From Clostridiaceae bacterium (lineage in GTDB: Bacteria > Bacillota > Clostridia > Acetivibrionales > DTU013), in the NCBI GenBank assembly GCA_012730015.1, contig JAAYBT010000187.1:1-40668 (forward strand): a stretch of DNA of 40,668 nucleotides, read 5' to 3'. The translations under genes and the position numbers were made by a program. The notes beneath the pieces are model-generated. The model worked only from the letters and a program-made list of their open reading frames with translations. It was not told where the DNA came from and did no database searches. The number at the start of each line of letters is the position of its first letter. Position 1 is the first letter of the stretch. This document shows positions 1 through 40,668 of the stretch, piece by piece.

Positions 1-36
1 ATCCAGCTAGGCCATCATGGTTGAATTGGAGGATTT

Positions 37-1440
37 ATGGTATTTTCCAGTTTAGTTTTTCTGCTCAGGTTCTTGCCGATAACCATTCTGCTTTATATGA
101 TTGCTCCAAACATCAAGATTAAGAACATAGTTTTGATTGTTGCATCTCTTTTTTTCTATGCATGGGGCGAGCCGGTCTGGGTGATATTGCTTATCTACAG
201 CTCACTGATTGATTACGTTTGCGGAGGTCTGGCAGGCAAGCACAAGAACACAAAAAAAGGAAGAATATTCATGGCAGTTTCTCTTGTGCTGAATCTCGGC
301 CTTCTAGCCTTTTTCAAGTACGGGGACTTCTTTATCGATACCGTCAACTCGCTACTAAATGTGCGAATCCCCAACACTGGTGTTTCACTGCCTATAGGGA
401 TCTCCTTTTATACGATGCAGACCATTTCATATACAATCGATGCCTACAGGGGTAAGGTAAAGGTGCAAAAATCCTTCATGAACTTCCTCCTTTTCGTTTC
501 AATGTTTCCGCAGCTTGTGGCAGGGCCGATTGTGCGTTATGAGGACATAGAGATCGAGCTGGCAGACAGGAAAACCACCTGGCAGGATATTTACGAAGGG
601 ATCCTGCGCTTTGTCAGGGGTCTGGCCAAGAAGGTTTTGATTGCCAACTACGCCGGAAGCCTTGCAGTTACTTATCTCGACGGCAATTTATCGAATCAGT
701 CCGCACCATACCTTTGGTTCGGACTCTTGTGCTTCACCTTTCAGATTTACTTTGATTTCTCAGGGTACTCCGACATGGCCATCGGACTGGGAAGGCTGTT
801 TGGATTTCATTTCCCGGAGAATTTCAATCATCCATATATTTCTCAAAGCGTCACTGAATTTTGGCGCCGTTGGCATATGACTCTGGGAAGCTTCTTCCGG
901 GATTATGTATATATCCCGCTGGGGGGAAACCGCAGATACCAGTACAGGAACATTCTGATAGTATGGATGCTAACGGGGCTATGGCATGGCGCCAGCTGGA
1001 ATTTCGTTCTATGGGGCCTGTACTTTGCTGTTATTCTTGTAATGGAGAAAACCTTTTTGCTCAAAGCACTGCAAGAAGTCCCTAAAGCATTGCGTATAGC
1101 CTACTCTTTTTTCATTGTCATGTTCGGATTTAACTTTTTCTACTTTGTAGATTTCAGCCGTAATTTAGAGGCTTTGAGGGTAATGTTCGGATTTGGTGGC
1201 CTGGCTTTCACATTTTCAGATATCTTGCAGCTTGTTATCAACTATATGCCCTTTGTGGCCATATGCGTAATTTGTGCAATACCCACCAAGGACTTCATTG
1301 TTAAACAGATTAGCAAGCGCAATCCGCCATCCTGGCTTACTACAGCGGGAGCGGCAGTTTTTGTTGGAGCCTTGTTGATACTTTGTATGGCCGGTATTGT
1401 AAGCAATAGCTACAACCCCTTTATTTATTTTAGGTTTTAG
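37..1440 (+). CDS. MBOAT family membrane-bound O-acyltransferase (AlgI/DltB-like)
   Basis: This 467-residue polytopic membrane protein most likely transfers acyl (often acetyl) groups from a cytoplasmic donor across the membrane to an extracytoplasmic polymer. Hydrophobic segments fill the sequence from residue 5 onward. The family signature EFWRRWHMTLGSFFRDYVY surrounds His280, and LWHGASWNF contains His317, the conserved MBOAT histidine. The length matches AlgI/PatA-type proteins. GGAGG sits 4 bases before the ATG. The next gene, 7 bp downstream, encodes a DHHW/AlgX-like protein, the usual partner in polysaccharide O-acetylation cassettes, so the pair probably decorates an exopolysaccharide or cell-wall polymer. 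It is not assigned as dltB because no dltA, dltC or dltD lies beside it. The acyl donor and polymer cannot be told from sequence. Confidence 0.93.
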   Translation: MVFSSLVFLLRFLPITILLYMIAPNIKIKNIVLIVASLFFYAWGEPVWVILLIYSSLIDYVCGGLAGKHKNTKKGRIFMAVSLVLNLGLLAFFKYGDFFIDTVNSLLNVRIPNTGVSLPIGISFYTMQTISYTIDAYRGKVKVQKSFMNFLLFVSMFPQLVAGPIVRYEDIEIELADRKTTWQDIYEGILRFVRGLAKKVLIANYAGSLAVTYLDGNLSNQSAPYLWFGLLCFTFQIYFDFSGYSDMAIGLGRLFGFHFPENFNHPYISQSVTEFWRRWHMTLGSFFRDYVYIPLGGNRRYQYRNILIVWMLTGLWHGASWNFVLWGLYFAVILVMEKTFLLKALQEVPKALRIAYSFFIVMFGFNFFYFVDFSRNLEALRVMFGFGGLAFTFSDILQLVINYMPFVAICVICAIPTKDFIVKQISKRNPPSWLTTAGAAVFVGALLILCMAGIVSNSYNPFIYFRF

Positions 1441-1459
1441 TATCATAATGGAGGAAAGC

Positions 1460-3139
1460 ATGAAAAGACAGCAATATCCCGTGATTATTACATTTACAGC
1501 GCTAATGGCAATATTTTGCCTCTTTTCTCTGTTTTCGGATAGCGATGGCTTCTCTGCATTTGAAAACAGAGAGCTGGCAGACAAACCAGTCTTGACTGCA
1601 AGCAGCTACTTCAGCGGGGAGTTCGAGGAGGACTACGAGGAGTATTTGCTGGATAACTTTATGCTGAGGGATTTATCCGTTATGGGCTATCAGGCTTATA
1701 CTGGCATGTTCTTTTTGGATGCCTTTTCGCAAAGTGAGGATGTCTTGATGAGCGTGAATGTAGATGATTTTGTCAGTGCGCCTGAACAGGCGGCGGGCGA
1801 AGAATCTGTAGCCGGCGGTCAAGGCCTGGCTAATGAACAGGGCACAGGTGATAAGCAGGGCGAAGCTAATATGCCGGGCGAAGTTAATATACCGGGCCAG
1901 GGTGAGAAGCAAGCGGCTAATGAGCAGCAAGGCGGCGGGAGGACCATTTCTAACGGAGAACAGCGCAGTACAGTTGATGGACAAAATGGAGCTACAGGAC
2001 AGTCAGCCATTGGAGGGGGGCAATCCATTGACGGGACATCGGAAGGCGGACATGTAGGGCCCGGACATGCGGGGGTTGGGCAATCGGGAGCCGGACAAGC
2101 CGAAACAGGCCAATTAGCATCCGGACAAACCGGAACTGGGACATCCGGTGAAAGCTCGACATTTGGAAGCAATCAGAGCACAGACGGGGCAGACGATAAG
2201 GCTGACGACGACTATCAGGGTGACCGGAAACTGACTAATTCTTTAATTATATCAGCGGACAGAATCATGATGCCCACAGGCGCATATGGCCTAAAAAACT
2301 TTGGTCGCTTACTTGCAGAAGCCGCGGAGCTGATGCCCGAGGTTAACTTTTACTCAATCACCGGTCCTACAAGCGCGGCATTTTATGCATCTGAAAACTA
2401 TAGCACAGGTAACTATAACCAAAGCAAGGCTGAAGCAATTATCTCAGCCAATGCGGGAGGCGTTAAGGTTGTTAAAGCCTATGATAAATTAATGGCGCAT
2501 AGGGGTGAGGATATCTATTTCAGATCTGATGTTCACTGGACAGCCTTGGGCGCCTACTACGCTTATGAGGCATTTTGCGAGGCTGCACAAATACAGCCGG
2601 CGAGCTTGAGCGGTGATTTTGCAATGGGCACCTATGAGCCCTTTTTAGGCGGACTGTATTCGCAGATATATAAGCTGCCCCAGGCTGCGAGGTTGAAAAG
2701 CAATCCGGAGCAACTGGATTACTATATTCCTAAAATCGACTATAAGATGACACTTTACAAAATGGGCAATTTGGAGGCTCCCTATAGTGTTGACAGTATA
2801 ATCAATACGAATTTTAAGAGTCTGGGCGCATACAAGTATTCCTGCTTTGCCTGGGGCGATCAGCGAATCCAAAAAATAGAGTCGGGCAGCACTACAGGTA
2901 GAAAGGTTCTGGTCATTAAGGATTCCTATGGCAGTGCCTTGGTGCCCTTTCTTGTGCCAAATTACTCGACAATCTATGTGGCTGACCCAAAGGGCTTCAA
3001 CCAGGAGGGCAGTCTGACTTTTGATATAAAGCCACTGATAAAGGATGAAGAAATTGATGATGTGATTTTCTGCTTTTCGATTTACGGGAGTGGGAGACAT
3101 ATAATTCAAAGTACCTTATCAAGCCTGCTGCTCAAATAA
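1460..3139 (+). CDS. DHHW family protein (AlgX/AlgJ-like SGNH-type), with large Gly/Gln-rich insertion
   Basis: This is the likely extracytoplasmic partner of the preceding MBOAT protein. An N-terminal signal anchor (about residues 4-26) is followed by a conserved stretch FENRELADKP. A low-complexity Gly/Gln/Ser/Ala/Glu-rich segment of roughly 140 residues (DNA about 1780-2215) follows, and then the catalytic-like half. That half has SDVHWTALGAYYAY (DxHW motif, DNA about 2525-2565) and VIKDSYGSALVPFL (SGNH-type serine block, about 2915-2955), matching AlgX/AlgJ-like acetyltransferase or esterase folds. An ATG at 1448 is open, but GGAGG at 1450-1454 lies 5 bases before the ATG at 1460, so 1460 is preferred (559 residues). 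The insertion is repetitive at the level of GQ/GxG units and is absent from typical family members, so it may act as an extracellular linker. The family call is firm; the enzymatic role is inferred. Confidence 0.85.
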   Translation: MKRQQYPVIITFTALMAIFCLFSLFSDSDGFSAFENRELADKPVLTASSYFSGEFEEDYEEYLLDNFMLRDLSVMGYQAYTGMFFLDAFSQSEDVLMSVNVDDFVSAPEQAAGEESVAGGQGLANEQGTGDKQGEANMPGEVNIPGQGEKQAANEQQGGGRTISNGEQRSTVDGQNGATGQSAIGGGQSIDGTSEGGHVGPGHAGVGQSGAGQAETGQLASGQTGTGTSGESSTFGSNQSTDGADDKADDDYQGDRKLTNSLIISADRIMMPTGAYGLKNFGRLLAEAAELMPEVNFYSITGPTSAAFYASENYSTGNYNQSKAEAIISANAGGVKVVKAYDKLMAHRGEDIYFRSDVHWTALGAYYAYEAFCEAAQIQPASLSGDFAMGTYEPFLGGLYSQIYKLPQAARLKSNPEQLDYYIPKIDYKMTLYKMGNLEAPYSVDSIINTNFKSLGAYKYSCFAWGDQRIQKIESGSTTGRKVLVIKDSYGSALVPFLVPNYSTIYVADPKGFNQEGSLTFDIKPLIKDEEIDDVIFCFSIYGSGRHIIQSTLSSLLLK

Positions 3140-3325
3140 AATATACTGATTGCTTCATCAGCCGAAGATGCGAGAAGGATGCCATCTTGATGTGGGCTGG
3201 CGGATTAGATTGGAGATGTCTGGTAAAAGCGAGTTTACAAGCGGGTCAGAAATACTATGGATGGCCGGAATTATTCCCGGTTAGTCAGAAATATTTCAGA
3301 TGTGCTAGATTAATTCCGGATAAAT

Positions 3326-3364
3326 CGGGAAGATTGGCCGTTTTGCCGGTTATATATCTTCCCG
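3326..3364. terminator. Stem-loop between convergent genes, possible terminator
   Basis: CGGGAAGAT (3326-3334) pairs perfectly with ATCTTCCCG (3356-3364), and the loop contains a smaller GGC/GCC pairing. The hairpin lies between the plus-strand DHHW gene and the minus-strand gre gene, where a bidirectional terminator is expected. There is no clear T tract on either side, so the function is tentative. Confidence 0.35.
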
Positions 3365-3391
3365 GATTATCGCAAAGAGATTAAGCAGGTG

Positions 3392-3910
3392 TCAGAATGC
3401 CATGCTCGTTTTACCCTGAAAGAGTCCAGCACTAGTGCTTGTATCGTTCTCACAGGTAATCTCCTCAGTAATAGTAATTTTCATAATTTCATATTCTATC
3501 TGTCCGCCTGGTGTTCTAATCGATACCCTGTCACCGACTTGTTTTAAAAGCAAAGCTTTGCCCATAGGTGATAAACATGAGGCTTGGCTCATATCTAAAA
3601 GAGCTTGATTCTCAAAGGGAAGAACGATCTGATAGCTTTCTGTTTCCATATCCTCAGTATCTCTTACATCTACTGTACTCCCTATTATTGATATAGGGCA
3701 GCTGTCTACAGCGTCCTTCTTCACGCGTGTACCTTTAAGGTATTCTTCAATTCCTGCAGTATATTCCCTGAAGAATATTTCGCTATCCATACCTGTTTGT
3801 GCATTGTCAGCATAAAAGCCCTTTATAATTGATTCTTTTTTTCCTTCGATTAGCGCAACATGGTTCGTAAGGATTTCAAACATCCTTTCAGACAATACTG
3901 TTTTTTGCAT
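3392..3910 (-). CDS. GreA/GreB-family transcription factor, divergent N-terminus
   Basis: This 172-residue protein has a clear Gre C-terminal FKBP-like domain: CLSPMGKALLLKQVGDRVSIRTPG followed by GQIEYEIMKI, near residues 120-150. That domain docks on RNA polymerase near the secondary channel. The N-terminal helical part is unlike GreA: the acidic tip motif (DLSENAEY in canonical GreA) is not recognisable, so transcript-cleavage activity is doubtful and a Gfh/Rnk-like role is possible. AGGAGG stands 6 bases upstream of the ATG at 3910, favouring that codon over the ATG two codons earlier and over longer extensions. A sigma-A-like promoter and a terminator-like leader hairpin lie upstream. 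The gene appears monocistronic. The family call is firm; greA orthology is not claimed. Confidence 0.82.
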   Translation of the reverse strand: MQKTVLSERMFEILTNHVALIEGKKESIIKGFYADNAQTGMDSEIFFREYTAGIEEYLKGTRVKKDAVDSCPISIIGSTVDVRDTEDMETESYQIVLPFENQALLDMSQASCLSPMGKALLLKQVGDRVSIRTPGGQIEYEIMKITITEEITCENDTSTSAGLFQGKTSMAF

Positions 3911-3941
3911 CTCCATCCTCCTTTCTAAAGTATTATATATG

Positions 3942-3992
3942 GGAAAAAATAAATATAACGAGGTAGTGTAGTAAAACGACACTGACCTCGTT
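3942..3992 (-). terminator. Terminator-like hairpin in gre leader (attenuator candidate)
   Basis: On the minus strand AACGAGGT-c-AGTGT (3992-3979) pairs with ACACT-ACCTCGTT (3969-3957), giving 13 pairs with one bulge. It is followed at once by a T-rich run ATATTTATTTTTT (about 3956-3944). This looks like an intrinsic terminator inside the leader, about 35-45 bases before the gre Shine-Dalgarno. A TATAAT at 3938-3933 (minus) just downstream could instead be a second promoter, in which case the hairpin ends upstream transcription. Confidence 0.6.
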
Positions 3993-4103
3993 GAAACGCC
4001 GCTGAAGAAAACAAACTTTTCTATAACCGAAAAATGTATTTTTGAACCAAGGCGTTACAAGAAGACACTTTTCAAGGTCTTTGCAAAATGCCTTCCGACA
4101 TTT

Positions 4104-4132
4104 ATATTAGCATAATTGTAAGCGACTGTCAA
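4104..4132 (-). promoter_or_regulatory. Sigma-A-type promoter for the gre gene
   Basis: On the minus strand TTGACA (4132-4127) and TAATAT (4109-4104) are separated by exactly 17 bases. This predicts a start near 4097 and a leader of about 185 nt before the ATG at 3910, a leader that contains the terminator-like hairpin. Confidence 0.65.
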
Positions 4133-4171
4133 TGATGGTTACGGCTGCCAGTTAATTACATGGTTTCATTG

Positions 4172-4231
4172 TTATAGTTCAGAACCCACAGCATCATAAT
4201 TTACAAGTAATACTGTTGGTCTGAACTATAA
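4172..4231 (-). terminator. Long hairpin downstream of the ABC exporter operon
   Basis: TTATAGTTCAGA (4172-4183) and TCTGAACTATAA (4220-4231) are perfect 12-bp inverted repeats, and pairing extends imperfectly inward through CCCACAG/CTGTTGG. The hairpin starts 18 bases after the minus-strand stop codon at 4249. It lacks a following T tract, so it may stabilise the 3' end or terminate poorly rather than act as a classic intrinsic terminator. Confidence 0.45.
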
Positions 4232-4248
4232 TACAGTGTAAGCTGTAA

Positions 4249-6216
4249 CTATTTATGATTGCTTTCATCCTTCTGGTACTGCAACAAATAGAGAGAATGG
4301 TACATGCCCTTCTTTGCGAGCAGCTCCTGATGATTGCCGGATTCCCTTACTTTGCCCTTGTGCAGCAGGATAATGTTATCCGCATGCTGTATGGTGGAGA
4401 GCCTATGGGCAATAACAATGGTCGTGCGGTTTTTGGTGAGCTTGTGCAAGGCGTCCTGTATTAGCAGTTCCGTTTCGGTATCAATATTGGAGGTGGCCTC
4501 ATCCAGCACCAGTATAGCGGGATTGAAGGCAAGTGCGCGCGCAAATGCGAGCAATTGTCTTTGGCCTGAGGAAAGAGTTGAACCGCGCTCCATTACTTCC
4601 GCTTCGTAGCCTCCGTGTAAATTGTTGATGAAGCCGTCGGCATTAACATATTCTGCCACTGCCTTGATTTGCTCATCGCTTATGCCTTCCTCATTCAGCC
4701 GGATATTATCCTTCAGCTTGCCGCTGAAAAGAAAGACATCCTGCAGCACGACGCCGATATACCTTCTCAAATCATCCTTGTAAATGTCTCGTATGTTTAT
4801 GCCATCTATCAATATCTCGCCATTCTGAATTTCATATAAACGGCTGAGCAGGTTGATTATGGACGTCTTGCCGGCACCTGTCGCGCCTACAATGGCAACG
4901 GTTTGACCGGCAGGCACCTTGAAGCTTACATCTCTGAGTACCCAATCCTCATTATTGTATGCAAACCATACGTTTTTGAATTCAATATCTCCCTTGAGGG
5001 TATCATCCTCGAGATGCACTGTCCCATCGTCCTCTTCCTCGGGGGTATCTAGTATCATAAATATCCTTTCTGAGGCGGCCATTGAGGCTTGAAGAATGTT
5101 ATACTTCTCCGCAAGGTCGTTGATTGGCTGAAAGAGCATTGAGATATAGTTAATAAAAGAATATAGAATACCGAAGGTAAGAGCGCCATCCAAGACCTTA
5201 ACACCACCGAACCAGATAAGTAAGGCAAGTGAAAAGGAGGAGAGCATTTCAATAACCGGTCGAAACAGCCCGAAGGTAACAACCTCGTTCATTACCGCCT
5301 TTTTATACTCTTCTCCCGTTTCGTTGAATCTATCAAAGCTTTGATTCTCTCTACTAAACATCTGAATGACTCGCATGCCTGAGATGTTCTCAGAAATGGC
5401 AGAATTAATCCTTGCCAGCGCAATGCGCACATTTCTGTAAACCTTTCTGATCTTGACCCTAAAAAATATAGTAAGGATTACTACGATAGGCATTACAGCC
5501 AGGGCAACAAGTGTGAGTGAAACGTTAAGCCTGAACATAATTACCACTGTACCGGCCAGCAGCACAAAGTCCTTTAATAGAGTAACAAGGACGTTGGTGT
5601 ACATATCGTTCAGCGTTTCCGTATCATTGGTCACGCGGGTAACCAGCCTGCCTATGGGGTTTTTATCAAAATATGAAAGGGGCAGTTTTTGCATGTGCGA
5701 AAAAAGCTTCTGGCGAATATTATATATAATGGACTGGCCTGCGTAGCTCAACACATATATCTGCAGCAAATTGAACAGAAAACCGGCGACTAGCAGAATC
5801 AAAAAATATATACCCATCCGGTTTAAGGAAGCGCTATCGCCGGCTTTGATATAATCATCTATTGTGATACCCATCAAATATGGTCTAATTAGGTCCACAG
5901 CTGTTGAAGCAAACAGAAGGAGGACTGCGATAAGGAAAAAGAACCAATACCGGGCTGCAAAGGTCAGTAGCCTCTTCATCAATCGCGAGTCATAAGCCTT
6001 TAATTCCAGCTCTTCTTCCTGCAAGACATCACTTTCATATAAGCTATTGATTTCCTGAGAATCGTTCTGCTGCCTCTTGCCTTGCTGCTCCTTGCCTTGG
6101 TTCTCGTTGCTTCGGCTATCTACGCCTTGGCGCTCTTTGCTTCGGTTGTCTACGCCTTGGCGCTCTTTGCTTTCCTGCTCCGTATTTATGTTTACATGCC
6201 TGTTGTTTTTGCCCAT
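4249..6216 (-). CDS. ABC exporter half-transporter, canonical-site subunit (BmrD/YheH-like)
   Basis: This 655-residue type IV ABC exporter subunit fuses an N-terminal six-helix membrane domain (about residues 85-375) to an ATPase domain. The Walker A is GATGAGKTS (about 442-450), the signature is LSSGQRQLLAFARAL (about 547) and the Walker B is ILVLDEATSNIDTETE with the catalytic glutamate present (about 568). It forms an evident heterodimer with the upstream gene, whose stop codon lies 1 base before this ATG (TAATATG), so translation is probably coupled. The first 75 or so residues form a charged Gln/Arg/Ser-rich extension with a tandem 10-residue repeat (SKERQGVDNR, SKERQGVDSR) that is unusual for the family. 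Likely substrates are drugs, lipids or peptides, but none can be assigned from sequence. Confidence 0.9.
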   Translation of the reverse strand: MGKNNRHVNINTEQESKERQGVDNRSKERQGVDSRSNENQGKEQQGKRQQNDSQEINSLYESDVLQEEELELKAYDSRLMKRLLTFAARYWFFFLIAVLLLFASTAVDLIRPYLMGITIDDYIKAGDSASLNRMGIYFLILLVAGFLFNLLQIYVLSYAGQSIIYNIRQKLFSHMQKLPLSYFDKNPIGRLVTRVTNDTETLNDMYTNVLVTLLKDFVLLAGTVVIMFRLNVSLTLVALAVMPIVVILTIFFRVKIRKVYRNVRIALARINSAISENISGMRVIQMFSRENQSFDRFNETGEEYKKAVMNEVVTFGLFRPVIEMLSSFSLALLIWFGGVKVLDGALTFGILYSFINYISMLFQPINDLAEKYNILQASMAASERIFMILDTPEEEDDGTVHLEDDTLKGDIEFKNVWFAYNNEDWVLRDVSFKVPAGQTVAIVGATGAGKTSIINLLSRLYEIQNGEILIDGINIRDIYKDDLRRYIGVVLQDVFLFSGKLKDNIRLNEEGISDEQIKAVAEYVNADGFINNLHGGYEAEVMERGSTLSSGQRQLLAFARALAFNPAILVLDEATSNIDTETELLIQDALHKLTKNRTTIVIAHRLSTIQHADNIILLHKGKVRESGNHQELLAKKGMYHSLYLLQYQKDESNHK

Positions 6217-6217
6217 A

Positions 6218-8068
6218 TTAATCCGCCCTCTCTATCTCATCGGCTAGAAGCTGTCTTGTGTGCAGACTATGGTAATAGCCGCCCAGCTCAAGCAATGATG
6301 TGTGAGTACCCCGCTCAATGATCTGTCCATCGTCCAACACTATTATTTCGTCCGCATCCTTTACCGCAGATATTCTGTGGGAAACAATAATGCTTGTGCG
6401 CTGCTTCATCAGCTTCTTTAGATCACCCAGGATACTTTCCTCCGTTTTGGCATCAACAGCCGAAAGGCAGTCGTCCAATATCAGAATAGAAGGGGAACCC
6501 AGCACAGCTCTTGCAATAGCAACACGCTGTTTTTGACCGCCTGACAACGTAACTCCCCTTTCGCCGACTATGGTGTCGAATTGCCCGGGAAATTCCATAA
6601 TATTATCATATAGCCTTGCAATCCTGGAAGCATTTTCAACCTCATCCATGCTGAAGTCCCGGTAGAAATCGATATTGTTGCCTATAGTATCGGAGAACAA
6701 AAAGGTGTCTTGGGGAACACAGCCGATACTGCCCCTTAGCAGGGACAGTGGGATATCGTTAATGTCTGTGCCGTCAATTAGGAGAGTGCCGGCGGGCACA
6801 GATAAAAGTCTTGGAATCAGGTTGATCAATGTGGTTTTACCGGTGCCTGTACGCCCAACTATTGCAAGGGTCTTACCGCTCTCAACAGTGATGCTGATGT
6901 TTTTCAGGACAGGGTTTGCAGAGCCGGGGTAGGTAAACGATAAATTCCGGAATTCGATTCGTCCTAGGATTTTGCTTGTTGCCGGGCTTTCTATCCGGCC
7001 TTCAATACCGGCTCCGATTTTGCTTTCAATCCTCTTTTCGTTGTAAGCGGCGCTTTTATTTGGTCCGAATTCGTCCGCCTGATAATTGCTACTTTTTCTA
7101 TCAGATATCTCCGGCCTTTCGTCCATTATTTTGTTAATTCTCTCAAGCGACACGGAGCCTCGCTGAAAGATGTTAGCTACCCAGCCGAGAGCTGTGATAG
7201 GCCATATGAGCAAGCCCAGGTATGAATTGAATGCGACGAAATCCCCTAATGTCAAGGAGCCCTCGATAACCATAATTCCGCCATACCATAAGGCTATGAT
7301 AAACGAAAGAGAGGATATGAGCATTACGCTTGGAAACATCATGCTCATAAGTCTTGTAAATCTCAAATTAGCTTCCTTATTAATCTTATTGACAGCTCTA
7401 AATTTTTCAATCTCCTTTTGCTCCTGCACGAAGGATTTGACGACCCTTATGCCTGAAAAATTTTCTCTGGCAGTTTCAGTCAGGTTTGAAAAGGCCTCCT
7501 GCTGCTTGGTAACAGTGGATTCCATGATTTTCATGAAGAAGAGGACTGTAATCGCCAGTAGTAATAGAGGAGCAAAACAAGCCGCAGTCAGGCGCCAGCC
7601 GGCGGTAATGAGCATCATTATCAAGGCTGCTATGGGGATCATCAGACAGTCAATCGCAAAAATGACTCCCTGACCGGTAGCCATGGTGACATTGTTCATG
7701 TCGTTCGTTGCGTGGGCCATAAGGTCGCCGGTCTTGTGAGTGTTGAAGTAATTTGATGATAGCCTTTGCAGATGCGCGTAAAACCTGTTTCTAAAAGAGA
7801 GCTCTATGGATCTGGATGCTCCGTACAGCGCATACCTAAATAGAAACCTGAATGTAGCTATGCCAATCGCAATTAGTGCGATAATAACTGCGAACTCGGC
7901 CAGTTTAGCTCTTGTCAGTGTTCCGCCTTCCAGTGAGTCTGTAGCATTGCCCAGAATTTTCGGCATCACCAGCTGGAGTATATCGACGCATAGTAGAAAG
8001 ATAACGCCCAGTACATACCTGTATTTGTGCCATAGTAAAAGATCTCTGATATATCTAAAAGCGCTCAT
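6218..8068 (-). CDS. ABC exporter half-transporter, degenerate-site subunit (BmrC/YheI-like)
   Basis: This is the first gene of the exporter operon (616 residues from the ATG at 8068). AGGAGA lies 9 bases upstream of that ATG; the longer frame to 8143 runs into the promoter dyad and is rejected. The membrane domain covers about residues 15-320. The ATPase domain has Walker A GRTGTGKTT (about 403), signature LSGGQKQRVAIARAV (about 508) and Walker B ILILDDCLSAVD (about 528). The residue after the Walker B aspartate is Asp rather than Glu, as in BmrC-type subunits that carry the degenerate ATP site. The linker between domains (DNA about 6965-7100) has an insertion of some 40 residues with repeated RIES/GRIE units. 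The order BmrC-like then BmrD-like matches B. subtilis bmrCD. Confidence 0.9.
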   Translation of the reverse strand: MSAFRYIRDLLLWHKYRYVLGVIFLLCVDILQLVMPKILGNATDSLEGGTLTRAKLAEFAVIIALIAIGIATFRFLFRYALYGASRSIELSFRNRFYAHLQRLSSNYFNTHKTGDLMAHATNDMNNVTMATGQGVIFAIDCLMIPIAALIMMLITAGWRLTAACFAPLLLLAITVLFFMKIMESTVTKQQEAFSNLTETARENFSGIRVVKSFVQEQKEIEKFRAVNKINKEANLRFTRLMSMMFPSVMLISSLSFIIALWYGGIMVIEGSLTLGDFVAFNSYLGLLIWPITALGWVANIFQRGSVSLERINKIMDERPEISDRKSSNYQADEFGPNKSAAYNEKRIESKIGAGIEGRIESPATSKILGRIEFRNLSFTYPGSANPVLKNISITVESGKTLAIVGRTGTGKTTLINLIPRLLSVPAGTLLIDGTDINDIPLSLLRGSIGCVPQDTFLFSDTIGNNIDFYRDFSMDEVENASRIARLYDNIMEFPGQFDTIVGERGVTLSGGQKQRVAIARAVLGSPSILILDDCLSAVDAKTEESILGDLKKLMKQRTSIIVSHRISAVKDADEIIVLDDGQIIERGTHTSLLELGGYYHSLHTRQLLADEIERAD

Positions 8069-8123
8069 AGTAAAACATCTCCTGTAGTTATGGGAACAAG
8101 TTTTTGCAGATGTAGATGTAGAT

Positions 8124-8159
8124 ATTATATCATGAATCTTCACAGATTCATGATATAAT
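8124..8159. promoter_or_regulatory. Perfect 15-bp dyad carrying divergent extended -10 elements
   Basis: Positions 8124-8138 and 8145-8159 are perfect inverted repeats separated by TTCACA. Each arm contains the extended -10 element TGATATAAT, on the plus strand at 8151-8159 and on the minus strand at 8132-8124. The site sits between the minus-strand exporter operon (start codon 56 bp away) and the plus-strand 5'-nucleotidase gene. No clear -35 elements are present at the usual spacing. This fits a divergent promoter pair overlapping an operator for a dimeric regulator. Confidence 0.6.
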
Positions 8160-8500
8160 TGCGCATCGCCGTTTTGCGGCAGGGGACCTCGGTGCTCATT
8201 TTCGCAATTAATGTGTTCTTTTATCCGGGAAAAGGCCGTATTTATGGAGGGTTAGCCATAAAACAGGCCCTTTTCAAGAAAAAATCCACACAAAGGTTGA
8301 GAAAATGTGCACCGGCCTATTGGTTTATAGCTTTGTGCAGAGGGACGACGAATGACACAATAAAAACGTCCCCCTGTATCATTCGTCCCCCTGTGTTATG
8401 TAAAAATGCTGGGAAAATAGTGCGGAAACACTATAATTATGGTAGTATTAATGATATACATATTAGCAATGAAGTGCTGCAAGATACTGGGAGAGAACAT
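8160..8500. other. Leader/intergenic region before the 5'-nucleotidase gene
   Basis: This is 341 bases without a convincing gene. It contains a hairpin around 8232-8270 (TTTATGG/CCATAAA flanked by GGCC/GGCC) and one copy of a dispersed palindromic repeat at 8341-8395. The open frame across it (from 8159) is only an upstream extension of the nucleotidase frame and has no ribosome binding site at its start. Confidence 0.6.
8341..8395. repeat. Dispersed REP-like palindromic repeat, copy 1
   Basis: GACGAATGACACAA followed by TAAAAACGTCCCCCTGT (8347-8377), then ATTCGTCCCCCT, can fold back because the ATTCGTCCCC at the end pairs with GACGAAT at the start. Over 34 bases (8347-8380) it matches a second copy at 39131-39164 with two differences. 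The two copies are about 31 kb apart in unrelated intergenic regions, as expected for a small dispersed non-coding repeat. Confidence 0.75.
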
Positions 8501-9088
8501 ATGGGGTTGCATTATTATTTGCAGACAGTACGCAAACTGAATAATATGGGACGCTGGTCCACTGACTTCATGCACCAGAGGGCAACGGTCAGCGAACATT
8601 CCTTTTTTGTTTCTCAGGTAGGCCAGATGCTGGCACTGATTGAAGAGCAAAATGGAAATGAGATTGATTGGCGCAGACTTTTTAAGAAGCTGCTAAACCA
8701 TGATGTGGTTGAGGCAATGACCGGTGATATTATCAGTACCGTGAAGCATAAAAACGAGCAGCTCAGAGACATGCTGAACATTTTGGAGAAGGAGGTCGTC
8801 GAGGAGAATTTGCTTGTGAATATGGAGGAGCCCTATAAAAGTATTTACAGAAATATTCTCTTTGATGGCAAGGACGACACAATAGAAGGGAGAATTCTCA
8901 TTTGCGCAGACTATATAGATGCGATTATGGAGTGTGTTAATGAGGTGCGGCTAAACAATATCGTGCCCTTTGTTGACAAATACTATGCCATTGTTGATAA
9001 GCTCTGCAAGTCGGATCTTGTCAGCGCAAAATACTTTATTGATGAAATATTGCCGGAGCTTGTGAAGGGCTGTGCATCTTTAGAGTAA
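8501..9088 (+). CDS. yfbR: HD-domain 5'-deoxynucleotidase, YfbR-like
   Basis: This 195-residue protein hydrolyses (deoxy)ribonucleoside 5'-monophosphates, by homology to E. coli YfbR (199 residues). Its key residues fall at almost the same numbers: Arg18-Trp19, His33 (SEHSFF), His67-Asp68 (NHDVVEA), Glu71, Asp76 and Asp137 (CADYIDA). These form the metal site of the HD fold and the substrate-selecting Arg/Trp. GGGAGAG lies 5 bases before the ATG at 8501, which gives a protein of family length; the longer open frame upstream is non-homologous and crosses a repeat. It stands alone, with fabZ 46 bp downstream. Transcription probably starts at the dyad promoter at 8151-8159, leaving a leader of about 335 nt. 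Confidence 0.88.
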   Translation: MGLHYYLQTVRKLNNMGRWSTDFMHQRATVSEHSFFVSQVGQMLALIEEQNGNEIDWRRLFKKLLNHDVVEAMTGDIISTVKHKNEQLRDMLNILEKEVVEENLLVNMEEPYKSIYRNILFDGKDDTIEGRILICADYIDAIMECVNEVRLNNIVPFVDKYYAIVDKLCKSDLVSAKYFIDEILPELVKGCASLE

Positions 9089-9134
9089 ATTGGCTTAGGT
9101 TAATAGGGCAATAAAAAATAGTTGAGGTGTAAGG

Positions 9135-9674
9135 ATGCTTTCTAATGTAGATATACAAAAAATAATACCCCACAGATATCCATTTTTACTGGTGGATCGC
9201 ATAGTCGAACTTGAGCCCGGTAAAAGGGCAGTGGGAATTAAGAATGTTACCGTTAATGAGCCCTTCTTTCAGGGCCATTTCCCAGGATTTCCGATTATGC
9301 CGGGGGTACTGATTGTCGAAGCTCTCGCCCAGACGGCAGGTATCGCCGTAAATGCCGATGCAGCAGACCTGGGCAGCGAGGCCGCAGATGTTGGCGATAA
9401 AGCAGGCACAGGCGGTAGTGCAGGTGCTGGCGATAGTTCGGGCGCAGGCAGCGAAGCTAAAACCGAGATTAAGGATAAGAAGCTGGGTGTTTTCGCAAGC
9501 ATAGACGCAATGAAGTTTAAAAAGCAGGTAATGCCTGGAGACACATTGCGCATGGAGGTTGAAATACTATCTTCGAAGCTCGGTGTCGTTAAGGCAAAGG
9601 TGAAAGCCACTGTAGAGGGTAAAACCGCAGCAGAGGGCGAGATTCGATTTGCCATGACTACGGTCAAGGCATAG
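9135..9674 (+). CDS. fabZ: 3-hydroxyacyl-ACP dehydratase FabZ, with internal low-complexity insertion
   Basis: FabZ dehydrates 3-hydroxyacyl-ACP in type II fatty acid synthesis. The N-terminal half is canonical: IIPHRYPFLLVDRI, then FFQGHFPGFPIMPGVLIVEAL with catalytic His48 and Glu62. The second half (LGVFASIDAMKFKKQVMPGD) is also typical. Between them, about residues 73-115, lies a Gly/Ala/Ser/Asp-rich segment with AAD and GAGD repeats, bringing the length to 179 against the usual 140-150. The insertion replaces the short loop after the central helix of the hot-dog fold, so the enzyme could still be active. GAGGTG lies 6 bases before the ATG. No other fab gene is adjacent. The stop codon falls within the first unit of a 24-bp tandem repeat. 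Confidence 0.93.
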   Translation: MLSNVDIQKIIPHRYPFLLVDRIVELEPGKRAVGIKNVTVNEPFFQGHFPGFPIMPGVLIVEALAQTAGIAVNADAADLGSEAADVGDKAGTGGSAGAGDSSGAGSEAKTEIKDKKLGVFASIDAMKFKKQVMPGDTLRMEVEILSSKLGVVKAKVKATVEGKTAAEGEIRFAMTTVKA

Positions 9675-9757
9675 CAAAGATCAGCGGTCAAGGCATGGCA
9701 AAGATTAGTGGTCAAGGCATAGCAAAGATCAGCGGTCAAGGCATAGCAACGGTCACC
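9662..9757 (+). repeat. 24-bp tandem repeat starting in the fabZ stop region
   Basis: Units begin at 9662, 9686, 9710 and 9734, each opening with GGTCAAGGCATAGCAA (unit 2 has TGG in place of TAG). The period is exactly 24 bp. The first unit includes the last codons and stop of fabZ, so the array seems to have expanded from the gene's 3' end. The last unit is cut short and merges into a 39-bp array. Confidence 0.9.
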
Positions 9758-9841
9758 TGAAGAGCATAACAACAATCAAGGCTAGCAACGGTCACCTGAA
9801 GAGCATAACAACAATCAAGGCTAGCAACGGTCAGGCTGTAG
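9751..9841 (+). repeat. 39-bp tandem repeat following the 24-bp array
   Basis: Two nearly complete units begin at 9751 and 9790 with GGTCACCTGAAGAGCATAAC, and a partial third begins at 9829 (GGTCAGGCTGTAG). The unit also contains the ATCAAGGC and TAGCAAC words of the 24-bp repeat, so the two arrays are related. Confidence 0.85.
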
Positions 9842-9846
9842 CCTTG
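9816..9846. terminator. Stem-loop between convergent fabZ and murC
   Basis: CAAGGCTA (9816-9823) pairs perfectly with TAGCCTTG (9839-9846). It lies at the end of the tandem-repeat region and could end transcription from either side. A T tract is not evident. Confidence 0.35.
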
Positions 9847-9898
9847 CTCAGATCACATATAGCTGAAAAATAACAACTGCTAAGGCCCCAAATAATAG

Positions 9899-11308
9899 TC
9901 AGCTAACGGCAAGCTTTTTTCTGGCGTCCAGAAACATCTCGCCAACCTTGTATATGTCCCCGGCTCCCATTGTTATGATAAGATCGCCGGGCTCCGCATT
10001 TTTATCGAGGAATTCGACTATTGAATCAAAGCCCTTAATATAAAAGGCTTTTTTGCCTGTGCCCAGTATCCTTTCCGCAAGGATGGAGGAGTTAACTTCT
10101 CCGGAGTCCACCTCGCGAGCGGCATAGATGTCTGACAATATCACGAAATTTGCATCACCAAATGATTTAGAGAATTCGTCCAACAGGCACTTTGTACGGG
10201 TATAGGTATGCGGCTGGAAAACGCACCAAATCCTTGAATAATGGCAGTTAGCGGCGGCTTTTAATGTGGCGGCCACTTCTGTAGGGTGATGAGCGTAATC
10301 ATCCATCACTGTAATACCTTCGATCTTTCCCTTCAGCTCAAAACGTCTGTTAGTGCCGGTGAATTTTTGTAGTGCTTTTGCCGCAGAGGCCATACTACAG
10401 CCCATTATGCTGCCTGCCACTATTGCCGCGAGGGAATTGCTTACATTATGTATGCCGGGCACCTTCAGCTTAATTTCGCAAACCGGTTCATCTTGATGCA
10501 TTAGGGTATAAGATGCGCACCCCATGCTATCATAGGTGATATTCGAGGCGCTCCAGTCGTGCTCATTATTTTGAATCCCAAAGGTAACTCTATTGCAGGA
10601 CACACGCTCCATAATATCGACGGCCAAAGAGTTATCTGCATTGACCAGCAACCATCCATTCTCAGGAACAAGCTGTGCAAACCTATGAAAAGAATCCTGA
10701 ACCTGCGCCAAGTCCTTGAAATAATCAGCATGGTCATATTCGATGTTCAGGATAACAGCCAAATAGGGGTGTAGTTTTAGAAAGCTTCCTGTATATTCGC
10801 AGGCTTCGGCAATAAAATAATCGCTTTCCCCAATCCTCGTAGTACCTCCGATTGCGGTGAGCTCACCGCCGATATGAATGGTCGGGTCAAGCCCCTCTTC
10901 CAGCATAATCATTGAAAGCATGGAGGTTGTCGTGGTTTTCCCATGCGTGCCTGATATGGCTATACTTCTGGGATATTTTGTCATAATTTCGCCAAGCAAG
11001 GCTGCCCGGTCTATCAATGGAATGCTGGCCTCAGATGCCGCGACAAGCTCCGGGTTATTGGGCTTTACAGCCGCTGTGTAAACCAAAAGGTCTACACCGG
11101 TCACGTTTTCGGCCTGATGGCCGATTGTTACCTTAATTCCTGCCTTCTCCAGCTTTTGCGTGATAGAAGAGGACTTTATATCTGAACCCGTTATAATATA
11201 ACCCTGGTTAGCTAGAATCTCAGCAAGACCGCTCATGCTAATTCCGCCTATGCCGGTGAAATGTATCTTTTTTATTTCTCTTGCACCCAAAAGCCCGTCA
11301 ATCTGCAT
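9899..11308 (-). CDS. murC: UDP-N-acetylmuramate--L-alanine ligase MurC
   Basis: MurC adds L-alanine to UDP-MurNAc with ATP, the first amino-acid step of peptidoglycan precursor synthesis in the cytoplasm. The 469-residue protein shows the N-terminal Rossmann motif HFTGIGGISMSGLAEIL (residues 16-32), the Mur ligase ATP loop GTHGKTTTTSM (120-130), the metal/substrate segment EACEYTGSF, and DDYAHHPTEV and QPHTYTRT in the C-terminal domain. The length is normal. It is transcribed against its neighbours and appears monocistronic. A good promoter lies at 11346-11374 on the minus strand, and a weak GGGAGTG ribosome site precedes the ATG. Confidence 0.97.
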   Translation of the reverse strand: MQIDGLLGAREIKKIHFTGIGGISMSGLAEILANQGYIITGSDIKSSSITQKLEKAGIKVTIGHQAENVTGVDLLVYTAAVKPNNPELVAASEASIPLIDRAALLGEIMTKYPRSIAISGTHGKTTTTSMLSMIMLEEGLDPTIHIGGELTAIGGTTRIGESDYFIAEACEYTGSFLKLHPYLAVILNIEYDHADYFKDLAQVQDSFHRFAQLVPENGWLLVNADNSLAVDIMERVSCNRVTFGIQNNEHDWSASNITYDSMGCASYTLMHQDEPVCEIKLKVPGIHNVSNSLAAIVAGSIMGCSMASAAKALQKFTGTNRRFELKGKIEGITVMDDYAHHPTEVAATLKAAANCHYSRIWCVFQPHTYTRTKCLLDEFSKSFGDANFVILSDIYAAREVDSGEVNSSILAERILGTGKKAFYIKGFDSIVEFLDKNAEPGDLIITMGAGDIYKVGEMFLDARKKLAVS

Positions 11309-11689
11309 ATAATTACACTCCCAAGCCTATCCTCATGATATTTTAATCATACAATATTTATTCATAAATGTAAAACATGATCATTTGTCCTTCCTTGGTT
11401 CATACTAAGCATTGACAACTCATTGAAACAATATGCCATATATTATATTCATCAGATTCCTTAATAAATACCTATTGATAATATGTTCCAAAATAATACG
11501 AACAATTAATGAAAAAAAACGTAGAACATTCGTTATTTTGTGATACAATAATAGGAGACATAAGCTGAGAAGAAAAATAATTATATAGTGAATAGGCATG
11601 GGCATTTTTGCGATGTAACATATTTTGAGTTCCGTCTCACAGCTAAACTATATTAAGGTAATATCGCAAAGGCCTTAGGTAGGTGCAAA
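11309..11689. other. Divergent AT-rich intergenic region, murC/purR
   Basis: These 381 AT-rich bases carry the murC promoter (minus) and a probable purR promoter on the plus strand. The best plus candidate is the extended -10 TGATACAAT at 11541-11549, which lacks a good -35. A minus-strand open frame of 61 codons inside it has neither a ribosome site nor recognisable content. Confidence 0.5.
11346..11374 (-). promoter_or_regulatory. Sigma-A-type promoter for murC
   Basis: On the minus strand TTTACA (11374-11369) and TATGAT (11351-11346) are 17 bases apart. The predicted start is near 11339, giving a leader of about 30 nt before the murC ATG at 11308. Confidence 0.6.
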
Positions 11690-12532
11690 ATGAGTGAATA
11701 TATGGAAAAGCTTCATAGAAACGAAAGGATATCTGCGCTGCAGAGGATACTATGCGATTCGCCGGGCAAGGTTTTTACGCTTGGAATGTTCGCTGATATG
11801 CTGGGCAGTGCAAAATCCTCCATCAGTGAGGACATTGATATAATTAGAGGAGCCCTCGAAAAGCAGGGCCTTGGCACGGTGGAGACCATAACGGGTGCTT
11901 CCGGTGGAGTACGTTACCTACCTATGTATTCAGGTGAAGAGACCCTAAAGCTTGCCAAACGGCTCTGTCTAGAGCTGGGCAAGAAGGAACGGATACTACC
12001 TGGCGGGTATTTGTATATGCTGGACATGATATACAATCCGGATATCGTTTCGGATATTGCCAAGGTCTTTGCAGGCCGTTTCTACAAAGAGGACATTGAC
12101 TATGTGATTACCGTTGAAACTAAGGGTATTCCCCTTGCCTTCATGACCGCCAGATATATGAGTGTGCCGCTGATTATAGTCAGGCATTATAATGAAGCCA
12201 CCGACGGAGCTTCGGTAAATATAAACTATATTTCCGGCTCATCGAAAAAGATACAGACCATGGTATTACCCCTTCGCTCCCTGAAGCGAAATTCCAGACT
12301 GCTATTCATAGATGACTTCATGAAGGGCGGAGGCACAGCGAAAGGCATTTTGGAGCTTTCTCGTGAGTTTGAGTGCCAGGTGGCGGGAATCGGCATTATG
12401 ATTCAAACTGCCGAGCCGCTCAAGAAGCTTGTAGGCAGTTGGTTCTCCTTGCTTACCCTCCACAATGTGGACGAAGACAATGGCATTACAGGAATAGAAC
12501 CAAGCAATTGCCTGTCTATTTCCGGGGTGTAG
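11690..12532 (+). CDS. purR: Pur operon repressor PurR (Gram-positive type)
   Basis: This is the purine repressor of Firmicutes, unrelated to LacI-type E. coli PurR. An N-terminal winged helix (RNERISALQRILCDSPGK to about residue 70) binds DNA. A C-terminal type I phosphoribosyltransferase-like domain holds the PRPP-binding loop LLFIDDFMKGGGTAKG (about residues 205-220). PRPP acts as the inducer, and the domain has no catalytic role in the family. The length of 280 matches B. subtilis PurR (285). It is followed by spoVG, glmU and prs as in Bacillus, with yabJ missing here. This places PRPP sensing next to PRPP synthesis. Confidence 0.96.
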   Translation: MSEYMEKLHRNERISALQRILCDSPGKVFTLGMFADMLGSAKSSISEDIDIIRGALEKQGLGTVETITGASGGVRYLPMYSGEETLKLAKRLCLELGKKERILPGGYLYMLDMIYNPDIVSDIAKVFAGRFYKEDIDYVITVETKGIPLAFMTARYMSVPLIIVRHYNEATDGASVNINYISGSSKKIQTMVLPLRSLKRNSRLLFIDDFMKGGGTAKGILELSREFECQVAGIGIMIQTAEPLKKLVGSWFSLLTLHNVDEDNGITGIEPSNCLSISGV

Positions 12533-12555
12533 TTATAAAATGTAAAAAATTAAGA

Positions 12556-12583
12556 AGGAAAATGAGATTTTATATAGAATATA
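12556..12583 (+). promoter_or_regulatory. Sigma-H-type promoter for spoVG
   Basis: AGGAAAA (12556-12562) and GAATATA (12577-12583) are separated by 14 bases. This resembles the spacing and sequence of the B. subtilis spoVG sigma-H promoter (AGGATTT, 14 bases, GAATTGA). It lies in the purR-spoVG gap about 55 bp before the spoVG start. Confidence 0.6.
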
Positions 12584-12636
12584 ATTATATAGCAGGTTTA
12601 TTTCACAATTATATTTCAGGAAGGTGGTAGCAGATC

Positions 12637-12903
12637 ATGGAGATCACAGATGTCCGCATTAGGAAAATTGACGTTGAGGGCAAGATGAAGGCAGTTGTAT
12701 CCGTAACCTTTGATAATGAGTTCGTTGTACACGATATCAAAGTGATAGAGAGCCAAAACGGCATGTTCATAGCCATGCCAAGCCGAAAGACACCAGACGG
12801 CGAATTCAAGGATATTGCGCATCCGATCAATGCAGCCACAAGAGACAAAATTCAGACAGCGATACTTGACAAATATGTTTCGACAACAACCACTGAAGAA
12901 TAG
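12637..12903 (+). CDS. spoVG: Septation/regulatory protein SpoVG
   Basis: SpoVG is a small site-specific DNA/RNA-binding protein that affects septation and sporulation in Bacillus and virulence regulation in other Firmicutes. The 88-residue sequence is conserved throughout: [30 protein letters not shown], and [26 protein letters not shown] lies 9 bases upstream of the ATG. It has its own sigma-H-like promoter and a strong terminator directly after it, so it can be expressed as a single-gene transcript. Confidence 0.97.
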
Positions 12904-12909
12904 ACCTAG

Positions 12910-12940
12910 AGAGGCACTTTGAAATGAAGTGTCTTTTTTT
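12910..12940 (+). terminator. Intrinsic terminator after spoVG
   Basis: AGGCACTT (12912-12919) pairs with AAGTGTCT (12927-12934) over a 7-base loop, followed by a run of T to 12940. It begins a few bases after the spoVG stop codon. Confidence 0.85.
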
Positions 12941-12941
12941 G

Positions 12942-12970
12942 TTGAAATATTGCCCGAGTAGTGCAATAAT
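12942..12970 (+). promoter_or_regulatory. Sigma-A-type promoter for glmU-prs-pth
   Basis: TTGAAA (12942-12947) and AATAAT (12965-12970) have a 17-base spacer, each matching 5 of 6 consensus positions. It stands between the spoVG terminator and the glmU start at 13008, so the glmU operon has its own promoter. Confidence 0.55.
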
Positions 12971-13007
12971 ATATGCGGGATGAGGAACCTGAAAGGACAT
13001 CACTGAA

Positions 13008-13748
13008 ATGGGACATATTACCGCCTTAATTCTTGCTGCCGGCGAGGGCAAGAGGATGAAATCGGATAAAGCAAAGGTTACACATGAGATTTGCGGCAAA
13101 GCAATGATAGAATGGGTTTATGAAGCAGCCAGAGGGGCAGGTATTGAGCAGTGTATCGCCATCGTGGGGCATAAGGCCGAACAAGTGAAGGAATACATGG
13201 GAAATAGGGTTGACTACGTGCTTCAGGAGCGGCAGCTTGGCACAGGACACGCTGTGCAGCAGGCTCATGAATATATTAGCGGGAGTGACGGTTCAGTAGT
13301 TGTACTGTGCGGTGATGTTCCGCTAATTTCTTCCGACACCATAAGAAAAGCAATTGAATATATGAATAGCATGGGTTTCAAGGCCGTGGTTATTACAGCG
13401 GATTTTTTGGATCCGCATGGCTATGGGCGGATTGTCAGAGATTTGCAGGGGAACTTTGAGAGAATTGTGGAGCAGCGGGATGCAAGCGAAGAGGAAGAGG
13501 CTATCTGCGAGATAAATTCCGGCATGTATGTTTTCTCATCGAAGGAGCTGGAGATGGCCCTGGGCCTGTTAACCAATGACAACGCCCAAATGGAATACTA
13601 TCTTACCGATACACTGGAAATTCTGCTGACAAAGGGGTATAGTGTAGGTGTATACAAAGTAGATGATAGCAATGAGGTCCTGGGTGTTAATGACAGGATG
13701 CAGCTTGAGCATATATCACAAATAATTAAAAAGAGAAAAATGCAATGA
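13008..13748 (+). CDS. glmU: GlmU-type UDP-GlcNAc pyrophosphorylase, uridyltransferase domain only
   Basis: The product transfers UMP from UTP to N-acetylglucosamine-1-phosphate, making UDP-GlcNAc for peptidoglycan. It shows the nucleotidyltransferase motif LAAGEGKRMKSDKAK (residues 9-23), QLGTGHAVQQA, VLCGDVPLI, the substrate residues VEQRDAS and EINSGMYVF, and EYYLTDTLEIL. At 246 residues it stops just after this domain (family bifunctional length about 455), ending VLGVNDRMQLEHISQIIKKRK, where the linker helix would start. The left-handed beta-helix acetyltransferase half is absent and no remnant follows, because prs begins at once. Glucosamine-1-phosphate acetylation must come from another protein. 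Position between spoVG and prs supports orthology. Confidence 0.88.
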   Translation: MGHITALILAAGEGKRMKSDKAKVTHEICGKAMIEWVYEAARGAGIEQCIAIVGHKAEQVKEYMGNRVDYVLQERQLGTGHAVQQAHEYISGSDGSVVVLCGDVPLISSDTIRKAIEYMNSMGFKAVVITADFLDPHGYGRIVRDLQGNFERIVEQRDASEEEEAICEINSGMYVFSSKELEMALGLLTNDNAQMEYYLTDTLEILLTKGYSVGVYKVDDSNEVLGVNDRMQLEHISQIIKKRKMQ

Positions 13749-13777
13749 TTACATCATACAAAAAAAGGAGCACTGAA

Positions 13778-14740
13778 ATGAATCTGCATGGCAAGGATAT
13801 CAAAATATTTGCTGGGAACTCAAACCGTGCCCTCGCTGAGGAAATCGCGGAAAAAATTGGTTTGCCCCTGGGAGTTGCAACTGTAGGGAAATTTAGCGAT
13901 GGTGAGTCCGCTATTAATATCGGTGAGGTTGTGCGTGGATCTGACGTGTTCGTGATCCAGTCCACATGCGCGCCTGTGAATGACAACCTGGTAGAGCTTT
14001 TTATAATAATGGATGCATTAAGGAGAGCTTCCGCCGGCAGGATTACTGCTGTCATGCCCTATTTCGGGTATGCACGTCAGGACAGGAAGGCCAAGGCCAG
14101 AGACCCTATTTCTGCCAAACTTGTGGCAAATCTAATCACTGTGGCAGGAGCAGACAGAATACTGACAATGGACTTACATACCCCGCAGCTACAAGGCTTT
14201 TTTGATATCCCGGTTGACCATTTGAGGGGAGTGCCTATTCTTACTAACTATTTCCAGGAGCTTTTTGGTGATACCAGTGATGTGGTAGCGGTATCTCCCG
14301 ATGTAGGTAGTGTTACTCGTACAAGGAAGTTTGCGGAATGGCTTGATATACCCATAGCCATTATCGATAAAAGAAGGCCCAAGGCCAATGTGAGCGAGAT
14401 TATGAATATAGTCGGTGACGTAGCCGGCAAAAGAGTTGTCCTGATTGATGACATGATAGATACCGGCGGAACTGTTGTGCAGGGAGCCAATGCGCTAATG
14501 GAGATGGGAGCAAGGGAAGTATATGTATGCTGCACCCACGGAGTGCTTTCTGGACAAGCCTGCGAAAAAATCGAAGAGTCCTGCATTAGAGAATTAGTTA
14601 TGCTCAACACTATTCCGCTTCCAAAGGATAGGCCAACAGGCAAGATTACTCTTCTTTCCGTGGCTACTATTTTTGCAGAAGCTATAGAGAGAATATATGG
14701 GGACATCTCCATCAGCACGCTTTTTACACAAAGGGAATGA
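13778..14740 (+). CDS. prs: Ribose-phosphate pyrophosphokinase Prs
   Basis: Prs makes PRPP from ribose-5-phosphate and ATP, feeding purine, pyrimidine, histidine, tryptophan and NAD synthesis. The 320-residue protein has IKIFAGNSNRALAEEIA, FSDGESAINI, the flexible-loop region YARQDRKAKARDPISAK, the metal histidine in TMDLHTPQLQGFFDIPVDHL, and the PRPP loop DDMIDTGGTVVQGA. AAAGGAG (13764-13770) sits 7 bases before the ATG at 13778. An in-frame ATG at 13745 overlaps the glmU stop but lacks a ribosome site, so 13778 is preferred. It belongs to the glmU-prs-pth operon. Confidence 0.97.
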   Translation: MNLHGKDIKIFAGNSNRALAEEIAEKIGLPLGVATVGKFSDGESAINIGEVVRGSDVFVIQSTCAPVNDNLVELFIIMDALRRASAGRITAVMPYFGYARQDRKAKARDPISAKLVANLITVAGADRILTMDLHTPQLQGFFDIPVDHLRGVPILTNYFQELFGDTSDVVAVSPDVGSVTRTRKFAEWLDIPIAIIDKRRPKANVSEIMNIVGDVAGKRVVLIDDMIDTGGTVVQGANALMEMGAREVYVCCTHGVLSGQACEKIEESCIRELVMLNTIPLPKDRPTGKITLLSVATIFAEAIERIYGDISISTLFTQRE

Positions 14741-14759
14741 GCCATTCGGAGGTGCTGTG

Positions 14760-15374
14760 TTGGAGAATTTGACCATTATCGCCGGTCTGGGAAATCCGGG
14801 GAGGAAATATGATAATACCAGGCATAACGTTGGTTTCAATGCAATAGATGTTTTGTCAGCAAAATATTCAATCAAGGTAAACCGTCTTAAGCATAAAGCG
14901 CTTAGCGGTGAGGGTACAATAAAGGAAAACAGGGTTCTGCTGGTCAAGCCGCAGACATTTATGAATCTTAGCGGCGAGAGTATTCGTGATATAGTCGAAT
15001 GGTATAAGCTGCCCATGGAGAAACTTATTGTAATATACGATGATGCGGATTTGCCTGCCGGGTCTTTAAGAATTCGCCCCAAGGGCAGCTCCGGCACCCA
15101 CAACGGCATGAAATCCATTATATATCAGCTCCAATCAGATGATTTTCCTCGAATAAGGATTGGAATCGGAAAGGCGCCTGAAGGCTGGGAATTAGCTGAT
15201 TATGTTCTGAGCAAGCTTAGCGCCGGTGATGGGAAGACAATTTGGCAAGGCATAGAAAAAGCTGCAGCTGCGGCCGCGGCAATTGTTGACCTGGGCATTG
15301 AAGCAGCAATGAATTTGTATAACGGCAACCAGAAGGAAAACGGGGATCAGCAGCATCAAGAGTGCAGAGATTAG
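14760..15374 (+). CDS. pth: Peptidyl-tRNA hydrolase Pth
   Basis: Pth cleaves peptidyl-tRNA released from stalled ribosomes and is essential in most bacteria. The N-terminal LTIIAGLGNPGRKYDNTRHNVGF holds the catalytic His region. MNLSGESI and IIYQLQSDDFPRIRIGIGKAP are conserved further on. No ATG fits: GGAGG (14748-14752) is followed 7 bases later by TTG at 14760, with an in-frame GTG at 14757. The TTG is chosen (204 residues). The open frame reaching 14697 would overlap prs by 44 bp without support. It corresponds to spoVC in B. subtilis. Confidence 0.93.
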   Translation: MENLTIIAGLGNPGRKYDNTRHNVGFNAIDVLSAKYSIKVNRLKHKALSGEGTIKENRVLLVKPQTFMNLSGESIRDIVEWYKLPMEKLIVIYDDADLPAGSLRIRPKGSSGTHNGMKSIIYQLQSDDFPRIRIGIGKAPEGWELADYVLSKLSAGDGKTIWQGIEKAAAAAAAIVDLGIEAAMNLYNGNQKENGDQQHQECRD

Positions 15375-15488
15375 GATATGTAGAAGTGTCTATTCTGTTT
15401 TGGTGGTAGCAGTGCTGTTTATGGGAATTGTGTTTCCTGCTCCAAGGTCCTGCCGCTGGTTAATGTAAACACAGACATGGAAGGTTTT

Positions 15489-18400
15489 ATGAACAATTTA
15501 ATCGCCCCACTGTTGGAACTGGAAGAATACAGGCGAATTCTATCCTCTGCGAAGAATTACACCCGGCCTGTAAATATCATAGGGCCCTCTGAGTCCCAGA
15601 AGGCTCATATTTGTTATGCCCTTTGCCGGCATTCAGGGCGAAAGGGCATTTTTGTTGCCCACAACGAAATGCAGGCCAGGAAGATATTTGAAGACTTCAC
15701 CTTCTTTCTGGGTGATGATGCGCTCTTTTATCCTACCAAGGAAATAATGCTCTATGACGTTGAGGCGAAGAGCTATGATGCAATTTTTCAAAGGTTAACG
15801 GTTCTCGACCGCGTTAGCCGGGGCGATTTCTCTATGGTAATTACCTCCATAGAGGCCATTTCTCACAGACTAATCCAACCAGATTTGCTGATGGGGAGCA
15901 TAATCGAAATAGATTATCAGAGTCGAGTCGATCTGGAGGATTTATCGCGCAAGCTTGTTATGATGGCCTACGAGAGAGTTGATACAGTTGAGAAGCGGGG
16001 ACAATATGCGCTAAGAGGTGGTATTGTCGATGTTTTTCCTGTCGATGAGGACAGTGCCATCCGGCTTGAGCTGTTTGATGACGAAGTTGACTCCATACGC
16101 TCATTTGATGTTAACACGCAGCGCTCCACCGGTAAAATTGAAGGCGTGAGAATAATTCCTGCCCGGGAAATTATTTACTCCTCCGAAATGAAGGATAGAA
16201 TAATTGAATCGATAAGCCTGGATCTGGCAAAAGCAGGCAAGAAGAATCACAGTCTGGCCGGCAGAGTCAATGCAGACATTGAGAGCATCACACAAGCCTG
16301 GTATTTTCCTGGAATTGACAGATACATAGCCTATATAACCAATGAACCTGCTTCTTTTATCGACTATGCAGGCGAGGAGAATATTTTATTCATGGACGAA
16401 CCTGCAAGGCAAGAACAGAGGCTGGACAATCTGCTGCTGGAGCATGCAGAAATATGTAAGGCAATGCTTGAAAAGGGGCAGCTGCTGACTCAGGGAACGG
16501 AGCTGTATTTCGACTACGAAGATATTTTTGCCGTCTCGGAGAAAAGAAAAGTCTTTTATATGCATACGATTCACGGTGATAACATTTCCTTAAAAGATGC
16601 TTGGGCAGTCAATCTTCCAGGTAGGAGTATGGGCTCTTTTCAGGGAAATATTAATATGCTTGCAGAAAGCCTTATTGGATGGAAGCGAGATAGGAACAGG
16701 GTCTTGCTGCTTTCCGGGACAAAGGGGCGCGGCGAGCGTCTGCGTGAAACGCTCTTGGACAAAGGCATTGAAGCAGTGTATGAAAATACGCTCGTAAATC
16801 CTATGCAAGCCGGACAGGTTATCATTACTCACGGCAGTCTGAACAGGGGCTTTGAATACCCGACCATTGGCTTTGTGGTAGTTAGTGATAAAGAGGTGTA
16901 TGGTCAGGATAGAAGGAAGCTTGCCAAAACTTCGAGCAAGCATAAAGGAAGGCCGATTAGTGTATTTACTGAGCTGAGCATCGGCGATTATGTGGTGCAT
17001 CAGGCTCACGGCATCGGACAGTATGTGGGCATCGAAAAGCTTTCGGTGGAAGGCGTTAAAAATGATTATTTGAAGATTCGTTACCGCGAAGGGGATTTTC
17101 TCTATATACCGACTAACCAGCTGGACCTAATCCAGAAATACATCGGTTCCGAGGCCAAACAGCCAAAGGTAAGCAAGCTTGGGGGAACGGACTGGATAAA
17201 GACAAAGAGAAAGGTAAAGGACTCATTAAGAGAGCTGGCTGCCGAGTTGATTAAGCTTTACGCGCGCAGGCAGGCCACTAAGGGCTTTGCATATTCGAAG
17301 GACACTGTCTGGCAGACTCAATTCGAGGAGCAATTCCCTTATGAGGAAACCGAGGATCAGCTTAAGTGCATAGAGGAAATAAAGGAAGACATGGAGTCGG
17401 GGCATGTCATGGAAAGGCTGCTGTGCGGAGATGTGGGCTATGGTAAAACCGAGGTGGCCGTTAGGGCGATTTTCAAAGCAGCTATGGACGGAAAGCAGGT
17501 AGCCTACCTTGTGCCTACAACAGTATTGGCACAGCAACAATATAATAGCTTTGTTGAAAGGCTGAAGGATTTCCCGGTTTCAGTTGATGTCATAAGTCGC
17601 TTCCGAACGCAAACTGAACAGAAAAAGATATTGAAAAATGTCAAGTTGGGGAATGTTGATGTGCTTATCGGTACCCATAGGCTACTTCAGAAGGATATTC
17701 ATTTTAAGGATCTCGGTCTGCTTGTTGTGGACGAGGAGCAGCGCTTTGGGGTGGCTCACAAAGAGCGCCTGAAGAATCTAGCGCCGGGAGTTGATGTGCT
17801 GACACTCTCTGCCACACCTATACCGAGGACTCTCCACATGTCACTTGTAGGCATAAGAGATATAAGCATTATCGAGGACCCGCCTGAAGAGAGATATCCT
17901 GTACAAACTTATGTGATGGAGTACAACAGGGAAGTAGTGAAGGATGCTATAATCAGGGAAATCGGCAGGCAGGGACAGGTATTCTATCTTTATAACCGGG
18001 TACGCTCTATCGATATCAAGGCTTCTGAGATACAGACGCTGGTTCCGGAGGCTAGGATTGCTGTTGCTCATGGTCAAATGGAAGAAAGACAGCTGGAAGA
18101 TGTTATGATGAGCTTCATAAGAGGCGAATTTGATGTGCTGGTATGCACCACTATAATCGAGTCCGGGCTGGATATGCCCAACGTGAACACGATCATTGTC
18201 GAGGATGCGGACCGGATGGGACTGGCTCAGCTATATCAGCTTAGGGGGCGTGTAGGGCGTTCAAACAGGCTGGCCTATGCATATATCACTTACAAAAAGG
18301 ATAAGATTGTTAACGAAGTGGCGGAGAAAAGGCTGCAGGCTATCAAGGAATTTACTGAGCTTGGCTCAGGCTTCAAGATTGCCATGCGTGATATGGAAAT

Positions 18401-18986
18401 CCGTGGTGCCGGCAATTTACTGGGCTCGCAGCAGCATGGACATATGGAGTCGGTGGGCTATGACATGTATTGCAGGCTGCTAGATGAAGCTGTCAGGGAA
18501 TTGAGGGGAGAACCGGTGAGGGAGGAAGAGGCCGAGATTACAATAGATATCAACGTCAGTGCCTATATAGATGACTCATATATCAATACGGAGAACAAGA
18601 AAATTGAGATGTATAGGAAAATAGCTGCAATTCGGCACGAGCAGGATGTTTTGGATATAGAAGACGAATTGATGGACAGATACGGAGATATTCCCGACTC
18701 GGTGGAGAACCTTATAAAAATAGCCTATATTAAAACCTTAGCGTACTCGCTGGGCTTTTCATCCGTTACGCAAAAAAATGATACTATAATCCTAAGCATA
18801 GCAAACGGAAAGGATTTTAATTTACAGGCTTTTGGAAAAGCAGCAGAAAAATATAGACGCCAGCTTCTCTTTAATGCCGGGACGGCGCCATATATAGTAT
18901 ACAAGGTATTGCCGGAGAATAGAAACCATCTTCTTGACAATATTAAAATTCTGTTACAGGATTTAAAAGACTTTGATGTGAATTGA
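15489..18986 (+). CDS. mfd: Transcription-repair coupling factor Mfd
   Basis: Mfd displaces RNA polymerase stalled at DNA lesions and recruits UvrA. The 1165-residue protein is full length. The order is a UvrB-like N-terminal region (about 1-350), the CarD-like RNA-polymerase-interacting domain (ELSIGDYVVHQAHGIGQYVG, about 495-560), a RecG-like translocase with Walker A GDVGYGKTEVA (about 650), DEEQ box VVDEEQRFGV (about 750) and SATPIPRTLHMS, then motif VI QLRGRVGRSNRLAYAY, and a C-terminal TRCF domain. GGAAGG precedes the ATG at 15489 by 4 bases; an in-frame ATG at 15477 lacks a ribosome site. The 114 bp before it contain no fin gene, unlike Bacillus. Confidence 0.97.
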   Translation: MNNLIAPLLELEEYRRILSSAKNYTRPVNIIGPSESQKAHICYALCRHSGRKGIFVAHNEMQARKIFEDFTFFLGDDALFYPTKEIMLYDVEAKSYDAIFQRLTVLDRVSRGDFSMVITSIEAISHRLIQPDLLMGSIIEIDYQSRVDLEDLSRKLVMMAYERVDTVEKRGQYALRGGIVDVFPVDEDSAIRLELFDDEVDSIRSFDVNTQRSTGKIEGVRIIPAREIIYSSEMKDRIIESISLDLAKAGKKNHSLAGRVNADIESITQAWYFPGIDRYIAYITNEPASFIDYAGEENILFMDEPARQEQRLDNLLLEHAEICKAMLEKGQLLTQGTELYFDYEDIFAVSEKRKVFYMHTIHGDNISLKDAWAVNLPGRSMGSFQGNINMLAESLIGWKRDRNRVLLLSGTKGRGERLRETLLDKGIEAVYENTLVNPMQAGQVIITHGSLNRGFEYPTIGFVVVSDKEVYGQDRRKLAKTSSKHKGRPISVFTELSIGDYVVHQAHGIGQYVGIEKLSVEGVKNDYLKIRYREGDFLYIPTNQLDLIQKYIGSEAKQPKVSKLGGTDWIKTKRKVKDSLRELAAELIKLYARRQATKGFAYSKDTVWQTQFEEQFPYEETEDQLKCIEEIKEDMESGHVMERLLCGDVGYGKTEVAVRAIFKAAMDGKQVAYLVPTTVLAQQQYNSFVERLKDFPVSVDVISRFRTQTEQKKILKNVKLGNVDVLIGTHRLLQKDIHFKDLGLLVVDEEQRFGVAHKERLKNLAPGVDVLTLSATPIPRTLHMSLVGIRDISIIEDPPEERYPVQTYVMEYNREVVKDAIIREIGRQGQVFYLYNRVRSIDIKASEIQTLVPEARIAVAHGQMEERQLEDVMMSFIRGEFDVLVCTTIIESGLDMPNVNTIIVEDADRMGLAQLYQLRGRVGRSNRLAYAYITYKKDKIVNEVAEKRLQAIKEFTELGSGFKIAMRDMEIRGAGNLLGSQQHGHMESVGYDMYCRLLDEAVRELRGEPVREEEAEITIDINVSAYIDDSYINTENKKIEMYRKIAAIRHEQDVLDIEDELMDRYGDIPDSVENLIKIAYIKTLAYSLGFSSVTQKNDTIILSIANGKDFNLQAFGKAAEKYRRQLLFNAGTAPYIVYKVLPENRNHLLDNIKILLQDLKDFDVN

Positions 18987-19000
18987 TTATCTACTATAAT
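18973..19000 (+). promoter_or_regulatory. Sigma-A-type promoter for prsA and its structured leader
   Basis: TTGATG (18973-18978) and TATAAT (18995-19000) are 16 bases apart at the very end of mfd. The predicted transcription start near 19007 falls at the first base pairs of the long closing stem of the structured element that follows. Confidence 0.6.
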
Positions 19001-19003
19001 GTA

Positions 19004-19146
19004 ATTAACTCAACTTTCCTGCCTCAGCTTGTGAGTAGTACTTTGAGAAGCAGGTACCGACATGCTGAGGTGTGATATCACACCGCGTCGATAGCCTGCT
19101 GTGCAGGCAAGCGGCCAAGACACTACGGGAAAGTCGAGTAGTTAAT
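19004..19146 (+). ncRNA. Structured RNA candidate in the prsA 5' leader
   Basis: This 143-base stretch folds by inspection into a closed multibranch shape. P1: 19004-19019 (ATTAACTCAACTTTCC) with 19128-19146 (GGAAAGTCGAGTAGTTAAT), with one internal bulge. P2: CCTCAGC 19022-19028 with GCTGAGG 19064-19070, containing GTAC/GTAC. P3: the palindrome GGTGTGAT/ATCACACC 19069-19084. P4: CCGC 19083-19086 with GCGG 19111-19114, enclosing GCCTGC/GCAGGC (19094-19099/19103-19108). A promoter positions the 5' end at P1. I could not match it to S-box, T-box, lysine, cobalamin, c-di-GMP or other riboswitch consensus motifs I know. No terminator follows; the prsA ribosome site is 22 bases downstream. It may be a cis-regulatory leader or a processed RNA. 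Confidence 0.5.
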
Positions 19147-19181
19147 CAGCTTAGCCAATAATAATGTAAGGAGCGAGTGGT

Positions 19182-20327
19182 TTGGATAAAGCATATAGAG
19201 ATATGAAAAAGGACAGCCACAATACGGACGATAAGAAGACCTTGCCTATATTTGTGAAATATGGCCTGATTGCTCTTGCTGTGATAGTCTTTATTGCAAT
19301 AGGCCTTGCAATTTATTTTAGTTCAGCAGGAAATGTTGTTGCAAGGGTTGACGGCGAGAAGATCACAGTGGATGAATTCAAGTACAACTTGGAGTATCAA
19401 AAGCAGCTTATGTATACTGAAGCCCTTAGGGTCGATCCCAATATTAGCGAGGAAACCTTCTGGATGACGAAGATTGGCGGAGAAGATGCCCTGGAGGTAG
19501 CGAAGAAGAAGACTATGGATTCCCTGAAGGACTCAAAGGCTCAGTACTCAAGAGCAAAAGAGGCAGGTATCTCGATGTCCAAGGAGGAGCGCGACAACCT
19601 CGATAGTTATATTCAAACGACATTTATCGACCCATTAGGAGGCGGCAACAAAATCAAAGCCAACAAAGCATTTGAAGAAGAGTACGGCTTTCCTATCAAT
19701 ATAATGAAGAATGCTCAGATCCAAAGCTATATTATTTATAAGTATCAGTATGACCAGATAGGCAAGATACCGGATGCTGATGCCAGTGTAGAAAGCTATT
19801 ATAGTACAAATCCGGAATGGTTCAAGGAGGATGTACAGTTTAGGAAAAACGCTGAGGAAGCGGTCTGGGCCAGACACATACTTGTTGCGACTGGTGAAGA
19901 AGCCACCCAGGAAGAGAAGGATGCTGCAAAGAAGAAGGCACAAGACCTGATTGAAAAGCTCAATGCAGGGGAGGATTTTGTAAAGCTTGTTGGTGAAAAC
20001 TCTGAGGATACCGGCTCAAATACCAGAGGCGGCGATTATGTATTTGGAATGTCTTCCACCTTCTATGAATCTTTCAAGGAAGCGGCATTTGCGCTTGAAC
20101 CTGGCCAGTTTACTCAGACGCCTATTCAGACGGGAGCAGGCTACCACATCATCAGGGTTGATGAAAGATATGCCCAGGGAGAGCCGGTCAGCCTTAAGTG
20201 TGCTATGGAAAACTATGAATATGGCACCTCGTTTGTAAAGGTAAAGCTTTATGAGAGAATGCTTGCCGATTGGGCGAGGGGCGCCGAAATCAAAATCAAT
20301 AATGATGTTTATGACTCGATAGGATAA
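19182..20327 (+). CDS. prsA: Membrane-anchored parvulin-type peptidyl-prolyl isomerase (PrsA/SurA-like)
   Basis: This is an extracytoplasmic foldase that helps secreted proteins fold after translocation. The 381-residue protein has one N-terminal membrane segment (FVKYGLIALAVIVFIAIGLA, about residues 25-48). It has no lipobox cysteine, so it is a signal-anchored form and not a PrsA lipoprotein. A SurA-like N-domain (ARVDGEKITVDEFKYNLEYQ) follows. The rotamase domain (about 225-325) has AVWARHILVAT, NAGEDFVKLVGENSED, RGGDYVFG and AGYHIIRVDER. Translation starts at TTG 19182, with AAGGAG 8 bases upstream. It has its own promoter and structured leader and ends at a terminator. Position between mfd and spoVT is common in clostridia. 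Confidence 0.88.
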   Translation: MDKAYRDMKKDSHNTDDKKTLPIFVKYGLIALAVIVFIAIGLAIYFSSAGNVVARVDGEKITVDEFKYNLEYQKQLMYTEALRVDPNISEETFWMTKIGGEDALEVAKKKTMDSLKDSKAQYSRAKEAGISMSKEERDNLDSYIQTTFIDPLGGGNKIKANKAFEEEYGFPINIMKNAQIQSYIIYKYQYDQIGKIPDADASVESYYSTNPEWFKEDVQFRKNAEEAVWARHILVATGEEATQEEKDAAKKKAQDLIEKLNAGEDFVKLVGENSEDTGSNTRGGDYVFGMSSTFYESFKEAAFALEPGQFTQTPIQTGAGYHIIRVDERYAQGEPVSLKCAMENYEYGTSFVKVKLYERMLADWARGAEIKINNDVYDSIG

Positions 20328-20356
20328 AGAATTACGCAAAAAAAATATTGCAAGAC

Positions 20357-20395
20357 CTGGGACTTCCTTCAAAGGCAGTCCCTTTCTGTTTTTCT
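20357..20395 (+). terminator. Intrinsic terminator after prsA
   Basis: GGGACT (20359-20364) pairs with AGTCCC (20377-20382), with an inner CTT/AAG pairing, followed by TTTCTGTTTTT. It begins 30 bases after the prsA stop codon. Confidence 0.75.
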
Positions 20396-20409
20396 CAAAT
20401 CGCCACTTA

Positions 20410-20440
20410 TGTATAAAACTCCAATAAAGTATAGATACTA
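20410..20440 (+). promoter_or_regulatory. Possible forespore (sigma-G-like) promoter for spoVT
   Basis: TGTATA (20410-20415) and GATACTA (20434-20440) are 18 bases apart. They resemble the sigma-F/G pattern TGnATA and CATACTA known upstream of B. subtilis spoVT. The match is imperfect and only positional context supports it. Confidence 0.3.
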
Positions 20441-20453
20441 AAAAGGCAGTTAG

Positions 20454-20521
20454 AAACATTCAATAAAGAATGTTTAGAACCATAAAGGTGCGAATTTCCT
20501 TTAAAACATTCGATAAGGAGG
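20454..20521 (+). promoter_or_regulatory. spoVT leader with mutually exclusive hairpins
   Basis: AAACATTC occurs at 20454-20461 and again at 20504-20511, while its complement GAATGTTT lies between them at 20468-20475. GAATGTTT can pair with the first copy (6-base loop), or with the second copy in a longer stem that encloses AAAGG/CCTTT. The second structure ends 3 bases before the Shine-Dalgarno AAGGAGG (20515-20521). Confidence 0.45.
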
Positions 20522-20529
20522 TAACGACA

Positions 20530-21084
20530 GTGAAGGCAACCGGTATTGTACGCAGAATTGATGATCTTGGAAGAGTTGTTATACCCAAGGAAATCAGAAG
20601 AACTTTAAGAATAAGAGAAGGCGACCCCCTGGAGATATTCACCGATAAGGAAGGCGAAGTCATACTGAAAAAGTATTCTCCGATAGGGGAGTTAGGCGAT
20701 TTTGCAGCTCAATATGCAGACTCTATATACAAGACAAGTGGGCATATCACATGTATTTCAGACAGAGATACAATAATTGCTGTGTCCGGAGCATCTAAAA
20801 AGGAGTTTTTGGAAAAATCGCTCAGCATGGATTTGGAAAGAGTTATTGAAGAAAAAAACACTTTTGTTGTAAAATCGTCAGATGATAAAAGCATATCCAT
20901 ACTTGCCGATGAAGGCTCAGATAGGAAGTATACATCTCAGGTTGTATCACCTATCATTTCCGAGGGTGATCCCATCGGAGCTGTGCTGCTGCTTTCTACG
21001 AACCCTGAAAGTCAAATGGGCGAGGTGGAGGCAAAGCTTGCGCAATCTGCCGCAGGATTCCTGGGGAAGCAGATGGAGCAGTAA
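20530..21084 (+). CDS. spoVT: Stage V sporulation protein T (AbrB-type regulator)
   Basis: SpoVT is a forespore transcription factor that tunes sigma-G-dependent genes and spore coat and germination properties. The N-terminal swapped-hairpin AbrB domain is clear (VKATGIVRRIDDLGRVVIPKEIRRTLRIREGDPLEIFTD, residues 1-40). It is followed by a GAF-like domain (about 60-180). The length of 184 matches B. subtilis SpoVT (178). The start is GTG at 20530, 8 bases after AAGGAGG. The upstream open frame to 20470 carries no homologous residues. A strong terminator follows at 21147. Confidence 0.96.
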   Translation: MKATGIVRRIDDLGRVVIPKEIRRTLRIREGDPLEIFTDKEGEVILKKYSPIGELGDFAAQYADSIYKTSGHITCISDRDTIIAVSGASKKEFLEKSLSMDLERVIEEKNTFVVKSSDDKSISILADEGSDRKYTSQVVSPIISEGDPIGAVLLLSTNPESQMGEVEAKLAQSAAGFLGKQMEQ

Positions 21085-21146
21085 GGCTGAAAGGCAAGAG
21101 AATGTAGCCGCAGGAAAACATTGCGGTAAATTAAGGGTTTAGGGAT

Positions 21147-21179
21147 AAAAACAGCAGAGACGTACGTCTGCTGTTTTTT
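21147..21179 (+). terminator. Intrinsic terminator after spoVT
   Basis: AAAACAGCAGA pairs with TCTGCTGTTTT over the loop GACGTACG and runs into six T residues. It lies 63 bases downstream of the spoVT stop. Confidence 0.88.
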
Positions 21180-21184
21180 GTTGG

Positions 21185-21454
21185 CGCACCCGACATGGGT
21201 GCAATCTAATGGGTGAAAGTACATACCCATTTTGTTCCATGTATTGGCTAAGAACCTCATAAACCTTCCATAAATCATAATAACCGCCGCTGTAATTGAC
21301 TGCCAGCGCTCTGCCATGGGGATAACGCACTGCTACCGGCGGTGCGTATTTCTTATCCACGGATCTATCTGGAAATTGAAGCGGATGGTTCGGTGCACTT
21401 GGATGAGCTGCACAATATCACCCGCATAATAGTCCCCGTAAAAAGAAAGGAGTA
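21185..21454. pseudogene. Remnant of a GyrI/AraC-type effector-binding domain, split by an internal inversion
   Basis: On the minus strand about 21341-21190 reads AVRYPHGRALAVNYSG then GYYDLWKVYEVLSQYMEQNG, typical of the N-terminal half of GyrI-like/AraC effector-binding domains. On the plus strand about 21354-21454 reads RIYLEIEADGSVHLDELHN then ITRIIVPVKRKE and stop, typical of the C-terminal half. The two halves therefore face each other. CGCACC (21185-21190) and GGTGCG (21341-21346) flank the oppositely oriented segment. Flipping that segment joins the halves in one uninterrupted reading frame. The DNA-binding part and true start are absent, so it is a decayed fragment in either orientation. 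Confidence 0.6.
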
Positions 21455-21606
21455 ACAGGCGCTGCCAGTACATACACCATCATAATATTTCAATTACTTT
21501 TCACAAATATTAAAGTTGCTTTACTTAATCATGTCCTCGATATTAGTTCATAATTTATCATGATACAATATGCTTAGACGAACCTCAGTGTACAATAGGA
21601 GGATCA

Positions 21607-22305
21607 ATGCAGTTTAATGCTATTAACGAAAAAATCGCGGAGATTAAGGATGATTCAGGGAAGCTAAACAGCTTTGTTGAGGAATATAAGCCATTTATTG
21701 CTTCCTGTGCTAATAAGGTGTCCGGAAAATACTTGAACTATGGCTCGGATGATGAGCTCAGTATAGCTATGATGGCCTTTGTTGAAGCTATTAACTCTTT
21801 TGACAGTTCGAAGGGTAACTTTTTCTCCTTGTCCCGTAATGTTATAAAAAAAAGACTTATTGATTATTATCGAATACAAAGCCGTCATAACAACGTGGTA
21901 CCGTTGACTTTGCACATGGATGGTCAGAATGAGGATTTTGATATTAGTAGTGGAGAAGCATTTCAAATCTTTTCGGATCAGAGGCTTGCGGAATATAGAA
22001 GGCTTGAATTGGGGGAGCTGGGCAAGGAACTGGCAGCTTGGAACATTACATATTCAGATCTGGCCAGGGTATCACCTAAGCACAGTAAAACGCGAAGTCA
22101 ATGCAGCAAGCTGGTCGGATTAATACTATCGCAGCCCGATATGATGCAGCAGGTAATGGTAAAAAGGTATCTTCCAATCACCCAGTTGGAAAAAGTCTCT
22201 GGGATACCCCAAAAAACCATCGAGCGATTCCGAAAGTATATTATAGCGGTAGTTGTTATCATAACAGGTGACTATACCTTCATCAGGGACTACATAAATC
22301 TGTAG
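21607..22305 (+). CDS. sigI: RNA polymerase sigma factor SigI
   Basis: SigI is a sigma-70-related factor controlled by a membrane anti-sigma factor. It is linked to heat and envelope stress in Bacillus and to polysaccharide sensing in cellulolytic clostridia. The 232-residue protein has the region-2 signature YKPFIASCANKVSGKYLN, DDELSIAMMAFVEAINSFD and NVIKKRLIDYYRIQSRH, and a C-terminal helix-turn-helix-like end (LPITQLEKVSGIPQKTIERFRKYI). AGGAGG is 4 bases before the ATG. The cognate anti-sigma gene rsgI follows after 80 bp. I did not find a convincing sigma-I promoter (CCCCC/CGAHA type) upstream. Confidence 0.94.
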   Translation: MQFNAINEKIAEIKDDSGKLNSFVEEYKPFIASCANKVSGKYLNYGSDDELSIAMMAFVEAINSFDSSKGNFFSLSRNVIKKRLIDYYRIQSRHNNVVPLTLHMDGQNEDFDISSGEAFQIFSDQRLAEYRRLELGELGKELAAWNITYSDLARVSPKHSKTRSQCSKLVGLILSQPDMMQQVMVKRYLPITQLEKVSGIPQKTIERFRKYIIAVVVIITGDYTFIRDYINL

Positions 22306-22385
22306 CGCTGTAGTAAAATAGCAATAACACAAATATCGCATTTCTTTTATTGTATTAAAATGAAATATGGAAGGAGGCCGGGGAT

Positions 22386-23933
22386 TTGAAGGGGATAGTA
22401 GCTTATAAAAACGGGAATTACGCCATTGTATTGACTAAGAACGGATCGTTTATGAAAGTGAAAGCTACGAAGGACATGGTAATTGGGCAGGAAATTGATT
22501 CGAACCGGCCCTCCGAAAGGGCAAAGAGGAGGAGGCTTGTTACAAGGATTGCGTCAATTGCAGCAGCAGGATTGCTGACACTTGGAGTAGGGTACGCAGG
22601 CTATTGCTATACTTTGCCTTATAGCTATGTTCATGTTGATATCAATCCGAGTGTTGAGCTTACAGTCAATATTTATGACAGAATCATAGAAGTGGAAGCC
22701 CTGAACCATAGTGGAGAAGGCCTGATTGACGCAAGCGATCTCAAGAATCATAGGGTCGATATAGCAGTCAAGCAGCTGCTTAATGCTGCGGTAGAGCAAG
22801 GATATTTAGATAGCGATGATCCGCAATTGGCTGGCAAGGGAATAATTTCCGGCAAAGGGCAGACTACTGAAGAAGCCGATATTGTAACGGGTGGACAAGT
22901 CCCGGACAAACCGGTGGCTGCCGGCAAGGCACAAGCGGCCGATCAAGGTGGTTCTGAGCCGAGCACAGTCCAAAATGCTATTTTGTTAACAGTTTCAAGT
23001 AATAGCTCTAAAAAATCCACTGCATTGAGAGAAAATATTGAGAAAGCGGCTTCAAAGGAACTTGAGAAAGAAAAGGTCAATTCAGAAATCCTCATTGGAG
23101 AAGCTAGTATCGAGCAGAGGAATGATGCCAGAAGGTTTGGAGTTACACCGGGCAAGCTGGTACTAATCGAGGATGCGCTGAAATCGGAAGCCGAGCCGGT
23201 ATCTCAGATTAAGGAGTTTAAGAGAGCGAGCATTAATGATCTGCTGAAAAAGGCAAGCGATAAGGCCGAGGAGAAGTCAAAGCAAGAGGAAGAAAGGGTC
23301 AAGCAGGAGGAGCAGGAGGCAAAAGAAAAGGCTGAGCAGGAGGAGCAGGAGGCCAGGGAGAAGGCGAAGCAGGAGGAGCAGGAGGCAAAAGAAAAGGTCA
23401 AGCAGGAGGAGCAGGAGGCCAGGGAGAAGGCTGAGCAGGAAGAGCAGGAGGCCAGGGAGAAGGCTAAGCAGGAGGAGCAGGAGGCAAAAGAAAAGGCCAA
23501 GCAGGAAGTGCAGAAGGCAAAGGAAAAGGCCAAGCAGGAAGTGCAGAAGGCAAAGGAAAAGGCCAGGCAGGAAGTGCAGAAGGCAAAGGAAAAGGCCAGG
23601 CAGAGCAACAGCGGCAAAAGCTTCTGGGATGATGCCGCCAAGAAGCGCCAAACCCAGAAAGACAATAACCATAGCAATTCAGCCAAATCAGGTAATGGTA
23701 AAAAGAACAATGCCGAGAAGCTCCAAAAGGATTTGAAGGATGAAAGAGAAAAGCTGAGAGAAGATCTGCTTGGACAGCTAAAAGGCAGACAGGATAACAA
23801 TCACGAGAATCAGTATAAAATAAATGGGCGTAAAGATAGCCTTTATAAGCAAAATAGTAATGATAGGGATAAGAAGAGGGAGTGGGGCAGCTGGCTAAAT
23901 AGCAGTAAAAAATCAAATAATAGCCGCAGATAG
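22386..23933 (+). CDS. rsgI: RsgI-type anti-sigma-I factor with C-terminal 11-residue-repeat coiled coil
   Basis: This single-pass membrane anti-sigma factor of SigI has 515 residues. The cytoplasmic RsgI N-terminal domain starts at once (MKGIVAYKNGNYAIVLTKNG, about 1-50). One membrane segment follows (ASIAAAGLLTLGVGYAGY, about 51-70). The conserved periplasmic part begins YVHVDINPSVELTVN. A Gly/Ala/Gln-rich linker lies around residues 148-195. The extracytoplasmic tail holds nine 11-residue repeats (KQEEQEAKEKA type) and a basic, Asn/Lys-rich end. No carbohydrate-binding module is seen, unlike many C. thermocellum paralogs. Translation starts at TTG 22386, 8 bases after AAGGAGG. Confidence 0.92.
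   Translation: MKGIVAYKNGNYAIVLTKNGSFMKVKATKDMVIGQEIDSNRPSERAKRRRLVTRIASIAAAGLLTLGVGYAGYCYTLPYSYVHVDINPSVELTVNIYDRIIEVEALNHSGEGLIDASDLKNHRVDIAVKQLLNAAVEQGYLDSDDPQLAGKGIISGKGQTTEEADIVTGGQVPDKPVAAGKAQAADQGGSEPSTVQNAILLTVSSNSSKKSTALRENIEKAASKELEKEKVNSEILIGEASIEQRNDARRFGVTPGKLVLIEDALKSEAEPVSQIKEFKRASINDLLKKASDKAEEKSKQEEERVKQEEQEAKEKAEQEEQEAREKAKQEEQEAKEKVKQEEQEAREKAEQEEQEAREKAKQEEQEAKEKAKQEVQKAKEKAKQEVQKAKEKARQEVQKAKEKARQSNSGKSFWDDAAKKRQTQKDNNHSNSAKSGNGKKNNAEKLQKDLKDEREKLREDLLGQLKGRQDNNHENQYKINGRKDSLYKQNSNDRDKKREWGSWLNSSKKSNNSRR
23301..23597 (+). repeat. 33-bp x 9 tandem repeat coding for hendecads in RsgI
   Basis: Nine consecutive 33-bp units encode KQEEQEAKEKA variants; six carry QEEQEA and the last three QEVQKA. 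The period equals 11 residues, typical of an extended coiled coil. The segment is in frame throughout, and unit-to-unit DNA identity is high enough for length changes by slippage or recombination. Confidence 0.95.
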
Positions 23934-23967
23934 GCCATTCCAGTATTTGTTTCTTTTTGCAAATCAC

Positions 23968-24033
23968 TGTCAAAAACTTTTCCGGGAAACGAGCCCCATT
24001 ACGACAATTTTCATATGTATCCACCGGTATAAT
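23968..24033 (+). promoter_or_regulatory. Candidate Spo0A-dependent promoter of spoIIE
   Basis: TATAAT at 24028-24033 is a good -10. Two words close to the 0A box TGTCGAA are present: TGTCAAA at 23968-23974 (plus) and TTGTCGT at 24007-24001 (minus). No TTGACA-like -35 exists at 17 bp. This fits the B. subtilis spoIIE promoter, where sigma-A needs Spo0A~P and the -35 spacing is abnormal. Confidence 0.4.
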
Positions 24034-24058
24034 CATTTAGGACGGGGGGATACAAAAG

Positions 24059-26443
24059 ATGAAAACTGTTATGACACCAATGAGCAGAGGGGCCAGGGTG
24101 GGCTCTTTTTCAGAGTTAGTCAGAAAAATTTTCCTTTACCATAATAACTACTTGATATTGATTTGTGCATTTATGCTGGGAAACAGCGGGATATCCGCGG
24201 GTCTACCGGTAGGAGCAGTATTCTATGCAGCTTGCTGTGGGAATAGGGGAATCAGATTTTTGACTGCTGTGGCAGTTTTTATTGGAACTCTAGTCCAAGG
24301 CTCTTTAGAAACCATTTATCTTAATATTGCTTTTATGCTACTCTTTAGCGTGTTAAGTGTTCCTCTTAAGAACAAAGCAAGCTCTAAGATTAATCTTAAA
24401 GCTTCAATAGTAGTGTTTTTTTCTGTGTTGATACCTCAGATGATGCTTTCAGCTTTGCAGGGGTTCTTACTATATGATATTTTGAAGGCAATACTTAGCT
24501 CCTTTATTTCTTTCGTTCTCTACTTCATATTTAGTTTTTCACTGCCGGTGATAGCCGGGATATCCAAAAAAACCATACCGGATAATGAGGAGATAATAAG
24601 CACAGCTGTTACGGCAGCACTTGTATTGTCTGGGATGGGAATGATCCAGCTAGTGGGCTTTTCTATAAGAAATATTATTTGTGTGTTAGTTCTGTTGCTC
24701 CTAAGCAACAAGTGCGGTGCAGGTGTTGGCGCAGCCTCAGGCGCAATAATTGGGCTGATAATTAGCATTTCTGCCGAAGCTACACCTTCGGTGGCCGGCA
24801 CATATGCACTGTGTGGTATGCTAGCCGGAATATTTGGGAAGCTGGGTAGAATCGGAACGGCACTCGGTTTCATTTTTGGAAATATGATTCTCGCAATTTA
24901 CTTCAATGGAACAATAGAATCCATGCTCCTGCTAAAGGAAATTATGGTTGCCGCAGTGCCCTTTTGCTTCTTACCGAATAGTGTTATAAATAGGCTTACA
25001 AGCCCGTTTATTACTGATGCGGCAGAGCTTGAGGATCGCAGGGGTTACTCTCAAAGAATTCGAGACATTACGGTAGAAAGACTGATGAAATTTTCAAAGG
25101 CCTTTAAGGATTTATCAAAAACCTTCGAAGAGATTGCCGGGATAGGGACTCCGGCTGAAAAGCGCGACATAAACATACTTTTTGACACAGTGGCAGACAG
25201 GATTTGCAGTGATTGCAGCCTTTGCATGCATTGCTGGGAGCGTAATTTCTACGATACATATCAGGTCATGTTTCAAATAGTGGAGAAGCTTGAGATGAAG
25301 GGTAGGGTTGAGGAGTGTGATGTCCCAGGCTATTTTCTTGATATGTGCCCCAGAATCAATGAGTTTGTTAATGCAGTGAACAACATGTACGAGCTTTTCA
25401 AGGTCAATATTGTTTGGAAGAGCAAGCTGGGTGAAAGCCGTATTGTAATCAGCCGTCAATTTGAGGGGATGTCTAGGGTAATCACTGGTCTGGCCCGGGA
25501 AATCGGAACCGATGTAAGCTTTCTGAGCCCGCTGGAGGATGCAATTGCCGCTGCCCTCGTTAAATGGAATGCCAAAGCCAGAGAAGTAATTGCCTATAAA
25601 AATGCATGGGGGAAATATGAGATTACTATTTACCATAATTCATGCGGAGGTGCCAGAAGCTGCATAAGCATTATTGAGAAGGTGGTTTCTGAAGTAGCGG
25701 GTAGAAGGATGGTGCGTGAGAATACCGGCTGTAATGCAGGAAGGAATGGAACTTGCCTTGTAAAGCTGGTTGAGGCCGAGGACCTAAAGCTCACTACAGC
25801 AGTTTCTCGACTGCCGAAATTTGGAAGTAATGTGTCTGGAGATAGCTTTAGCTTTATGAATAACGGAAATGGCAAGTACATACTTGCGCTGAGCGATGGA
25901 ATGGGGAGCGGTCATAATGCGGCTGTCCAAAGCAAGGCGACAGTGGATTTGCTGGAGAGCTTCCTTGAATCAGGATTTGACAAGGACATGGCAATCAATT
26001 TGGTTAATTCCGTTCTTGTACTTGGTTCCGAGGAAGATGTCACATGCACCATTGATATGTCGATTGTTGATTTGTTCAGTGGGGAGGTGGAATTTGTCAA
26101 GATTGGCGCTGCACCGACCTATATTAGACGGGAGGCCAAGGTTGATATTATCAGGTCTGCTTCTTTGCCTGCGGGTATTTTACCTGGAATTGATGCTGAG
26201 CTGGCTCGCAGAAATGCTGGAAGCGGCGACATGATTATCATGGTGACAGATGGAATTATCGACAGTATGGCTGGCGAAGAGGCCGGTGACAGGCAGCTTA
26301 TGAAGCATATTCAGTCGATTGAAAGCCTTAACCCTCAGGAAGTGGCGGATTCAATTTTGACACAGGCAAGCAGCTGTTGTGCCGACAAGCCCTGTGATGA
26401 CTTGACTGTATTGGTGGCAAAGATTTGGAAGAAGCCCCAGTGA
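24059..26443 (+). CDS. spoIIE: Stage II sporulation protein E (SpoIIE) PP2C phosphatase
   Basis: SpoIIE sits at the polar septum and dephosphorylates SpoIIAA, which releases sigma-F in the forespore. The 794-residue protein has an N-terminal block of about ten membrane helices (residues 25-310) and a central FtsZ-interacting/oligomerisation region including a Cys-rich stretch (ICSDCSLCMHCW). The C-terminal PP2C domain has the metal aspartates in VSGDSFSF (about 598) and LALSDGMGSGHNA (about 612), and TDGIIDS (about 730). The length matches the family (about 827 in B. subtilis). A GGGGGG-rich ribosome site precedes the ATG by about 9 bases. Confidence 0.97.
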   Translation: MKTVMTPMSRGARVGSFSELVRKIFLYHNNYLILICAFMLGNSGISAGLPVGAVFYAACCGNRGIRFLTAVAVFIGTLVQGSLETIYLNIAFMLLFSVLSVPLKNKASSKINLKASIVVFFSVLIPQMMLSALQGFLLYDILKAILSSFISFVLYFIFSFSLPVIAGISKKTIPDNEEIISTAVTAALVLSGMGMIQLVGFSIRNIICVLVLLLLSNKCGAGVGAASGAIIGLIISISAEATPSVAGTYALCGMLAGIFGKLGRIGTALGFIFGNMILAIYFNGTIESMLLLKEIMVAAVPFCFLPNSVINRLTSPFITDAAELEDRRGYSQRIRDITVERLMKFSKAFKDLSKTFEEIAGIGTPAEKRDINILFDTVADRICSDCSLCMHCWERNFYDTYQVMFQIVEKLEMKGRVEECDVPGYFLDMCPRINEFVNAVNNMYELFKVNIVWKSKLGESRIVISRQFEGMSRVITGLAREIGTDVSFLSPLEDAIAAALVKWNAKAREVIAYKNAWGKYEITIYHNSCGGARSCISIIEKVVSEVAGRRMVRENTGCNAGRNGTCLVKLVEAEDLKLTTAVSRLPKFGSNVSGDSFSFMNNGNGKYILALSDGMGSGHNAAVQSKATVDLLESFLESGFDKDMAINLVNSVLVLGSEEDVTCTIDMSIVDLFSGEVEFVKIGAAPTYIRREAKVDIIRSASLPAGILPGIDAELARRNAGSGDMIIMVTDGIIDSMAGEEAGDRQLMKHIQSIESLNPQEVADSILTQASSCCADKPCDDLTVLVAKIWKKPQ

Positions 26444-26527
26444 GATAAACTTTACAGGAAATTTTGAATAAAGCCGGATTTTTTTCACAAACTATATGTA
26501 GCAAAATGGTTCGTGGAGGACATGATG

Positions 26528-26875
26528 ATGGCTGATAATACAAAGAGAGTTGTTGTGATAAAGAATATTTCCTCGAATTTGATCGAAGAGGCGATACTTA
26601 TTTTAAAAAACGGACCTGATGCGGCTGCAGACAGTCAGCCTCAGCAGGCGGTTTGTGTTAAAGCCGGTAAGGGAAATGAGCTTATCCTCAGGGAAGCAGA
26701 GTATATTATAAACCAATATATAAAAGAAAATGGGCTGGCGGTTAAGAAAGGGAATAATAGGGTTCCTTCTGCTAAGAAACGCCCTCGTATCAGGCTGTCT
26801 GCCAATGCCATAATAAATATTTCTATGGCAGCAGCATTCTTGCTCCTAATTTTTGTCGTCAGCAAATTGTTCTGA
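26528..26875 (+). CDS. Small tail-anchored membrane protein of unknown function
   Basis: I do not recognise a named family. The 115-residue product begins MADNTKRVVVIKNISSNLIEEAILILKN, is mostly soluble and charged, and ends with one hydrophobic segment (IINISMAAAFLLLIFVVSKLF) at the extreme C-terminus, so it is probably tail-anchored. A basic stretch (AKKRPRIR) just before the helix suggests the N-terminus is cytoplasmic. GGAGG (26515-26519) lies 8 bases before the ATG at 26528; further ATGs at 26522 and 26525 and a GTG at 26513 are less well placed. It lies between spoIIE and the rpsF operon, 84 bp after spoIIE. Confidence 0.7.
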   Translation: MADNTKRVVVIKNISSNLIEEAILILKNGPDAAADSQPQQAVCVKAGKGNELILREAEYIINQYIKENGLAVKKGNNRVPSAKKRPRIRLSANAIINISMAAAFLLLIFVVSKLF

Positions 26876-26889
26876 GTTTTTTCTGATGC

Positions 26890-26918
26890 TTGCACAATCT
26901 AACATGATGTGATAAAAT
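26890..26918 (+). promoter_or_regulatory. Promoter of the rpsF-ssb-rpsR operon
   Basis: TTGCAC (26890-26895) and TAAAAT (26913-26918) are 17 bases apart. The leader then contains a 6-bp hairpin GCTCTG/CAGAGC (26935-26940/26952-26957) followed by CCG and, near the Shine-Dalgarno, GGTG. This is loosely like the S6:S18 autoregulatory site known in rpsF leaders, but the match is too weak to claim. Confidence 0.55.
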
Positions 26919-26987
26919 AACAAATCGAATCCTTGCTCTGTACTTAAGTTGCAGAGCCGTTCAGTCCAGAAGGAGGTGAATAATCAA

Positions 26988-27275
26988 ATGATGAACAAAT
27001 ATGAATCCATATTCATCATCGATGCCGATATTGGTGAGGAAAACATACAGGCACTTGTAGAAAAGTTCAAGACCCTGCTTGAGACATCCGCACAGTTAGA
27101 TAGCATTGATGAATGGGGAAAGAGGAAGCTTGCTTATCTGATCAATGACAAGAGCGAAGGTTATTATGTTCTTGTTAATTTCAGTGCAGAACCTGAGTTC
27201 CCACGTGAGCTTGAGAGAATTTATAAGATCACGGACGGAATAATCAAATACATGATTATTAATAAGGAAAAATAG
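26988..27275 (+). CDS. rpsF: 30S ribosomal protein S6
   Basis: S6 binds the central domain of 16S rRNA together with S18. The 95-residue protein shows YESIFIIDADIGEENIQALVEKF, IDEWGKRKLAYLINDKSEGYYVL and the C-terminal ITDGIIKYMIINK, all typical. GGAGGTGA lies 8 bases before the ATG at 26988; the open frame begins earlier (TTG 26949) but that start is inside the leader hairpin. First gene of the conserved rpsF-ssb-rpsR operon, with 8 bp to ssb. Confidence 0.97.
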   Translation: MMNKYESIFIIDADIGEENIQALVEKFKTLLETSAQLDSIDEWGKRKLAYLINDKSEGYYVLVNFSAEPEFPRELERIYKITDGIIKYMIINKEK

Positions 27276-27283
27276 GTGATTGT

Positions 27284-27721
27284 ATGAATAAGGTTATTTT
27301 AATGGGGAGACTTACAAAGGATCCGGAATTGCGCTATACTACGACCAATAATGTTGCAAGATGCACTTTCACGCTTGCTGTGGACAGGAAATTTGTCAAA
27401 CAGGGTGAGGAAAGGCAAGCTGATTTTCTCAATATTGTTGCATGGAGAAATCAGGCTGAGTTCTGCAGCAAGTACTTCACAAAGGGCTTGAAGGTTGTTG
27501 TAGTTGGAAGCCTGCAGACCAGGACCTGGGACGACAACGATGGTAAAAGGCATTATATAACTGAGGTTGTAGCAGATGAACTCTATTTTGCTGAGAGCCG
27601 TAAGAACAGTGAGGGAGGAGCTCCCTACAGGCCCGTAAGGGAAGCTGAAGGATTTTCATCCGCTGATGATCAAAGCGATGGCTATTTCCAGACGGACGAT
27701 GATGATGAACTACCATTCTAA
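27284..27721 (+). CDS. ssb: Single-stranded DNA-binding protein
   Basis: SSB coats single-stranded DNA at replication forks and recruits repair and replication proteins through its C-terminal tip. The OB fold covers about residues 1-108 (MNKVILMGRLTKDPELRYT, FLNIVAWRNQAEFCSKYFTKG, RTWDDNDGKRHYITEVVAD). An acidic linker ends in DDDDELPF, the conserved protein-interaction tip. The length of 145 is normal. AGGTGATT precedes the ATG. Confidence 0.97.
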   Translation: MNKVILMGRLTKDPELRYTTTNNVARCTFTLAVDRKFVKQGEERQADFLNIVAWRNQAEFCSKYFTKGLKVVVVGSLQTRTWDDNDGKRHYITEVVADELYFAESRKNSEGGAPYRPVREAEGFSSADDQSDGYFQTDDDDELPF

Positions 27722-27771
27722 ATAATCTTAGATGAAGATTAAGGATACTTTTTGGAAAGGAGGCGTGTAAA

Positions 27772-28059
27772 ATGGCAGGTGGAAGAAGAGATAACAGAGG
27801 CAGCAGAGATTCCTATGACAAGGAAGGCAGAGGCGGCATGAGAATGAGAAGAGCCAAGAAAAAGGTTTGCTCTTTTTGTGTTGATAAGGTTACTGATATA
27901 GATTATAAGGAAGTTGCTAAAATAAGAAAGTATGTTTCTGAGAGAGGTAAAATCCTTCCGAGGAGAATTTCCGGTAACTGCGCCAAGCATCAGCGTCAGG
28001 TTACAGTGGCGATTAAGCGTGCGAGGGTAGTTGCGCTTTTGCCCTATACCGCGGAATAA
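27772..28059 (+). CDS. rpsR: 30S ribosomal protein S18 (zinc-type)
   Basis: S18 pairs with S6 on the small subunit. The 95-residue sequence has a Gly/Arg-rich N-terminal extension of about 30 residues, then [44 protein letters not shown] and so on (conserved core). The CxxC plus C..H pattern (CSFC and NCAKH) marks the zinc-binding form, which in some bacteria is exchanged for a cysteine-free paralog when zinc is scarce. AAAGGAGG lies 7 bases before the ATG. A terminator follows at 28076. Confidence 0.96.
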
Positions 28060-28075
28060 TTATAGCTTTAGCAAT

Positions 28076-28106
28076 AAGGATCGGATGGCTAATCTGGTCC
28101 TTTTTT
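28076..28106 (+). terminator. Intrinsic terminator after rpsR
   Basis: AAGGATCGGAT and ATCTGGTCCTT form an imperfect stem around GGCTA, followed by a run of six T. It is 16 bases downstream of the rpsR stop. Confidence 0.8.
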
Positions 28107-28116
28107 GTATACAAAA

Positions 28117-28332
28117 TAGGCATGGGGCTGCAGCTGCTTGCAGCCGTTGCGTCGCCGACAGGCTGTATTAGCCGTGGCTCGCTCCAATGCGGACGCTGCC
28201 AATTCGGCGTCCTGCCTCAGTGCCAGCGGGCTTGCCGTCCATGGCAAGCCTTTTGCCGCATTCCAGCTTCGCCTGTTAAACAGCCTGTAATTGCTCCTCA
28301 CAGGCTTGCATCAATCTGCAGCCCCATGCCTA
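28117..28332. mobile_element. GC-rich non-coding element with 17-bp terminal inverted repeats
   Basis: TAGGCATGGGGCTGCAG (28117-28133) and CTGCAGCCCCATGCCTA (28316-28332) are perfect inverted repeats bounding 216 bp. The interior is clearly richer in GC than the flanks and full of short palindromes (CTTGCCGTCCATGGCAAG among others). It is too short for a transposase. The form is MITE-like, or it could be a structured RNA gene; no target-site duplication was established. Confidence 0.55.
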
Positions 28333-28399
28333 GTTCTAAGGAATATTACCAGACAATGGCTATGCAGCTGCTTGCAGCCGTTGCGTCGCCGACAGGCTG
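28129..28399 (+). repeat. Pair of 37-bp exact direct repeats
   Basis: The segment 28129-28165 recurs exactly at 28363-28399 (both begin TGCAGCTGCTTGCAGCCGTT and end GACAGGCTG). One copy is inside the left end of the inverted-repeat element; the other is 31 bp beyond its right end. Confidence 0.9.
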
Positions 28400-28507
28400 C
28401 GATATACACCGCTGAGGTGTCGGGTTATTGACCCGAAAATATTGGAAAAATGAGTTTTTAGTGGTATTATTAATAATACAATAAAAATGGCTATTTGCGA
28501 GGTGTAA

Positions 28508-29341
28508 ATGATAGATATAGGATATCTTGGCCCCAAGGGGACCTTTTCCCATGAGGCAGTAGGAAAATATGCTGAAGATATGCCCCACACAGCCCATGAT
28601 TTTCTCTCTATTCCTGAGATAATAGCTGCTGTGCGTGATGGCAGACTGGATGAGGCGATTGTGCCAATAGAGAATTCTATCGAAGGTGCAATTAACGCAA
28701 CTATGGATGAGCTAGCCCAGGATACTGCCTTGAGTATAAAAGCTGAGCTGGTTATTCCAATCAGGCAGCATCTCCTTGTAAAAAGGGGAACGGATATTAT
28801 GAAGATAAGCTGTGTGCTATCGCATCCGCAGCCCTTAGGCCAGTGCAGGAGGTTTTTATCTGAGCAGATGGGCAGGGCACATATAAAGGCTGTCCATAGT
28901 ACTGCGGCAGCTGCCGAGGAGGTGGCTGGCGGTGCAGGAGATCTTGCGGCTATCGGTTCGGAGATGGCAGCTGGGGTCTATGGTCTGGAGATAGCTGTAA
29001 CGGATATACAGGATTATGACAGCAACTACACAAGATTTATTGTTGTAAGCAAAACCACTACGGCCAGGACGGGACACGATAAAACATCTATTGTTTTTTC
29101 TACTGAGGATAAGCCGGGCAGCCTTTACAGGATATTGGACATCTTCAATTTATGGGATATTAATATGACCCGCATTGAATCCAGGCCAACGAGGAATAAG
29201 CTTGGCAGATACATATTTTTTGTCGATATAATTGGTCACAGGGATGATGAGGATATAAAAGATGCTCTTACTATGATACAAAGGAAGACAACATTTTTTA
29301 GAATATTAGGCTCCTATCCTGTTTCGCCGGACAGGCTTTGA
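28508..29341 (+). CDS. pheA: Prephenate dehydratase PheA
   Basis: This monofunctional enzyme converts prephenate to phenylpyruvate for phenylalanine synthesis. The 277-residue protein begins IGYLGPKGTFSHEAV, has AIVPIENSIEGAINATMDEL, LSHPQPLGQCRRFL, and the catalytic YTRF motif (about residue 174). The C-terminal ACT regulatory domain starts at KPGSLYRILDIF and includes IESRPT, which binds phenylalanine for feedback inhibition. There is no fused chorismate mutase domain. GAGGTG lies 5 bases before the ATG. It is an isolated aromatic-pathway gene here. Confidence 0.96.
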   Translation: MIDIGYLGPKGTFSHEAVGKYAEDMPHTAHDFLSIPEIIAAVRDGRLDEAIVPIENSIEGAINATMDELAQDTALSIKAELVIPIRQHLLVKRGTDIMKISCVLSHPQPLGQCRRFLSEQMGRAHIKAVHSTAAAAEEVAGGAGDLAAIGSEMAAGVYGLEIAVTDIQDYDSNYTRFIVVSKTTTARTGHDKTSIVFSTEDKPGSLYRILDIFNLWDINMTRIESRPTRNKLGRYIFFVDIIGHRDDEDIKDALTMIQRKTTFFRILGSYPVSPDRL

Positions 29342-29377
29342 TCGTATGGAAAATTATGCGGGAAATGGGATATTATA

Positions 29378-29386
29378 TGATATAAT
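29378..29386 (+). promoter_or_regulatory. Extended -10 promoter for the MazG-like/gdpP genes
   Basis: TGATATAAT directly precedes an ATG at 29387, which argues that this ATG is not the translation start and that transcription begins near 29393. No -35 is seen at the usual distance, which is consistent with an extended -10 promoter. Confidence 0.4.
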
Positions 29387-29422
29387 ATGTGGAAGAGCAA
29401 ATGCAGGATAGGGGTGGCCGAT

Positions 29423-29761
29423 ATGGCAGTAGCCGATAAGGAAATTGACATAACCAGAAACATTAGGCTGATTGAATGGTTGAAAAGCGAGCTACTTACA
29501 GAGCTGGCAGATTTGTTCAAAGTTCTGTCCAGTGGAGTCAGGGAGGAAATGTACGAGGCCGTTTCCGAGATACTTTCAAATATCATTCTTGTCAGTTATC
29601 TTCTGGGGAAACGGCTTGGAATAAGTTACAATGCAATCGAGATGAAGATGCAAAACAAGGTGAAGCTTGGATTAGTGGAGAACCATGATGTGGAAAAGTA
29701 TTATGGTGATTTATCTGAGATATCAAGGCATTTGAGTAGTTTTAGAAGAAAGGAGAAATGA
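29423..29761 (+). CDS. MazG-like family protein
   Basis: This is a small all-helical protein of 112 residues resembling the clostridial MazG-like family (all-alpha NTP pyrophosphohydrolase-like). The sequence has the helical pattern [22 protein letters not shown] followed by [27 protein letters not shown]. The acidic residues E and E/D in those helices could ligate metal, though the classic EExxE block is not strong, so activity is uncertain. GGGGTGG is followed by the ATG at 29423, preferred over the ATG at 29387 that overlaps the promoter. It precedes gdpP by 7 bp and is likely co-transcribed with it. Confidence 0.65.
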
Positions 29762-29768
29762 AAGGGCC

Positions 29769-31808
29769 TTGCCCTTCGAGAATATGGATAATAAAAAATT
29801 TCTTGGTTTACTAATTCCCCGTACCGGTTTTTATCTATGGGTCATACTGTTTCTTGTAGCTATCATTGCATTGCTTGAATGGCGTGTTGCTATTCCCGCA
29901 GCCGTTTTGCTTGCCTGCCTTACCTACTATTATTTCAGCACAAATCGCAAGCGGAAGATAGAGATATCAAGCTTTATTGAAAATCTCAACTTCAACATTG
30001 ATACTGCAACAAAGGACACTTTGTTGAATTTTCCCATGCCCCTTGCCTTTACTGAGATAAATGGTTCTATTATATGGTACAACTCTTCATTCAAGGATAT
30101 ATCGGAAACGGGAGAAGCCTTCGATGAAGCTATGGACTCAGTTATAGCTGATCTAAAGGGCACCATCAACATATCGGAAATGCAAAAGGGGATCCTAAAT
30201 GGTATCTCCAAACAGGTTGAGATAAATGGCAGGCACTATAATGTAATGTGCAACCCTGCCAGACTCGATACGAAAAAGGACAGCAGTTCACTCATACTCA
30301 TTTTCTATTTTATTGACATAACACAGCTTGTTGAGCTGAAGAAGCTTTACACAGATGAGAAGATTATGACTGCGATTATTATCATAGACAATTATGATGA
30401 CTTGATGAAGAGTATGCAGGATTCAAGCAGACCCCAGATGCTTGCTGAAATAGAGAAAAAGGTAGTACAGTGGATGTCCTTTTCGAATGGCATCATTAAG
30501 AAATTCGAGAGAGATAAGTACATTTTTCTTTTCGAGCAGAAGCATTTAAAGAGTTTCGAGGAGAAAAAGTTTGAGATATTGGATAGCGTGAAGGAAATTG
30601 ATGTTGGGAACAAAATCCCCGTTACCTTAAGTCTGGGGTTTGGACTCAATGGGGAGAGCCCGGCTCAGAATTTTCAGTTTGCCACGGCAGCTATAGATTT
30701 GGCCTTAGGGCGTGGTGGAGATCAGGTGGTCGTGAAAAACGGTGAGAGCTTCAGCTTCTTCGGAGGGAAGACTCGGGAGCTGGAAAAGAGGACTAAGGTC
30801 AAGGCAAGAGTTATAGCGTTTGCTCTGCGAGAGCTGATTGACCATTCCTCCTCTGTGTTAATAATGGGCCATGAAAATGCTGATATTGATTCTCTTGGGG
30901 CTTCTCTGGGACTTTATCGGATTGTCAAAAGCAGGGACAAGGATGTGAATATCGTACTAACAAGGGTAAATCCCACGATAGAGAATCTGATAATGAGGAT
31001 ACAAAGGGATGATAAATATGAGGGCTTGTTCAAAAACAGGGGAGAAGCCCTCGAGTCTGTTGATAAGAAGACACTTCTCATTATTGTGGACACACACCGA
31101 AAAAGCTTTACTGAGATACCCGAATTAGTTGACAGCGCCGGACAGGTTGTTGTCATCGACCACCACAGACTAGGAGCAGACTATATACAGGACACGGTCC
31201 TGACCTATCAGGAGACATACGCCTCCTCTACAAGCGAGCTCGTTACCGAAATAATTCAATACATAGATGAAAATCTGCATCTGAGCCTAATTGAGGCAGA
31301 GGCCCTTTACGCAGGTATAGTGGTAGATACAAAGAGCTTCACCTTTAAGACCGGGGTTAGGACCTTTGAGGCGGCATCATACCTAAGGCGGCAAGGCGTT
31401 GACACTGTTGCGGTCAAGCAGCTTTTCCAAAACGACCTTGAGACTTATACCAACATTTCGTCTGTTGTCAGAAGTGCAGAGATGGTAAGTAGTGAGATAG
31501 CCATATCAACCTGTCCGCCCGGCTTTAAGAATGTGCAATTAATTGCCGCTAAAGCTGCTGATGAGATGTTGAATTTGTCCGGTATTTACGCGGCTTTTGT
31601 ATTATGCGGCAGCGGAAGCGAAGTGTGTATTAGTGGGAGGTCACTGGGCGAAATAAATGTACAGATGATCCTGGAAAAGCTTGGTGGGGGTGGACACCTG
31701 ACAGTAGCGGGAGCACAATTGTCTGAAACCAACATCAATGATGCGAAAGTTAAATTGAAATATGCTATAATGGAATATATCAATGAATTCAATAAACCGA
31801 ACGCATGA
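29769..31808 (+). CDS. gdpP: Cyclic-di-AMP phosphodiesterase GdpP (YybT)
   Basis: GdpP is a membrane enzyme that degrades c-di-AMP and so affects cell-wall and potassium homeostasis. Two N-terminal membrane helices (about residues 15-58) are followed by a PAS-like region, a degenerate GGDEF domain (about 190-325), and the DHH/DHHA1 phosphodiesterase. The last has [16 protein letters not shown] (about 364-379), [12 protein letters not shown] (about 458-470) and [13 protein letters not shown] (about 638-650). The length of 679 suits the family. The start is uncertain: TTG 29769 has AGGAG 13 bases upstream, and the ATG at 29784 follows a hairpin AAGGGC/GCCCTT (29762-29776). rplI follows, as in Bacillus. 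Confidence 0.93.
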
Positions 31809-31854
31809 TTGTTGGGTCGTGTGGCTGTTAGCAGGTTGATTTGGGGAGGTCTAT

Positions 31855-32301
31855 ATGAAAGTAATATTAAAGCAGGACGTTAAGGGACTGGGTAAGACAG
31901 AAGATTTGGTGAACGTTAGCGACGGATATGCCAGGAATTTTCTGTTCCCACGAGGACTTGCGGCAGAGGCTAATGCAAGTAACATAAATATCATGAAAAC
32001 AAAAAAGGAAGCGGAAAAAAGCAAAAGGGCCCGTGAATTGGCTCAGGCTAAGGAGCTTGCAGAGAGATTGAAGACTACTCTTGTGGTTATTAAGACAAAA
32101 TCCGGTGAGAGCGGAAAGCTTTTTGGATCAATAACAAGTAAGGATATTTCCGACAAATTAAAGAAGGATTTTAGTATCGATATAGACAAGAAGAAAATTG
32201 TGCTTCCTGAGCCCATTAAATCAACGGGGAGCTTTGAAATCGAAGTCAAATTGTATCCGGAGGTCAGCGGAAAGCTGACTGTCAAGATTGAAGAAGAGTA
32301 A
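31855..32301 (+). CDS. rplI: 50S ribosomal protein L9
   Basis: L9 binds 23S rRNA and projects from the L1 side of the ribosome. The 148-residue protein starts MKVILKQDVKGLGKTEDLVNVSDGYARNFLFPRGLA, which is the family signature. A long connecting helix and the C-terminal RNA-binding domain (LFGSITSKDISDKLKKDFSIDIDKKKIVL) follow. GGGGAGG is 6 bases before the ATG. It lies between gdpP and dnaB as in Bacillus. Confidence 0.97.
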   Translation: MKVILKQDVKGLGKTEDLVNVSDGYARNFLFPRGLAAEANASNINIMKTKKEAEKSKRARELAQAKELAERLKTTLVVIKTKSGESGKLFGSITSKDISDKLKKDFSIDIDKKKIVLPEPIKSTGSFEIEVKLYPEVSGKLTVKIEEE

Positions 32302-32341
32302 GCTCACATGGGCGAATTAAACTAGGCGGAGGGTCTTAAAA

Positions 32342-33685
32342 GTGTCAATAGATACCATCGGGAGAGTGCCTCCTCACAATATAGAAGCGGAGCAGGCTGT
32401 TCTTGGCTGTATGCTGATAGATTCAGATATCATTCCCAGCGTTACGGAAATGATAAAAAGCGAAGATTTTTACAGGGATGACCACAAGGAGATCTGCGAA
32501 GCTATACTTGACATTACGGAAAGGGCAGGTCCTGTTGACATAATAACTGTTTCCGAACAGCTGCAGCTGAGGGGCACTCTTGATGCTGTAGGCGGGCTCG
32601 ATTACTTGGCAAGCATTTCAAGCGCGGTACCCACTACTGCTAATGCGAAGCATTACTCGAAAATTGTTGAGGAAAAATCACTTCTGCGCAAATTGCTCAA
32701 AGCGGCATCCGATATTTCGGGTATGTGCTTTGATTCCTCAGATGAAGCCATTTATGTGCTGGACAAAGCGGAAAAGAGCATTTTTGATATCTTACAAAAA
32801 AGAAGCACCCAGGGCTTTACGCATATAAAGGATGTGCTACTTGAGACCTTCAACCGCTTGGAGGAGCTCTATAACAGCAAAAGCTATATTACCGGTATTC
32901 CGACCGGCTTCACGGATTTGGATATGAAGACGGCCGGGCTGCAAAACTCGGATTTGATATTGATAGCGGCAAGGCCTGGTATGGGCAAGACTGCAATGGC
33001 TCTTAATATTGCGCAATATGCCGCGGTTCGCAAGCATGTGCCGGTGGCTATTTTCAATCTGGAGATGTCAAAAGACCAGCTCGTGAATAGAATGCTCAGC
33101 AGCGAAGTGATGGTGGACAGCCAAAAGATGAGGACAGGAAAGCTTGAGGATGATGATTGGAATAAGGTCGCTCAGGCTTTGGCGCCTCTTTCCGAGGCCC
33201 CCATTTTTATCGACGATACTCCCGGCATATCGGTTATGGATATCAGAGCCAAATGCAGGAGACTCAAGCTGGAGAAGAATCTTGGCCTTGTTGTGATAGA
33301 TTATTTGCAGCTGATGCAGGGCAGGGGCAGGGTAGAAAGCAGGCAGCAGGAAGTGTCTGAGATTTCGCGTTCGCTCAAGATATTGGCTAAGGAGCTTAAT
33401 GTGCCTGTAGTGACTATGTCACAGCTTAGCAGAGGCCCTGAATCCAGAAATGACCACAGGCCTATGCTCAGCGATTTAAGAGAATCGGGCGCTATCGAGC
33501 AGGACGCTGATATTGTTATGTTTCTATACAGGGATGATTACTACAATCCCGATACAGATAAGAAAAACATTGCGGAAGTCATAATTGCAAAGCACAGAAA
33601 TGGTTCAACCGGTACCATTGAGCTAAGATGGTTTGGTGAGTACACAAAGTTTGCTAATTTAAAGAGGGATGATTATAACAAGTAG
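32342..33685 (+). CDS. dnaB: Replicative DNA helicase DnaB
   Basis: This is the hexameric replication-fork helicase (called DnaC in B. subtilis). The N-terminal domain has PPHNIEAEQAVLGCMLID. The RecA-like domain has Walker A ARPGMGKTAMALN (about residues 208-220), LEMSKDQLVNRML, Walker B LGLVVIDYLQLMQG, and SQLSRGPESRNDHRPMLSDLRESGAIEQDAD. The length of 447 is normal and there is no intein. The start is GTG 32342, preceded by GGAGGG. The last 17 bases overlap the start of tilS. Confidence 0.97.
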   Translation: MSIDTIGRVPPHNIEAEQAVLGCMLIDSDIIPSVTEMIKSEDFYRDDHKEICEAILDITERAGPVDIITVSEQLQLRGTLDAVGGLDYLASISSAVPTTANAKHYSKIVEEKSLLRKLLKAASDISGMCFDSSDEAIYVLDKAEKSIFDILQKRSTQGFTHIKDVLLETFNRLEELYNSKSYITGIPTGFTDLDMKTAGLQNSDLILIAARPGMGKTAMALNIAQYAAVRKHVPVAIFNLEMSKDQLVNRMLSSEVMVDSQKMRTGKLEDDDWNKVAQALAPLSEAPIFIDDTPGISVMDIRAKCRRLKLEKNLGLVVIDYLQLMQGRGRVESRQQEVSEISRSLKILAKELNVPVVTMSQLSRGPESRNDHRPMLSDLRESGAIEQDADIVMFLYRDDYYNPDTDKKNIAEVIIAKHRNGSTGTIELRWFGEYTKFANLKRDDYNK

Positions 33686-35222
33686 CTTTACCGGTCAGTT
33701 TCAACAGAGGATACTTGAGGCCATTCGAGCCAACCACTTGATTGAAAACGGTGACAGAGTAGTGGTGGGTGTTTCGGGAGGGGCTGATTCCGTATGCCTT
33801 CTTCATGTCCTTCATTCTCTTTCCAGAGCTCTTCAGATAAAGCTTTATGCAGTTCACATAAATCATATGCTTCGTGCCGATGAGGCCGATGGGGATGAGC
33901 GATACACAGCCGATCTTTGTGAGGAGCTAGGCATTCAACTGTCATCGACTCGTATTGATGTGGGAGCCATGTCTAAAAGCCTGGGAATATCACTGGAGGA
34001 AGCCGGAAGAAAGGCGCGATATGGCGAATTCTCCCGTTGTGCTCAGGCTGTGGGGGCATCTGTTATTGCCGTTGCTCACAATAGAAATGATCAGGCCGAA
34101 ACTGTCATGATGAATATTATGAGGGGCTCAGGCATCGCTGGTCTTTCAGGCATGGAGTATAAAAAAGGAAAAATCATAAGGCCTCTTCTTGACATAAGTA
34201 GAGATGAAATTGAGCGCTATTGCACAGAGGCTGGGCTTTCACCAAGAACAGACAGTTCAAATCTGACGGAGGAATTCACCCGGAACAGGGTGCGGCTGGG
34301 ATTGTTTCCTTATATAATGGAGAATTTCGGGATTAACATGGAGGTTAGTCTTTGTAGGCTATCTGCTCATGCTGCTAAGGATAACAGTTTTCTGGATGAA
34401 TGTGCGTCTAAGGCATATTTAGCCGCTCTCAATGTCAAGCAGAAAGGTCAGGTTAAAGGAAAAGAGCAGGGACAAGATCAGGGGCAAGACCAGGGACAAG
34501 ACCGGCAGCAAGACCGGCGGCAAGAGCAAGGAGGAGGCAAGGGACAGGTTGAATTAAAAGCAGAAAAGCTTATGAGTCTTCACCCGGCGGTGCTAAATAG
34601 AGTATTGAAGCTGGCTATCACCGATGTTGCGGGCAGTAGCAAGGGAATCGCCTCAGTCCACTACCAAAGTCTCACCGATCTTATCGTAAAGGGAAGGACC
34701 GGCGCTATCGCAGAGCTTCCTGGTGGAATTAGGGGCGTTTTTGCATACGGTGTTTTGAAGATATTCATTTCACACTCAGATTACTCGAATAGTGAGGATA
34801 TTAATTTTTGCGTGGATTTGAATATCCCGGGAACCGTTCGGGTGCCTGAGCTGGAGGCGACTGTGACAGCCTGTATTGTTAGGGATACAAATATTGATAA
34901 TTACCCGCAGTTAGTATATAATCCTTTCATGCAATTTTTTGATTACGATAAGCTTAATAGGGGAATTATTATTAGGAATCGAAGAATGGGCGACAGATTT
35001 GCACCCTTTGGATCAAATGGGACCAAAAAACTGAAGGAATATTTTATTGACAGTAAAGTGCCCAGAGAGCAACGTAGTATGATTCCCCTTATTTGCATGG
35101 ATGATGAGATTGTTTGGGTCATTGGAGATAAAATAAGTGATAAATTCAAGGTAACTGAAAATACTAAAAGTATTCTAAGAATAAAGTACAGCGGAGGATT
35201 TCATCATGATGGGGGATATTGA
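33669..35222 (+). CDS. tilS: tRNA(Ile)-lysidine synthase TilS, with Gln/Asp-rich insertion
   Basis: TilS makes lysidine at position 34 of tRNA-Ile(CAU), changing both codon and amino-acid identity. The PP-loop GVSGGADSVCLLHVL (about residues 34-48), HINHMLRADEADGDE and AVAHNRNDQAETVMMN are conserved. The C-terminal domain ends NRRMGDRFAPFGSNGTKKLKEYFIDSKVP. At about residues 255-297 lies a low-complexity run with repeated GQDQ/QDR units, making the protein 517 residues against about 470. It overlaps dnaB and hpt by 17 bp each, so translation is probably coupled. The ribosome site at the ATG is weak. Confidence 0.94.
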   Translation: MIITSSFTGQFQQRILEAIRANHLIENGDRVVVGVSGGADSVCLLHVLHSLSRALQIKLYAVHINHMLRADEADGDERYTADLCEELGIQLSSTRIDVGAMSKSLGISLEEAGRKARYGEFSRCAQAVGASVIAVAHNRNDQAETVMMNIMRGSGIAGLSGMEYKKGKIIRPLLDISRDEIERYCTEAGLSPRTDSSNLTEEFTRNRVRLGLFPYIMENFGINMEVSLCRLSAHAAKDNSFLDECASKAYLAALNVKQKGQVKGKEQGQDQGQDQGQDRQQDRRQEQGGGKGQVELKAEKLMSLHPAVLNRVLKLAITDVAGSSKGIASVHYQSLTDLIVKGRTGAIAELPGGIRGVFAYGVLKIFISHSDYSNSEDINFCVDLNIPGTVRVPELEATVTACIVRDTNIDNYPQLVYNPFMQFFDYDKLNRGIIIRNRRMGDRFAPFGSNGTKKLKEYFIDSKVPREQRSMIPLICMDDEIVWVIGDKISDKFKVTENTKSILRIKYSGGFHHDGGY

Positions 35223-35748
35223 GGAGATTTTGGTAAGCCGGGAGCAGATAAGAGAGATGACGAGGGGCCTTGGCAAGCGCATATCCGAGGATTATGAAGG
35301 ATGTGACCTAATTGTAGTAGGAGTATTAAAGGGTTCCTTTATTTTTCTGGCAGATTTGATGAGGGAAATTACGATACCTGCGGACATGGATCTGATAGCG
35401 GTATCGAGCTATGGTGCGTCCACAAAGTCTTCAGGAGTCGTTCGTATAATAAAGGATATTGATATAGATATAGAGGGTAAGCATGTGCTAATTGTCGAGG
35501 ATTTGGTAGACACGGGGCTGACGCTGAATCATCTGAAGGAGCTATTCGGCACAAGGAACCCCAAAAGCGTGAAGGTATGTGCGGCTTTTGATAAGCCATC
35601 CAGGAGGAAGGTTGACATCGAAGCAGAGTATAAGGGCATTGAGGTGCCTGATAAATTCATTGTCGGATATGGCTTGGACTATGCGGGGAAATATCGTAAT
35701 TTACCGGATGTTTGTACGCTGAAGAAAGAAATTTATTCAAACAGTTAG
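35206..35748 (+). CDS. hpt: Hypoxanthine phosphoribosyltransferase
   Basis: Hpt salvages hypoxanthine and guanine with PRPP. The 180-residue protein has [26 protein letters not shown], the PRPP loop [14 protein letters not shown] (about residues 97-110), and [18 protein letters not shown], ending [22 protein letters not shown]. All are family hallmarks. GGAGG lies 8 bases before the ATG at 35206, within the end of tilS. The tilS-hpt-ftsH order is conserved in Firmicutes. A hairpin follows its stop. Confidence 0.96.
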
Positions 35749-35753
35749 CAGTT

Positions 35754-35794
35754 TAATTCAGACATTTTCCCTGAACGGGAAGTACTCTGAATTA
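35754..35794 (+). terminator. Two-helix stem-loop after hpt
   Basis: TAATTCAGA (35754-35762) pairs with TCTGAATTA (35786-35794), and an inner TTCCC/GGGAA stem (35767-35771/35777-35781) closes a 5-base loop. It lies 6 bases after hpt and before the ftsH promoter. Only a short AT-rich run follows, so termination would be partial. Confidence 0.5.
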
Positions 35795-35806
35795 TATAGT
35801 TTTAAA

Positions 35807-35835
35807 TTGTGTTTTAAATATGTTTATGGTAATAT
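35807..35835 (+). promoter_or_regulatory. Promoter of ftsH
   Basis: TTGTGT (35807-35812) and TAATAT (35830-35835) are 17 bases apart, and TGG before TAATAT gives an extended -10. The predicted start near 35842 excludes translation from the upstream end of the open frame. Confidence 0.6.
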
Positions 35836-35887
35836 TGAATGTAATCTGGAAGGCATTGTAAGTATTGAATTTCCGGGAGGGAGATAT

Positions 35888-37702
35888 TTGAAATATTTTA
35901 AAGGATTAAGTTTCTATATAGTAATCTTCGTAATAGTATTGTTAGTGCTGACAATATTTACCAGCTCCTCAAAGTCGCCGGAGCTTAGTTATACCGAGAT
36001 GATTTCTCATTTAGAAAACAGCAATATTCAAAGCGTTGTATTAAAGGGTAATGAAGCTACTGTTGAGCTAATTAATGCAAATAAAGGCGCAAAAACCAAG
36101 ACCTATGTAGTATATATCTCATCTGTAGACACTTTTACTCAGATGATGACTGATGCATATAAGGAAGGCCAAGTCAAGGATTACAGATCGGAACCGCCAC
36201 CAACTGCACCATGGTGGGTTGCAATTCTTCCGACAATCGGATTGATAGTTGTCTTCGTGCTGTTTTGGGTTTTCTTTCTTCAACAGTCGCAAGGCGGCGG
36301 GGGCAATAGAGTTATGTCCTTTGGAAAGAGCCGCGCAAAGATAAGCACCGATGACAAAAAAAAGGTGACCTTTGATGATGTGGCGGGAGCAGATGAAGAG
36401 AAGGAAGAGCTGAAGGAAATTGTTGAATTTCTAAAATCGCCAAAGAAGTTTATTGAGTTGGGAGCAAGGATTCCAAAGGGTGTGCTTCTGGTAGGGCCTC
36501 CCGGCACTGGTAAAACACTTCTGGCAAAGGCGATTTCGGGTGAAGCGGGTGTGCCATTTTTTAGCATCAGCGGTTCCGATTTTGTTGAAATGTTTGTAGG
36601 TGTTGGTGCATCAAGAGTCAGGGATTTGTTTGAGCAAGCCAAGAAAAGCGCTCCCTGTATAGTTTTCATAGATGAGATAGACGCAGTAGGTCGGCATAGA
36701 GGCGCAGGTCTTGGCGGTGGCCACGATGAGCGCGAGCAGACGCTAAATCAGTTGCTTGTTGAAATGGATGGCTTCGGTGTAAATGAGGGCGTTATCATAC
36801 TGGCAGCTACCAACAGGCCGGACATACTGGATCCTGCATTATTGAGGCCGGGCAGATTTGACAGAAGAGTTTTTGTGGGGCTGCCCGATATTAAAGGCCG
36901 CGAAGCTATATTGAAGGTACATGCCAAGGGAAAACCACTTGGCTCCGATGTAAAGCTGGATGAGCTGGCTAAAAGCACCCCGGGATTTACAGGGGCAGAT
37001 TTGGAAAACCTTCTAAATGAAGCTGCCTTGCTGGCGGCGCGAGCTAACAAGAAGCGTGTTGACATGGAAGATGTAAAAGAGGCTACATTTAAAGTGGTTG
37101 TGGGCCCCGAGAAAAAGAGCAGGGTAATGACCGAGAAGGAAAAGAAGCTTACTGCATATCATGAAGCAGGTCATGCTATTGCTGTAAAGGTTGCTTCAAC
37201 CACTGACAAGGTTGACAGGGTTTCTATCATACCATCAGGTAGGGCGGGCGGCTATACCGCACACAAACCCGATGAGGACAAATCTTATCATACCAAATCT
37301 CAGCTGATGGAAGAGATTATCATATCAATGGGTGGCAGGGCTGCTGAGGATATTGTGCTCGGCGAGATCAGTACAGGAGCATCCAGCGATTTGAAGCATG
37401 CCAATGGTGTAGCGAGAAGCATGATAATAAAATATGGCATGAGTGAAAATTTGGGTAATATGATATTTGATGAGAATGATGAAGTGTTTATAGGGCGTGA
37501 CTTTGGTCATACCAGAAGCTACAGTGAAGAAGTGGCGGCGATGATTGACAAGGAAGTCAAGCAGCTAATTGATACGGCATATGAGAAGACGATTGCCATA
37601 CTTAAGGAGCATATAACTACCCTGCACAGGATAGCAGAGGCTTTGCTTGAGAAAGAAAAGCTGGAAGGCCATGAGTTTGAGGAATTGTTTGCAGCCACAT
37701 AA
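35888..37702 (+). CDS. ftsH: ATP-dependent zinc metalloprotease FtsH
   Basis: FtsH is a hexameric membrane protease that degrades misfolded membrane proteins and regulators, with a role in sporulation in Bacillus. From TTG 35888 (after GGGAGGGAG) the protein has 604 residues. It has two membrane helices (about 8-27 and 108-128) around an extracytoplasmic loop. The AAA domain has Walker [14 protein letters not shown] (about 203), [12 protein letters not shown], and the [25 protein letters not shown]. The zinc site is HEAGH (His425, Glu426, His429). Initiation at the first codon of the longer open frame (35807) would fall in the promoter. Confidence 0.96.
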
Positions 37703-37738
37703 AGCATAGATTTTGATGCACCGACAATTAAATAGACC

Positions 37739-37885
37739 CTTATCAAGAGAGGTGGAGGGACTGAGCCCGATGAAACCCCGGCAACCGGCCTAACGGCAGC
37801 GGTGCCAATTCCTGCAGGTTGCGTCCTGGAAGATGAGGTAATAAGAATGTGTAAGCCTCTTTCTTTTGGAAGAGGTTTTATTTTT
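37739..37885 (+). ncRNA. SAM-I (S-box) riboswitch with terminator, controlling metK
   Basis: The aptamer begins CTTATCAAGAGAGGTGGAGG (37739-37758), followed by CCCGATGAAAC and CCGGCAACC, the invariant S-box core. P1 is CTTAT 37739-37743 with ATAAG 37841-37845. The expression platform is a terminator stem CCTCTTTC/GGAAGAGG (about 37856-37875) followed by TTTTATTTTT. GATGAGG (about 37832-37838) can pair with the terminator's CCTC arm as antiterminator. SAM binding should terminate transcription of metK, a classic feedback loop. Confidence 0.97.
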
Positions 37886-37918
37886 ATAAATAGGTTTGAT
37901 TAACGAAAGGAGATCGAT

Positions 37919-39112
37919 ATGGCGAGAAGACTATTTACATCAGAATCAGTAACTGAGGGGCATCCGGACAAAGTGTGCGATCAGATATCTGACGCCGTGC
38001 TGGACGCAATATACTTAGAGGATCCATTTGCTAGGGTAGCATGTGAGACAGCGGTAACAACCGGTATGGTGCTTGTAATGGGCGAAATATCAACACAATG
38101 CTATGTGGATATCCCTAAGGTAGTAAGGAATACCATTAGTGAAATCGGTTATACAAATGCAGAGTTCGGGTTTGATACGAAGACCTGTGCAGTCCTAACA
38201 TCGATAGATGAACAGTCCGGCGACATTGCCATGGGCGTTGATAAATCATTAGAGGCAAAAACGCAGGCGAATCAGGATTTACAGGCGGAGGATAATGGGG
38301 CGGGCGATCAGGGAATGATGTTTGGCTTTGCATGCGATGAAACACCCGAACTCATGCCCATGCCTATATCTTTGGCACACAAGCTGGCCAAGAGACTTAC
38401 TGATGTGCGTAAGGACGGAACGTTGGAGTATCTTAGACCGGATGGCAAGTCCCAGGTGACTGTAGAATATGATGACGACAGACCCATAAGGGTAGATACT
38501 GTAGTCATATCGGCTCAACACAATCCTGAGGTACCTCGCGAAGTTATTGAGAGGGATATAATAGAACTGGTCATCAAGAAGATTATTCCCTCAGGTCTGC
38601 TTGATAATAAGACGAGGTTTTTAGTAAATCCAACGGGCAGATTTGTCGTGGGAGGTCCTCAGGGAGATTCAGGTCTTACCGGCAGGAAAATAATTGTGGA
38701 TACCTATGGTGGTTATGCAAGCCACGGCGGAGGGGCCTTCTCCGGCAAGGACCCTACTAAGGTCGACCGGTCTGCTGCATACGCTGCAAGATATGTGGCA
38801 AAGAACATTGTAGCGGCTGGGCTCGCGAAAAAGATTGAGGTTCAGCTGGCCTATGCCATTGGCGTTGCAAGACCTGTATCTGTGGCAATCAACACTTACG
38901 GAACAGGCATACTGTCCGAAGAAAAACTCATTCAACTCGTGCAAGAGAATTTTGATTTACGGCCTGCATCCATTATCAGGGATCTGGGGCTCAGAAGACC
39001 TATATATAAGCAGACGGCGGCATATGGTCATTTTGGCAGGACAGATATTGATTTGCCCTGGGAGAAGACCGACAAGATCGAACTGTTGAAAAATGCAGCA
39101 GCAAAGCTATAG
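37919..39112 (+). CDS. metK: S-adenosylmethionine synthetase MetK
   Basis: MetK makes SAM from methionine and ATP. The 397-residue protein begins [27 protein letters not shown]. It contains [16 protein letters not shown], the P-loop-like [21 protein letters not shown] and [19 protein letters not shown], all diagnostic. The length is typical. AAAGGAG is 8 bases before the ATG. Expression is governed by the SAM-I riboswitch directly upstream. Confidence 0.98.
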
Positions 39113-39125
39113 GACAGGATGGCTC

Positions 39126-39180
39126 AGGGGGACGAATGACACAACAAAAACGTCCCCCTGTGTCGCCCCTGTGTCATTCT
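39126..39180. repeat. Dispersed REP-like palindromic repeat, copy 2
   Basis: AGGGGGACGAATGACACAAC followed by AAAAACGTCCCCCTGTGTC matches copy 1 (8347-8380) over 34 bases with two differences. It starts 13 bases after the metK stop and abuts the broken C-terminal edge of the HD-GYP remnant. Confidence 0.75.
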
Positions 39181-39183
39181 CGG

Positions 39184-39334
39184 CCGCCCTATGAGGCAGC
39201 TCCTTCTTCTTATACGCTCTGTCAGATGTAAGCGTATCATATACGACAGTTAGTAGGACAATTCTGGAAAGAGGATCTATCATATTTGATGCCAGTCCAA
39301 GAGGGTACCCAGAGCCATCCCGCCTTTTGCACAT
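39184..39334 (-). pseudogene. HD-GYP domain remnant
   Basis: Read on the minus strand, this piece gives RRDGSGYPLGLASNMIDPLS then RIVLLTVVYDTLTSDRAYKK and ELPHRAA, which is the second half of an HD-GYP (c-di-GMP phosphodiesterase-type) domain. The RxDGSGYP motif and the YDxLTSDRxY block are diagnostic. Nothing of the HD motif itself or upstream domains remains, and the C-terminal side runs into the dispersed repeat. The frame has no ribosome site. It is a decayed fragment of a gene once transcribed leftward. Confidence 0.75.
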
Positions 39335-39437
39335 AAAAAACAGTAATAGCAGGAAACAACGAACATTTAGATGAGTATCAGAATATAATAGTAACCCCTG
39401 TATTGTAAGGCGTGGCTTTCAAAGGAGGATTTTGAAG

Positions 39438-39785
39438 ATGACGCTTAATTTACTCGAATGTGTAGTTTACCTGCTGGCATCATATGGTTTGTTTACGCTT
39501 GTTATTAGCATATTTGATCGACTACGATGCAGGATTAGGGGGCCCCGACCGCTGGTCCGCATTGTTTTGCTGGTTAAGAATGCCCAGGAGCAAATCGAGT
39601 ATATCGTCAGAAATTCTGTAATGAAGGAATATGCATCCAAGCTGCTTTCTGATAGAAAGATAATGATAGTAGATATGGCTTCTGAGGATAATACATATGA
39701 GCTTTTGGAGCGGTTGGAGAAAAGCCTTTATGGCATAGAGACTTTGCAATATAAGGATAGGGAGCAGATCTATAAAGGTTTTTGA
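39438..39785 (+). CDS. Small membrane-anchored glycosyltransferase-2-like protein, function unknown
   Basis: The 115-residue product has one N-terminal membrane segment (LLECVVYLLASYGLFTLVISIF, about residues 4-25). A soluble part follows: VRIVLLVKNAQEQIEYIVRN, then KIMIVDMASEDNTYELLERL. This looks like the first beta-alpha-beta unit of a GT-A fold family 2 glycosyltransferase (nucleotide-binding half), without the catalytic second half, so enzyme activity is doubtful. AAAGGAGG (39421-39428) is 9 bases before the ATG at 39438; an in-frame TTG at 39432 is too close. It could be a complete small protein family in clostridia or the start of a truncated gene. Confidence 0.6.
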   Translation: MTLNLLECVVYLLASYGLFTLVISIFDRLRCRIRGPRPLVRIVLLVKNAQEQIEYIVRNSVMKEYASKLLSDRKIMIVDMASEDNTYELLERLEKSLYGIETLQYKDREQIYKGF

Positions 39786-39950
39786 TATCTTTTCACTACG
39801 GCCAAAGTAATATATACTATATGCAGGAGTTAAAAAGAAATTATTGTTAAGATCGACAGTGTTATTTGAAATAAGCAAAGCAGTCGGTCTGAATAGTAAT
39901 AAAATACTATGAGGGTCAATACGTGGAAGATGTATTGAAGTGGCAGGGAA

Positions 39951-40668
39951 ATGGGTTTTGCACAAATAGAAGGAACAATAGCTGATATTATATATAAGAA
40001 CGAGTCAAATGGATATACCGTATGTGAGATACAGGCCGATAAGAGCGTCATTACCGCCGTAGGCTACATGCCCTTCATAAATGCCGGCGAAACTATTAGG
40101 GCAAAGGGGAAATGGGTAATGCACCCTGACTATGGGGAGCAGCTCAAGGTTGAGCTTTATGAAAAGGTCTTACCTAAAACAGTGGATGCCATTGAGAGAT
40201 ATCTGGCGTCAGGTATAGTCAAGGGCGTTGGCCCGGCAACGGCGGCAAAGATAGTACAGCGCTTTGGCCCTTCCACTTTGGACATTATCAGCACGGATCC
40301 CAAGCAATTGTCTGAAATAAAAGGAATTACCCTTGATAAGGCTTTGAGGATTGGTCAGGCACTTGACGAACAAAGAGGCCTCAGAGAGGTCGTAATGTTT
40401 TTACAGGAGTATGGCATTAATGCCTCCGCATGTATTAAAATTTATAGAGCATACGCCGACACGGCAGTAGAAAAGATAAGAGAAAACCCTTACAGGCTTT
40501 GCGAAGACATATTCGGCATAGGCTTTAGGACGGCTGACAGGATAGCTATGAAGCTTGGAATCGATGCAAATTCCAGGTTCAGGACAAGAAGCGGCATAAA
40601 ATATGTATTAACCCAGGGAACTGCTCATGGACATACCTATTTGCCTGAGGATGTGCTTAAGGAGCATA
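39951..40668 (+). CDS. recD2: RecD2-type ATP-dependent DNA helicase, 5' part (runs off the window)
   Basis: The first 239 codons are visible. They encode the N-terminal OB-like segment (QIEGTIADIIYKNESNGYTV, HPDYGEQLKVELYEK) and the tandem helix-hairpin-helix region (YLASGIVKGVGPATAAKIV, LSEIKGITLDKALRIG, FGIGFRTADRIAMKLG) characteristic of RecD2, a 5'-3' SF1B helicase outside the RecBCD complex. The Walker motifs lie beyond the window end. A TGA in frame 13 bases upstream limits the start to the ATG at 39951; AGGGAA just before it is a poor ribosome site. The 165 bases between 39785 and this start hold nothing I can assign. Confidence 0.93.
   Translation, partial: MGFAQIEGTIADIIYKNESNGYTVCEIQADKSVITAVGYMPFINAGETIRAKGKWVMHPDYGEQLKVELYEKVLPKTVDAIERYLASGIVKGVGPATAAKIVQRFGPSTLDIISTDPKQLSEIKGITLDKALRIGQALDEQRGLREVVMFLQEYGINASACIKIYRAYADTAVEKIRENPYRLCEDIFGIGFRTADRIAMKLGIDANSRFRTRSGIKYVLTQGTAHGHTYLPEDVLKEH

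Follow-up and report, generated by a model that had tools for sequence, protein, structure and literature searches.

A tandem repeat array spans the stop codon of fabZ in the window analysed here (a stretch of 40,668 nucleotides on one contig of a Clostridiaceae bacterium, genome G000) and grows out of the last codons of the gene into the gap towards the convergent murC. The array is very probably a neutral, lineage-specific minisatellite that arose by tandem duplication of the 3′ end of fabZ. The features on which this reading is built are as follows (window coordinates).

9135–9674, plus strand: fabZ, 3-hydroxyacyl-ACP dehydratase, 179 amino acids (open reading frame; NCBIfam TIGR01750, 178.4 bits against a cut-off of 155.15)
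9661–9684, 9685–9708, 9709–9732 and 9733–9756, plus strand: the four units of the 24-bp array (TRF and unit comparison)
9672–9674, plus strand: the fabZ stop codon TAG, within repeat unit 1 and at the ancestral protein end (alignment with the FabZ ends of relatives)
9736–9775 (40 bp), 9776–9814 (39 bp) and a partial copy from 9815 to about 9840, plus strand: the 39-bp family (TRF)
9899–11308, minus strand: murC, convergent neighbour of fabZ (NCBIfam TIGR01082, 477 bits, over the cut-off)

TRF scores of 157 for the 24-bp array (9661–9749) and 187 for the 39-bp array (9736–9833) compare with a best score of 68 in 2,000 dinucleotide-preserving shuffles of positions 9640–9900, which confirms that the array is real and far beyond chance; with contiguous head-to-tail copies in the range of 10–100 bp, it has the form of a minisatellite. 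The original prediction, made from the letters of the window, described four 24-bp units of exact period that start inside the last codons of fabZ, with TGG in unit 2 in place of TAG. Both descriptions hold: identity to unit 1 is 24, 22, 23 and 21 of 24 bases, and the TGG lies at 9696–9698. Unit 4 is a hybrid, the final third of which already belongs to the 39-bp family. The units that follow had been described as 39 bp in length, which is correct for the second but not for the first, of 40 bp; a 1-bp indel separates the two, and their TAGs are still 39 bases apart. In the frame of fabZ, TAG occurs at 9672, 9720, 9744, 9783 and 9822, that is, at five of the six array positions, and is followed by TGA at 9864.

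The gene itself is ordinary at its 3′ end. FabZ passes the curated cut-off and retains the conserved His and Glu, H48 and E62, which are invariant in 24 aligned FabZ sequences and which we take to be the catalytic residues; among genomes with names, its FabZ is closest to that of a Clostridiaceae MAG and that of Ruminiclostridium papyrosolvens, which puts the host on the clostridial side. In relatives of the same family, FabZ ends in AMTTVKK, AMTAVKK, AMTSVKK and similar, and the stop in the window falls at the same place. Unit 1 covers these conserved codons (AMTTVK and the stop), and the array copies therefore came from fabZ; as the fabZ stop lies within unit 1, this unit is the parent and the remaining units are its copies. 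The rest of the array follows the stop. It is non-coding and outside FabZ, which is not lengthened and has no coding repeat tail. An antisense open reading frame across the array (9269–9775) was taken to be a chance one.

We suggest that the stretch of 24 bp that was duplicated comprised the last fabZ codons, the TAG and the ten bases after it, and that slippage, or unequal exchange at short direct repeats, added the copies. The unit of 39–40 bp would then have arisen through point changes and a hybrid junction, and it was probably duplicated again, later than the 24-bp expansion; the younger age of this second expansion is suggested by its copies, in which one indel is the only difference. 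FabZ is left untouched, since each copy has a stop and copy 1 is read first, and the array would thus be tolerated in the convergent gap.

Within G000, the array sequence matches a single place, and it is therefore not a dispersed intergenic repeat of the REP or MIRU-like kind. It differs from REP palindromic units in having only a single 8-bp inverted repeat, at its edge, and an RNA fold no better than that of shuffled sequences (z = −0.75), and from a CRISPR array in that the units are contiguous, with no unique spacers between them. Across 291 genomes of the class we found no convincing copy of the array; the one other match (29 bp at 90 percent identity in G160, E = 2.2e-4) was considered as a dispersed relative and taken to be chance. 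A mobile or phage origin was rejected: viral contigs, searched with a single unit as an exact pattern, gave no match, and neither did phages or plasmids. The array is thus apparently private to its lineage among the genomes searched, in which the genus is represented by G000 alone.

The fabZ–murC gap in the window is 224 bp in length, and the array fills much of it. In 15 of the 18 relatives examined, the two genes are convergent with a measurable gap, of 6 to 242 bp (153 bp or less in 14 of the 15). Three of the 18 have short arrays of their own in the gap, with units of 145 bp (G002), 15 bp (G008) and 14 bp (G014), all unrelated in sequence to the array in the window.

A functional role for the array is improbable, although it is the strongest of the alternatives. 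The array might replace a bidirectional fabZ/murC terminator of the relatives, for instance by serving as a stretch without structure at which Rho loads on one of the transcripts. Of 17 relatives scanned, 13 have a terminator-like hairpin within or at the gap on one or both strands (weak in G002 and G005), and G000 has none; however, the same scan finds none in G003, G027, G015 and the DUMB01 MAG either, and these genomes are without such an array. No terminator-like site was found by the terminator scan of window positions 9000–10200. The one inverted repeat at the array is the following.

9816–9846, plus strand: sole inverted repeat of at least 8 bp, CAAGGCTA / TAGCCTTG, with a loop of 15 and no T run

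The array fold, no better than chance, also argues against a terminator. As for Rho, the minus strand of the array has little G compared with T and slightly exceeds the window in YC steps (12.0 against 8.6 per 100 nt), but on the strand that reads out of fabZ, C is less frequent than G and YC steps are rarer than in the window. Two further candidates were rejected. A promoter at the array was dismissed because positions 9000–10200 contain one promoter-like site (minus strand, 10065–10037), which is below the shuffle mean of 1.8, and an RNA element because there is no Rfam match at the array. The one Rfam match of the window is elsewhere, a SAM riboswitch (RF00162) at 37737–37839, upstream of an open reading frame at 37919–39112 that is presumably metK.

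Short-read assembly of a metagenome bin is very unlikely to have created the number of units or a part of the array. The copy number is uncertain, because the 39-bp copies are almost the same and the G000 assembly is in 278 contigs, with a completeness of 87.27 percent. That the array exists at all is hard to put down to assembly: its units are not identical to each other, and it is flanked by single-copy sequence with the genes in the order expected.

The four in-frame TAGs past the stop at 9672 could also be read as a ladder selected as a fail-safe against read-through of fabZ, an idea to which we give almost no weight. In-frame TAGs are automatic where the copied unit has a stop at a spacing that is a multiple of three, unit 2 has lost its TAG, and a survey of eubacteria reports no evidence for selection on additional downstream stops (PMC6764699). 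Under duplication of the gene end, TAG at five of the six positions would reflect simple descent in units young enough to have kept it, although a selectionist could call the same pattern conserved. That the TAG is read through or recoded and the array is a translated tail of FabZ, as the repeat-like sense sequence kept in frame between TAGs might suggest, is scarcely credible, given that FabZ already ends where the FabZ of relatives ends, that TAG serves as an ordinary stop in the window (it ends 10 of 25 long genes tallied, fabZ and murC among them) and that nothing in G000 passes the cut-off of a model for pyrrolysyl-tRNA synthetase (PylS), which gives two weak matches of a kind seen in 13 of 14 control genomes.

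The original prediction placed weight on the period, arguing that the reading frame is kept since 24 and 39 are multiples of three. We compared this with a census of arrays (TRF score of 50 or more) in 1,749,343 bases sampled from G000, from its family and from G009, a genome of the same order, with genes called by a crude longest-ORF rule and not by a gene finder, here and in the array and gap counts below. With two arrays of mixed coding content excluded, the period is a multiple of three in 52 of 64 coding arrays but only in 26 of 88 non-coding ones, the latter a chance level; genes show clear selection on frame, and the DNA outside them shows none. The periods of the fabZ array therefore give no support for selection on frame. 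Where the duplicated stretch includes the stop codon, translation ends in copy 1 whatever the period and the protein stays as it was, and thus a multiple of three outside a gene is no sign of coding.

Arrays are common in this lineage, at a density of 6.7–11.7 per 100 kb, with 32 in the 367,006 bases of the G000 sample, and the fabZ array is not the strongest non-coding one in its own genome (an array on L047 scores 233). A preference for gene 3′ ends was ruled out, with 9 arrays observed over such ends compared with 8.4 expected under random placement; over 5′ ends the numbers are 4 observed and 8.0 expected. A hot spot in convergent gaps was likewise rejected, as the family sample has arrays in 1 of 48 convergent, 12 of 171 tandem and 3 of 53 divergent gaps; outside the family the fraction is higher (4 of 19 convergent gaps), in small numbers.

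Arrays of this kind are already known, and the fabZ array is an ordinary young example. It resembles bacterial minisatellites and VNTR loci in its contiguous, head-to-tail, imperfect units of tens of bases at a unique intergenic locus; VNTR loci, however, are defined by copy numbers that differ between strains, and this array is known from one genome. The tandem repeats of Borg elements are described (PMC9879509) as A-enriched and as having periods that are all multiples of three in open reading frames, compared with only 14–38 percent in intergenic regions. The fabZ array shares the enrichment (37 percent A, against 29.5 percent for the window) and differs in its imperfect units, its bacterial host on the Clostridia side and its place on a chromosomal contig. 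Clostridium difficile is reported to have many satellites, each of them unique (PMC6749651); our array is similarly undispersed, but its units are shorter and fewer. At the level of abstracts and passages, we found nothing relevant in the literature on fabZ together with tandem repeats, insertion, low complexity or Clostridia. The single locus matters little in itself, and offers a clean illustration that repeat growth across a stop is silent whatever the period.

According to the original prediction, base changes in the units would lengthen FabZ by repeats, and the array resembles a snapshot of how low-complexity coding tails or insertions come about. If only the fabZ stop were lost, FabZ would grow by 16 codons (the stop itself and 15 more, up to the TAG at 9720) and not by one unit, since unit 2 is open. 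Extension of C termini through the loss of a stop codon is described for yeast and flies (PMC4494051); it is the route that was proposed, and it is not realised in FabZ. Two arrays in relatives bear on the idea.

L156 3774–3844 (G006): 25-bp array over the stop of an ABC transporter gene, beginning in its last codons
L055 11681–11870 (G001): 19-bp array of ten units, beginning inside larE

Both span a stop in the same geometry as the fabZ array, and their periods, neither of them divisible by three, bear out that the period is immaterial to such a duplication. The ABC transporter gene of G006 is homologous to window positions 6218–8143. The G001 gene scores 350 bits with the LarE model NCBIfam TIGR00268 (cut-off 150), and its product has 21 residues after the motif GYRTGSMN, compared with 4 to 12 in 24 other motif-bearing LarE proteins (29 proteins were examined, 4 of which are without the motif by our search pattern). 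The last dozen residues appear to be encoded by array units 1 and 2 (11681–11717), and the array continues beyond the larE stop, with eight more units, to 11870. It is plausible, from the sequence of this one assembly, that array units have here been turned into a protein tail, with a period that three does not divide. The notion of a snapshot therefore survives in part: growth of the slippage type from the end of fabZ and the parallel in LarE favour it, but FabZ has not been lengthened, and there is no sign that it will be. More speculatively, arrays that straddle stops may be a standing source of tails in this family, silent in fabZ of G000 and the ABC transporter of G006 and realised in larE of G001, with the same activity feeding loops in FabZ, TilS and an ABC transporter; we regard this broader proposal as doubtful.

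The loops themselves are clear in the window.

9360–9464, plus strand: private in-frame low-complexity insert of 35 residues in FabZ, approximately residues 76–110 (alignment, codon shuffles and model)
34455–34569: private Gln/Asp-rich, repeat-like insert of 32 residues in TilS

At the site of the FabZ insert, 17 other aligned FabZ sequences have 0–6 residues compared with 35 here, and its TRF score is attained by 1 of 2,000 codon shuffles. A structural model built on 24 sequences predicts the FabZ fold confidently; pLDDT is below 50 at the insert (residues 80–111), which is predicted to be disordered and to lie in a loop after the central helix. Other inserts occupy the TilS loop in G014 and G012, and an ABC transporter loop carries differing repeat-like sequence in G000, G001, G002 and G006; MurC has no such low-complexity insert in alignment with relatives. 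The lineage makes in-frame low-complexity loops, separately from the array at the 3′ end of fabZ. If strains could be compared, the silent arrays over stops, the one apparent translated tail and the private loops in essential enzymes would form a tractable family in which to watch tails and loops arise.

Coding repeats also occur elsewhere in the window. Repeats of 30 bp at 6094–6172 encode part of the N-terminal tail of an ABC transporter (open reading frame 4249–6216, minus strand), and Lys/Glu/Gln-rich repeats of 33 bp at 23290–23603 lie in an uncharacterised protein that looks membrane-anchored, has no NCBIfam match and is RsgI-like by eye.
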